Below, piece after piece: positions 1 through 42,767 of a stretch of DNA of 42,767 nucleotides; position 1 is the first letter of the stretch, and every line of letters starts with the position of its first letter. This stretch comes from Devosia sp. (GTDB taxonomy: Bacteria; Pseudomonadota; Alphaproteobacteria; Rhizobiales; Devosiaceae). Under the pieces are notes generated by a model. It was not told where the DNA came from, searched no databases, and was given only the letters and a program-made list of their open reading frames with translations. Made by a program: the position numbers and the translations under genes. The stretch covers positions 1 to 42,767 of the forward strand of contig NZ_JAQGJV010000005.1 of assembly GCF_028290435.1 (NCBI RefSeq), given 5' to 3'.

Positions 1-1297
1 CGTCGAGCGGCACCGCATGGGTGCCGTCGCCCTTGAGGGCCAGCGAAGCTGCGGTGACGGCCTTGACGGCGCCAAAGGCGTTGCGCTCGATGCAGGGAAT
101 TTGCACCAGGCCGGCGACCGGATCGCAGGTCATGCCCAGATGGTGCTCCAGCGCGATCTCCGCGGCGTTTTCGACCTGGGTCGGGGTGCCGCCCATTACC
201 GCACAGAGCCCCGCGGCGGCCATCGCCGAGGCGGAGCCCACCTCGCCCTGGCAGCCCACTTCGGCGCCCGAAATCGAGGCATTGTGCTTGATGATGCCGC
301 CAATGGCGGCGGCGGTCAGCAGATAGTCGCGAATGGTCGAGCTGTTGGCGCGAGCATCGAACTTGATGAAATAGCGCAACACGGCGGGGATGACCCCGGC
401 GGCCCCGTTGGTGGGCGCGGTGACGACGCGGCCGCCGGCGGCGTTCTCCTCGTTGACCGCCATGGCGTAAACGCTGAGCCAGTCATTGGCCATCAGCGGG
501 GTGATTTCGTTGCGCTGCCATTGGGCGTCGAGCTGGGCCACGATGGCCTTGGCGCGGCGCTTGACGTTGAGGCCGCCGGGCATGATGCCCGATTGGTCGA
601 GGCCTCGGTCGATGCAAGCGGCCATGACCGACCAGATTTCGTCGATACCGTCATCCAGCGTCTTGCGCGAGCGGCTGGCTTCCTCGTTGGCGCGCTTCAT
701 GGCGGCAATGGAGAGCCCCGAGCTGGCGGCCATGGCCAGCATGTCCTTGGCATGGGCGAACGGGTAGGGCACGTCGGCCTGCGCCGGGGAGGAGCCCTTG
801 ACGGCGTCCAGTTCGGCATCGGTGACGACGAAGCCCCCGCCGATGGAATAATAGATGCGCCGCAGCAGCAATTGCCCATCGGTGTCGAGAGCGGTGAATT
901 GCAGGCCATTGGGATGACCGGGCAGGGGATTGCGCTTGTCGAACACCAGATCGCGCGTCGGCAGGAACCGATACGCGGCGTGGCCGGGCGGATGGACCAT
1001 ACCAGTGGCCTCGACCTGGGCGATCTTGGCGTCCATCGTATCGGGATCGATCTGGCGCGGATTTTCCCCGCACAGCCCCAGGATGACCGCACGCCCGGTG
1101 CCGTGGCCGATGCCCGTAAAGGCCAGCGATCCGTGCAGGCTCGCCGTCAGCGCCGCCGGGCGGGCACGGGCGGCGCGGGGCCAATCGCCTGACTTGAGCT
1201 CATCGAGGAACCGGTTGGCTGCGGTCATCGGCCCCATGGTGTGGGAACTCGATGGGCCGATACCGATCTTGAAGACGTCGAAAATGGACAGGAACAT
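1..1297 (-). CDS. sdaA: L-serine ammonia-lyase (L-serine dehydratase), 3' end cut by window edge
   Basis: Deaminates L-serine to pyruvate and ammonia in the cytoplasm using a [4Fe-4S] cluster. Read leftwards from the ATG at 1297, the protein opens [20 protein letters not shown], the family's N-terminal signature. Further on, [12 protein letters not shown] (about 210-250) and [16 protein letters not shown] (about 75-145) supply the three cysteines expected to bind the cluster. About 432 codons lie in the window; single-chain family members are about 455-470 residues, so only the extreme C-terminus is missing. The gene is divergent from the esterase at 1443. No clear Shine-Dalgarno sequence precedes the start, but the N-terminal motif fixes it. 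I see nothing unusual in the visible part. Confidence 0.96.
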
Positions 1298-1442
1298 GGC
1301 GCTATCATGCACGGATCATGCGGCAAGACAACGCGCGCCAGCGCTATTGTCCAGCAATCGGCAACAGTGCGTGGCGCAGCGGCCGATTGCGGCGGATGCG
1401 GGTTTGCCCGATATCACATTGAGCACAATGCAGGAGGCCGCC

Positions 1443-2057
1443 ATGTCTGATTATGTTTATCGCGAAGCCAAGGGCGCGGTGGGTGCGCCGCTGTTGTTCG
1501 TGTTTCACGGCACCGGTGGGGACGAGAACCAGTTCTTCGATCTGGGCGGCGAACTGCTGCCCGGCGGGCGGATCGTGGCGGCGCGGGGCGATGTGTCCGA
1601 GGGCGGCGCGCTGCGCTATTTCCGCCGCACCGGCGAGGGGCGCTACGACATGGCGGATCTGGCGCTGCGCACCGGCACGATGGTGGCGTTCATCAAGGCG
1701 CGGATTGCCGAGAGCCAGTCCTCTCGGGTGATCGGGCTGGGCTATTCCAATGGCGCCAATATTCTGGCTTCGGTGCAGTTCGCAGCGCCGGAACTCTTCG
1801 ACGCCTCGGTGCTGATGCATCCGCTGATCCCGTTCCAGCCGGCTCCGGCACCGGGTCTTGCAGGGCGCAGCGTGCTCGTCACTGCCGGCAGGCGCGATCC
1901 GATTGCGCCGGCTCCAGCCACGCAGCAATTGGTGGACTATTTTGCTGGCCAGGGCGCCAAGGCGAATGTGTTCTGGCACGATGGCGGGCATGAATTGCGG
2001 CCGGAAGAACTGCGCGAGACACAGCGGTTTGTAGCAGCGGCGGTGAAGGCGGGTTGA
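1443..2057 (+). CDS. alpha/beta hydrolase, phospholipase/carboxylesterase family
   Basis: A 204-residue cytosolic serine hydrolase of the small carboxylesterase family, which includes MhqO-like enzymes. FVFHGTGGDE near residue 20 is the oxyanion-hole segment. GLGYSNGAN near residue 100 is the nucleophile elbow (G-x-S-x-G type, here GYSNG). DPIAPAP near 155 and GGHEL near 180 supply the acid and the histidine of the triad. The start at 1443 has AGGAGG at about 1431-1436; longer upstream reading in this frame is not needed. No signal peptide is present. The substrate cannot be read from sequence. Family relatives act on short-chain esters or are linked to quinone and aldehyde stress, but nothing next door supports that here. 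Confidence 0.9.
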   Translation: MSDYVYREAKGAVGAPLLFVFHGTGGDENQFFDLGGELLPGGRIVAARGDVSEGGALRYFRRTGEGRYDMADLALRTGTMVAFIKARIAESQSSRVIGLGYSNGANILASVQFAAPELFDASVLMHPLIPFQPAPAPGLAGRSVLVTAGRRDPIAPAPATQQLVDYFAGQGAKANVFWHDGGHELRPEELRETQRFVAAAVKAG

Positions 2058-2222
2058 TGGTCGGCGCCTCCACACAGGCGATCCGGACATTGCAGCACTT
2101 TGTTAATGATCTTTAGAGGGCTCTCCCTTAACAATGCGGGCAGGTATCACCTTGGTCGCGCTGACCTTACCCATTGATGGAGCGCGAAAATCGACGGCCT
2201 GAGGGGGCGAATTTCCGCGAGC

Positions 2223-3941
2223 TTGCGGACACGCGTGCTGGTGCTGGTGCTGCTCGGTTTTGCGGCGGTGGCGGTGCCGGCCTATGCGGCATTTTCCTGG
2301 ATCGTCAATTCGACGGTGATCCAGTTGGGCACCCTGTTTGCCGAAAAACAGATTCTCTACGATCGTTTTCGCGGGCTCGAAGCATTGACGCGGGAAGTCT
2401 CGCTGGCCGAAACCTTGGCCGGCACGCAGGCCATCCGCGACTGGGCGGTGGACGAAACCGATGCGGATAAACGCACCCGCGCCATTGCCGAGCTGGAGCA
2501 TTACCGGCAGTCGTTTAGCGACAAGAGCTATTTCTTCGTCATCGGCGCCTCGGGCAATTACTATTTCAACGATGCCGGCAACGCCTATGCGGGCAACCAG
2601 TATCGCTACACGCTGGACCCCAACAATCCGCGCGACGGCTGGTATTACAATACGGCGGCGCTGGGCCAGGGCTGTCACCTCAATGTCGACAATGACGACA
2701 AGCTGCGCGTCACCAAGGTTTGGATGAACTGCGTGATCCGCGAGGGTCGCAAGGTGCTGGGGATCCTGGGGACCGGCATTGATCTCTCCGCCTTCATCCG
2801 CGAAGTCGTCAATGTGCCCCAGGTGGGCGTCGTAGCGATGTTCGTCGATCACAATGGCGCCGTGCAGGCCCATCGCGACCAGAACCTGGTGGACTATCAC
2901 AGCCTGACGCGCGAGATGACCGATCGCAAGACGGTGTTCGCCATGCTCGACCGGCCGGACGACGCCATCGTGCTGCAAACCATGATGAACGAGGTTTCGG
3001 CGGGCGAGGTGCTGGTCAAATCGCGGTTCATGCAGATCGGCGGCAAGTCGGTGCTGGTTGGGGTCGGCTATCTCGACAAGCTGGGCTGGTACAATGTGAC
3101 GCTGATGGATATCGACACCATCATCGATAAACGCCTGTTCCTGCCGGTGGGCCTGTTGCTGGCGGCGATGATGGCGCTGGTGGCGGTGTTGATCACGCTG
3201 GTGTTCAAGCGGGCTGTGGTGGATCGTGTCGGGCGGCTGGAAGCGGCGGTCGATCTGGCGCGGGACGGGGACTATGCGGCCGCCGCGGCGCTGGCCGATG
3301 ATCGCCAGGACGAGATCGGGCGGCTGTCCACGGCCTTCGTGCAGATGGCCAAGGCGGTCGGCCAGCACACAAAGGAGCTGGAAGCGCGCGTGCGGGCGCG
3401 CACCGAGGAGCTGGAACGGCTGGCGTTCATGGACGGGCAGACAGGCATCGCCAATCGGCGCGGCTTCATGGCGATTTATCAGGAGCTGTCGCGCGAGCAG
3501 GTGCATGGGCTGCTGCTGGTCGACATTGATCGCTTCAAGACCATCAACGACACTTATGGGCATGCCGCCGGCGACGTGGTGGTGCAGGAAATCGCCCGGC
3601 GTATCCAATTGGCGGCTGGGCTGGGCAATCACTGCGCGCGCTGGGGTGGCGACGAATTCGTCGTGGTGCTGGTCGACAGCGCACCGGTCACGTTGCGCGC
3701 CATGGCGTATGGCCTGACGGCCCAGGTGTGCGAGGCGCCGGTGATGTTGCCCGATGGCCGCCCGATCATGGTCACGATCAGCGTCGGCGCCTGCATTGCC
3801 GAGGCTGGCGAAACGTTGGAAACCACTACCGACATGGCCGATGCCGCGCTCTATATCGCCAAGGAGCAGGGCCGCAACAAGGTGGTGATCTTCGATGCCG
3901 ATACGGCGTCTACCGGCAAGCCCAAGCTGGGAATCGGCTAG
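2223..3941 (+). CDS. membrane diguanylate cyclase (Cache-like sensor, HAMP, GGDEF)
   Basis: Predicted to make cyclic di-GMP from two GTP at the inner membrane. Order along 572 residues: N-terminal membrane segment (about 5-27); a periplasmic Cache-type sensing region (about 28-295), with YYFNDAGNAY and DPNNPRDGWYYNTA typical of such folds; second membrane segment (about 302-325); HAMP-like linker and coiled coil (about 326-405); GGDEF domain with LVDIDRFKTINDTYGH and an intact GGDEF motif at 475-479. The RxxD inhibitory site normally just upstream of GGDEF is absent (GLGNHC there), so product inhibition may be missing. An in-frame stop at 2175 leaves TTG 2223 as the earliest start; GTG 2235 is an alternative, and the ribosome site (AGGGGG, 2202-2207) is poorly spaced. 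Confidence 0.93.
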   Translation: MRTRVLVLVLLGFAAVAVPAYAAFSWIVNSTVIQLGTLFAEKQILYDRFRGLEALTREVSLAETLAGTQAIRDWAVDETDADKRTRAIAELEHYRQSFSDKSYFFVIGASGNYYFNDAGNAYAGNQYRYTLDPNNPRDGWYYNTAALGQGCHLNVDNDDKLRVTKVWMNCVIREGRKVLGILGTGIDLSAFIREVVNVPQVGVVAMFVDHNGAVQAHRDQNLVDYHSLTREMTDRKTVFAMLDRPDDAIVLQTMMNEVSAGEVLVKSRFMQIGGKSVLVGVGYLDKLGWYNVTLMDIDTIIDKRLFLPVGLLLAAMMALVAVLITLVFKRAVVDRVGRLEAAVDLARDGDYAAAAALADDRQDEIGRLSTAFVQMAKAVGQHTKELEARVRARTEELERLAFMDGQTGIANRRGFMAIYQELSREQVHGLLLVDIDRFKTINDTYGHAAGDVVVQEIARRIQLAAGLGNHCARWGGDEFVVVLVDSAPVTLRAMAYGLTAQVCEAPVMLPDGRPIMVTISVGACIAEAGETLETTTDMADAALYIAKEQGRNKVVIFDADTASTGKPKLGIG

Positions 3942-4010
3942 GCTGCGGACGTTCAGTCCGTATTCAGAAAACCCGGATTACAGGCGGGTACCATCCCGGG
4001 AGTTTTGCCG

Positions 4011-5015
4011 ATGCGCTCCGTCATTGCCCTGCTGGCTTTCCTGGCGCTGTTGCCGGCCGCACAGGCGGCGAGTTTTTCATGCAGCGACGCCAGAACGCCC
4101 ATTGAAAAGACGATCTGCGCCGATCCAGCTTTGTCGCGCGCCGATGACGTGATGGCGCTAGCCTATGTGGGGGCGATTTCGGGGCTGACCGAAGAGGCCG
4201 AGATCGTCATGCGCAAGGGGCAGCGCGATTGGCTCGATTTCACCGACACGGTCTGCTCCGACCAGTATCTGCCGGGCGAGGACAGTGCGGATTTGGAACG
4301 ACCGCAATGCCTGCAGCGCCTCTACGACGCGCGGCTAAAGGTGCTGGAGCAGAGCCGCATGGTTGGTGGGATGCGGTTTTTCACCGCCGATACCTATGAG
4401 GCTGTGCCCGACCCTAATGGCGGGCGCTTTAGACTGGGCCGCAAGGTGATGTCGAGCCTGCGCATGGATGGCAATGACAGCCTCGCCAATGCGTTCAACG
4501 CCTATATGCGGCAGGTCACCGCGGACTATACGGGTGAATATACCGACTTTGCCGGCGCGCAGCGGAACGACAGCGTGGCCAACGAGGACAATGATTTTCT
4601 GATGGTGCTGGGCAGTGTCAATGCCAGGCGCATCAGTGTGGTGCTGGGCTTGGAATGGTATGGCCATGGCGCCGCCCACGCCAATTCCAGCCTGGGCAAT
4701 TTTCACTTCCTGACCAAGGAAGAACGGCCGCTTGAGGTCACCGACATGTTCGAGGGCAAAAACTGGGGCACAGCGCTGGCCACTCTCGTGGCCGAGCGCG
4801 CCAGTGTCGACCTGCGGGATGGCGAGATCACCTATGACGGCGAAACCATGATGCCATTCGCCACCGATCCACAGCGCTGGAGTTTTACCCGCGCGGGGCT
4901 GATGGTGCAGTTCGAGAACCAGGAAGTCACTCCCGGCAGCCCGGCGGTCAGCGTGGGCTGGGGAGTGTTGCGTGATTATCTGGCCGCCGATGCAGACGCT
5001 ATCGCGCGGCCCTGA
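4011..5015 (+). CDS. secreted LprI-like / DUF3298 two-domain protein, copy 1
   Basis: A 334-residue exported protein of unknown role. A signal peptide (about 1-19, ending AQAA) precedes an LprI/DUF1311-type domain: ASFSCSDA, PIEKTICADPALS, QRDWLDF, a third cysteine, then QCLQRLYDAR. The C-terminal half carries the GHGAAHAN segment and the DPQRWSF...LMVQFENQEV pattern of DUF3298 (RsiV C-terminal fold). LprI of mycobacteria inhibits lysozyme and RsiV binds lysozyme through DUF3298, so a lysozyme-facing role is a reasonable but untested inference. The ATG at 4011 is chosen over an upstream TTG because GGGAG lies at 3998-4002. A paralogue follows 42 bases downstream, probably in one transcript. 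Confidence 0.85.
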   Translation: MRSVIALLAFLALLPAAQAASFSCSDARTPIEKTICADPALSRADDVMALAYVGAISGLTEEAEIVMRKGQRDWLDFTDTVCSDQYLPGEDSADLERPQCLQRLYDARLKVLEQSRMVGGMRFFTADTYEAVPDPNGGRFRLGRKVMSSLRMDGNDSLANAFNAYMRQVTADYTGEYTDFAGAQRNDSVANEDNDFLMVLGSVNARRISVVLGLEWYGHGAAHANSSLGNFHFLTKEERPLEVTDMFEGKNWGTALATLVAERASVDLRDGEITYDGETMMPFATDPQRWSFTRAGLMVQFENQEVTPGSPAVSVGWGVLRDYLAADADAIARP

Positions 5016-5057
5016 CGCCGGGTAATCTGGACACTATCGCCGATGAGGAGACGGGCA

Positions 5058-6104
5058 ATGATGCGGACGATATTGGGCGCGATGCTGCTGGTGCTGGCCT
5101 TGGCCATGGCGGGGCCGGCGAGCGCGGCGAGCTTTGATTGCAGCAAGGCGACGACGGCCTTCGAGAAGGCGATCTGCGACAATCCAAAACTCTCGGCGGA
5201 CGACGATACGCTGGCCGTAGCCTTTGCCACTGCGATTGGCGGGCTGAGCAAGCCGGCGGTCATCGCGATGCGGGCCGAGCAGCGCGCTTGGCTCGATTTC
5301 GCCACCAGGTCCTGCACCGACCATGCCGAACCGCTATCGGATGTGGATACTTATACGGACAACCAGATCGACTGCCTGGGGCTGGCTTTTTCCACCCGCA
5401 CGGGGGTGCTGGAACAAAGCCGGATGCTGGGTGGGCACCGCTTTGCCGTGTCCAGCAGCTATAGTGCACTACCCGATCCGGACGCGGTGGATGATCCGAC
5501 GTCCTATTGGAAGGTCGCGACCCACCAGCTCACCTATCCTGCGCTGGATGGGGGCAAAGCCGATGCGGAGGGCTTCGATAGCTTCATCAGCGACACCGTC
5601 GCGAGCGTCTCGGGCTCGATCACGGACGAGGGTGGCGATGCGATGAGCGACGCGCAGAGCGACACGACGGTGGACATCACGCTGTCTGAAGTGGTGGGCA
5701 CGCGGGTGACGCTCAAGGTGATGACCAACTGGTTTGGCCATGGCGCGGCGCACAGCAATTGGGGCATCACCTACGCGCACTATCTGCTCGGCCGGCAGCG
5801 CGCGATGGAGGCGAGCGATATTTTTGCCGGCGAAGGCTGGGAAAAGACGCTGACCGATATCGCCACCGCCGAACTCAAGCGCGAGCATGGCGACAATTTG
5901 CAACTCGAGGGTGTCGAAAACCTCGGCGCCATCATCACCGACCCCAGCCGCTGGAGCTTTGGCAGCGACTACGGGCTGACCATCCAGTTCGAGCCCTATG
6001 AGGTCGCCGCCTACGCGTATGGCGCCCCCACCATTGTGGTGCCGTGGGAAAGCCTCGGCGATATCATGTCGGAAAGCTCGGACTCGGTGCGCTACGGCAG
6101 CTAA
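5058..6104 (+). CDS. secreted LprI-like / DUF3298 two-domain protein, copy 2
   Basis: Tandem paralogue of the gene at 4011, with 348 residues and a signal peptide ending PASAA. It shares ASF-C, EK-IC, QR-WLDF, VLEQSRM-GG and GHGAAH-N with copy 1, but the rest has diverged well. The C-terminal YGLTIQFEPYEVAAYAYG followed by VVPWESL matches the DUF3298 consensus more closely than copy 1 does. Start 5058 is favoured over ATG 5043 because GAGGAG at 5045-5050 gives seven-base spacing. Its TAA stop (6102-6104) interlocks with the TAG stop of the opposite-strand acetyltransferase gene through the shared CTAA. Function is unknown; see the finding on lysozyme binding. Confidence 0.86.
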   Translation: MMRTILGAMLLVLALAMAGPASAASFDCSKATTAFEKAICDNPKLSADDDTLAVAFATAIGGLSKPAVIAMRAEQRAWLDFATRSCTDHAEPLSDVDTYTDNQIDCLGLAFSTRTGVLEQSRMLGGHRFAVSSSYSALPDPDAVDDPTSYWKVATHQLTYPALDGGKADAEGFDSFISDTVASVSGSITDEGGDAMSDAQSDTTVDITLSEVVGTRVTLKVMTNWFGHGAAHSNWGITYAHYLLGRQRAMEASDIFAGEGWEKTLTDIATAELKREHGDNLQLEGVENLGAIITDPSRWSFGSDYGLTIQFEPYEVAAYAYGAPTIVVPWESLGDIMSESSDSVRYGS

Positions 6105-6397
6105 GCGCGCAGGTCCGCCCATTCGGGGTGGCGCCGGAACTGGGCTTCGACATAGGAGCACAGCGGCTCGATCTTGAAGCCTTCGGCTCGGGCGTCAGCG
6201 ATGGCGGCGTTGACCAGTTTCGCCGCGATGCCGCGGCCGCCGAATTCGGACGGCACGCCGGTATGGTCGATGCTCATCACCCCCGCTGGGGTTTTGCGAT
6301 AGGTCATTTCGGCTTCGACCCCGGGCGCCAGCTCGACCATATAGCGGCCGCGCGTGGCACTATCCTGGCGGATGACGGTGATATCGGCAGTGGTCAT
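6101..6397 (-). CDS. GNAT-family N-acetyltransferase, short YjdJ-like type
   Basis: A 98-residue single-domain protein of the compact acetyltransferase family (COG2388 type). Visible motifs are EMTYRKTPAGVMSIDHTGVP, then EFGGRGIAAKLVNAAIADAR, the acetyl-CoA loop, and IEPLCSYVEAQFRRHPEW at the end, where the family's conserved cysteine and tyrosine sit. It is expected to bind acetyl-CoA; the substrate is unknown. The reading frame extends upstream to 6457, but the family's length and the ATG at 6397 (MTTADITV) fit best. It converges on copy 2 of the secreted pair with a four-base stop-codon overlap. Confidence 0.88.
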   Translation of the reverse strand: MTTADITVIRQDSATRGRYMVELAPGVEAEMTYRKTPAGVMSIDHTGVPSEFGGRGIAAKLVNAAIADARAEGFKIEPLCSYVEAQFRRHPEWADLRA

Positions 6398-6460
6398 GAT
6401 GCGTGGTCCCGAGCGTTCGACTGAGCACAATGTCGGTCTGCACGAGCCGCTGCGCAACCC

Positions 6461-7033
6461 CTAGATGTGCGTTACGCCTTGCAGCAGTTCGGGAAACAGC
6501 GCGCGCTCGGCCAGGAACGGATGCAGCGCCGACGCCGTGGACATGTCCTTGAGCGCGAGGGCCCGCTTGCCCTGCTTGAGATAAATCATCGCGCGTCCCG
6601 ACAAGGCGCCGAAATGGCGCGGTTCGAGCGCCAGGACCTTGTCGATATCGCTCAGCGAGGTCGTGTAATCGCCTTGCAGGTAATGGGCGGTGGCGAGCTG
6701 GTTCCAGGCCTCCGCGTAGTCGGGATAATCCTTGGCGATGGCCTCGAATTCATCGAGCGCGCCCGCAGGATCGATTGCCAGTTTGCGCACCGCCTGCTGC
6801 ATGCGGGTGGCGAGAGCCGGATCGGGCGGGGTCATCCACTGGGTCCAGATCTGCAGGCTGATGGCCTTGGCGCTGGCCTCATCGGGCGCAACGCGAAGTT
6901 GGGCGAACAGATTATCGAGAACGGGATTGTCGGCGCTCTGGGCACTGGCCGGCGCCAGCAGGAACAAAAGCACCAGCAGCGGCCCCAGCAGGGCTGCGAT
7001 GACGGCCGGATAGCGGGTGATCCAGATGCGCAT
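6461..7033 (-). CDS. exported tetratricopeptide repeat protein
   Basis: A 190-residue protein with a hydrophobic N-terminal segment (about 9-32, ending APASAQ) that looks like a signal peptide, followed by a mostly helical region. Two or three TPR units are visible from about residue 100: DYPDYAEAWNQLATAHYLQG, then a unit through LEPRHFGALSGRAMIYLKQG, then ALALKDMSTASALHPF. TPRs mediate protein-protein contacts in the periplasm; no enzymatic motif is present. The gene lies between the acetyltransferase and dedA genes on the same strand, with 60 bases on each side. The partner is unknown. Confidence 0.85.
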   Translation of the reverse strand: MRIWITRYPAVIAALLGPLLVLLFLLAPASAQSADNPVLDNLFAQLRVAPDEASAKAISLQIWTQWMTPPDPALATRMQQAVRKLAIDPAGALDEFEAIAKDYPDYAEAWNQLATAHYLQGDYTTSLSDIDKVLALEPRHFGALSGRAMIYLKQGKRALALKDMSTASALHPFLAERALFPELLQGVTHI

Positions 7034-7093
7034 AATCTGAGCTTGCCGCCGATTGCGGCCGGCGGCAAGACAGCAGTTCGTGAACCCGGCGAC

Positions 7094-7795
7094 CTAGTGG
7101 GCGATGTCGGTCTTGCCCCAGCGCGCCTGGATGGATTTGCCGAAGCCGCCCAGCCAGGGAGCGAACGCCAGTAGGATCGCGCGGTGGTAATGCACCAGCA
7201 GGAACAGCGCCGTCAGCACCAAAGTGCCGACCACGATGACCAGTTCCAGCGACAGGCCGATGGACTTGAGCCAGGCGGTCAGCAGCATGCCGGGCAGGAT
7301 ATGGGCCGCGGCCCAGACAAAGGCCGAGCTGATATTGATGATGGAGAACTTGCGGTAGTCCATGCCCATGATGCCGGCGACGCCGGGAATCACCGCTTTG
7401 ACGCCGGGGATGAAGCGGCCGATGAACACGCTCTTGCCGCCATGCTTGGCGAAAAAGGCCTCGCCCTTGGCGATGAGTTCGGTGTGGTACTTGAACGGCC
7501 AGACCGTGCGGATGGTGTCCTTGAGCAGATGGCCGATGCCATAGGATAGCGCGTCGCCGATGATGGCGCCGATGACGGCGGCGAAATACACTTCCCAGAA
7601 GGGCAGCCGGCCTTCGGCAATAATGCCGCCCACCAGCAGCAGAACCGGCGTCGAGGGCACGAACAGGCCCAGCACGAACACCGCTTCGCCAATGGCGACC
7701 AGGAAGATGAAAATAAAGGTCAGCCAGAAATTGCCCGAAATCGCGTCGAGAAAGGTCTCAAGATAGGCCGATATCGCGTGAAAAATATCAAACAT
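7094..7795 (-). CDS. DedA-family inner-membrane protein
   Basis: A 233-residue polytopic membrane protein of the DedA/SNARE-associated (VTT) family, which includes proteins proposed as lipid flippases or proton-coupled transporters for envelope homeostasis. The characteristic stretch runs LGLFVPSTPVLLLVGGII, then VIGAIIGDALSYGIGH, then GKSVFIGRFIPGVKAVIPGV, which holds the conserved R-F-x-P-G motif, and ends with C-terminal helices. I place the start at 7795 (MFDIFHAI) rather than at the in-frame ATG at 7822, because the AGAGGAGAG ribosome site lies between them. There is no nearby gene that narrows its function. Confidence 0.92.
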   Translation of the reverse strand: MFDIFHAISAYLETFLDAISGNFWLTFIFIFLVAIGEAVFVLGLFVPSTPVLLLVGGIIAEGRLPFWEVYFAAVIGAIIGDALSYGIGHLLKDTIRTVWPFKYHTELIAKGEAFFAKHGGKSVFIGRFIPGVKAVIPGVAGIMGMDYRKFSIINISSAFVWAAAHILPGMLLTAWLKSIGLSLELVIVVGTLVLTALFLLVHYHRAILLAFAPWLGGFGKSIQARWGKTDIAH

Positions 7796-7909
7796 TGGTC
7801 TGGGGTGCTCTCCTCTTGCCATGCACCATTAGCGTGGGACATGGCACCCGACAATTGACATTTGGCAATGTAGGTCGAAACTTCCGTTTCAACAAATCGG
7901 AGCGTCGCA

Positions 7910-8305
7910 TTGGCATTGCCTATTCATCACACGATTGCGTCAGGCCCACGACCGGTGGCGCCTTTTTCCCATGCGGTGGAGGCCGACGGCTTCGTCTTCA
8001 TCACCGGCCAAATGCCCACCGATCCGGCGGCGCCCGATGCGCCGCTGCCCGAGGGGATTGCGGCGCAGACCCAGCGGGTGATGGACAATCTTCGGATCGT
8101 GCTGGCCGGCATCGGGCTGGGCTTCGAGCACGTGACGATGGCGCGGATTTATCTGACCGCGTTCGAGCGCGACTATGCGGGGCTCAATGCGCTGTGGCCG
8201 AGCTTTTTCGAGGCGGGGAAGTTGCCGGCGCGCACCACGGTGGGCGTGACGGCACTGGCGGTTGGGGCGCTGGTCGAGATCGATATGGTGGCGCGCCGCC
8301 CGTAA
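7910..8305 (+). CDS. RidA/YjgF/Rid-family protein
   Basis: A 131-residue small trimer-forming enzyme of the Rid superfamily, whose archetype hydrolyses reactive enamine/imine intermediates made by PLP enzymes. Visible: GPRPVAPFSHAVEADGFVFITGQ at the N-terminus, then QTQRVMDNLRIVLAGIGLGFEHV, and LPARTTVGVTALAVGALVEIDMVA at the end. The catalytic arginine expected for RidA proper sits in a P-x-R-T/S context; PARTTVG matches. The start is TTG (7910) with GGAG at 7899-7902, seven bases away. The stop is followed five bases later by the stop of the convergent gene at 8311. Confidence 0.92.
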   Translation: MALPIHHTIASGPRPVAPFSHAVEADGFVFITGQMPTDPAAPDAPLPEGIAAQTQRVMDNLRIVLAGIGLGFEHVTMARIYLTAFERDYAGLNALWPSFFEAGKLPARTTVGVTALAVGALVEIDMVARRP

Positions 8306-8310
8306 TCGGG

Positions 8311-8829
8311 TCAGGCGCCGCGATTGTCCTTCTTGGCCTGAGCGGTCTTGGTCGCCTGTGACACGCGGGCGTGCTGGGTGACGCTGCCGACCTTGGCGGT
8401 CTTGGTGCTGGCGTTGGATTTCATGCCGCTGCCGGCATGGGCCTCGCCGCCCGGATGGCCCGGCGCTCCGGCCGCTTGCTTGAGCGACAGGGCCCGCTGC
8501 GCATTGCTCATCAGTTCGGTGCGTCGCGCCTGCACTTGGCGGCGGGTGGTTTCCTTGTTGGTGCGTGCGAGGGCTTCGCCAAAGATCGAGTAGTGACGGC
8601 GCTGGTTGGTTTCGAGCTTTTCGGTGACCCCGGTGCCGCGGCCCTTGATGGCGCGACGATGATTGGCGATGGCCGTATTGGCCTTGTTGCGCCGCTCGCG
8701 CAGGCGATTGGAAAGCTGGCGCAATTCGTCCTGGGTCAGATCGGCCAGGGCGGGATGGCGGGCTTGTTCGACAAGGTCGGCATCGTCCTTGCCCAGGATA
8801 CGTTGCAGATCGGCTTTGGTGACGGCCAT
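8311..8829 (-). CDS. hypothetical basic, alanine-rich protein
   Basis: I do not recognise this 172-residue protein. It has no signal peptide or membrane segment. Its first 110 residues look helical and strongly charged (LTQDELRQLSNRLRERRNKA, then TRRQVQARRTELMSNAQRAL). The last 60 residues are low-complexity and basic, rich in Ala, Lys, Thr and Gly, and probably disordered. Such composition suits a nucleic-acid-binding or histone-like role, but nothing more can be claimed. The start is secure: AAGGAGGAG lies about eight bases upstream. A perfect 15-base palindrome (8853-8867) sits 24 bases before the start. Confidence 0.75.
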   Translation of the reverse strand: MAVTKADLQRILGKDDADLVEQARHPALADLTQDELRQLSNRLRERRNKANTAIANHRRAIKGRGTGVTEKLETNQRRHYSIFGEALARTNKETTRRQVQARRTELMSNAQRALSLKQAAGAPGHPGGEAHAGSGMKSNASTKTAKVGSVTQHARVSQATKTAQAKKDNRGA

Positions 8830-8852
8830 TGGCTAGCTCCTCCTTGTTGGCG

Positions 8853-8867
8853 GGATCATGATGATCC
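8853..8867. promoter_or_regulatory. 15-base perfect palindrome upstream of the basic hypothetical gene
   Basis: GGATCAT-G-ATGATCC, two 7-base arms around a single central base, lies 24 bases before the start codon at 8829 and just upstream of its ribosome site. It could be an operator for a dimeric regulator. No second copy was noticed in the window, so the role is open. Confidence 0.4.
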
Positions 8868-8948
8868 TCTCGGGGTGGCTATGGCAAGGCACAGGCACAA
8901 TCAGGCCAGTCTAAGGCAGCAGGGCGGAATTTGCGGCGGTGGGGGCCG

Positions 8949-9092
8949 ATGATCGCATTCCCGCAATCAATCGGGAAGGCGCAGACCCTGCGCCCCGGGC
9001 GCGATGCCGAGCCGGGGCGAAACGCACTGCGGCGCGATATCGGTCTTGAGGCAAGACCGGCACCGCGCCGCGAATGGCAGGATTATCTGTGA
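8949..9092 (+). CDS. candidate small protein, DUF1127-like C-terminus
   Basis: A 47-residue reading frame between the basic hypothetical gene and the FAH gene, ending four bases before the stop codon of the convergent FAH gene. Its second half reads LRRDIGLEARP, then RREWQDYL. The R-D-I-G-L core is the hallmark of the small arginine-rich DUF1127 proteins that are abundant in Hyphomicrobiales and are linked there to phosphate and RNA metabolism. A G-rich run precedes the ATG but is not a clean ribosome site. The match rests on a short motif seen by eye, so it could still be a chance frame in GC-rich DNA. Confidence 0.4.
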   Translation: MIAFPQSIGKAQTLRPGRDAEPGRNALRRDIGLEARPAPRREWQDYL

Positions 9093-9095
9093 GGC

Positions 9096-9947
9096 TTAAG
9101 CCGAATACGCCTTGGTCAACTGACGCTGTTCGCCCAGGCCCTCGATGCCCAAACGCATGACATTGCCGGGCTTGAGCCAGACCGGGTTCGGCTTGATCCC
9201 CATGCCGACGCCCGGAGGGGTGCCGGTGGAGATGATGTCGCCGGGCTGCAGGCTCATGAACTGGCTAACATAGGCCACCACGGTGGCGACGCCGAAGATC
9301 ATCGTCTTGGTGGAGCCGTTCTGGTAGCGGTGACCGTCGACCTCGAGCCACATCGACAGGTTCTGCGGGTCGGCGACTTCGTCCTTGGTCACCATCCAGG
9401 GGCCGATGGGGCCAAAGGTGTCGCTGCCTTTGCCCTTGTCCCAGGTGCCGCCGCGCTCGGTCTGGAAATGACGCTCGGAAACGTCGTTGATGACGCAATA
9501 GCCGGCGACATGGTTCATGGCGTCGGCTTCCTCGACGTAGCGGGCTTCCGTGCCGATAATGATGCCGAGTTCGACTTCCCAATCGGGCTTGATGGAGTTC
9601 TTGGGGATGATCACATCGTCATTGGGGCCGATGATGGCGCTGGTAGCCTTCATGAAGATGATCGGCTCTTCGGGGATGGCGGCGCCGGTTTCGGCGGCGT
9701 GGTCGGCATAGTTGAGGCCGATGCAGATGAACTTGCCCACATTGGCGACGCAGGGACCGATGCGGTCATTGGCATCGAGCTTGGGCAGCACGCCGATGTC
9801 CACGGCACGGATCTTGGCCAGGCCTTCGGGCGTCAGCGTATCGCCGCCGATGTCGCCCACAATGCCGCTGAGATCACGGATAGTGCCATCGGCATCCAGA
9901 ATGGCGGGCTTCTCAGCGCCCTTGGCGCCAACGCGGAGGAGTTTCAT
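9096..9947 (-). CDS. FAH-family hydrolase, probable 2,4-diketo-3-deoxy-L-fuconate hydrolase
   Basis: A 283-residue fumarylacetoacetate hydrolase-family enzyme. KFICIGLNYADHAAE opens the catalytic domain; PDWEVELGIIIG and CVINDVSERHFQ supply the Glu, Glu and Asp metal ligands; the C-terminus carries GDIISTGTPPGVGMG. Close relatives cleave 2,4-diketo-3-deoxy-L-fuconate or -rhamnonate to pyruvate and L-lactate. Here that assignment is supported by fucU upstream and by lldD sharing the same operator. Ureidoglycolate lyase-type annotations are less likely in this context. A palindromic operator (9984-9997) lies between a predicted -35 and -10, giving a leader of about 22 bases. Substrate specificity is inference. 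Confidence 0.88.
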   Translation of the reverse strand: MKLLRVGAKGAEKPAILDADGTIRDLSGIVGDIGGDTLTPEGLAKIRAVDIGVLPKLDANDRIGPCVANVGKFICIGLNYADHAAETGAAIPEEPIIFMKATSAIIGPNDDVIIPKNSIKPDWEVELGIIIGTEARYVEEADAMNHVAGYCVINDVSERHFQTERGGTWDKGKGSDTFGPIGPWMVTKDEVADPQNLSMWLEVDGHRYQNGSTKTMIFGVATVVAYVSQFMSLQPGDIISTGTPPGVGMGIKPNPVWLKPGNVMRLGIEGLGEQRQLTKAYSA

Positions 9948-9975
9948 GAGGTCAGATCCAGTTGAGGGTGATGAG

Positions 9976-10004
9976 GCAATAAAGCTAACATGTTAGCCTG
10001 TCGA
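9976..10004 (-). promoter_or_regulatory. predicted promoter of the FAH gene
   Basis: On the minus strand TCGACA (9999-10004) is followed after exactly 17 bases by TATTGC (9976-9981). The operator palindrome fills the spacer. Transcription would begin near 9969, about 22 bases before the ATG. The predicted promoter of lldD has the same layout. Confidence 0.5.
9984..9997. promoter_or_regulatory. GntR operator copy 1 (FAH gene)
   Basis: GCTAACATGTTAGC is a perfect 14-base palindrome in the fucU-FAH gap. The same 12-base core occurs at 11244-11255 and 16297-16310. The symmetric pattern suits a FadR/FCD-type GntR dimer, and such a regulator is encoded at 10493. Binding there would occlude the predicted promoter. 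Confidence 0.8.
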
Positions 10005-10039
10005 GGCCGACCAAAGGCCAATCGGTTCGGCTGGGCGAA

Positions 10040-10471
10040 TTATTGCGGGCGGATAATGCCCTTCTTGAGCAGGATATTGCCATAGAGCCGACGCTCGCCG
10101 GTCTGCACGATGGCGTAGCCGGTCTTGACCCGCTCATAAAAGGCGAAGCGTTCCAGCGACGACACGCCCATCTTGGGTTCGTGCTTTTTGACGATGGCTT
10201 CGAACTCATCGACCACGGGCGGACGCGCGCCGGCGTCGCCCACCACCTGCATGACAATGGCGGCCTCATCGACGAAATCGTCGAGCGGCATCAGCGTCAG
10301 GACGGCCTCAAGGACATCGGTGGCGCTGATGCCATCGAGGCGCACCAGGGCCGGCCCGGCCGCATCGGCGGGATAGTTGGCATCGACGATGGCGATTTCG
10401 TCGCCATGGCCCATGGCGCGCAGAATGCCGAGCAGGTCGGGGCCGAGCAGTGGCGGAATATTTTTGAGCAT
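10040..10471 (-). CDS. fucU: L-fucose mutarotase (RbsD/FucU family)
   Basis: A 143-residue cytosolic enzyme that interconverts the alpha and beta anomers of L-fucose. It follows the FucU pattern closely: MLKNIPPLLGPDLLGILRAM then GHGDEIAIVDANYPA at the start, and RFAFYERVKTGYAIVQTGER then YGNILLKKG at the end, with the catalytic His in GHGDE and the Tyr in the C-terminal YGN motif. It lies 21 bases downstream of gntR on the same strand, with a GGGAGGGG ribosome site, and is probably co-transcribed with gntR. It is the strongest single pointer that the locus handles L-fucose or a stereochemically similar sugar. Confidence 0.93.
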   Translation of the reverse strand: MLKNIPPLLGPDLLGILRAMGHGDEIAIVDANYPADAAGPALVRLDGISATDVLEAVLTLMPLDDFVDEAAIVMQVVGDAGARPPVVDEFEAIVKKHEPKMGVSSLERFAFYERVKTGYAIVQTGERRLYGNILLKKGIIRPQ

Positions 10472-10492
10472 TTTGGGTCCCCTCCCAGGGAT

Positions 10493-11242
10493 TTAGCCGA
10501 ATGGAAAACTGTCGCTGTCGCTACCAAGGGTATCGCCGTCGGCAAAGACCTTGGGGTCGTCGCGCGCAAAGGCGAACAGCTCGACCATGACCGCGTCAAT
10601 ATGGGCGCGGATGGCCCTGGTGGCCTGGGCCTGGTCCGCCGCCAGAATACCGTCGAAAATCGCCTGATGCTCGGCGATGGTGATGGCCAGCCGACGCGGC
10701 GTGATGATCAGCCGGCGGGCGCGATCGAGATTGGCGCGGGCGCTGTCGATGATGTTCTTGATCTTGGTGAATTTCATCGAGCGGAAGATGATGTCGTGGA
10801 ATTCCAGATCGATCTGGTGAAACGCCTCGGCATCGTCGCGACTGGCGGCCTCGCGCTGGGCCGCCATATTGGCATGCAGCGCCTCGATAACCTCGGCGTC
10901 ATGCTTGCCGATCAGCACGCGCAGGGCCTCGCTTTCGATGCCTTTGCGGATCAGCATATATTCGCGCACGTCGGCAATGCGCACCAGCGACACGGTCGAG
11001 CCGCGCTGCGGTGCGATATCGACCAGCCCCTCCGCCTGCAGCCGCGCCAGCGCTTCGCTGACCGGAAAGCGGGAGACGCCGAGCTGCTCGCAGATGGCGG
11101 TCTTGTCGATGCTCTGACCCGGCGCCAGCGCCAGGGTGACGATGGCCTGGCGCAGTGCCGCGGTCACGTCAAGCGTGACGCTGCCGCGCGACAAAGCCGT
11201 GGGGCGGGCGAGAAAACGATAGGGACTTGCTTCCATAGTCAT
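10493..11242 (-). CDS. GntR-family transcriptional regulator, FCD (FadR) subfamily
   Basis: A 249-residue repressor-type protein. The N-terminal winged helix spans about residues 20-85 (ALAPGQSIDKTAICEQLGVS, then FPVSEALARLQAEGLV). The C-terminal all-helical FCD ligand domain contains DLEFHDIIFRS and ITIAEHQAIFDGIL, which carry the Asp/His residues that often bind a metal and a carboxylated ligand. It is likely to sense an aldonate or keto-deoxy sugar acid. The start codon sits two bases from operator copy 2, and no ribosome site exists in between. With a predicted -10 at 11249-11254 the transcript would begin at or beside the ATG, so this looks leaderless and autoregulated. ATG 11236 is the alternative start. 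Confidence 0.92.
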   Translation of the reverse strand: MTMEASPYRFLARPTALSRGSVTLDVTAALRQAIVTLALAPGQSIDKTAICEQLGVSRFPVSEALARLQAEGLVDIAPQRGSTVSLVRIADVREYMLIRKGIESEALRVLIGKHDAEVIEALHANMAAQREAASRDDAEAFHQIDLEFHDIIFRSMKFTKIKNIIDSARANLDRARRLIITPRRLAITIAEHQAIFDGILAADQAQATRAIRAHIDAVMVELFAFARDDPKVFADGDTLGSDSDSFPFG

Positions 11243-11243
11243 G

Positions 11244-11255
11244 CTAACATGTTAG
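11244..11255. promoter_or_regulatory. GntR operator copy 2 (gntR/uxaA-type divergent gap)
   Basis: CTAACATGTTAG, a 12-base perfect palindrome flanked by G and T, so it matches the consensus RCTAACATGTTAGY of all three copies. It ends two bases before the gntR start and overlaps that gene's predicted -10. It also precedes the dehydratase gene on the other strand, so one site could control both directions. Confidence 0.8.
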
Positions 11256-11277
11256 TTAGACCCGTGGCGATTTACAA
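11249..11277 (-). promoter_or_regulatory. predicted leaderless promoter of gntR
   Basis: On the minus strand TTGTAA (11272-11277), 17 bases, then TAACAT (11249-11254). The expected start site seven bases on is the A of the gntR ATG at 11242. The -10 lies inside the operator, which would give direct negative autoregulation. Confidence 0.45.
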
Positions 11278-11378
11278 CACGATTGAAGCCGGCGGCCCGC
11301 ACTTCAGGGTGCCTATGTGGCCGGTATTGAGCGTGCGGTAAAGCCTTGGCAGCAGCAGCATCCGAAAGTTCACACCCC

Positions 11379-12929
11379 ATGTCGCAAACCATGATCCGCC
11401 CCGAAACCAGAACCCTGGTGCTGAATCCGGCCGACAATATCGCCGTGGCTTTGGCCAATCTCGATGCCGGTACCGAGACGCCGCAGGGCCGGATCGTCGC
11501 CAAGCGGGTGCCCAAGGGCCACAAATTCACCGTGCGCCCGGTGCGGGCGGGCGAGGCCATCGTCAAGTTCGGCCAGATCATCGGTTTTGCCAGCGTGGAT
11601 ATCGCGGCGGGCGAGTGGGTGCACGAGCATAATTGCGGCATGGGCGGCGCCGATGGCAGCCTCAAGCACGACTATGCCTTTTCCGAAGGCGCCGTTGCGC
11701 CCGACATGGTGCCGCTCGACCAGCGCGCCACCTTCGAGGGTTATCGCCGCGCCAACGGCTCGGTGGGCACCCGCAATTATGTGGGCATCCTGACCTCGGT
11801 GAACTGCTCGGCAACGGTCGCCAAGTTCATCGCCGAAGGCATCAACCGTTCGGGTATTCTGGATGATTATCCCGAAATCGACGGCGTCGTGCCGTTCGTG
11901 CATGGCACCGGCTGCGGCATGGAATCGCGCGGCGAGGGTTTTGACATCCTCAAGCGCACGCAGTGGGGCTACACGTCCAATCCCAATCTGGGCGCCGCAA
12001 TGCTGGTGGGCCTGGGCTGCGAAGTGTTCCAGATCGGCCGCATGAAGGAAATGTACGGCATCACCGAGAGCGACACCTTCCAGACCATGACCATTCAGGA
12101 AAGCGGTGGCACCAAGAAGATCGTGGAATGGGGCATCGAGCGCATGAAGGAAATGCTGCCCGTGGCCGCCAAGGCGCGGCGCGAAACCATCGATGCGTCC
12201 GAACTGGTGCTGGCGCTGCAATGCGGTGGCTCGGACGGCTATTCGGGCATCACCGCCAATCCGGCGCTCGGCTATGCGGCCGATATCCTGGTGCGTAATG
12301 GCGGCACCGCGATCCTCAGCGAAACGCCGGAAATCTACGGCGCCGAGCATCTGCTGACGCGCCGCGCTGTGTCGCGCGAAGTCGGGGAAAAGCTCCTCAG
12401 CCGCATCCACTGGTGGGAAGACTATACCCAGCGCAATCATGGCGAGATGAACAACAATCCCTCGCCGGGCAACAAGCTGGGCGGGCTGACCACGATTCTC
12501 GAAAAATCGCTCGGCGCCACTGCCAAGGGCGGCACCACGCCGCTGACGGCGGTCTACGAATACGCGGAGAAGGTGCGCGAAAAGGGCTTTGTGTTCATGG
12601 ACACGCCCGGCTTCGATCCGGTCTCGGCGACGGGGCAGGTGGCGGGCGGCGCCAACATTCTGGCCTTCACCACCGGGCGCGGTTCGGCCTATGGCTGCAA
12701 GCCGGTGCCCTCGGTGAAGCTGGCGACCAATTCGGACATGTACAACCGCATGACCGGCGATATGGACATCAATTGCGGCGACATCGTCGAGGGCGTGTCG
12801 ATCGAGGACAAAGGCCAGGAAATCTTCGACCTGCTGCTGCGCGTCGCCTCGGGCGAGCCGACCAAGTCGGAAGCTCTGGGCTATGGCGACAACGAATTCG
12901 TGCCGTGGCAGGTCGGCGCGACGATGTAG
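11379..12929 (+). CDS. UxaA/GarD-family sugar-acid dehydratase
   Basis: A 516-residue dehydratase of the altronate/galactarate dehydratase family, which removes water from aldonates or aldarates to give 2-keto-3-deoxy acids. Order: N-terminal SAF-type domain (about 10-95, with VPKGHKFTVRPVRAGE and VHEHNCGMGG), then the UxaA catalytic region with RANGSVGTRNYVGILTSVNC, FVHGTGCGMESRGEG, LVGLGCEVFQIG, LALQCGGSDGYSGITANPA and AFTTGRGSAYGCKPVPSVKL. The multiple conserved Cys/His are as expected for a metal-dependent family. Its neighbours fucU and the FAH hydrolase suggest L-fuconate as substrate; galactarate and D-altronate are the classical alternatives. The ATG at 11379 is the likeliest start, though the ribosome site is weak. 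Confidence 0.9.
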   Translation: MSQTMIRPETRTLVLNPADNIAVALANLDAGTETPQGRIVAKRVPKGHKFTVRPVRAGEAIVKFGQIIGFASVDIAAGEWVHEHNCGMGGADGSLKHDYAFSEGAVAPDMVPLDQRATFEGYRRANGSVGTRNYVGILTSVNCSATVAKFIAEGINRSGILDDYPEIDGVVPFVHGTGCGMESRGEGFDILKRTQWGYTSNPNLGAAMLVGLGCEVFQIGRMKEMYGITESDTFQTMTIQESGGTKKIVEWGIERMKEMLPVAAKARRETIDASELVLALQCGGSDGYSGITANPALGYAADILVRNGGTAILSETPEIYGAEHLLTRRAVSREVGEKLLSRIHWWEDYTQRNHGEMNNNPSPGNKLGGLTTILEKSLGATAKGGTTPLTAVYEYAEKVREKGFVFMDTPGFDPVSATGQVAGGANILAFTTGRGSAYGCKPVPSVKLATNSDMYNRMTGDMDINCGDIVEGVSIEDKGQEIFDLLLRVASGEPTKSEALGYGDNEFVPWQVGATM

Positions 12930-12945
12930 GCTTTCGACGCCCAAA

Positions 12946-12984
12946 CCGGCCGCCGCTTGACAAGGCGGCCGGGCTCCCTATTTT
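12946..12984 (+). terminator. intrinsic terminator of the UxaA-family gene
   Basis: CCGGCCGCC (12946-12954) and GGCGGCCGG (12964-12972) form a perfect nine-base stem with a nine-base loop, starting 16 bases after the stop codon and followed by CTCCCTATTTT. The tail is only partly U-rich, so efficiency is uncertain. Confidence 0.7.
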
Positions 12985-13028
12985 AAAGCCATGAACGCTT
13001 TTGCGATGCACCTGCAGGATTTTGCACG

Positions 13029-13199
13029 CCGGGAACACCCGGTCGCAGGCGCACGTCCCTAGACCTGAGCTGACGTCAAGCCGGGTTTAGGGTGGTTCTC
13101 CAGCGTTTTGAACGCTGCTCATAGCGGTTTGTCCGCTCAGACGAATTCACAACAATCAACATTCTGCAAGCCAGCGCGGCCAAGACCGCTGCGGCTTGC
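13029..13199 (+). promoter_or_regulatory. multi-hairpin leader upstream of rnk
   Basis: Four stem-loops are strung along the 288-base gap before rnk. They are 13029-13042 (CCGGG-AACA-CCCGG), 13101-13117 (CAGCGTT-TTG-AACGCTG), 13123-13137 (AGCGG-TTTGT-CCGCT) and 13166-13199, a 13-pair stem with two single bulges (outer arms GCAAGCC and GGCTTGC). The last ends six bases before the AAGGA ribosome site of rnk, so it could gate translation. A 23-codon frame at 12991-13062 has no ribosome site and is not called. The region could be a 5' UTR regulatory element or a separate small RNA. Confidence 0.5.
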
Positions 13200-13217
13200 C
13201 ATCTAAGGACTATCATC

Positions 13218-13616
13218 ATGCCAAGCATGAACTCTGTCACCCTGCGCCCCAAACTCGTGGTCGGCGAGGGTGATCACCGCAAGCTCATCGCACTTGCGCT
13301 GGCCGGTATCGGCCACACCTCCGACGCAGGGGACGACCTGCTCTACGAACTCGAGCGCGCCCGCGTCGTCAGCGACGCCAAGCTGAGCGGCGCCGTCGTG
13401 CGCATGGGCTCGCGCGTCACCTATCGTCCCGATAACGGCGACGACCGCACGGTCACGCTGGTCTATCCCATCGATGCCGATATTTCGGCCGGCCGGATTT
13501 CCGTGCTCACCCCCGTGGGCACCGCCTTGATCGGGCTGACCAAGGGCCAATCGATCACCTGGAACGCCCGCAATGGCCAGCGCCATGTGCTGACCGTGCT
13601 GGAGGTGGAGGGCTAA
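13218..13616 (+). CDS. rnk: Rnk, regulator of nucleoside diphosphate kinase (GreA/GreB C-terminal fold)
   Basis: A 132-residue cytosolic protein with the Rnk architecture: a short helical N-terminus (LVVGEGDHRKLIALAL, then ELERARVV) and a C-terminal GreA/GreB-like FKBP fold (VVRMGSRVTYR, VTLVYPIDADISAGRISVLT, PVGTALIGLTKGQSITW). Rnk binds RNA polymerase and affects nucleotide pools and stress responses in enterics and pseudomonads; its role in alphaproteobacteria is less clear. Start 13218 has AAGGA at 13205-13209. The TAA stop interlocks with the TAG stop of the opposite histidine kinase gene (CTAA, 13613-13616). The long structured leader before it is notable. Confidence 0.93.
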   Translation: MPSMNSVTLRPKLVVGEGDHRKLIALALAGIGHTSDAGDDLLYELERARVVSDAKLSGAVVRMGSRVTYRPDNGDDRTVTLVYPIDADISAGRISVLTPVGTALIGLTKGQSITWNARNGQRHVLTVLEVEG

Positions 13617-14698
13617 GTTTCGGGCGCCGCGTCGGCACGGGCGAAGAAAATCGACACCTTCATGCCCAGGCCGGGCGCTGAGGTGACGTCGATTTTGGCG
13701 TGAGCATTCTGCTCCAGCGAATGCACGATCAGCGCGCTGAGCTTGCCCGGCTTGGGCCAGTGAACCCCTTCGGCCAGGCCCACGCCGTCGTCCGATATGG
13801 TCACGAGGCACCCCGTCTCGTCGACTAGGCTGTGCAGCTTGATGGTGCCACCGTCGCTGCCGACGAAGGCGTATTTCAGCGCATTGGTCAGCAGCTCGTT
13901 GACCACAAGGCCCGTCGGCATGGCGACGTTGACCGAGACCGGCCAGGTATCGACCTGCAGGTTGAGCCGGATGCCTTCCACGGCATGGGCCGCCATCACG
14001 GCGGACGCGACCTGGCTGAGATAGACGCCCAGATCGACGCTATCGCCTAGATTTTCTTCGGTCAGCGATTGGTATAACAGGCCGAGCGAGCTCACCCTGC
14101 CGGCCAGGCGTCCGAAAGCCTCGCCGGTAGCGCCTTCGGGCATGTTGCGCGCTTCCAGCCGGATCAGCGCGGTGATCATCTGCAAATTGTTTTTGACCCG
14201 GTGCTGCAGTTCGCGCAGCAGCGTGTCCTTTTCGCCCAGCTGGCGCTTGATGTCGGTACTCTCGGCTGATGCGGACGCCAGCGTTTGCGCCAGTGCCACC
14301 AGGCGGAACATGGGCGTGCCGTCATCGGCCTCGATGATGTTGGACCAGGCGTCGACGCTATGTGTTTCCGCGTCCAGCGCGATGGTGAATGCCCCCAGAT
14401 AGTCGTCCTGCTCGGTGATGACGCGGTTGAGCGGCTGTCCGTCGGCCGCGCTGACCGCGGTGGTGGGCAGGGCATCCCAACCCTTGCCCTGCAACTGCGA
14501 CGCTGTGCGGCCAATCAGCCGTTCGAACTCCACATTGGCATAAGTCAGCCGTTCCGTCGGGCGCAATTCGGCGACCGCGATGCCGAACGGCACGTGATCG
14601 AGAAATTGCTTGAAGCGATCGCTCTCCAGCGCGTCCGACAGGTTTGCTGTGTCCAGCAACTCTTCGACCTGAGTGCCATTGCTGTCTTGGGTTGCCAA
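13613..14698 (-). CDS. soluble PAS histidine kinase, HisKA_2/HWE-like
   Basis: A 361-residue cytoplasmic sensor kinase with no membrane segment. A PAS-type domain spans about residues 28-145 (FLDHVPFGIAVAELRPTERL). The phosphoacceptor segment is LLRELQHRVKNNLQMITAL, with His166, in the form typical of the HisKA_2 family common in Hyphomicrobiales. The ATPase domain follows, with VVNELLTNALKYAF (N box) and ISDDGVGL (G1 box). Such kinases often feed the PhyR/EcfG general stress response or light signalling. No response regulator is adjacent, so the partner is unknown. The PAS domain lacks the NCRFLQ motif of LOV photosensors. Confidence 0.93.
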   Translation of the reverse strand: MATQDSNGTQVEELLDTANLSDALESDRFKQFLDHVPFGIAVAELRPTERLTYANVEFERLIGRTASQLQGKGWDALPTTAVSAADGQPLNRVITEQDDYLGAFTIALDAETHSVDAWSNIIEADDGTPMFRLVALAQTLASASAESTDIKRQLGEKDTLLRELQHRVKNNLQMITALIRLEARNMPEGATGEAFGRLAGRVSSLGLLYQSLTEENLGDSVDLGVYLSQVASAVMAAHAVEGIRLNLQVDTWPVSVNVAMPTGLVVNELLTNALKYAFVGSDGGTIKLHSLVDETGCLVTISDDGVGLAEGVHWPKPGKLSALIVHSLEQNAHAKIDVTSAPGLGMKVSIFFARADAAPET

Positions 14699-14767
14699 TG
14701 CGTGTCCTAATCCGGGTTACGAGGGATCACCCCTAGCACAGAATGGCGCCGTTCTAGGGCAGTTCCA

Positions 14768-15688
14768 TTAGGGCCGCTGCAACCCCGTCGCCCCGACATA
14801 AAGCGAATAAACGTATTGGCTGGAGGTGATGAACAGCCGGTTCCGCCGTGCGCCCCCAAAGGTGAGGTTGGAGGTGGATTGGCCGGTCTTGATCCGGCCG
14901 AGCAAGGCACCAGCCGGGTTGTAGACATTCACGCAAGGACCGGCGCTGGTCCAGATATTGCCTTCGGTATCGAGCCGGAAGCCGTCGGGCAGGCCGGTAT
15001 CGACATCCACATAGGTGCGCCCATTGGTCAGCGTCTTGCCGTTCACGACATCGAATTGCCGGATATGGGCGGGCCAGTCGGGATCGTGGCTGCGGCCGGT
15101 ATCGGCGATGTAGAGCACGCTTTCGTCGGCCGAAAACGCCAGCCCGTTCGGCTTGGCAAAATCGTCGACGACTACCGCCAGCGAACCATCGGCTGGATCG
15201 AAGCGGAAGACGTTGCAGTGTTCCTGTTCCTGGTCGGCCTTGTAGCCCTCATAGTCAGACAAAATCCCATACGGCGGATCGGTGAACCAGATTGTGCCAT
15301 CGGACTTGACCACTACGTCATTGGGGGAATTGAGGCGCTTGCCCCGGTAGCTGTCGACGAGCGTCGTCACCGTGCCATCGGGCTCAGTGCGCAGCACCGC
15401 ACGAGCACCATGCGAGCAGGAGATCAGGCGGCCTTCACGGTCGCGAGTGTGACCATTGGTGTAGTTGGCGGGGCTGCGGAAAGTGGACACTCCAAGATCG
15501 GGCGTCCAGCGCAGGATGCGGTTATTGGGAATGTCGGACCACAGCAAATAGCCGCCATCGTTGAACCAGACCGGCCCCTCGGCCCAGCGGCAGCCGTCGT
15601 AGAGCGTCTCCATCGGCGCGTTGCCCTGCACCAACTCATAGAATTTCTTGTCGATATATTCGATGTTTTCGCCCGCCAGCAGTGCCAT
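14768..15688 (-). CDS. SMP-30/gluconolactonase-family lactonase
   Basis: A 306-residue six-bladed beta-propeller hydrolase. CRWAEGPVWFNDGGYLLWSD supplies the first metal Glu, RLNSPNDVVVKSDGTIWFTD the conserved Asn-Asp, and LPDGFRLDTEGNIWTSAG the late metal Asp. Family members open sugar lactones such as gluconolactone with a divalent metal. Lying between the UxaA-family dehydratase and lldD, it may supply the aldonate by hydrolysing the lactone made by a sugar dehydrogenase, but it has no copy of the GntR operator, so membership of that regulon is unproven. The ATG at 15688 is chosen because AAGGGAGA lies about eight bases upstream and the residues encoded further upstream are not family-like. 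Confidence 0.9.
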   Translation of the reverse strand: MALLAGENIEYIDKKFYELVQGNAPMETLYDGCRWAEGPVWFNDGGYLLWSDIPNNRILRWTPDLGVSTFRSPANYTNGHTRDREGRLISCSHGARAVLRTEPDGTVTTLVDSYRGKRLNSPNDVVVKSDGTIWFTDPPYGILSDYEGYKADQEQEHCNVFRFDPADGSLAVVVDDFAKPNGLAFSADESVLYIADTGRSHDPDWPAHIRQFDVVNGKTLTNGRTYVDVDTGLPDGFRLDTEGNIWTSAGPCVNVYNPAGALLGRIKTGQSTSNLTFGGARRNRLFITSSQYVYSLYVGATGLQRP

Positions 15689-15801
15689 GTTCGTGGTCTC
15701 CCTTTGGGCGGCATTTGAGGCAAGAGGGCGGGCGCGCGCAAGGTGGGTTGGCGCGGAATTTTGTGGAGCGGCGTCCCACGGCCCATGCATCTCGGCCAAC
15801 C

Positions 15802-15950
15802 GTCACCCCCTCCCAGCCTCCCCCATCAAGGGGGAGGTGCCTCTCCACTCTGGGGGCGCGATTGGGTTCAAGCCGCCGCTATTGGAACTCGATGCAGTTC
15901 AACCCACCGGCAGACACCTCCCCCTTGATGGGGGAGGCAGGGAGGGGGTG
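15802..15950. repeat. palindromic intergenic repeat, copy R1
   Basis: Outer arms CACCCCCTCCC (about 15804-15814) and GGGAGGGGGTG (15940-15950) enclose two inner hairpins built on CCTCCCCCATCAAGGGGGAGG-type arms, around a spacer ending in GATGCAGTTCAACCCACCGG. The same elements recur at 32990-33097 and 41335-41451. This copy has the longest spacer, with an extra segment of about 40 bases. It lies between the divergent lactonase and lldD genes. Confidence 0.85.
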
Positions 15951-16290
15951 CCGTTTAGCCCCGATCTCTCCCACTTACCCATCTAATCCTCACCCCCTCC
16001 ACCCCGCTGCATAATCATCCCCGATATCTCCACAATGGCTGCGGGGTTCGCGACGAACGGCCGTGGGGAGTTTGGTGGGAGGGGAATGCGGTCGCGCGAT
16101 CCCTGGGCCAGCGCGACGTTCGTTCCTCACTTCAAGAGGGGCCACGTTCGGGCGGCCAGAAACCCCATCGCATGCGGCGAGGCGCTGTCTCGCTTATCTA
16201 CAAAACCATGAGGCACGTCTCGCCGCATGCCGCAGTCTTTCCACCGCAGGGCTTTCGCCCGGGCGGCACGCAGCCATGCTCAGTGCCGCA
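15951..16290. other. gene-free upstream region of lldD
   Basis: This stretch has no frame with family character. It holds a pyrimidine-rich segment just after repeat R1 and a perfect 12-base inverted repeat (16170-16181 and 16219-16230, 37-base spacer). The lldD promoter and operator start at 16291. Otherwise I see nothing recognisable. Confidence 0.6.
16170..16230. repeat. 12-base inverted repeat upstream of lldD
   Basis: GCATGCGGCGAG (16170-16181) is the exact reverse complement of CTCGCCGCATGC (16219-16230), with 37 bases between. It lies about 60 bases upstream of the lldD -35. It may form a hairpin or cruciform, or provide two distal half-sites for a regulator. Confidence 0.5.
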
Positions 16291-16319
16291 TTGACGACTA
16301 ACATGTTAGTTGCTAGGGC
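16291..16319 (+). promoter_or_regulatory. lldD: predicted lldD promoter
   Basis: TTGACG (16291-16296), 17 bases, then TAGGGC (16314-16319). The palindromic operator fills the spacer exactly. Initiation near 16326 would leave a leader of about 16 bases that still contains the GGGAG ribosome site at 16331-16335. The -10 is weak. Confidence 0.55.
16297..16310. promoter_or_regulatory. GntR operator copy 3 (lldD)
   Basis: ACTAACATGTTAGT, a perfect 14-base palindrome with the same 12-base core as copies 1 and 2. Placed between the -35 and -10 of lldD, it would block polymerase when bound. It links lactate oxidation to the sugar-acid genes 5 kb away. Confidence 0.8.
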
Positions 16320-16341
16320 AGGGCAACCTTGGGAGCCCAGC

Positions 16342-17529
16342 ATGGCCGCACTCGACAAAATCCTCACCGTCGCCGAAATGAAAACGGCCGCTCACCGGCG
16401 CGTGCCCAAGATGTTCTTCGAATATGCCGATAGCGGCAGCTATACCGAAAGCACCTATCGAGAAAACGAGAGCGATTTTGCCAAGATCAAGCTGAAGCAG
16501 AAGGTGGCCGTCAACCTCGAGGGCCGCAATCTCAAGACCACGATGCTGGGCAAGCCCATCACCATGCCGGTCGCCATCGCGCCGGCCGCGACGGGCGGCA
16601 TGCAGGTGGCCGATGGCGAGATCAAGGCCGCCAAGGCCGCCGAGAAATTCGGCATTCCCTTCGCGCTTTCGACCATGAGCGTCTGCTCGATCGAGGACAT
16701 CGCCGAAAACACCACGGCGCCGTTCTGGTTCCAGCTCTATGTGATGCGCGACCGCGGCTTCATCGAGCGCATGATCGACCGCGCCAAGGCGGCCAAGTGC
16801 TCGGCGCTGGTGCTGACCATGGATTTGCAGATCCTGGGTCAGCGCCACAAGGACATCCATAACGGGCTCTCCACCCCGCCCAAATTCAATGCCTATTCGA
16901 TCTGGCAGATGATGCAGCATCCGGCGTGGTGCATGCGCATGCTCGGCACCAAGCGGCATACCTTTCGCAACATCGTCGGCCATGTGAGCGGCGATCACGA
17001 CCTGGCCTCGCTGTCGGCCTGGACCGCCAGCCAGTTCGACCTCACGCTCAATTGGGGCGATATCGCCTGGGTCAAGAAGCGCTTTGGCGGCCCGGTCATC
17101 GTCAAGGGCGTGCTCGATCCGGAAGACGCGCTGGCCGCGGTGAACAATGGTGCGGACGCCGTGATCGTCTCCAATCATGGCGGTCGCCAGCTCGACGGCG
17201 CCCCCTCGACCATCCGCGTGCTTCCCGAGATCATCGACGCCATCGGCAACAAGACCGAAGTGTATCTCGATAGCGGCATCCGCTCGGGTCAGGACGTGCT
17301 CAAGGCCATGGCCTACGGCGCCAAGGGAACCTTTATCGGCCGCCCCATGCTCTACGGCCTGGGCGCTGGCGGCGAAGCTGGCGTCACCCGCGTGCTCGAT
17401 ATCATCCGCAAGGAACTCGACACCACCATGGCGCTGTGCGGCGAACGCGACATCCTCAATGTTGGGCTGCACAATATTTATTCCAACGATATTCCAAAGC
17501 GGAACTCGCCGCTGGGGGCGAAGGGGTAG
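16342..17529 (+). CDS. lldD: FMN-dependent L-lactate dehydrogenase / alpha-hydroxy-acid oxidising protein
   Basis: A 395-residue flavoenzyme that oxidises L-lactate to pyruvate, passing electrons to the respiratory chain in LldD-type members. The family signature SNHGGRQLDGAPST lies around residue 278, with the catalytic histidine at about 279. IAPAATGGMQVADGE and ALSTMSVCSIEDIA form the early FMN pocket, and YLDSGIRSGQDVLKAMAYGA with FIGRPMLYGL binds the phosphate. The ATG at 16342 has GGGAG six bases away. A shared operator with the FAH gene suggests it consumes the L-lactate released by fuconate cleavage. Glycolate- or mandelate-type substrates remain possible. Confidence 0.92.
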   Translation: MAALDKILTVAEMKTAAHRRVPKMFFEYADSGSYTESTYRENESDFAKIKLKQKVAVNLEGRNLKTTMLGKPITMPVAIAPAATGGMQVADGEIKAAKAAEKFGIPFALSTMSVCSIEDIAENTTAPFWFQLYVMRDRGFIERMIDRAKAAKCSALVLTMDLQILGQRHKDIHNGLSTPPKFNAYSIWQMMQHPAWCMRMLGTKRHTFRNIVGHVSGDHDLASLSAWTASQFDLTLNWGDIAWVKKRFGGPVIVKGVLDPEDALAAVNNGADAVIVSNHGGRQLDGAPSTIRVLPEIIDAIGNKTEVYLDSGIRSGQDVLKAMAYGAKGTFIGRPMLYGLGAGGEAGVTRVLDIIRKELDTTMALCGERDILNVGLHNIYSNDIPKRNSPLGAKG

Positions 17530-17540
17530 GGGCACCTCTT

Positions 17541-17680
17541 TTCTTCTCCCCATCGGGGAGAAGGTGGCGCGTAGCGCCGGATGAGGGGGTGCGTTGGGTT
17601 GCTCAGAGGGCTGGGTTCGCGGCGACATTCCCCCTCACCCGTCTTGCTCCGCAAGCCGACCTCTCCCCGATGGGGAGAGG
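17541..17680. repeat. clustered-hairpin intergenic repeat R4, between convergent genes
   Basis: Four perfect hairpins in 140 bases: CTTCTCCCC-ATC-GGGGAGAAG (17543-17563), GGCGC-GTA-GCGCC (about 17566-17578), CTTGC-TCC-GCAAG (about 17643-17655) and CCTCTCCCC-GAT-GGGGAGAGG (17660-17680). The sequence differs from repeats R1-R3, though the architecture is similar. It separates the lldD stop from the anti-sigma stop and could act as a bidirectional terminator. Confidence 0.75.
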
Positions 17681-17707
17681 AAAAGGAAGCAGCAGGCGTA
17701 GCGTCAC

Positions 17708-18514
17708 TTATCCCCGATAGGGCGGGCCGGCCGTAACATCGCCTTCGGTCATCTGGCGGTACACAGCTTGGGAAACAGTTTTCATCTGCGCTTCGGGCAG
17801 GGTGCCCACCACCGTGCAGGTGATGCGCGCATTGGCCCAGTAGAACGCCTCGGCGCCGCCGGCATTGGCGAACTGATAGGCCGGCGCACGATCGGGCAGG
17901 GCGGCGGTGACATAGACCGTCACCCGATCCTTGGCGGCGTTTTCATACATCAATTGCGCGGCGCGGCCGCCCGCATTGGGCTCGCCCGGCAGCAGGCGTC
18001 CGCCAACCAAAGTGAACCCTTCGGCACTCAGATCGGGCGTATCAAGCGGCGTGGACAGCCGATTGGACAGCCAGGTCACCAGATGGTCCTGATCGGTCGC
18101 GGGCACTTCGACGGCGTGGCGGTTTTCGGCCACGAACACCGTGTGGGCGTTGACCGCGTCGGCGATCAGGCTGGCGCTGGCCGCGGGTGCGCCATTCAGC
18201 AGCGGACGGGCAAACCAGCCGCCGCCCAGCCCCAAGCCCACCAGCACGACCGCAGCGGCCGCCCAGCGCCAGGAGCGCATGCGGCGCGATCCGGTTGCGG
18301 CAGCAATCCGATGCGCACGCAGGCGCGCCGGAACCGGCTCAGAGCCGGCGGGGGCGAACAGCGCACGCAGGGCGTTGGACTGGCGCTGCCAGAGCAGCAC
18401 TTCGGCCGCCACCTCGGGATTGGCCGCCAGATGGGCCTCGACCGCCGGCCGATCGGCCGCATCGAGCTGGCCATCCACATAGGCCATCAGCATGTCGCGG
18501 GTCACGGCGCTCAT
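17708..18514 (-). CDS. anti-sigma factor, single-pass membrane protein
   Basis: A 268-residue protein. The N-terminal cytosolic anti-sigma helix bundle runs about 1-75 (MLMAYVDGQLDAADRPAVEA, then LAANPEVAAEV). It lacks the H-x3-C-x2-C zinc motif of ZAS-type factors. A membrane segment follows at about 83-103, then a periplasmic domain of about 160 residues (for example VTWLSNRLSTPLDTPDLSAE and GFTLVGGRLLPGEPNAGGRA). Its start overlaps the sigma gene's stop by four bases, so translation is coupled. It should hold the ECF sigma at the membrane until an unknown envelope or redox signal is sensed. Confidence 0.92.
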   Translation of the reverse strand: MSAVTRDMLMAYVDGQLDAADRPAVEAHLAANPEVAAEVLLWQRQSNALRALFAPAGSEPVPARLRAHRIAAATGSRRMRSWRWAAAAVVLVGLGLGGGWFARPLLNGAPAASASLIADAVNAHTVFVAENRHAVEVPATDQDHLVTWLSNRLSTPLDTPDLSAEGFTLVGGRLLPGEPNAGGRAAQLMYENAAKDRVTVYVTAALPDRAPAYQFANAGGAEAFYWANARITCTVVGTLPEAQMKTVSQAVYRQMTEGDVTAGPPYRG

Positions 18515-19017
18515 TTGACCGTCCTCAAATGCGGCTCGGCGCTATTGCCGGTGGCCACGCGCAGGGCCGCGCGGGCACGGCCCAGCCGGGACATCAGCGT
18601 GCCCTGGGGAATGCCGAGAATGGTCGCGGCCTCGGAATATGAGAGGCCTTCGAGGGCGATCAAGAGCAATGCTTCCTTCTGGTCGAGTGGTAAAGTTTCG
18701 ATGGCGCGCGCCATTTCGGCCAGCGCGATATGGCCCGGCTGCGTCGCCGGGGTGGAGGGCTCGGGGATGGTGTCGATATCCACCGTCTGGCCCCGTCTAT
18801 GGGAGGAACGCAGGCTGTTGCGATAAAGGTTCAGCAAAATGGTGAACAGCCAGGCGCGCACCGGGCCCGTGGGGCGGAACAGCGCGCGCCGGGAGATGGC
18901 GCGTTCCAGGCAATCCTGCACCAGATCATCGGCCAGATCGATATTGCGTGTCAGCGCCCGCGCATAACGCCGTAGCGCCGGCACGCAGGTTTCGACCTGG
19001 TCGAGAAAATCTGTCAA
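18511..19017 (-). CDS. ECF-family RNA polymerase sigma factor
   Basis: A 168-residue group 4 sigma factor. Region 2 spans about residues 10-75 (RRYARALTRNIDLADDLVQD, then PVRAWLFTILLNLYRN), and region 4 about 105-158 (LPLDQKEALLLIALEGLSYS, EAATILGIPQGTLMSRLGRA). It recruits polymerase to a small regulon, which probably includes its own operon. It lies 18 bases downstream of the secreted-repeat protein gene and overlaps the anti-sigma gene by four bases, so the three genes form one unit. I could not identify its target promoter with confidence. Confidence 0.95.
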   Translation of the reverse strand: MTDFLDQVETCVPALRRYARALTRNIDLADDLVQDCLERAISRRALFRPTGPVRAWLFTILLNLYRNSLRSSHRRGQTVDIDTIPEPSTPATQPGHIALAEMARAIETLPLDQKEALLLIALEGLSYSEAATILGIPQGTLMSRLGRARAALRVATGNSAEPHLRTVK

Positions 19018-19035
19018 GGAAGCCTGCTCAGTGGA

Positions 19036-19428
19036 TCATTCAACCGCAGTATGCCAGACGCCGCCGACGCCGTCGCCGGTGGTTTCACCAGCCTTGGTGT
19101 CCTTGAACCACAGATAGAGCGGCATGCCCTTATGGGCCCACATCTTGGAGCCGTCCTTGCGGTCGACCAGGGTGAAGTCACCCTCGGCCTTAGCAGAGGC
19201 ATCGGCCATCGCCGGTGGCCATTTGGTGGCGCAATCGTCGTAGCAATTGGTGACGCCGGCAGTGTCCTTGTCGAAAGTATAGAGGGTCATGCCCTTGGCA
19301 TCGGTCAGCACTTCCTTGCCACCGATTTCAGACGTCTTGACGGCGCCACCGGCATAATCTTCGGCGAAGGCGGGGGCGGAAAACAGCGCCAGCGCAGCGG
19401 CGCCGGCCAGAAGCATACGGATATTCAT
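19036..19428 (-). CDS. secreted-repeat (COG4315, PF03640-type) periplasmic protein
   Basis: A 130-residue exported protein with a signal peptide (about 1-22, ending APAFAE). It carries the family's two motifs, LYTFDKD and LYLWFKD, around the conserved GVTNCYDDCATKWPP segment with two cysteines, and ends GGVWHTAVE. The function of the family is unknown; relatives are often encoded beside ECF sigma/anti-sigma pairs, as here. As first gene of the operon it may be the main product induced by the sigma factor. The start at 19428 has GGAGG eight bases upstream; the reading upstream to 19497 is not family-like. Confidence 0.92.
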   Translation of the reverse strand: MNIRMLLAGAAALALFSAPAFAEDYAGGAVKTSEIGGKEVLTDAKGMTLYTFDKDTAGVTNCYDDCATKWPPAMADASAKAEGDFTLVDRKDGSKMWAHKGMPLYLWFKDTKAGETTGDGVGGVWHTAVE

Positions 19429-19642
19429 GGATTTTTCCTCCGTGTTCAGGGGGCCGTCATGGCGCCCTGCACAGGGATCAACACCGGTGCGAAACAATTA
19501 ATCCCCGGTCGCCGGAATAAACTTAAACTTCTGTGCTCAAGCGGCGGGCACATACTCACCTCGCTGGTGACAGGGCGGGCAAAAATGCTATGTGGCTGGC
19601 GCTGTGCCGAGGCGGCGCGGCATCTGTCGGGAGAGCGGAATA

Positions 19643-20620
19643 ATGTTTGTCGTTGGTGGGGAAAGCCTGATCGATCTGAAGGCCGAGGTGGAACTGGCGG
19701 ATGGCACGCTGATCAACCGGGATGGCGCTGGCCAGATCGTGATGACGGCGCATCCGGGCGGCTCGCCCTATAATTGCGCCATTGCGCTCGCCAGGCTGGG
19801 CAATGATACCGGCTTCCTCTGCCCGATTTCGGCCGATGCGTTCGGCGACTATCTGCTGGGGCCGCTCGATGCCGCTGGCGTCACCACGCTGCTGCCCGAG
19901 CGGGTGCCCGAATATACCACCCTGGCGGTGATCAATTTCGACGACAATCACAATGCCCGCTACGGGTTTTATCGCCAGGCCGATGGGGTTATCGATGCCG
20001 CCAAGGCTATCGCAGCGCTCCCCGATGACCTCAATCTCTATCAGATTGGCGGTTTCTGCCCGATGAAGGCCGACGAGGCCGTGGTCTGGCTGCAGATCGT
20101 GCAGGCGGCGATCGCCAAGGGCGCGACCATTTCGATCGATCCCAATGTGCGCCCCAGCCTCGTCGATGATTTCGAAGGCTACAAGCAGCGCCTGTCGGCC
20201 TTCCTCGACCTGGCCCATGTGGTCAAGGTGTCCGAGGAGGACTTGGCCGAACTGGATGCGGACAAGAGCATCGAGCAGCACGCGGCAGACCTGCTGGCCC
20301 GGCCCAATTGCCAGTTGGTGGTTGTAACGTTGGGCGAAAAGGGCTCGCGGGCCTTCACCGCGTCAGGCAAGGCCCAAGCCGATATTTATGCACCGCCAGT
20401 GTTTGGCGACACCGTGGGCGCCGGCGACAGTCTGATGGCGGGCGTACTGTCCTGGCTTAACGAGCGGCATCTGCTCAAGCCCGGCAAGCTCGATGACCTG
20501 GGAAGCGGCGCGCTCGCCGACATGCTGCGGTTCGGCGCGGTTGTCGCCGGGCTCAATTGCGGCGAAAAGGGCTGCAAGCCGCCGACCCGGGCGCAGGTGG
20601 ATGCTGTGCTCAACGCCTGA
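19643..20620 (+). CDS. PfkB-family carbohydrate kinase, fructokinase-like
   Basis: A 325-residue ribokinase-fold sugar kinase. The N-terminal GGSPYNCAIALARLGNDTGF binds the sugar, SIDPNVRPSLVDD is the central segment, and FGDTVGAGDSLMAGVLSWL is the C-terminal signature with the catalytic Asp and anion hole. Fructose is the likeliest substrate from overall similarity, as in alphaproteobacterial fructokinases; keto-deoxy sugar acids are another option in this family. The ATG at 19643 follows GGGAG. It stands alone, converging on nadB with five bases between stops. Confidence 0.9.
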   Translation: MFVVGGESLIDLKAEVELADGTLINRDGAGQIVMTAHPGGSPYNCAIALARLGNDTGFLCPISADAFGDYLLGPLDAAGVTTLLPERVPEYTTLAVINFDDNHNARYGFYRQADGVIDAAKAIAALPDDLNLYQIGGFCPMKADEAVVWLQIVQAAIAKGATISIDPNVRPSLVDDFEGYKQRLSAFLDLAHVVKVSEEDLAELDADKSIEQHAADLLARPNCQLVVVTLGEKGSRAFTASGKAQADIYAPPVFGDTVGAGDSLMAGVLSWLNERHLLKPGKLDDLGSGALADMLRFGAVVAGLNCGEKGCKPPTRAQVDAVLNA

Positions 20621-20625
20621 CGGCT

Positions 20626-22215
20626 TCAAGCCCCGGCGCGGATGGCGAGGGCTTCCTCAAGTGTCATCGTGGTGTGGTGTTCCCAGTTCTTGTCGTCGGT
20701 TTCGGGAAAGTCCGTGCGGAAATGGCCGCCGCGGCTTTCGGTACGCTTGAGGGCCGCCGCCGCGACCAGCGTGGCCGAGGTGGTCATGTTGAGATAGGCG
20801 CTGGTGACGTGCTCGGCATTGGCTTCGAGCGCCGCGATCCGGCGGAGCGCCTGCTTGAGCCCGGTGGCGTCGCGTTCGACACCCACGAGATCGGTCATGA
20901 TGTGGCGCAGGTTCTGCACCGCGGGCAGGTCGCGCAGCACCTGCTCGGCCTTTTCGCCCTCGGCCTCGTTCCACTCGATGCCCTTGAACGGCGCCAGATT
21001 GCGCACCGGCTCCAGCCCGCCAATGTCCTCGGCGATGCGCGCGCCATAGACGGTTGCTTCGAGCAGTGAATTGGAGGCCAGTCGATTGGCACCGTGCAGG
21101 CCCGTGCAGCTGGCCTCGCCGCAGACCCATAGGCCGGGGAGAGACGAGCGTCCACGCTCGTCGACCTTGACGCCGCCCATGTGGAAATGGGCGGCAGGCG
21201 TCACCGGGATCATGCCGGATACGGGGTCGATACCGGCATCGAGGCAGTACTTTGCCACGGTGGGGAAGCGGGTCAGTATCGCCTCGCCCAGCACTTTTCG
21301 CGTGTCGAGAAATACCTTATGCCCCGCCTGGATTTGGCGGAAATTGGCCCGGGCAACGACGTCGCGGGGTGCCAGTTCGGCGTCCGGGTGGATGGCTGGC
21401 ATGAAACGCTCGCCCAATTCGTTGACCAGGATCGCGCCTTCGCCGCGCAGCGCCTCGGTGGCGAGAGGGGCCGGATCGGCGCCAGTTGCGATGGCGGTGG
21501 GATGGAATTGCACGAATTCGGCGTCGGCGATCAGCGCGCCGGCGCGGGCCGCCATGCCCATGGCGTGGCCACGCACGCCGGGCGGATTGGTGGTGACGGC
21601 ATAGAGCCCGCCCAGTCCGCCGGCGGCGAGCACCGTGGCGCGGGCGCGGATGAAAACCGGCTCGGAATACCGGTCGCCCAACTTGCGGCAAAATACGCCG
21701 ACGATGCGGCCGTTATCCCGGGCGAGACTCAGCGCGGTAATGCCTTCGACGACGCGGATCGAGGGGGTGCGGCGCACCTCGGCGATGATGGCCTGCATAA
21801 TGGCCCAGCCGGCGCGGTCGCCCTCGACCTTGACGATGCGGTTGGCCGAATGGGCTGCCTCGCGGCCCAGCGCATAATGGCCGAAATCGTCGCGGTCAAA
21901 CGGCGTGCCCCAGCGCGCCAGGTCCTCGATGCGGGCAGCCGCTTCGGCGGTGACGGACTCGGCAATGCCATGATCGACAATACCGGCGCCGGCCATTTCT
22001 GTATCAACAGCATGGGCGTGGCTGCTGTCGCCCTCACCCACCGCAGCCGCCACGCCGCCCTGCGCCCAGGCCGATGACGCGCCAAAACCAAGAGGTTTGG
22101 GCGACAGCACTGTGACGGGCCGCGGTGCCAGCTTGAGCGCGCAGAACAAACCGGCAAGACCGGCACCCACGATCAGGGCGCCATCGGCGTTCAGGGTGTT
22201 GTCGAAAGTGGTCAT
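20626..22215 (-). CDS. nadB: L-aspartate oxidase
   Basis: First enzyme of de novo NAD synthesis: oxidises L-aspartate to iminoaspartate with FAD. The 529-residue protein shows the dinucleotide-binding GAGLAGLFCALKLAPRP near the N-terminus, SSAWAQGGVAAAVGEGDS, the ATVLAAGGLGGLYAVTTNPP segment, QFHPTAI, and LWVCGEASCTGLHGANRLAS with SNSLLEATVYGARIA near residue 380. A helical C-terminal domain follows. Product channelling to NadA is usual. nadA lies upstream in the same orientation but separated by an opposite-strand gene, and nadC is not in the window. Confidence 0.97.
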   Translation of the reverse strand: MTTFDNTLNADGALIVGAGLAGLFCALKLAPRPVTVLSPKPLGFGASSAWAQGGVAAAVGEGDSSHAHAVDTEMAGAGIVDHGIAESVTAEAAARIEDLARWGTPFDRDDFGHYALGREAAHSANRIVKVEGDRAGWAIMQAIIAEVRRTPSIRVVEGITALSLARDNGRIVGVFCRKLGDRYSEPVFIRARATVLAAGGLGGLYAVTTNPPGVRGHAMGMAARAGALIADAEFVQFHPTAIATGADPAPLATEALRGEGAILVNELGERFMPAIHPDAELAPRDVVARANFRQIQAGHKVFLDTRKVLGEAILTRFPTVAKYCLDAGIDPVSGMIPVTPAAHFHMGGVKVDERGRSSLPGLWVCGEASCTGLHGANRLASNSLLEATVYGARIAEDIGGLEPVRNLAPFKGIEWNEAEGEKAEQVLRDLPAVQNLRHIMTDLVGVERDATGLKQALRRIAALEANAEHVTSAYLNMTTSATLVAAAALKRTESRGGHFRTDFPETDDKNWEHHTTMTLEEALAIRAGA

Positions 22216-22289
22216 GACGGGCGCGGTCCTGCTTGCAAGATAGGTAGTTGTGCGTAAGGTCTCTCCCGTCGGGAAGGCGGAGAGCGTTT

Positions 22290-22733
22290 GTGGCCAGTGG
22301 CGATGACTACGGCTTTGGTGAAGGGGCTCAACGTGGCTTTGCGGCCGATCATACGCTGGATGCCTATACGGGTCTCTATCGTTTGGTGCTGCTCAGCTAC
22401 GGCTATCGCTGTGCCTTGACGGGCGCGCGCTTCGCCCCGCCGGTGCTGGCCTTGCATGCCGATCTCGATGTCGAGGCCATTCAGCCGCGCGAGCAGGGCG
22501 GGCCGCTCAGCATCGCCAACTACCTGCCCATGATCGCTTCGCTGGCGCGTCCGTTCCGCAGCGGCCTCATCACGATCGAGGATGATTACCGCATTGTCGT
22601 GCCGCATCCGGACCTGCTGGACAGCACCATGCTGGCGGCGTTGCGCGCGACCCTGATCGTGCCCGACGATGTGCTGTTCCGCCCCGGTGCGGAATTTCTG
22701 GCACATCACCGACGGTACGCTCTGAGCCGTTAA
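22290..22733 (+). CDS. HNH-fold protein lacking catalytic histidines (putative pseudoenzyme)
   Basis: A 147-residue protein that aligns by eye with the HNH_2-type (PF13391) nucleases of alphaproteobacteria: [15 protein letters not shown], then [20 protein letters not shown], then [16 protein letters not shown], and [14 protein letters not shown] at the end. Active relatives read A-A-H-I and H-W-M-F-D-R-G-L at the metal-binding positions. Here both histidines are replaced by Ala and the Asp by Arg. It therefore probably does not cut DNA. The GTG start at 22290 has GGAG seven bases upstream (a TTG at 22248 is the alternative). It lies between nadA and nadB on the opposite strand, and its stop interlocks with that of nadA. 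Function is unknown. Confidence 0.75.
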
Positions 22734-23797
22734 TCGCCCTTCCGGCTCATTTCGATCATGCGTTCCACGGCCAATCTTGCCGGAGCGCTGATGGCGGGGT
22801 CGACTGTGACCTCCTCGGTCATGGTGTGCAGCGACCAGAGGATGTTTTCCAGATTGATGCGCTTCATGTGCGGGCAGATGTTGCAGCCGCGCAGGAAATC
22901 GACGCCGGTGGTTTCGCTGGCGACATTGTCGGACATCGAGCATTCGGTGACCATGACCACGCGGGCCGGCTTTTGCGTCTTGACCCAATCAATCATTGCC
23001 GCCGTCGAGCCGGCAAAGTCCACCGCGTCGATCACCTCGGGCGGGCATTCAGGATGGGCGATGATCTTGGCCGTCGGATAGGCGTGGCGTAGCTCGGCAA
23101 TGTCTTCGGCGGTGAAGGTTTCGTGCACCTCGCAGGCGCCGGCCCAGGTGATGATCTTCTTGTGGGTTTTCTTGGCGGTGTTCTGCGCCAGAAACTGGTC
23201 GGGGATCATGATGACCGTGTCGCCCTCGATCCGGTTGACGATATCGGCGGCGTTGGACGAGGTGCAGCACACGTCGGTGACGGCTTTGACGGCGGCCGAG
23301 GTGTTGACATAGGTCACCACCGGCACGCCCGGATACATGGCCTTCATCGCCAGCACGTCCTCGACCGTAATCGAGGAGGCGAGCGAGCAGCCGGCGCGGC
23401 TATCGGGAATCAATACGGTTTTTTGCGGGTTCAGCAGCTTTGAGGTTTCGGCCATGAAGTGCACGCCGCATTGCACGATCACCGATTGCCTGACCTTGGT
23501 GGCCTCGATGGCGAGCTGCAGGCTGTCGCCGACAATATCGGCGACGCCGTGATAAATCTGCGGCGTCTGGTAATTGTGCGCCAGGATGACCGCGTCTTTT
23601 TCCGTCTTGAGCTGGTTGATCGCAAAGATCAGCGGTGCATAAAAGCTCCACTCGATCTGGGGGATCTTATCCTTGACCCTCTCGTAGACACTTTCGGTGG
23701 CCCGCTCGATCGCCTTGGAGAAGTGCAGATCGTATGACTCCCCCAGAATGGCGCGGGCATCATCCAGCGGCGTGAGGGCGTTGATCGTCTGAACCAT
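22730..23797 (-). CDS. nadA: quinolinate synthase
   Basis: Condenses iminoaspartate with dihydroxyacetone phosphate to quinolinate, using a [4Fe-4S] cluster. The 355-residue protein has [36 protein letters not shown] (first Cys), [11 protein letters not shown] (second), HPECPPEV and [16 protein letters not shown] (C-terminal cysteines), as in the NadA family. The ATG at 23797 has AGAGG eight bases upstream; the open frame extends much further up, but without family sequence. Its TAA stop shares TTAA with the HNH-fold gene. It is divergent from the KDPG aldolase gene. Confidence 0.97.
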
Positions 23798-23932
23798 CGT
23801 TGGACCTCTGGCGAGCCAAGTGCGCGGGCGGAACCTAGGTATTTTCATCGTGCATTTCAATGAAGAGGGTTGCGAGAATTTTTCCGAGCCCCTAACCGTT
23901 CGTGCACAACAGTTGTGATGCGGGAGTCCAAA

Positions 23933-24568
23933 ATGCCCCAAGATGCCGAAGCGATCCGTTCCATCCTGTCGCTCGCCCCGGTCATTCCGGTGATCATTCT
24001 GGACGATGTCAGCCAGGCGCGGCCGCTGGCCGAAGCGCTGGTGGCGGGCGGGCTGCCGATCCTCGAAGTCACGCTGCGCACGCCCAATGCGCTCAAGGTC
24101 ATGGAAGAAATGGCCAAGGTTACCGGCGCCATCGTCGGCTCGGGCACCGTGCGGAACGCCAACCATATGCAGCAATCGGTGGATGCCGGCTGCCGCTTCA
24201 TGGTGTCGCCGGGCATTTCGCCGCGCATTCTTGATGCCGCCGACGATATCGGCATTCCGCTGCTGCCGGGCATCGGAACCCCGAGCGAAGCGATGACCGC
24301 CAGCGAGCGTGGCTATTCCTTCCTCAAGTTTTTCCCGGCCGAAGCGCTGGGCGGCGCGCCGGTGCTCAAGGCCTTTGCCTCCCCGCTTTCCGATATCAAG
24401 TTCTGCCCCACCGGTGGCCTCGATCCCGTCAAGGCCAAGACCTACCTGGCGCTGCCCAATGTGATCTGCGTCGGCGGCTCTTGGATGATGCCGGCCGATG
24501 CGCTGGCCTCGGGCGATTGGGCCCAGATCGAAGCACTGGCGCGCGAGGCCAGCCAGTTGCGTGGCTAA
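23933..24568 (+). CDS. eda: 2-keto-3-deoxy-6-phosphogluconate aldolase (KDPG/KHG family)
   Basis: A 211-residue class I aldolase of the Entner-Doudoroff pathway that splits KDPG to pyruvate and glyceraldehyde 3-phosphate. [20 protein letters not shown] opens the barrel, [16 protein letters not shown] carries the catalytic Glu, [10 protein letters not shown] follows, the Schiff-base lysine is in [12 protein letters not shown] (Lys132), and CPTGGLDP plus VGGSWMMP bind phosphate. The start at 23933 has GGGAG six bases upstream. edd and zwf are not in the window. Its stop interlocks with that of the quinone oxidoreductase remnant. Confidence 0.95.
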
Positions 24569-25568
24569 GGGGCCAGAATAATCTTGCCGACCGATTGACG
24601 GCTTTCGATCAGGCGATGGGCGCTGGCGGCTTCTGCCAGCGGCAGGCGATGAGCGATCAGGGGTTTCAACGATCCGGCCGCCACGAGTGCATAAAGTTCG
24701 GCGAAATCCTGCTCCAGGGCATTTCTGCGCCGCCCGGTATCGCCGAGTAGCGACCACAGCGAGAAGCCCCTGAGCGTTTGCGCCTTGGCGAGGAAGCCGG
24801 GCATTTCCGCCGCGGAGATAGCCGGATAGGTGCCGCTGGCCCCCCATAGGCGACGAAGTGGCCACTGTCGGCGAGCACCGTCAGGCCCTGGCTGCTCAAG
24901 GCACCGCCGGCCGCGTCGAAGATCACGTCCGCGCCCCTGCCGCTGGTGACGTCGCGCACGGCTTGGGGCCAGGCGGCGTTGGAATAGTCGATGACAAGGT
25001 CAGGGCCGAGGGCCGCAATGGCATCGGCTTTGGCGGCGCTGCCGACAGTGGCGATGAGTGGGGAGGCGCCGCGCGCCTTCGCCAACTGCAGCAGCAGGTT
25101 GCCGACGCCGCCGGCCGCGCTGTGCACCAGCACCGAGCGGCCAGCCACCGGGACCGCTCGGACCAGATGCAGCGCCGTAATGCCAGCCACGCCGAGCGCT
25201 ACGGCGTCTTCGAAGCTGACGCCGTCGAGGATCGGAAACACGGCAGCCGCGTCCACCACCATATGGGTCGCATAGCCGCCGCCCAGCGCGCCGATGGCGA
25301 ATGGCGCCGCGAAAACGCGCTGACCGATAACCAGGCTGGTTACGCTGCTCCCCACCGCTTCGATGTAGCCCGCTGCCTCCGAGCCCAGCACGAGCGGAAG
25401 CGGCAAGGGCAGGCCGGTGCTGCCGCTGCGAATGAGCGCGTCGCCCAGATTGACGCCACTGGCAATGACGCGGACCAGCACCCGGCCATCCGACGGTTCC
25501 GGTGTGTCACTCTCGCGATAGCTGAAATTGTCGGGCCCGCCGAATTGATCAAGGACATTGGCTTTCAT
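24565..25568 (-). pseudogene. zinc-independent quinone oxidoreductase, frameshifted at a G homopolymer
   Basis: An MDR-superfamily NADPH:quinone oxidoreductase split over two frames. The first part, from ATG 25568 (MKANVLDQFGGPDNFSYRES), has the GROES-like domain, VHSAAGGVGNLLLQLAKARG for NADPH, and FDAAGGALSSQGL, then loses sense after HFVAYGGP. The second, from about 24840 downward, continues the family as [20 protein letters not shown] through [20 protein letters not shown]. The join is a run of six G on the minus strand (24840-24845); seven would restore one 334-residue protein of normal length. This may be a sequencing error, a recent mutation or a slippage switch. It is divergent from an HxlR regulator, the usual pairing for such genes. 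Confidence 0.85.
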
Positions 25569-25624
25569 TGCGCGTCTCCTCATATTGGGAGAGCCTTTTG
25601 CGCCGGATCAGCCGCGCGATTCCA

Positions 25625-25640
25625 CCGACCTTTCGGTCGG
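25625..25640. promoter_or_regulatory. palindrome in the qor/HxlR divergent gap
   Basis: CCGACC-TTTC-GGTCGG, 33 bases before the HxlR start and 57 bases before the oxidoreductase start. HxlR regulators usually bind such inverted repeats between themselves and a divergent redox gene. It is the only clear dyad in this gap. Confidence 0.5.
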
Positions 25641-25672
25641 GTACAGACCGCAAGGTCAGCAGGGAGACGATG

Positions 25673-26068
25673 ATGAACCGCCTATCCACATGGCCGCTGG
25701 AGCGGACGCTGCAGATCATCGGGGGGCGCTGGAAGCTCTACATCATCTGCCATCTGGTCGATGGCCCGAAGCGCCTGTCCGCCCTGGAGCGCGGCATTCC
25801 GGGCATTGCGCAAAAGGTGCTGATCCAGCAATTGCGCGAGATGGAGGAGCATGGGCTGGTCAGCCGGCAGGTGTTCGCCGAAGTGCCCGCCCGCGTCGAA
25901 TATCGCGTGACGGCGCTTGGCCTTAGCCTCAAGCCGATCATTGCGGGGCTGCAGGATTGGGGGATTCACCAGGGCCAGGCCACAGGCGAGGGCGATAAGC
26001 TCGTAGTCTGCGCGCAGTCCGGCCGGCGCGCGCTGGGCGATGTCCAAATGCAGCCGTTCGACGCATGA
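25673..26068 (+). CDS. HxlR-family winged-helix regulator
   Basis: A 131-residue DNA-binding protein of the HxlR/DUF24 family: WPLERTLQIIGGRWKLYIIC, then HLVDGPKRLSALERGIPGIA, QKVLIQQLREMEEHGLV and VEYRVTALGLSLKPII. The cysteine normally just before the first helix (C-P-V/L-E) is Trp here; a different Cys sits in the second helix, so redox sensing of the YodB/QorR kind is uncertain. ATG 25673 is preferred to 25670 for spacing from AGGGAG. It overlaps the ModE gene by four bases and is divergent from the oxidoreductase remnant, so it may control both sides. Confidence 0.9.
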   Translation: MNRLSTWPLERTLQIIGGRWKLYIICHLVDGPKRLSALERGIPGIAQKVLIQQLREMEEHGLVSRQVFAEVPARVEYRVTALGLSLKPIIAGLQDWGIHQGQATGEGDKLVVCAQSGRRALGDVQMQPFDA

Positions 26069-26430
26069 GCGTTCCCGATAGCGGCTTGACGCATCTGCGG
26101 ATCACCCTGACCGAAACCGCCTATCTGGGGCCTGGCCGTGCCGATTTGCTGGAGCAGATCGGCAAGACAGGCTCGATCTCGGCGGCCGGCAAGGCCATGG
26201 GCATGAGCTACAAGCGCGCCTGGGGGCTGGTGCAGGCGCTCAATGAGGGCTTTGGCATGGTGCTGGTGGAAACCAGCCGCGGCGGCAGCGGACAGGGCGG
26301 GGCGCTGTTGACCGAGGCGGGGCAACTGGTGCTGACCCACTATCGCTCCATGCAGGAGCGGACGCGCGAGGCGATTGCCGAAGATGTGAGTGCGCTGCGG
26401 CAGCTCATCGATATGTCCGGCAAGAAATAA
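26065..26430 (+). CDS. ModE-type winged-helix regulator without molybdate-binding domains
   Basis: A 121-residue protein equal to the N-terminal DNA-binding half of ModE: GPGRADLLEQIGKTGSISAA, GKAMGMSYKRAWGLVQALN, then VETSRGGSGQGGALLTEAG. The C-terminal TOBE/molbindin repeats of full-length ModE (about 260 residues) are absent, so it cannot bind molybdate in the classical way. Placed 66 bases before modA and translationally coupled to HxlR, it probably regulates the mod genes. Stand-alone domains of this kind are common in alphaproteobacteria. Confidence 0.9.
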   Translation: MSVPDSGLTHLRITLTETAYLGPGRADLLEQIGKTGSISAAGKAMGMSYKRAWGLVQALNEGFGMVLVETSRGGSGQGGALLTEAGQLVLTHYRSMQERTREAIAEDVSALRQLIDMSGKK

Positions 26431-26496
26431 CGCTTGCGGGCCGCTCTGGCGTTTGCCAGAACCGATAGGGTTCATCAAACATATCGGAACGAGACA

Positions 26497-27231
26497 ATGA
26501 ACAAGATTCTGATCGGCGCTCTGCTGCTGGGCGTATCGTTCGTGCCGCAGGCCTATGCTGAGACGGCGAGCGTTGCAGTCGCGGCCAATTTTACCGCGGT
26601 GGCTGAGAAGCTGGCCGAGGCGTTCAAGACGGCGACAGGCGATGAGGTCACGCTGAGCTTTGGTGCCACCGGGGCGCTCTATACCCAGATCACCCAGGGC
26701 GCGCCGTTCGATATCCTGCTGTCGGCTGACGATACCCGTCCCGCCAAGGCTGTGGCCGATGGGCTCGGTGTCGATGGCTCGGTGTTTACCTATGCGATTG
26801 GCTCGCTGGCGCTTTACAGCACCTCGATCGACGTGACCGATGGCGAAGCAGTGCTCAAGGCCGATGCGTTCCAGAAGATTGCAATCGCCGATCCGAAGAC
26901 CGCGCCCTATGGCCAGGCCGCCATTGAATCGCTGACCAAGCTTGGCCTGCTCGATGCGGTTACGCCCAAATTTGTTACCGGCGAGAACATCACGCAGACG
27001 CTGCAGTTCGTCGATAGCGGCAATGCTGAGCTCGGCTTCGTCGCCGCCAGCCAGGTGCTCGGCAAGGATCACGTCTGGATCGTGCCCGCCGAACTGCATG
27101 AGCCGATCAAGCAGGATGCCGTGCTGCTCAAGACCGGTGCTGAGAACAAGGCGGCGACCGGCTTCCTCGATTTCCTCAAGAGCGACGCCGCTGTGGCCGT
27201 GATAGAAGCCTCGGGTTACACCACAAAGTAA
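26497..27231 (+). CDS. modA: molybdate ABC transporter periplasmic binding protein
   Basis: Binds molybdate or tungstate in the periplasm and delivers it to ModB. The 244-residue precursor has a signal peptide (about 1-22, ending QAYAE). The mature part shows SVAVAANFTAVAEKLAEAF, TLSFGATGALYTQITQGAPF, DILLSADDTRPAKAVADG, KIAIADPKTAPYGQAAIESL and GNAELGFVAASQV, covering the oxyanion pocket and hinge of the family. The ATG at 26497 precedes the signal sequence; the frame further upstream is not used. modB follows after 13 bases. Confidence 0.96.
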   Translation: MNKILIGALLLGVSFVPQAYAETASVAVAANFTAVAEKLAEAFKTATGDEVTLSFGATGALYTQITQGAPFDILLSADDTRPAKAVADGLGVDGSVFTYAIGSLALYSTSIDVTDGEAVLKADAFQKIAIADPKTAPYGQAAIESLTKLGLLDAVTPKFVTGENITQTLQFVDSGNAELGFVAASQVLGKDHVWIVPAELHEPIKQDAVLLKTGAENKAATGFLDFLKSDAAVAVIEASGYTTK

Positions 27232-27244
27232 TCGGAACAACTGG

Positions 27245-27925
27245 ATGAGCGTAGCAGAACTCTGGCCACCGATCAGCCTGACGCTGATGCTGGCCGGGAT
27301 CAATACGCTCATCCTGCTGCTGGTCGGCACGCCGATCGCCTGGTGGTTGGCGCGCAGCCAGTCGCGGGCGCGCGAACTGGTGGGGGCCGTGGTGGCACTG
27401 CCGCTGGTGCTGCCGCCGACGGTGCTGGGATTTTACCTGCTGCTGGCGCTCGGTCCCTATGGGCCGGGCGGCTGGATTGCGGGGTTCTGGGGCGGGCGGA
27501 CGCTGGCCTTCTCGTTTCCGGGCCTCGTCATCGGCTCGGTATTTTATTCGATGCCCTTCATGGTGCAGCCGCTGCGCAACGCCTTCGTGGCCATCGGCGA
27601 TGAGCCGTTGGAGGCAGCATCGTGCCTCGGCGCCAGCAATTGGCAACGCTTCTTGCGGGTGGCGCTGCCACTGGCGCGACCGGGCTATATCACCGGCGCG
27701 GTTATGACCTTTGCCCATACGGTGGGTGAATTCGGCGTGGTGCTGATGATCGGCGGCAATATTCCCGGCCAGACCAAGGTGCTGTCTATCTCGATCTACG
27801 ACTATGTCGAACGGCTGCAATGGGGCACGGCGCATGTGCTGGCGCTGGGCATGGTGGTGTTCGCCTTCGTGGTCATCGCGGTGACGATGACCATGGACCG
27901 CCGCTCGACACTGCCGCTGCCTTAG
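27245..27925 (+). CDS. modB: molybdate ABC transporter permease
   Basis: A 226-residue inner-membrane permease with about five to six helices. ALPLVLPPTVLGFYLLLALG, FYSMPFMVQPLRNAFVAIGD, and the ATPase-coupling EAA loop (LEAASCLGASNWQRFLRVAL then PLARPGY) are all present, followed by TFAHTVGEFGVVLMIGGNIP. Normally modC, the ATPase, comes next. Here the gene ends at a stop codon interlocked with that of ligD (TTAG, 27922-27925), so the energising subunit must be encoded elsewhere or be shared. Confidence 0.96.
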   Translation: MSVAELWPPISLTLMLAGINTLILLLVGTPIAWWLARSQSRARELVGAVVALPLVLPPTVLGFYLLLALGPYGPGGWIAGFWGGRTLAFSFPGLVIGSVFYSMPFMVQPLRNAFVAIGDEPLEAASCLGASNWQRFLRVALPLARPGYITGAVMTFAHTVGEFGVVLMIGGNIPGQTKVLSISIYDYVERLQWGTAHVLALGMVVFAFVVIAVTMTMDRRSTLPLP

Positions 27926-30507
27926 CTCGCAACCTTATCCAGCATCGCCTTGGTGATGGTCTGCGTCGTCGAAAAGTAACCCTTCCACGGGTCCGGCTTT
28001 TTGGCCCGCTCGGCGGCGGCGGCGAGGCTGAACTGGTTGGCGGCTTTGATGTCTTTCAACTCAGCCCAGCTCACCGGCACGGCGGCAGGAGCGCCCTGGC
28101 GCGAGCGGCTGGACCACGGCGCGATGGCGGTGGAGCCGCGCTCATTGCGCAGGTAATCGACGAACATGCGGCCCTTGCGCTTGGCCTTGCTCATATTGGC
28201 GACGAAACGATCCGGCTCGCGTTCCTCCAGCAGCTTGGCTATCCCTTTGCAAAAAGCCTTGATATCGGGCCATTCCAGTTTGGGCACCAGCGGGGCGATG
28301 ACGTGCACGCCCTTGCCGCCGCTGACCAGCGGATAGGTCTGCAGGTCGAACTCCTCGAGCAGTTTGGCGATGTCGCGTGCCGCATCGCGCACATGTTCGA
28401 ACCCCAGACCCTCGTCGGGATCGATATCGAAAATAATGCGCTCGGGCTTTTCGATATCCTTGGTGCGCGATCCCCACAGGTGCCATTCCAGCACGTTCAT
28501 TTGCGTGCCGCCCAGCAGGCCCGCCAGGGTGTCGATATAGAAATAGTCTTCCTTCTGGCCGTCCTTCTCCTCGATCAGGATGGACTTCATCACGTCGGGA
28601 AAGCCGCCGGTATCGTGCTTCTGGAAGAAGCAGTATTTCGTACGCCCCTGCGGACACCGCAGCAGGCTGAGCGGGCGGTTTTCGATATAGGGCAGCATGA
28701 CATCGGCGACCGCAGCGTAATAGGCGGCAAGATCGCCCTTGGTGACGCCCTGGCCCGGATAGATGATGCGGTCGGGGCTGGTGAAGTGGATGCCGGCGGC
28801 CTCGGCGGCCAAAATGCCGGCCTGGCTGTGTAGCGGTGGGCTGGCGGCGTCGGTTGAAACGGGTGTTTCCAACGCGATCTCCCCCGCCGGCTTATCCTCG
28901 CGCAAAGCGAGGAAGGAGGGATGGCGCAGCACCCCATCGGGGGTGAACTCGGTAAAGCCGATTTCGGCGACCAATTCGGGAGCCACCCAATGGGCTGTGC
29001 GGGCGATCAGCTTGGGCACCTCGGCAAAGGGGCTGGTCTTGCGGGCACGGGCGTCGAGCTTTTGCTGCAAGGCCTCGGCGCTATCGACCGTAAAGCCGGT
29101 GCCGACACGACCGCGATAGACCAACTTGCCGTCTTCCAGAGTGCCGATCAGCAGCGACGCGAAGGTCTTCTTTTTCTCAGATGGCGACCAGCCGGCAATG
29201 ATGAATTCCTGCCGCTTGGCCGCCTTGATCTTGAGCCAGCTCTTGGTGCGCTCGCCCCGATAGGGCGCATTGGCCAGTTTGGCGATAATGCCTTCATGGC
29301 CCTCGGCGGCGACAGCGTCGAACACCTTTTGGCCGTTGCCGGTGACGTGAGCGGAATATTGTACGAGGGACGATTTATCGATTGGGCCCAGCAGCTTTTC
29401 CAGCCGCGCCTTGCGCTCGACCAGAGGCAGCTTGGTGAGGTCTTCGCCGTCCTGTTCCAGCAGGTCGAAGGCAAAATAGGTCAGCGCGCCGCCATCAGAC
29501 AGGTGGTCCTTAAGCGTGGCGAAATCCGTACGCCCCTTGGCGTCGAAGGCGCACAGTTCGCCATCGATCAGGGCGCTGCCCTTGGTCAGCTTACGCAGGG
29601 GCGGGGCGACGGCCTTGAACTGCTCGGACCAGTCCTTGCCGGTTCGCGTGTAGAGTGCCACTTGCTCGCCGGCCACGGCCGCGAGACAGCGATAGCCGTC
29701 ATATTTCATCTCGAACACCCACTCGCTGCCCTGCGGCACGGCGGTGACGAGGGTTGCCAACTGGGGTTCGCGGAAAGCCGGCATCACCGCAGCTTTGCCG
29801 GTCTTTCTGGGCGCCGCCTTGGCGGCGACGGGATTATCGACCGCCTTGTCCTTGTCGGAATGCCAGACGGCTTCGGCAGGCGTTTCGGTCGACTTCTTCG
29901 GCTTCAACCCCTTGGCGATACCGGGCATGTCGCGGCCGGTCGATACCGAGGTGGTGAACTTGGGCACCAGCGTTTCAGCATCCTTGGCATAGTCATCGTG
30001 ATGCTTGATCAGCAGCCAGTTTTCGCGCGGCGGGCCGGATTTGCGCTTGCTGTCGCGACGCTTCATATGGACCAAGACCCATTCGCCCTTCATGCGATGA
30101 CCGTGCAGGCGCATCTTGAGGTCGCCGTCGGCCAGGCCATCATGCGGATCGCCCTGTACCGGCTCCCAGGTGCCCTCGTCCCACAGCATGACGGTGCCGC
30201 CGCCATATTCGCCTTCGGGGATGGTGCCCTCGAACGTGCCGTAATCGAGCGGATGGTCCTCGACCCGAACGGCGAGGCGCTTATCCGCTGGATTATCCGA
30301 TGGCCCCTTGGTCACCGCCCAGCTTTTCAGCACGCCATCGAGTTCGATGCGGAAGTCATAATGCAGGCGCGTAGCGTCGTGCTTCTGCACGACGAAGGTC
30401 AGCTGGCCTTGCCGGTCGACACTGGAGTCGCCCGACGGCTCCTGCGTCTTGGCGAAGTCGCGCTTGGCTTTGTATTCCTTGAGCAGGGGCTCGGCTTTGC
30501 TGGCCAT
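27922..30507 (-). CDS. ligD: multidomain ATP-dependent DNA ligase LigD
   Basis: Repairs double-strand breaks with Ku by bacterial non-homologous end joining. 861 residues in the order phosphoesterase, ligase, polymerase. Phosphoesterase about 30-190: HDATRLHYDFRIELDGVLKS, DHPLDYGTFEGTIPEGEYGG. Ligase about 245-545: FEMKYDGYRC with nucleotidyl-acceptor Lys268, DGELCAF, EGIIAKLANAPY, WLKIKAAKR. Polymerase/primase about 575-850: IENRPLSLLRCPQG, IIFDIDPDEGLGF with the metal-binding aspartates, LVSGGKGVHVIAPL. This is the same layout and length as the Pseudomonas type. It starts three bases after the ku stop on the same strand, so the two form an operon. Confidence 0.97.
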   Translation of the reverse strand: MASKAEPLLKEYKAKRDFAKTQEPSGDSSVDRQGQLTFVVQKHDATRLHYDFRIELDGVLKSWAVTKGPSDNPADKRLAVRVEDHPLDYGTFEGTIPEGEYGGGTVMLWDEGTWEPVQGDPHDGLADGDLKMRLHGHRMKGEWVLVHMKRRDSKRKSGPPRENWLLIKHHDDYAKDAETLVPKFTTSVSTGRDMPGIAKGLKPKKSTETPAEAVWHSDKDKAVDNPVAAKAAPRKTGKAAVMPAFREPQLATLVTAVPQGSEWVFEMKYDGYRCLAAVAGEQVALYTRTGKDWSEQFKAVAPPLRKLTKGSALIDGELCAFDAKGRTDFATLKDHLSDGGALTYFAFDLLEQDGEDLTKLPLVERKARLEKLLGPIDKSSLVQYSAHVTGNGQKVFDAVAAEGHEGIIAKLANAPYRGERTKSWLKIKAAKRQEFIIAGWSPSEKKKTFASLLIGTLEDGKLVYRGRVGTGFTVDSAEALQQKLDARARKTSPFAEVPKLIARTAHWVAPELVAEIGFTEFTPDGVLRHPSFLALREDKPAGEIALETPVSTDAASPPLHSQAGILAAEAAGIHFTSPDRIIYPGQGVTKGDLAAYYAAVADVMLPYIENRPLSLLRCPQGRTKYCFFQKHDTGGFPDVMKSILIEEKDGQKEDYFYIDTLAGLLGGTQMNVLEWHLWGSRTKDIEKPERIIFDIDPDEGLGFEHVRDAARDIAKLLEEFDLQTYPLVSGGKGVHVIAPLVPKLEWPDIKAFCKGIAKLLEEREPDRFVANMSKAKRKGRMFVDYLRNERGSTAIAPWSSRSRQGAPAAVPVSWAELKDIKAANQFSLAAAAERAKKPDPWKGYFSTTQTITKAMLDKVAS

Positions 30508-30510
30508 GAC

Positions 30511-31356
30511 CTAGCTCGCGTTCTTGCGAGGGGCGGCCTTTGCTGCCGGCTTCTTGGCAGCCCCACCCTCGAGGCTCGATTTCAGCGCCGCCATCAAATC
30601 CACCACATTGGAGCCGGTCGGCTTGTGCTCGGGCAGTTCTTCCTTGGTGGAAATCTTGTGGCCCTTGGCTTTGAGTTTGCGGGCTATCAGTTCGCGTAGC
30701 GCTGTCTGATAGTGATCCTTGAACACGCCCGCGTCGAACTTGGCGGTCTTCTTGTCGATCAGCGCGGTGGCGACTTCGAGCAAATCCGGATCGGCCTTCT
30801 TGGCGGAAATCTCCGAGAAGAACGGATCGGATTTGCGGATTTCCGCCTCGTAATGCAGCGTTTCCAACAGGAGCCCCGTGCCAGTCGGCTTGATGGCGAC
30901 CAAGTATTCCTTGCCGCGCAGCGCCAACTGCCCCAGCCCCACTTTCTGGCTCTGCCGTAGCGCATCGCGAGTAACGCGGAAGGCGTCTTCGGCCAGCTTG
31001 TCCGAGGGGACAGCGAAATAGGGCTTGTCGTAATAGATCGGATCGATCTCGGCAGCGGCAACGAACTGGGTCAGCTCCAGCGTCTTGCGGGTTTCCAGCT
31101 TAACCGCGTCGATCTCGTCATCCGTCAGCAGCACATAGTCGCCCTTTTCGTATTCAAACCCCTTCATGATCTCGTCCTTGTTGAGGGGACCGACGCCCGC
31201 AACCACTTTTTCGTAGTTGATGTGCTTTCCGGTGGGCTCGTGAATTTGCCGGAAGGCTGGCTTGGCATTGGGTTTGGTCGCCGAATACAGCTCAACGCCG
31301 ATGGAGACGAGCGAGAGGCGGAGCTGACCTTTCCAGATCGGGCGTGACGCTGGCAT
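30511..31356 (-). CDS. ku: Ku homodimer DNA end-binding protein
   Basis: A 281-residue Ku ring protein that binds double-strand break ends and recruits LigD. IWKGQLRLSLVSIGVELYSA opens the beta-barrel core, with QIHEPTGKHINYEKVVAGVG, GDYVLLTDDEIDAVKLETRK and LGQLALRGKEYLVAIKPTGT following, as is usual for bacterial Ku. The C-terminal tail is lysine/alanine-rich (AKKPAAKAAPRKNAS), typical of the basic extension that modulates DNA binding and LigD stimulation. It is divergent from the SPFH gene across 136 bases, with ligD three bases downstream. Confidence 0.97.
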   Translation of the reverse strand: MPASRPIWKGQLRLSLVSIGVELYSATKPNAKPAFRQIHEPTGKHINYEKVVAGVGPLNKDEIMKGFEYEKGDYVLLTDDEIDAVKLETRKTLELTQFVAAAEIDPIYYDKPYFAVPSDKLAEDAFRVTRDALRQSQKVGLGQLALRGKEYLVAIKPTGTGLLLETLHYEAEIRKSDPFFSEISAKKADPDLLEVATALIDKKTAKFDAGVFKDHYQTALRELIARKLKAKGHKISTKEELPEHKPTGSNVVDLMAALKSSLEGGAAKKPAAKAAPRKNAS

Positions 31357-31492
31357 TGCGGGCTCGCAGAGTTGATTTGGACCACGGTCTCAACGGTTGC
31401 GCTGCGCGCTTGGTTGCGCCTGTGGGATTCGATTGCGCGGGCCACAAGCCAACCGTAAAGTCGCGGCGCGAGGCGCGGTTGGGAGAATCGAT

Positions 31493-32491
31493 ATGGAATT
31501 GATGGACGGAATTCGGCTCGACGGGCTGAGCATTACGCTGATCGGGCTGGGCATTCTGGCGCTGCTGGTGCTGTTCGCCGGCGCCAAGACCATTCCGCAG
31601 GGCTACAATTACACCGTCGAGCGGTTCGGCAAATACACGCGCACGCTCAAGCCGGGCCTCAACATCATTGTGCCGTTCATCGACAATATCGGCAAGAAGA
31701 TCAACGTCATGGAGCAGGTGCTCGAGGTCCCCCACCAGGAGGTGATCACCCGCGACAATGCGTCGATCACCGCCAATGGCGTGACATTTTATCAAATCCT
31801 TGATGCAGCGGCCGCGGCCTACGAGGTTTCCGGGCTGGAAAACGCCATCCTCAACCTGACCATGACCAATATCCGTACCGTGATGGGCTCGATGGACATG
31901 GATGAGCTACTGTCCAACCGCGACGAGATCAACCATCGACTGCTCAAGGTGGTGGACGCGGCGGTCTCGCCCTGGGGCGTCAAGATCACCCGCATCGAGA
32001 TCAAGGATATTGATCCGCCCAAGGATGTGGTGGAATCGATGGGCCGGCAGATGAAGGCTGAACGCGAGAAGCGCGCCGCAATCCTCGAGGCCGAGGGGCG
32101 CCGCCAGTCGGCGATCCTGCAGGCCGAAGGCGCCAAGCAGGCGCAGGTGCTCGAAGCTGAAGGGCGCAGGGAAGCGGCGTTCCGCGATGCCGAGGCGCGC
32201 GAGCGTGCCGCCGAAGCCGAAGCCAAGGCGACCACCATGGTGTCCGAGGCCATCGCCAGCGGCAGCGTGCAGGCAATCAACTATTTCGTCGCCAATAACT
32301 ACATCAAGGCGCTGGAAGCGATCGCAACCTCCCCCAACCAGAAAATCCTGATGCTGCCGCTCGAGGCCTCCAGCGTCATCGGCGCCATCGGCGGCATCGC
32401 CGAGATCGCGCGTGAAACCTTTGGCGGCTCATCGCCCAGCACCCCGCGGAGCGGGCGGCCGCCATCGGTTACCCCAGGCAGCCAGGGCTAG
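31493..32491 (+). CDS. SPFH/band 7 (stomatin-like, QmcA-type) membrane protein
   Basis: A 332-residue membrane-anchored scaffold protein. One N-terminal membrane segment (about 14-34, LIGLGILALLVLFAGA) is followed by the band 7 domain (about 35-200: IPQGYNYTVERFGKYTRTLK, PGLNIIVPFIDNI, NVMEQVLEVPHQEVITRDNA, ITRIEIKDIDPPKDV). A long coiled coil carries repeated E-A-E-G-R/A-R/K units (about 205-265), then a short Pro/Ser-rich tail. Such proteins form large rings in membrane microdomains and typically pair with NfeD proteins, as with the next gene here. GGGAG at 31481-31485 supports the start. Confidence 0.94.
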   Translation: MELMDGIRLDGLSITLIGLGILALLVLFAGAKTIPQGYNYTVERFGKYTRTLKPGLNIIVPFIDNIGKKINVMEQVLEVPHQEVITRDNASITANGVTFYQILDAAAAAYEVSGLENAILNLTMTNIRTVMGSMDMDELLSNRDEINHRLLKVVDAAVSPWGVKITRIEIKDIDPPKDVVESMGRQMKAEREKRAAILEAEGRRQSAILQAEGAKQAQVLEAEGRREAAFRDAEARERAAEAEAKATTMVSEAIASGSVQAINYFVANNYIKALEAIATSPNQKILMLPLEASSVIGAIGGIAEIARETFGGSSPSTPRSGRPPSVTPGSQG

Positions 32492-32503
32492 TCGGAGGCC
32501 ACG

Positions 32504-32953
32504 ATGCAGGTCATCGATTTTATCGCTGCCTATGGTGCATGGTCATGGATCGTCGCCGGCATCGTCCTGCTGGCGCTCGAAGTGGTGGGCTCGGGCGGGT
32601 TTCTGTTGTGGATGGGCGTAGCCGGGATCGTCACCGGGCTGATCGTTCTGATCCATCCCATCGACTGGCCACTGCAATGGCTGGTGTTCGGGGTGCTGTC
32701 GCTGGTGGCGATCGTGCTGTGGCTGCGCTGGCAGCGCGGCAAGGTGGTGCAAAGCGACCGGCCCTACCTCAATCGCCGCGCCGACCGCTTTACCGGGCAG
32801 GAGGCGATGCTGGAGGAGCCGATCGTCGACGGCTTCGGGCGGCTGGTGCTGGACGATACGGTCTGGCGTGTGGCCGGCCCCAACCTGCCTGCCGGAGTGC
32901 GCGTGCGCATCACCGGCAATAATGGGGCGGTGTTGAACGTCGTGGCGGCTTAG
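32504..32953 (+). CDS. NfeD-like membrane protein, short form
   Basis: A 149-residue protein with two or three N-terminal membrane helices (about 12-75, ALEVVGSGGFLLWMGVAGIV, then LQWLVFGVLSLVAIVLWLRW) and a C-terminal OB-fold of the NfeD type (GQEAMLEEPIVDGFGRLVLD, then VAGPNLPAGVRVRI). It starts 12 bases after the SPFH gene, in the usual operon. The pair is thought to organise membrane domains or protein quality control. It is followed by repeat R2. Confidence 0.93.
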   Translation: MQVIDFIAAYGAWSWIVAGIVLLALEVVGSGGFLLWMGVAGIVTGLIVLIHPIDWPLQWLVFGVLSLVAIVLWLRWQRGKVVQSDRPYLNRRADRFTGQEAMLEEPIVDGFGRLVLDDTVWRVAGPNLPAGVRVRITGNNGAVLNVVAA

Positions 32954-32989
32954 GGGCCCCGGATACGATCGGTCAATCGGGGCTAAACG

Positions 32990-33097
32990 TCACCCCCTCC
33001 CAACCTCCCCCACCAAGGGGGAGGTGCCTCTCCACTCCTGGAATGCGATCCAGTTCAACCCACCGGCAGACACCTCCCCCTTGATGGGGAGGGGGTG
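32990..33097. repeat. palindromic intergenic repeat, copy R2, between convergent genes
   Basis: CACCCCCTCCCAACCTCCCC-type left arm with CACCAAGGGGGAGG, the core CCACTCCTGGAATGCGATCC then AGTTCAACCCACCGG, and a right arm with CCTCCCCCTTGATGGGGAGG. It shares its core with R1 and R3. It fills the gap between the nfeD and motB stops and may terminate both transcripts. Confidence 0.85.
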
Positions 33098-33127
33098 ATG
33101 GATGCCCACGATATCAGGCCAAATACC

Positions 33128-33991
33128 TCAAAACCCCATATTGGCCGGCAGCGGCGGCGCGTCGTATTTCAGCACGATGATGACGCGCTCGTTGGACGGC
33201 AGATAGGGATCGTTGGCAAAGAACGGATCGCTATCCGCTCGGCCCGAGACATCGGAGATGCGCTGGTCAGGCACGCCGAATTCACCCAGAATCTGGCGCA
33301 CCATATTGGCGCGATCGAAGGACAATTCCCAGGGCCCGTAATTGGGATTGGGATAGCTGACCCCGGCCGCGGTATGGCCCGAAATGGCGATCTGGTTGGG
33401 CATTTTGGCCAAGGCCGGCGCCATGGCGGCGAGCGCCTTGCGGGTCAACTCGTTGGGATATTTCGATCCCGGGGAGAACATGGCACGACCGGTCTGGTCG
33501 GCGATGATGATGTTGATGCCGTCCGCTGTTTCCTCGACGATCAGGTTGTCGGCCAGCGCCGTGATATCGGGCTGGTCCTGCCAGGCCTGCTTCAGGCTTG
33601 CTGCGGCGAGCGAGAAATTGGCGGCGCGCTGGACGTCATTGGGCTCCTTGATCGCTGTGTCGGTCTGCTCGCCCCGGGCATTGATGTTGTCCGCCTCGAC
33701 GGTGGAGAACTCGGTCGTGGCGTCGGTGCGTTCCTGCGTCACCGATTTCATGAAATTGCGGTCGGGCTGGCCGTTGCGTTCGATCACGCCGGCCAGCAGG
33801 CTGTCGGGCGTGATGCCGAAGGCATGCTGCAGTGAGCCGGTGGCCTGGGTCAGCTTCTCCTGCTCCTGGGTGGAAAAGCTCAGCAGCATGACGAAGAACG
33901 CCATCAGCAGGGCCATCAGGTCGGCGAAGGAAACGATCCAGGTGCCGCCATGCGCGCCACCGGCGCCGTGTCTTTTCTTGAGCGCGGCCAT
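33128..33991 (-). CDS. motB: flagellar stator protein MotB (PomB-like)
   Basis: A 287-residue stator subunit that anchors the motor to peptidoglycan. After a short basic N-terminus, the single membrane helix reads WIVSFADLMALLMAFFVMLL, with the ion-carrying Asp24. It resembles the sodium-type PomB helix more than E. coli MotB. The plug and linker span about residues 45-150, and the C-terminal OmpA-like domain spans about 160-275 (ISGHTAAGVSYPNPNYGPWE, LSFDRANMVRQILGEFGV). It lies three bases after motA. No other flagellar gene is in view. Confidence 0.93.
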   Translation of the reverse strand: MAALKKRHGAGGAHGGTWIVSFADLMALLMAFFVMLLSFSTQEQEKLTQATGSLQHAFGITPDSLLAGVIERNGQPDRNFMKSVTQERTDATTEFSTVEADNINARGEQTDTAIKEPNDVQRAANFSLAAASLKQAWQDQPDITALADNLIVEETADGINIIIADQTGRAMFSPGSKYPNELTRKALAAMAPALAKMPNQIAISGHTAAGVSYPNPNYGPWELSFDRANMVRQILGEFGVPDQRISDVSGRADSDPFFANDPYLPSNERVIIVLKYDAPPLPANMGF

Positions 33992-33994
33992 CGA

Positions 33995-34759
33995 TCAAGC
34001 CGCCTGAAGCATGGGACGGCTGTGCAGCGGCAGGTAACTCGCCAGTTCGTCCCGGATGGCCAGGGGATTTTTGCCATCGCGGATCATCACCAGTGCCTCG
34101 ATGATGAGGCTCCGATTGGTGCCCTCCTCAGTGGCGCGATTGGCCAGTTTGTCGGCAATCGGCAGCATGATGACGTTGGCGACGACGGCGCCATAAAGCG
34201 TGGTCAGCAGGGCGATGGCCATGCCGGGACCGATCTTTTTGGGATCGTCCATGTGGCCGAACATCGAGACCAGGCCGATCAGCGTGCCGACCATGCCCAT
34301 GCCGGGCGCGGCTTCGCCAAGGGCGCGGAAAATCCGGCTGCCGTCTTCGAGGCGCTCGTAATCGAGGTCGCGTTCGCGCTCCAGCGAGTAGCGCATCGCC
34401 TCCCCCGTATATCCATCGGCGATCATGCGCACGCCGCGCTGGAAGAATGGGTCGTCCAGCTGGACGGTTTCGAGCGCGATCGGGCCCTTCTTGCGCATGC
34501 GGTCGGCGATTTCGGCGATCTGGTCGATCAGGGTGGTGGGCGTGACGTGCTTGAAGTAGATGGCGCTCTTGAAAGTGGCCATCGCGGCGATGAAGCCGCC
34601 CAGCGTGTAGCGGCCCATGACGGCCATGGTGGCGCCGCCAACCACAACCACGACGGCCAGCAGACTGAAAAAGCTCGCAGGGTTGGATCCCTCGAGCAAG
34701 ATGGCGATGAACAGCAGGCAGATGCCGCCGAACAAGCCGATCAGGGTTGCGATATCCAT
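33995..34759 (-). CDS. motA: flagellar stator protein MotA (PomA-like)
   Basis: A 254-residue, four-helix membrane protein that forms the ring of the stator and drives rotor turning. The N-terminal helices read IGLFGGICLLFIAILLEGSN and FFSLLAVVVVVGGATMAVMG. The long cytosolic loop has ERERDLDYERLEDGSRIFRA. The last two helices contain the conserved PGMGMVGTLIGLVSMFGHMD and MAIALLTTLYGAVVANVIML, with the two prolines of the family (in APGMG and ANVIMLP). Its length and loop match the PomA subgroup. It is first in the motA-motB pair. Confidence 0.95.
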   Translation of the reverse strand: MDIATLIGLFGGICLLFIAILLEGSNPASFFSLLAVVVVVGGATMAVMGRYTLGGFIAAMATFKSAIYFKHVTPTTLIDQIAEIADRMRKKGPIALETVQLDDPFFQRGVRMIADGYTGEAMRYSLERERDLDYERLEDGSRIFRALGEAAPGMGMVGTLIGLVSMFGHMDDPKKIGPGMAIALLTTLYGAVVANVIMLPIADKLANRATEEGTNRSLIIEALVMIRDGKNPLAIRDELASYLPLHSRPMLQAA

Positions 34760-34986
34760 TTGATGTGTAGGCCCCGTAGACGCCCCGTTCTGGGACGCTT
34801 GAATGTGGCCACACTATTGGCGCGCAACAAATAATTGGCGCTTAAGCGGTGCAGTTAACGCTCCATGAGTCGCCAAATGCGGCATTGCAAGGCTTCGTTA
34901 ACTATAAGCTGTAAGGATTAGCGGGCGTCGGCTGCCGTTTGGGCAGGCTCGCCGCTATCAGCACTGTCCTGACGGGAGCCAAGTCT

Positions 34987-36285
34987 TTGCCCTTGCGGTC
35001 GTTCCGGCATATCGGGCAAATCGGCGCGGCCTCGGCATTGTGCGCGCTCGCCATGGCGGGCTCGGCCCTGGCACAGACACAGCTTGGCAATGGCGACGGC
35101 TCCGATGCCGACAATCAACGGCTGCTGCCCGGCGTTTACCCTGCGGCGCCCGTTGATGCGCTGCCGCTGGATTTTCCGGGCTTGCGGGAGCCTTACGATC
35201 CATTTTTCAACATCGATTGGTCGATGGCGCTGCGCGGCAGCTACACGAAAACCAATGATGGTGAACAGTTTGATGTCGTGCTCGCACCCAGCGTCAGCTT
35301 CGAGCACGCCGGCTCCCGCTCGCAGATCAAGTTCAATGCTGGCGCCGAAGTCGACCAGCCGGTCGACGGGCAAATCGACGTCAGCGCCTTGCGGCTCGAT
35401 CTCAGCACCAACTACGCGCTGGACAGCGTGACGACGCTCGACGCCAACGCGGATCTGTCGATCAGCCGGGACCGGCCCGATACGCCAGGGCTGGCCAATG
35501 GCATCACCCAGGCGCCCCAGACCGTTGTGGGCAGTGTCGATGGCGGTGTGACGCGCCAATTCGGCCGCTTCAATGTCGGGGTGACGGGCGAGGTGACCCG
35601 CTCGCTCTATGGCAATACGACCTACGCCGATGGCTCGGTGGTCGATAATAGCGAGCAGGATTTGTGGACGGCGGGTGGCGGGCTGCGGCTGGGCTTCCAG
35701 GCGACGCCGATCTTCGAGATTTTCACCGAAGCCAATCTCGGCCGGGAAATGTTCGACAGGCCCTCATCGGTGCTGCTGATCAAGCCGGATGCGACCAATA
35801 CGTCGATCAAGGCTGGCGTGTCGGGCAAATGGAACGAAGTGCTGAGCGCCGAAGCTTCGGTCGGGCTGGGCCTCCGCCGGTTCGATGAAGCGAGCCTGGG
35901 CGAGGTCAAGTCGAACCTCTATGACGCGCGGCTGGTGTTCAGCCCCGATCCCACCTGGCGCTTTACTGCAGGTCTGACCACCACCGTGGCGCCTCCCGGC
36001 CCGGACAATGGCGGGCTGACTAAGGTCGAATACGCCGCCAATGCGGACGTCAATTACACGGTCAATTCCTGGCTGGTGCTGCGGGCGCTGGCCGACTGGA
36101 ATACCAGCACGTTCGATGGCAGCAGCGACACCGAAACAGGCTACGGCTACGGCGTCGGCGCCGACTACAGCGTCAACGCCCACACCGCGCTTACCGCCGA
36201 CTACGGCTATGAGCACGCCGATAAGACCAATGACAGCCCCGAGGACAGCCATCGGGTGACGGTCGGGGTTACGGTCAAGCGCTAA
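34987..36285 (+). CDS. outer-membrane beta-barrel protein, BBP2-like
   Basis: A 432-residue exported protein with a signal peptide (about 1-30, ending GSALAQ), then a short Asp/Pro-rich N-terminal segment and about 350 residues of alternating amphipathic beta strands (for example SMALRGSYTKTNDGEQFDVV, TALTADYGYEHADKT). It ends in a strand finishing VTVGVTVKR. This matches the alphaproteobacterial putative beta-barrel porin 2 family; pore or adhesin function is unknown. TTG 34987 is chosen over TTG 34939 because GGGAG (34974-34978) is well spaced and gives a compact signal peptide. Confidence 0.85.
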   Translation: MPLRSFRHIGQIGAASALCALAMAGSALAQTQLGNGDGSDADNQRLLPGVYPAAPVDALPLDFPGLREPYDPFFNIDWSMALRGSYTKTNDGEQFDVVLAPSVSFEHAGSRSQIKFNAGAEVDQPVDGQIDVSALRLDLSTNYALDSVTTLDANADLSISRDRPDTPGLANGITQAPQTVVGSVDGGVTRQFGRFNVGVTGEVTRSLYGNTTYADGSVVDNSEQDLWTAGGGLRLGFQATPIFEIFTEANLGREMFDRPSSVLLIKPDATNTSIKAGVSGKWNEVLSAEASVGLGLRRFDEASLGEVKSNLYDARLVFSPDPTWRFTAGLTTTVAPPGPDNGGLTKVEYAANADVNYTVNSWLVLRALADWNTSTFDGSSDTETGYGYGVGADYSVNAHTALTADYGYEHADKTNDSPEDSHRVTVGVTVKR

Positions 36286-36288
36286 GCG

Positions 36289-37173
36289 CTAGAAATGCTC
36301 GCCGAGGTCGAGCTTGCGCAACTCGGCGACAAAGCCCTCGCGGATGTCGTCGCGGTCCAGCGCGTAGACCACATTGGCTGTCAGGAAGCCGATCTTGGAG
36401 CCGCAGTCGAACGACTGGCCCTGGTACTTCACGCCGGTGAAAGCCTGCGACTTCATCAGCGTCTGCATCGCATCGGTAAGCTGGATTTCCCCCCCCGCGC
36501 CCTTGGGCTGGTCGGCAAGCAGCGTGAAGATTTCCGGCTGCAGGATATAGCGACCCGAAATGATCAGGTTGGAGGGGGCTTCCTCTTGCTTGGGCTTTTC
36601 TACCATCTGGGTGATGGCGAAATTGCTGTCGGGGCCGTCGCCACGCGCGATGATGCCGTAGGAGGAAACTTCGGCCGGGGGGACTTCCTCGACGGCGATC
36701 ACGTTGCCGCCGGTTTCCTCATAGGTGTCCATCATTTGCTTGAGCACGCCCGGATTGCCTTTGAACAGCATGTCGGGCAGCAGCAGCGCGAACGGCTCGC
36801 TGCCCACGATGTGACGCGCGCACCACACGGCGTGGCCCAGCCCCAGCGGCTCTTGCTGGCGAGTGAAGCTGGTGCGGCCCGCCGAGGGCAGGTCCTTGCG
36901 CAACTCATCGAGCGCCTTGGTCTTGCCGCGCATTTCCAGCGTGGTTTCGAGTTCGAACTGGCGGTCGAAGTGGTCCTCGATGACGCCCTTGTTGCGGCCG
37001 GTGACGAAGACGAAGTGCTCGATGCCGGCTTCGCGCGCCTCATCGACCGCGTACTGGATCAGCGGCCGGTCGACGACGGTCAGCATCTCCTTGGGCAGGG
37101 CCTTGGTGGCCGGCAGGAACCGCGTTCCCAACCCCGCAACGGGAAATACTGCTGTCCTGACGCGCTTGCCCAC
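36289..37173 (-). CDS. galU: UTP-glucose-1-phosphate uridylyltransferase
   Basis: Makes UDP-glucose from UTP and glucose 1-phosphate for cell-surface polysaccharides. The 294-residue protein has the nucleotide-binding [20 protein letters not shown] at the N-terminus, [10 protein letters not shown] with a conserved Asp, [20 protein letters not shown], and [16 protein letters not shown]. The start is GTG at 37173, five bases from GGGGTGA. It is divergent from galE, which uses its product. Only three bases separate its stop from that of the barrel gene. Confidence 0.97.
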
Positions 37174-37269
37174 TGTTCACCCCAATCTGGATTTTCGCCG
37201 TAAAGCTATCTCAACATCTGGCACATAACATCACGGCAAAATAGCGTCTTAGCGGTTGGAGTTAACAGC

Positions 37270-38256
37270 ATGGCAGTCCTGGTCACCGGCGGCGCCGGAT
37301 ATATTGGCAGCCATATGGTGCTGAACCTCACCGATGCCGGCGAGACCGTCGTGGTGCTCGATAACCTGGTCACCGGTTTCGATTGGGCCATCGATGGGCG
37401 CGCCACGTTCGTGCAGGGCTCCGCCGGCGACATGGAATTGGTAGGGGCGCTGGTCAAAGAGCACGGTATCACCGAGATTATCCATTTCGCCGGCTCCATC
37501 GTGGTGCCGGAATCGGTAGTCGATCCGCTCAAATATTATGGCAATAACACCGCTATTTCGCGCAACCTGCTGGAGGCTGCGGTCAAGGCGGGGGTCAAGC
37601 ACTTCATCTTCTCGTCCACCGCCGCGGTTTACGGCATGACCGGCCTGGCCCCCGTGGTGGAGGAAACCCCGCTCAACCCGATGTCGCCCTATGGCCGCTC
37701 CAAATTGATGACCGAATGGATGCTGGCCGACGTGGCGGCGGCGCACCCGATCACCTATGGGGTGCTGCGCTATTTCAACGTGGCGGGCGCCGATCCCGGC
37801 AAGCGTTCTGGCCAGTCGACGCCGTTTGCCACCCATCTGATCAAGGTGGCGGCGCAGACGGCGCTCGGTCAGCGCGCCAAGATGGACATTTTTGGCACCG
37901 ACTACGAAACGCCGGACGGCACCTGCGTGCGCGACTATATCCACGTCACCGACCTGATCGCGGCCCATGCCTTGCTGCTGGGCCATTTGCGCAGCGGCGG
38001 CGAGAGCACGACGTTGAACTGCGCCTACGGGCAGGGCTATTCGGTGCGGCAGGTGGTCGATACCGTCAAGGCGGTGTCGGGCGTCGATTTCCGCGTCGAT
38101 GAAGGCCCGCGCCGTCCGGGCGATCCGGCCTCTATCACCGCCACCGGCGAAAAGGTGCGCTCGATCCTGGGCTGGGTGCCCCAGCATGACGATCTGCAAG
38201 AAATCGTCGAATCCGCCTATGCTTGGGAACAGCACCTGATGGTGCGCAACCGCTAG
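37270..38256 (+). CDS. galE: UDP-glucose 4-epimerase
   Basis: Interconverts UDP-glucose and UDP-galactose with bound NAD. The 328-residue extended short-chain dehydrogenase shows MAVLVTGGAGYIGSHMV for NAD, HFAGSIVVPESVVDPLKYYG, the catalytic serine region IFSSTAAVYG, YGRSKLMTEWML with the Tyr-x3-Lys pair, and YFNVAGADPGKRSGQSTPFA for substrate binding. It is divergent from galU across 96 bases, so a shared regulatory gap is likely. The downstream transglycosylase gene follows after 24 bases. Confidence 0.97.
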   Translation: MAVLVTGGAGYIGSHMVLNLTDAGETVVVLDNLVTGFDWAIDGRATFVQGSAGDMELVGALVKEHGITEIIHFAGSIVVPESVVDPLKYYGNNTAISRNLLEAAVKAGVKHFIFSSTAAVYGMTGLAPVVEETPLNPMSPYGRSKLMTEWMLADVAAAHPITYGVLRYFNVAGADPGKRSGQSTPFATHLIKVAAQTALGQRAKMDIFGTDYETPDGTCVRDYIHVTDLIAAHALLLGHLRSGGESTTLNCAYGQGYSVRQVVDTVKAVSGVDFRVDEGPRRPGDPASITATGEKVRSILGWVPQHDDLQEIVESAYAWEQHLMVRNR

Positions 38257-38280
38257 GCTCGGGATAAAAAGGGGCTGCCC

Positions 38281-39492
38281 GTGATCAAAACCATCGTTGC
38301 GAGCCTGCTGCTGGCGCTCATGATCGTGCCGGCAAACGCCCAGCCAATCGAAAGCTTCGACAGCTTCATTGCCAATTTCGAGGCGAAGGCCCTGGCGGCG
38401 GGGATCACTCGCGAAACCTATCAGGCGGCGATGGTTGGGCTGACCCCGGACGCCGGCACACCGGACCTGGTGAGCGCGCAGCCCGAATTCACCACCCCGA
38501 TGTGGGATTATATCGATCTGCGCGCATCGCCGCGACGCATCACCAACGGCAAGGCGGCGATGGAGCGCAATGCGTCATTGTTCGCCGATATCGGCCAGCG
38601 CTACGGCGTTGAACCGCGCCTGCTGGGGGCCATCTGGGGTATCGAGACCAATTATGGCTCGGTGCTGGGCGATACCAAAATAATCCGGCCGATCGTGCGC
38701 TCGCTAGCGACGCTGGTGCATCAGCGCCGCAGCCGCCTCGAAGGCGACGAAGCCGATTTGATCGCCGCATTGCAACTGGTGCAACGGGGGCCGCTCGACG
38801 CGCAGCATCTGGTCGGCTCCTGGGCCGGGGCGATCGGGCATTTGCAGGTCAATCCATCTAACGTGGTCAAATACGGCACCGACGGGGATGGCGACGGCGT
38901 GGTGGACCTGCAGAATTCGCTGGCCGATGCGCTGGCCACCAGCGCGGTCTATCTGCGCGGATTGGGCTATCAGCCGGGCGTGCCCTGCAGCATCGAGGTC
39001 GCGGTGCCCGATGGTTTCGACTACCTGTTGGCGGATCGGACCCAGATGCGGCCGGTATCGTTCTTTGCCGAGAAGGGCATAGCGCGGGTGCGGGGAGAGG
39101 CCTTCGCCGATCCCAATCTGCCGGTCTTTCTCTATGTGCCAGCGGGCAAGGACGGCCCGAAATTCCTCATGACGCAGAACTACATGGTCCTCAAGGGCTA
39201 TAATCTCTCCGACAGCTACGCCATGGCGGTGTCCCATCTCGCCGACCGGCTCAACGGCGGCGATGCCTTTGCGGACGATTGGCCGCGCGACACGCAATTC
39301 CCCAATATCGCCGAGCGCAAGGCGATCCAGGCGGCATTGGTCAAGCTAGGCTTTCTGAAGGGCGATGTGGATGGCCGGATCGGGCCGATCAGCCAACAGG
39401 CCTATGCGCAGTTCCAGGCCTCGCGCGGCGAGGTGGCCGATGGCTTCATCACCAAGGCGTCCTACGAGGAACTAGCCGCCGCGGCGCGATAA
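38281..39492 (+). CDS. lytic murein transglycosylase (MltB/SLT_2 family) with peptidoglycan-binding domain
   Basis: Cleaves peptidoglycan glycan strands with 1,6-anhydro ring formation in the periplasm. The 403-residue precursor has a signal peptide (about 1-20). The SLT_2 domain spans about 25-320, with catalytic Glu in AIWGIETNYGSVLGD. The usual G-Q-x-Q-F-M-P-S segment reads GHLQVNPSN here, a notable departure, followed by YGTDGDGDGVVDLQ. A C-terminal PG_binding_1 domain spans about 340-400 (IQAALVKLGFLKGDVDGRIG). The start is GTG, with AGGGG upstream. It is probably co-transcribed with galE. Confidence 0.92.
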   Translation: MIKTIVASLLLALMIVPANAQPIESFDSFIANFEAKALAAGITRETYQAAMVGLTPDAGTPDLVSAQPEFTTPMWDYIDLRASPRRITNGKAAMERNASLFADIGQRYGVEPRLLGAIWGIETNYGSVLGDTKIIRPIVRSLATLVHQRRSRLEGDEADLIAALQLVQRGPLDAQHLVGSWAGAIGHLQVNPSNVVKYGTDGDGDGVVDLQNSLADALATSAVYLRGLGYQPGVPCSIEVAVPDGFDYLLADRTQMRPVSFFAEKGIARVRGEAFADPNLPVFLYVPAGKDGPKFLMTQNYMVLKGYNLSDSYAMAVSHLADRLNGGDAFADDWPRDTQFPNIAERKAIQAALVKLGFLKGDVDGRIGPISQQAYAQFQASRGEVADGFITKASYEELAAAAR

Positions 39493-39563
39493 GTTCGGCG
39501 TGACTGAACTGGCCTTGCCGGGCCTGTTTTGCTAGAGAATGGGCGAGTTTACCAAGGGCTGAC

Positions 39564-40724
39564 ATGATCCGCGTCCTCTCCGTCATCGTCCTGTTCTGCT
39601 TCGTCATGGTCGATATTGCGCCGGTGTTTGCGCAGGACCAGGGTACTATCGTGTTGGCGCAGGCGCAGAAGCGGCGGACGCTGTTCGACCTGCTGTTTGG
39701 CGAGGAGCCGGCTCCGCCGCCCCCCGTGCAGCAGCAACAGCAACCGCGGGCAACGCCGCGTGCGCCCACCGCCGCGCTACCGCCGGCCAAGCCGCTCGTC
39801 ACCAAGGCCGAAGGCGCTACGCGGCTGGCGGTATTCGGGGATTCCATGGCGATCGATCTCAGCAAAGCGCTGGAACGCTTCTATGCCGAGGACCCGAACC
39901 TCGTGGTCATCGACCAGGGCGTGGGGGACTCCGGGTTCGTTCGCGAGGATTTCTTCGATTGGGACCGGGCTGTGGGCGAGCAGATCGCCGCCAATAGTTT
40001 CGATCTGGCGATCGTCATGATTGGCGTCAATGACCGGCAGGAAATCAATGCCGACGGGCAGAGCTACAAGTCCCTGACCGATCCGTGGAAGGCGATCTAC
40101 CAGCAGCGGCTGACGGGGTTCCTGAACCAATTGCGTGCGGCCAACAAGCCGGTGATCTGGGTTGGCCTGCCGCCGATGAGCAAGAGCGAATATTCCGCGG
40201 CCCTCGCCCAGATCAGTGCCATCCAGCGGCTGGCAAGCTTCTCGGGCGGCGCCGAATTTGTCGATATCTATGAGCGGTTCCTCGGCGAGGACGGCAAGTT
40301 TTCCGCCTATGGCCCCGATGTGAACGGGCAGAGCGCGCGCATGCGCAAGGATGACGGCATCCACTTTTCCACCGCCGGCTCGGACAAGCTGGCGTTTTAT
40401 CTCAACCAGTCGATCCGCAATTTCTATCGCAGCGGCGGGGTGAGCGTGGCGGTTGCCGATCCATTGCTGGGCACCGATGCGGGCGCGATGGTGCGGCTGC
40501 CGTATCAGGGATTGGGACAGGTGCGGCTACTGGAGGTTGCCGGCGCAGTGATCCCGTTAAGCCGGTCGCCGAACCGGGCCGGCGATCTGTTGACCGCGTC
40601 GGGCCAGCCGGCGCCAGTGCCGGCCTTCACGCTCGAGCAATTGATGACCGCGCCGAAGGGCCGCGTCGATGCGTTTGGCGTCGGTGTCGATCCGGGCGCG
40701 GTGGAGAATGCCGCCGGGCGCTAG
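39564..40724 (+). CDS. exported SGNH-hydrolase (DUF459-like)
   Basis: A 386-residue protein with a signal peptide (about 1-23, ending APVFAQ), a Pro/Gln-rich linker (about 50-80), then a GDSL/SGNH hydrolase domain: [13 protein letters not shown] (block I Ser), DQGVGDSGF (block II Gly), [12 protein letters not shown] (block III Asn) and [18 protein letters not shown] (block V Asp/His). DUF459 proteins are periplasmic and often linked to cell-wall or exopolysaccharide acyl groups; the substrate is unknown. It lies 71 bases after the transglycosylase, which fits an envelope role. Its stop interlocks with that of hpt (CTAG). Confidence 0.9.
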
Positions 40725-41263
40725 CTTTTGAGGAAGCGCACGGCCCCGATATGGGGCAAGTTGCGATTGCGCTGGCCGTAGTCGATGCCATAGCCGACGA
40801 CGAACTTGTCGGGAATATCGAAGCCCACCCATTTGGCCTGCACGTCGGTTTCCCGCCGGCTGGGCTTGTTGAGCAATGCACACACTTCCATACGGCGCGG
40901 ATGGCGCGTTTCGAGGATTTCCAGCACGTGCTTGAGCGTGTAACCGGTGTCGACGATGTCCTCGACCACCAGCACGTCGCGCCCGCCGATTTCGCCGCGC
41001 AAATCCTTGAGAATACGCACTTCGCGGCTCGATTCCATGGCATTGCCATAGGATGAGGCTTCCATGAAGTCGACCTCGACGGGCAGGTTCAACTCACGCA
41101 CCAGATCGGCGATGAAGATGAACGAGCCGCGCAGCAGGCCGACGACGACGAGCTTGTCGGTATCGGCGTAGAAGGTCGCAATCTCCTTGGCGAGGGCTTC
41201 CACCCGCGCCGCGATGGCTTTGGCGGAGATCAGTTCATCGACGGTGTAGGGCGGCTGGGTCAT
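40721..41263 (-). CDS. hpt: hypoxanthine phosphoribosyltransferase
   Basis: Salvages hypoxanthine (and guanine) to IMP/GMP with PRPP. The 180-residue type I PRTase has [39 protein letters not shown] (flexible loop), [18 protein letters not shown], the PRPP-binding motif with the paired acidic residues, and [17 protein letters not shown] for purine recognition. The start at 41263 fits the family. It is downstream of repeat R3 and convergent with the SGNH gene. Confidence 0.96.
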
Positions 41264-41334
41264 GCGGCGATTCCCGGGAAGGCATAACCTCTAGCGTGGC
41301 ATGGGACAAAACGCGATGGGGCGGTGATCACCCT

Positions 41335-41451
41335 TCACCCCCTCCTACCTCCCCCATCAAGGGGGAGGTTTCTCTCCACTCGTGGAATTCGATCCAGTTC
41401 AACCCACCCCCTCCCAACCTCCCCCTTGATGGGGGAGGTTGGGAGGGGGTG
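41335..41451. repeat. palindromic intergenic repeat, copy R3
   Basis: The left arm ACCCCCTCCTACCTCCCCCA with TCAAGGGGGAGG is followed by the core CCACTCGTGGAATTCGATCC then AGTTCAACCCA and a right arm CCTCCCCCTTGATGGGGGAG with GTTGGGAGGGGGTG. It shares its core with R1 and R2. It lies between the hpt start and the gltD stop, upstream of hpt and downstream of gltD. Confidence 0.85.
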
Positions 41452-41485
41452 TTCGGAGCCACGATGTCGAAATTGGGAGAAAAGC

Positions 41486-42767
<1,282 letters not shown>

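Follow-up and report, generated by a model that had tools for sequence, protein, structure and literature searches.

A 12-bp palindrome, CTAACATGTTAG, very probably marks gntR/uxaA, lldD, dldII, a reductase gene and a sugar kinase gene of a Devosia species as one regulon, likely under the neighbouring GntR protein; we hold this degree of confidence in the explanation as a whole, including the mechanism and history proposed below. The same palindrome lies before the regulator gene and before genes of sugar breakdown and of lactate oxidation that are dispersed over the chromosome, and the regulator therefore likely switches them together. It is predicted to link the degradation of a fucose-type sugar to consumption of the lactate that this would yield. 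From its sequence and setting, GntR is predicted to bind the palindrome.

The locus and its probable distant targets

In the window, that is, the whole 42,767-nucleotide stretch analyzed, the palindrome occurs at 9985-9996, 11244-11255 and 16298-16309, confirming the three positions given in a preliminary description of this DNA, and a search allowing two mismatches found no further copy there. At that threshold, 0.26 copies are expected in the window; the shuffle maximum was two, and 0 of 100 shuffles reached three. The letters flanking the three copies are G..C, G..T and A..T, so that the consensus proposed earlier holds as RCTAACATGTTAGY. Gene positions also agree with the earlier placement of the copies just upstream of the FAH hydrolase gene, the gntR/uxaA pair and lldD. 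The features are as follows.

9096-9947, minus strand: fah, predicted 2,4-diketo-3-deoxy-L-fuconate/rhamnonate hydrolase (PF01557, FAH fold)
9985-9996: operator 1, an exact copy of CTAACATGTTAG in the fucU-fah gap, 37 nt from fah
10040-10471, minus strand: fucU, RbsD/FucU protein, predicted L-fucose-type mutarotase (PF05025)
10493-11242, minus strand: gntR, FCD-type GntR regulator (PF07729 and PF00392)
11244-11255: operator 2, exact, 1 nt from the start codon of gntR and shared with the divergent uxaA
11249-11254, minus strand: predicted gntR -10 element TAACAT, inside operator 2
11272-11277: predicted gntR -35 element TTGTAA, spacer 17
11379-12929, plus strand: uxaA, UxaA/GarD-type dehydratase, predicted L-fuconate/D-arabinonate dehydratase (PF20629, PF04295, PF08666)
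16291-16319, plus strand: predicted lldD core promoter TTGACG-N17-TAGGGC, its spacer filled by operator 3
16298-16309: operator 3, exact, 32 nt before lldD
16342-17529, plus strand: lldD, FMN-dependent L-lactate dehydrogenase (PF01070)

The fah product, which is predicted to yield pyruvate and L-lactate, scores 434.6 bits against NF053535 (cut-off 500), and its best solved relative is 8gsr, an L-2,4-diketo-3-deoxyrhamnonate hydrolase (E 5.6e-100). FucU reaches 127 bits against NF011949 (cut-off 141) and UxaA 407.7 bits against TIGR03248 (cut-off 730.85). LldD passes its family model NF008398 (418.5 bits, cut-off 376) and scores 370.1 bits against the stricter exception model NF033901 (cut-off 550). 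REP-like inverted repeats flank lldD.

The gene adjoining the second palindrome does encode a FadR-type GntR protein, as previously described, with a winged helix (PF00392, 54.4 bits) and an FCD domain (PF07729, 72.5 bits) that each exceed the cut-off of the model. The metal- and carboxylate-binding residues of FCD pockets are D-x3-H, H and H; motifs DLEFH, EHQAIF and AHI align in this GntR and five linked homologues. The protein scores 26.6 bits against the LldR model NF007741, whose cut-off is 311, and we therefore rejected its assignment as a canonical LldR. In the V-R-E-A stretch of the helix, where an Arg is usual, this protein has another residue. Loss of this Arg was considered as the cause of the operator, but the g218 paralogues have the same change and no site, so the helix change alone cannot account for the operator.

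The whole 4.58 Mb genome holds four exact copies of the palindrome, against 0.06 predicted from base composition alone. The fourth lies on contig C38, 10 nt before dldII, so the earlier statement that there is no other copy is true of the window and not of the genome, which has three one-mismatch copies as well (contigs C24, C40 and C72). Among these are the copies before a fucose/galactose-dehydrogenase-like reductase gene and an FGGY sugar kinase gene; the copy on C40 (L007:6273) is on the side of a LysR gene and was left out of the target set. The backwards control pattern gave one match in this genome at up to one mismatch, compared with seven for the real palindrome. Given that dldII, the reductase gene and the kinase gene are on other contigs, the regulon is not local, contrary to the earlier description.

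The reductase is an aldo/keto reductase (PF00248), with L-galactose dehydrogenases as its nearest solved relatives (99.5 bits). The product of dldII, a gene of the D-lactate dehydrogenase type (FAD plus Fe-S), exceeds no named equivalog cut-off, the best being GlcD (166.1 of 567.9 bits) and the YdiJ model giving 164.2 of 1350. Public annotators call its close relatives 'D-lactate dehydrogenase', a naming that does not amount to a test. A candidate 2-keto-3-deoxy-L-fuconate (KDF) 4-dehydrogenase is found on contig C12, an SDR protein 80% identical to a site-bearing SDR of another genome (G025), in a cluster with a candidate lactonase, an IclR regulator, ABC-type genes and an enolase-type L-fuconate dehydratase. 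This cluster has no palindrome within two mismatches in the present genome; as such, the regulon covers part of the pathway only, and the acid handled by UxaA may be a different one.

Conservation of the sites in Devosia and beyond

Sites were scored at up to two mismatches, unless marked exact, in 61 Devosia genomes. These contain 233 exact copies (the backwards control, 1), with at least one in 60 of the 61 and 0-6 per genome. The site precedes lldD in 56/56 orthologs (55 exact, one with one mismatch; a second lldD-like row of G025 was left out) and dldII in 57/57 (45 exact, 12 with one mismatch). For the reductase gene the count is 50/51 (47 with one mismatch, three with two; G033 has no site), and for the kinase gene 52/56 (18 exact, 32 with one mismatch, two with two; no site in G007, G021, G040 and G052). 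The reductase count omits rows G036:C42, G060 and G056, the last of which runs off its contig, and the kinase count omits G059:C133 and G060; with the dropped paralog rows restored, the figures become 50/53 and 52/58. In G003, the closest genome, CTAACATGTCAG occurs once, at the kinase gene.

We found gntR in 58 of the 61 genomes (E <= 1e-30), and the site is exact at gntR in all 55 of those counted, G014, G051 and G021 having been left out. Among 49 named Devosia-type loci, operator 2 is exact throughout and lies 1 nt from gntR in all but one, where the distance is 33 nt; the fah operator is exact in 26 and has one mismatch in six more. Across Devosia, uxaA adjoins gntR, and lldD has moved: in some genomes it shares their contig at a distance of up to about 20 kb, and in others, such as G016 and G057, it is megabases away. 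That the site is kept with gntR/uxaA, lldD and the other targets across the genus despite this relocation bears out the expectation that relatives would conserve it, and it supports the proposal that L-lactate oxidation shares a regulon with sugar-acid breakdown.

Between loci the site is 94-100% identical, and the flanks of dldII, the reductase gene and the kinase gene are 27-60% identical. Fifty-nine shuffled palindromes gave no exact match in 150 upstream regions, compared with 101 for the real one. A search of the full genome and its relatives for many unrelated copies did not turn them up: across the 18 genomes with complete copy lists, recognized target promoters account for 71 of the 74 exact copies. 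Three exact copies in relatives, L124:4120, L132:4525 and L133:4409, have no assigned target class.

The comparison was extended to seven further genera of the family, in which gntR loci linked to the pathway carry the exact site in 24/24 cases, and unlinked gntR paralogs lack it in 13/13. uxaA is next to gntR in 23 of these 24 loci, the last being cut by a contig end. The site is present at lldD in five of the ten regions where lldD was found, and in another genus lldD promoters carry the palindrome as a tandem pair or triplet with a spacing of 19 bp. Copies with no assigned target class in these genera are L462:7245, L467:7246, L471:3861, L474:17919 and L468:1116. Among class relatives, the exact site or a one-letter variant separates uxaA from gntR, and the reductase gene comes next. 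KLH11 and Octadecabacter, two Rhodobacterales-type relatives, encode the sugar pathway in one compact cluster that has an operator of this kind, and G097, G225 and KLH11 each have a single site (up to one mismatch) in the genome, at uxaA/gntR. Burkholderiales relatives of GntR, 43-45% identical, are encoded beside an L-fuconate dehydratase with CTAGCATGCTAG/CTAGCATGTTAG.

A model for the regulon and its alternatives

Placing the gntR -10 element inside operator 2 gives the top promoter-like match in 27 of 49 loci, and placing operator 3 in the lldD spacer does so in 18 of 30. Such matches, at 7-9 of 12 letters, are weak; at dldII and the kinase gene the placement is inconsistent. Because the sites overlap predicted core promoters, repression lifted by a pathway acid is likely. 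A GntR dimer on the palindrome would block RNA polymerase by overlapping the gntR -10 element and filling the lldD spacer, and GntR is predicted to repress its own gene. The signal would be a carboxylate of the pathway, whether L-fuconate, 2-keto-3-deoxy-L-fuconate or L-lactate; by occupying the D-H-H-H pocket in the FCD domain it would free the DNA. Derepression would then supply four enzymes of a non-phosphorylating 'route 3' fucose pathway (sugar dehydrogenase, mutarotase, dehydratase and FAH hydrolase). It would also supply LldD, for converting L-lactate to pyruvate, and the D-lactate/glycolate-type oxidase encoded by dldII, which would handle the other hydroxy acid. Route 3 is known to yield pyruvate and L-lactate, and the same enzymes acting on D-arabinose give glycolate (PMC11199699, PMC6336799). 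Historically, relatives keep a compact operator-bearing cluster, whereas in Devosia its pieces were probably dispersed, each keeping or gaining the operator, with lldD, dldII and the kinase gene recruited into the regulon. There is perhaps an even chance of the stronger reading, that Devosia has a dismantled operon united by one GntR operator, which every dispersed piece retained, and that the regulator is now a genus-wide hydroxy-acid switch firing both the L-lactate and the D-lactate/glycolate oxidases with an acid-producing sugar pathway.

L-fucose is the most likely substrate, with D-arabinose or L-galactose possible. A main substrate other than L-fucose (these two sugars, or D-arabinonate, L-galactonate or D-altronate) would leave the regulon as it is, and we consider this a substantial, if less favored, possibility. 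It draws on the second, IclR-linked cluster with its own enolase-type L-fuconate dehydratase, on the kinship of the reductase with L-galactose dehydrogenases, on the likeness of dldII to GlcD and on a Herbaspirillum UxaA-superfamily enzyme that prefers D-arabinonate (PMC6336799). Yet the mutarotase model nearest to FucU is that for L-fucose, lldD suits the L-lactate that route 3 makes from L-fucose (PMC11199699, PMC6336799), and the Campylobacter jejuni fucose operon includes uxaA (PMC12566272). We think it rather unlikely that GntR is in essence a hydroxy-acid regulator sensing L-lactate or glycolate, with the sugar-acid genes included as feeders of that pool. The lactate-type oxidase genes are indeed among its most constant targets in Devosia, and lldD promoters in three loci of other genera have double or triple operators; outside Devosia, however, the operator and regulator are tied to uxaA and sugar genes (24/24) and often not to lldD (5/10), the only site of G097, G225 and KLH11 is at uxaA/gntR, and the LldR model falls far below its cut-off.

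A protein other than this GntR might bind the palindrome, gntR being one more target, and the genome does have many other GntR-like candidates (38 at first look). This is improbable, considering that regulator and palindrome co-occur over genera and classes 1 nt from the gntR start, that a variant palindrome lies beside the Burkholderiales relatives and that paralogs without the pathway are also without the palindrome. The notion that the palindromes are a repeat element or functionless chance matches could appeal to the REP-like repeats around lldD, but the low copy number, the concentration at the same target promoters and the divergent flanks oppose it; with the genus counts and the shuffled palindromes we rejected it as scarcely credible.

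If the regulon under GntR is real, genes kept by nearly all Devosia genomes examined can be given a function, along with their regulator and operator. It would provide an FCD-type GntR operator of clean, non-canonical form (CTRACATGYTAG-like), together with its natural variants and a paralog group to serve as negative control, and a worked case of a pathway remaining one regulatory unit after the break-up of its operon. Whether lactate oxidation in these soil bacteria answers to sugar breakdown or to a dedicated lactate regulator becomes directly testable.

Comparison with known systems

Our literature search did not find this regulon described, and a query with TAACATGTTA gave no title on the subject. 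In LldR/LldD lactate regulation, an FCD-type GntR protein is likewise paired with lldD, but the operator and partner genes differ from those in Devosia. The Caballeronia/Paraburkholderia fucose loci resemble the Devosia locus in that the 43-45% identical GntR gene is divergent from a dehydratase gene and accompanied by the CTAGCATGCTAG/CTAGCATGTTAG palindrome; their dehydratase is of the enolase type, an ABC transporter adjoins, and no lldD is present in the stretch examined.

In Herbaspirillum and others, route 3 proceeds through a mutarotase, sugar dehydrogenase, dehydratase, 4-dehydrogenase and FAH hydrolase to pyruvate and L-lactate (PMC11199699, PMC6336799). As described there, its genes are clustered, whereas those of Devosia are dispersed under one operator, with a UxaA-type dehydratase and, in the present genome, a 4-dehydrogenase outside the regulon. 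The C. jejuni fucose operon shares uxaA, a short-chain dehydrogenase gene and a local repressor, but its regulator, FucR, is IclR-type rather than GntR and governs a single operon, which ends via a DapA-type gene; the passages on it name no FAH or lactate dehydrogenase gene (PMC12566272). FucR sites have also been predicted in L-fucose/L-fuconate loci, some with uxaA, of Halomonas and Rhodobacteraceae mat bacteria (PMC5507952). The main text of that study contains neither lldD nor L-lactate, and its passages on FucR give neither the family nor the motif, which is in the supplement.

The predicted RhaR regulons of certain Actinomycetales and Rhodobacterales include lldD or lldEFG (Rodionova et al. 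2013, PMC3870299) and are, like that of Devosia, deoxyhexose regulons with an L-lactate dehydrogenase. The word GntR has no occurrence in the text of that paper, nor is a D-lactate-type oxidase named in its passages on these regulons. They serve rhamnose through a phosphorylating aldolase route (RhaEW), unlike the non-phosphorylating fucose-type pathway in Devosia; as regulons that are themselves predicted, they offer a precedent for joining sugar breakdown to lactate oxidation.

Palindrome copies in the window and its genome

The 12-letter palindrome CTAACATGTTAG, the predicted operator of the FCD-type GntR protein encoded beside uxaA, was found by sequence scan at all three positions claimed for it in the preliminary description. 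The genes around these copies are fah (predicted 2,4-diketo-3-deoxy-acid hydrolase), fucU (predicted mutarotase), gntR, a uxaA/garD-type dehydratase gene and lldD (L-lactate dehydrogenase), with a GreA/GreB-C-type gene, a HisKA_2 kinase gene and an SMP-30-type gene in the uxaA-lldD interval. Two REP-like inverted repeats flank lldD (window 15789-15965 and 17538-17685; 54-nt and 31-nt arms, 87% complementary).

Palindromes and a neighboring gene in the window, and one-mismatch copies elsewhere in the genome
9985-9996, CTAACATGTTAG
11244-11255, CTAACATGTTAG
14768-15691, SMP-30-type gene
16298-16309, CTAACATGTTAG
Contig C24, one-mismatch copy before an aldo/keto reductase gene
Contig C72, one-mismatch copy before an FGGY kinase gene
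Contig C40, one-mismatch copy before a LysR gene

The statement that no other copy exists holds for the window at up to two mismatches, but not for the whole genome, where the search proposed in that description gave four exact and three one-mismatch copies. The fourth exact copy, on contig C38, lies 10 nt upstream of dldII, which encodes a 972-aa FAD plus Fe-S oxidase. This protein was claimed by none of the named models compared (the best, GlcD, gave 166 bits vs a cut-off of 567.9), and its near relatives carry the public annotation 'D-lactate dehydrogenase'. The closest solved structures are L-galactose dehydrogenases for the reductase and a nameless FGGY kinase (3h6e) for the kinase; no aldolase or isomerase partner was obvious beside the kinase in the loci viewed (L196-L225, from G047 and other genomes). 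The C40 copy (L007:6273), CTAACATGTCAG, stands 6 nt upstream of its LysR gene, and the start of the neighboring gene resembles, by eye, a PQQ-type dehydrogenase.

Conservation across Devosia

Extending the search to relatives, as had also been proposed, gave exact copies in 60 of 61 Devosia genomes (own included), 233 in total, against 1 for the reversed pattern used as control. The preliminary description had considered that copies might be many and unrelated; among the 18 genomes with a complete listing of exact copies, 71 of 74 stand at predicted target promoters (gntR/uxaA, fah, lldD, dldII, kinase or, once, an SDR gene) and three have no assigned target.

Palindromes upstream of Devosia orthologs
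gntR, exact in 55/55 genus genomes tested; in named Devosia-type loci exact in 49/49, of which 48 have the site 1 nt away from the start and one has it 33 nt away
fah (second site, named Devosia-type loci, n=49), exact in 26, one-mismatch in 6
lldD, 56/56 (55 exact, 1 one-mismatch), from batches of 30, 9 and 17 loci
dldII, 57/57 (45 exact, 12 one-mismatch), from 30 and 14 loci plus, by coordinates, 6 exact and 7 one-mismatch
Reductase, 50/51 testable; 47 are single-mismatch sites resembling CTAACATGTCAG and 3 have two mismatches, of which two are the perfect palindrome CTGACATGTCAG
Kinase, 52/56 (18 exact, 32 one-mismatch, 2 two-mismatch), a constant member of the predicted regulon

Across 150 upstream regions (the top-scoring 30 loci per gene, other genomes being counted separately), the palindrome is exact in 101 and within one mismatch in 147; 59 shuffled-half-site palindromes gave no exact match in the same regions and no more than 1 when one mismatch was allowed. 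Its 12 letters are 94-100% identical between loci, and the 12-letter flanks of dldII, reductase and kinase 27-60%. Flanks of lldD (31-91%) and gntR (64-79%) are better kept because promoter or coding letters lie within them. The earlier proposal of a GntR regulon joining lactate oxidation to sugar-acid genes is thus supported at the level of sequence and widened, with predicted targets genus-wide.

The three unassigned exact copies in Devosia relatives are at L124:4120, L132:4525 and L133:4409; other genera likewise hold exact palindromes without a recognized target gene (L462:7245, L467:7246, L471:3861), those in L462 and L467 having common flanking letters.

The regulator and lldD in other genera

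The regulator was detected (E <= 1e-40) in 97 of 121 genomes from the family. Among 37 loci of other genera, gntR adjoins uxaA, fucU or fah in 24, which come from seven genera, and every one of these 24 carries the exact palindrome; 13 loci in genus g218 have neither those neighbors nor the palindrome at up to two mismatches. An even sample of 240 class genomes gave the regulator, at the same threshold, only in our genome and two others of one genus, both with the order uxaA, site, gntR, reductase (site exact in one, CTAACATGCTAG in the other). These two and Rhodobacteraceae KLH11 each hold one copy genome-wide at up to one mismatch, in every case the uxaA/gntR site; given 2, 0 and 6 matches to the reversed control, such single copies weigh by position, not number. 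The compact KLH11 cluster comprises ABC genes, uxaA, site, gntR, reductase, fucU, an amidohydrolase, a second FAA-hydrolase-family gene, an aldehyde dehydrogenase, an SDR and fah, and a similar cluster in Octadecabacter B2R22 has CTAACATGTCAG as its site. A pathway from D-arabinose to 2-oxoglutarate would be expected to have genes such as the second FAA-hydrolase-family gene and aldehyde dehydrogenase of KLH11 (L275:9944-12632). A GntR with 43-45% identity to ours adjoins L-fuconate dehydratase in Caballeronia and Paraburkholderia, with CTAGCATGCTAG and, in Paraburkholderia, CTAGCATGTTAG between the two genes.

Among 20 regions examined from other family genera, lldD was seen in 10, with an operator upstream in five (two as CTGACATGTCAG) and none upstream in the other five. 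Predicted operator control of lldD thus holds throughout Devosia but only in part of a sister genus, and was not seen in the class relatives. Three of the five operator-bearing loci have two or three tandem copies at 19-bp spacing, the unit being the palindrome plus TTGACC.

Tandem lldD palindromes in three genomes of sister genus g214
L475:15185, 15204, 15223
L476:5619, 5638
L472:17337, 17356

Predicted repression, pathway and precedents

At gntR, the site lies 17 nt downstream of TTGtaa and its TAACAT forms a predicted -10, the best promoter-like placement in 27/49 loci; a transcript from this -10 would be leaderless. At lldD, the palindrome occupies the 17-nt spacer of a predicted TTGACG/TAGGGC promoter (best placement in 18/30 loci), and at fah a -35-like box lies 8 nt upstream (best in at least 23/32); dldII and kinase showed no constant promoter placement relative to the palindrome. 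This overlap with predicted promoters fits repression, which we prefer over activation because of site position and because repression is the usual mode in the FCD-type GntR family. The D, H, H, H residues of the FCD pocket are conserved in our GntR and in homologs adjoining pathway genes, which would fit a carboxylate ligand.

The non-phosphorylating L-fucose pathway (route 3) is described as leading from fuconate through 2-keto-3-deoxyfuconate, C4 oxidation and hydrolysis to pyruvate and L-lactate (PMC11199699). The closest hydrolase of solved structure to fah is LRA6 (8gsr), whose substrate is given as the same route 3 intermediate (PMC11199699). According to PMC6336799, the same enzymes take D-arabinose to glycolate and 2-keto-3-deoxyfuconate to lactate, and an enzyme of the UxaA superfamily has dehydratase activity on D-arabinonate and weak activity on L-fuconate. 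These two products would be a reason for L-lactate and GlcD-like oxidases in one regulon. Contig C12 of our genome (L346:1-10051) holds a second fucose-type cluster, with an SDR, an IclR regulator, a PF04909 amidohydrolase (lactonase candidate) and an enolase-type L-fuconate dehydratase interrupted by the contig end. The palindrome is absent from this cluster at up to two mismatches, and an SDR and lactonase candidate without the site count against a complete regulon; only G025 has an exact site at the SDR counterpart. In G301, of another genus, a one-mismatch site (L464:14712) separates an SMP-30 gene like that of the window from a divergently oriented aldehyde dehydrogenase gene, a hint that SMP-30 may be the lactonase.

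A search of openly accessible papers found no report of this regulon. FucR sites have been predicted at fucose loci (PMC5507952). In certain members of the Actinomycetales and Rhodobacterales, lldD and lldEFG are reported in predicted RhaR regulons (Rodionova et al. 2013, PMC3870299), a precedent for lactate oxidation under a deoxyhexose regulator; like these, the predicted Devosia regulon would be one in which a deoxyhexose regulon takes in lactate oxidation.
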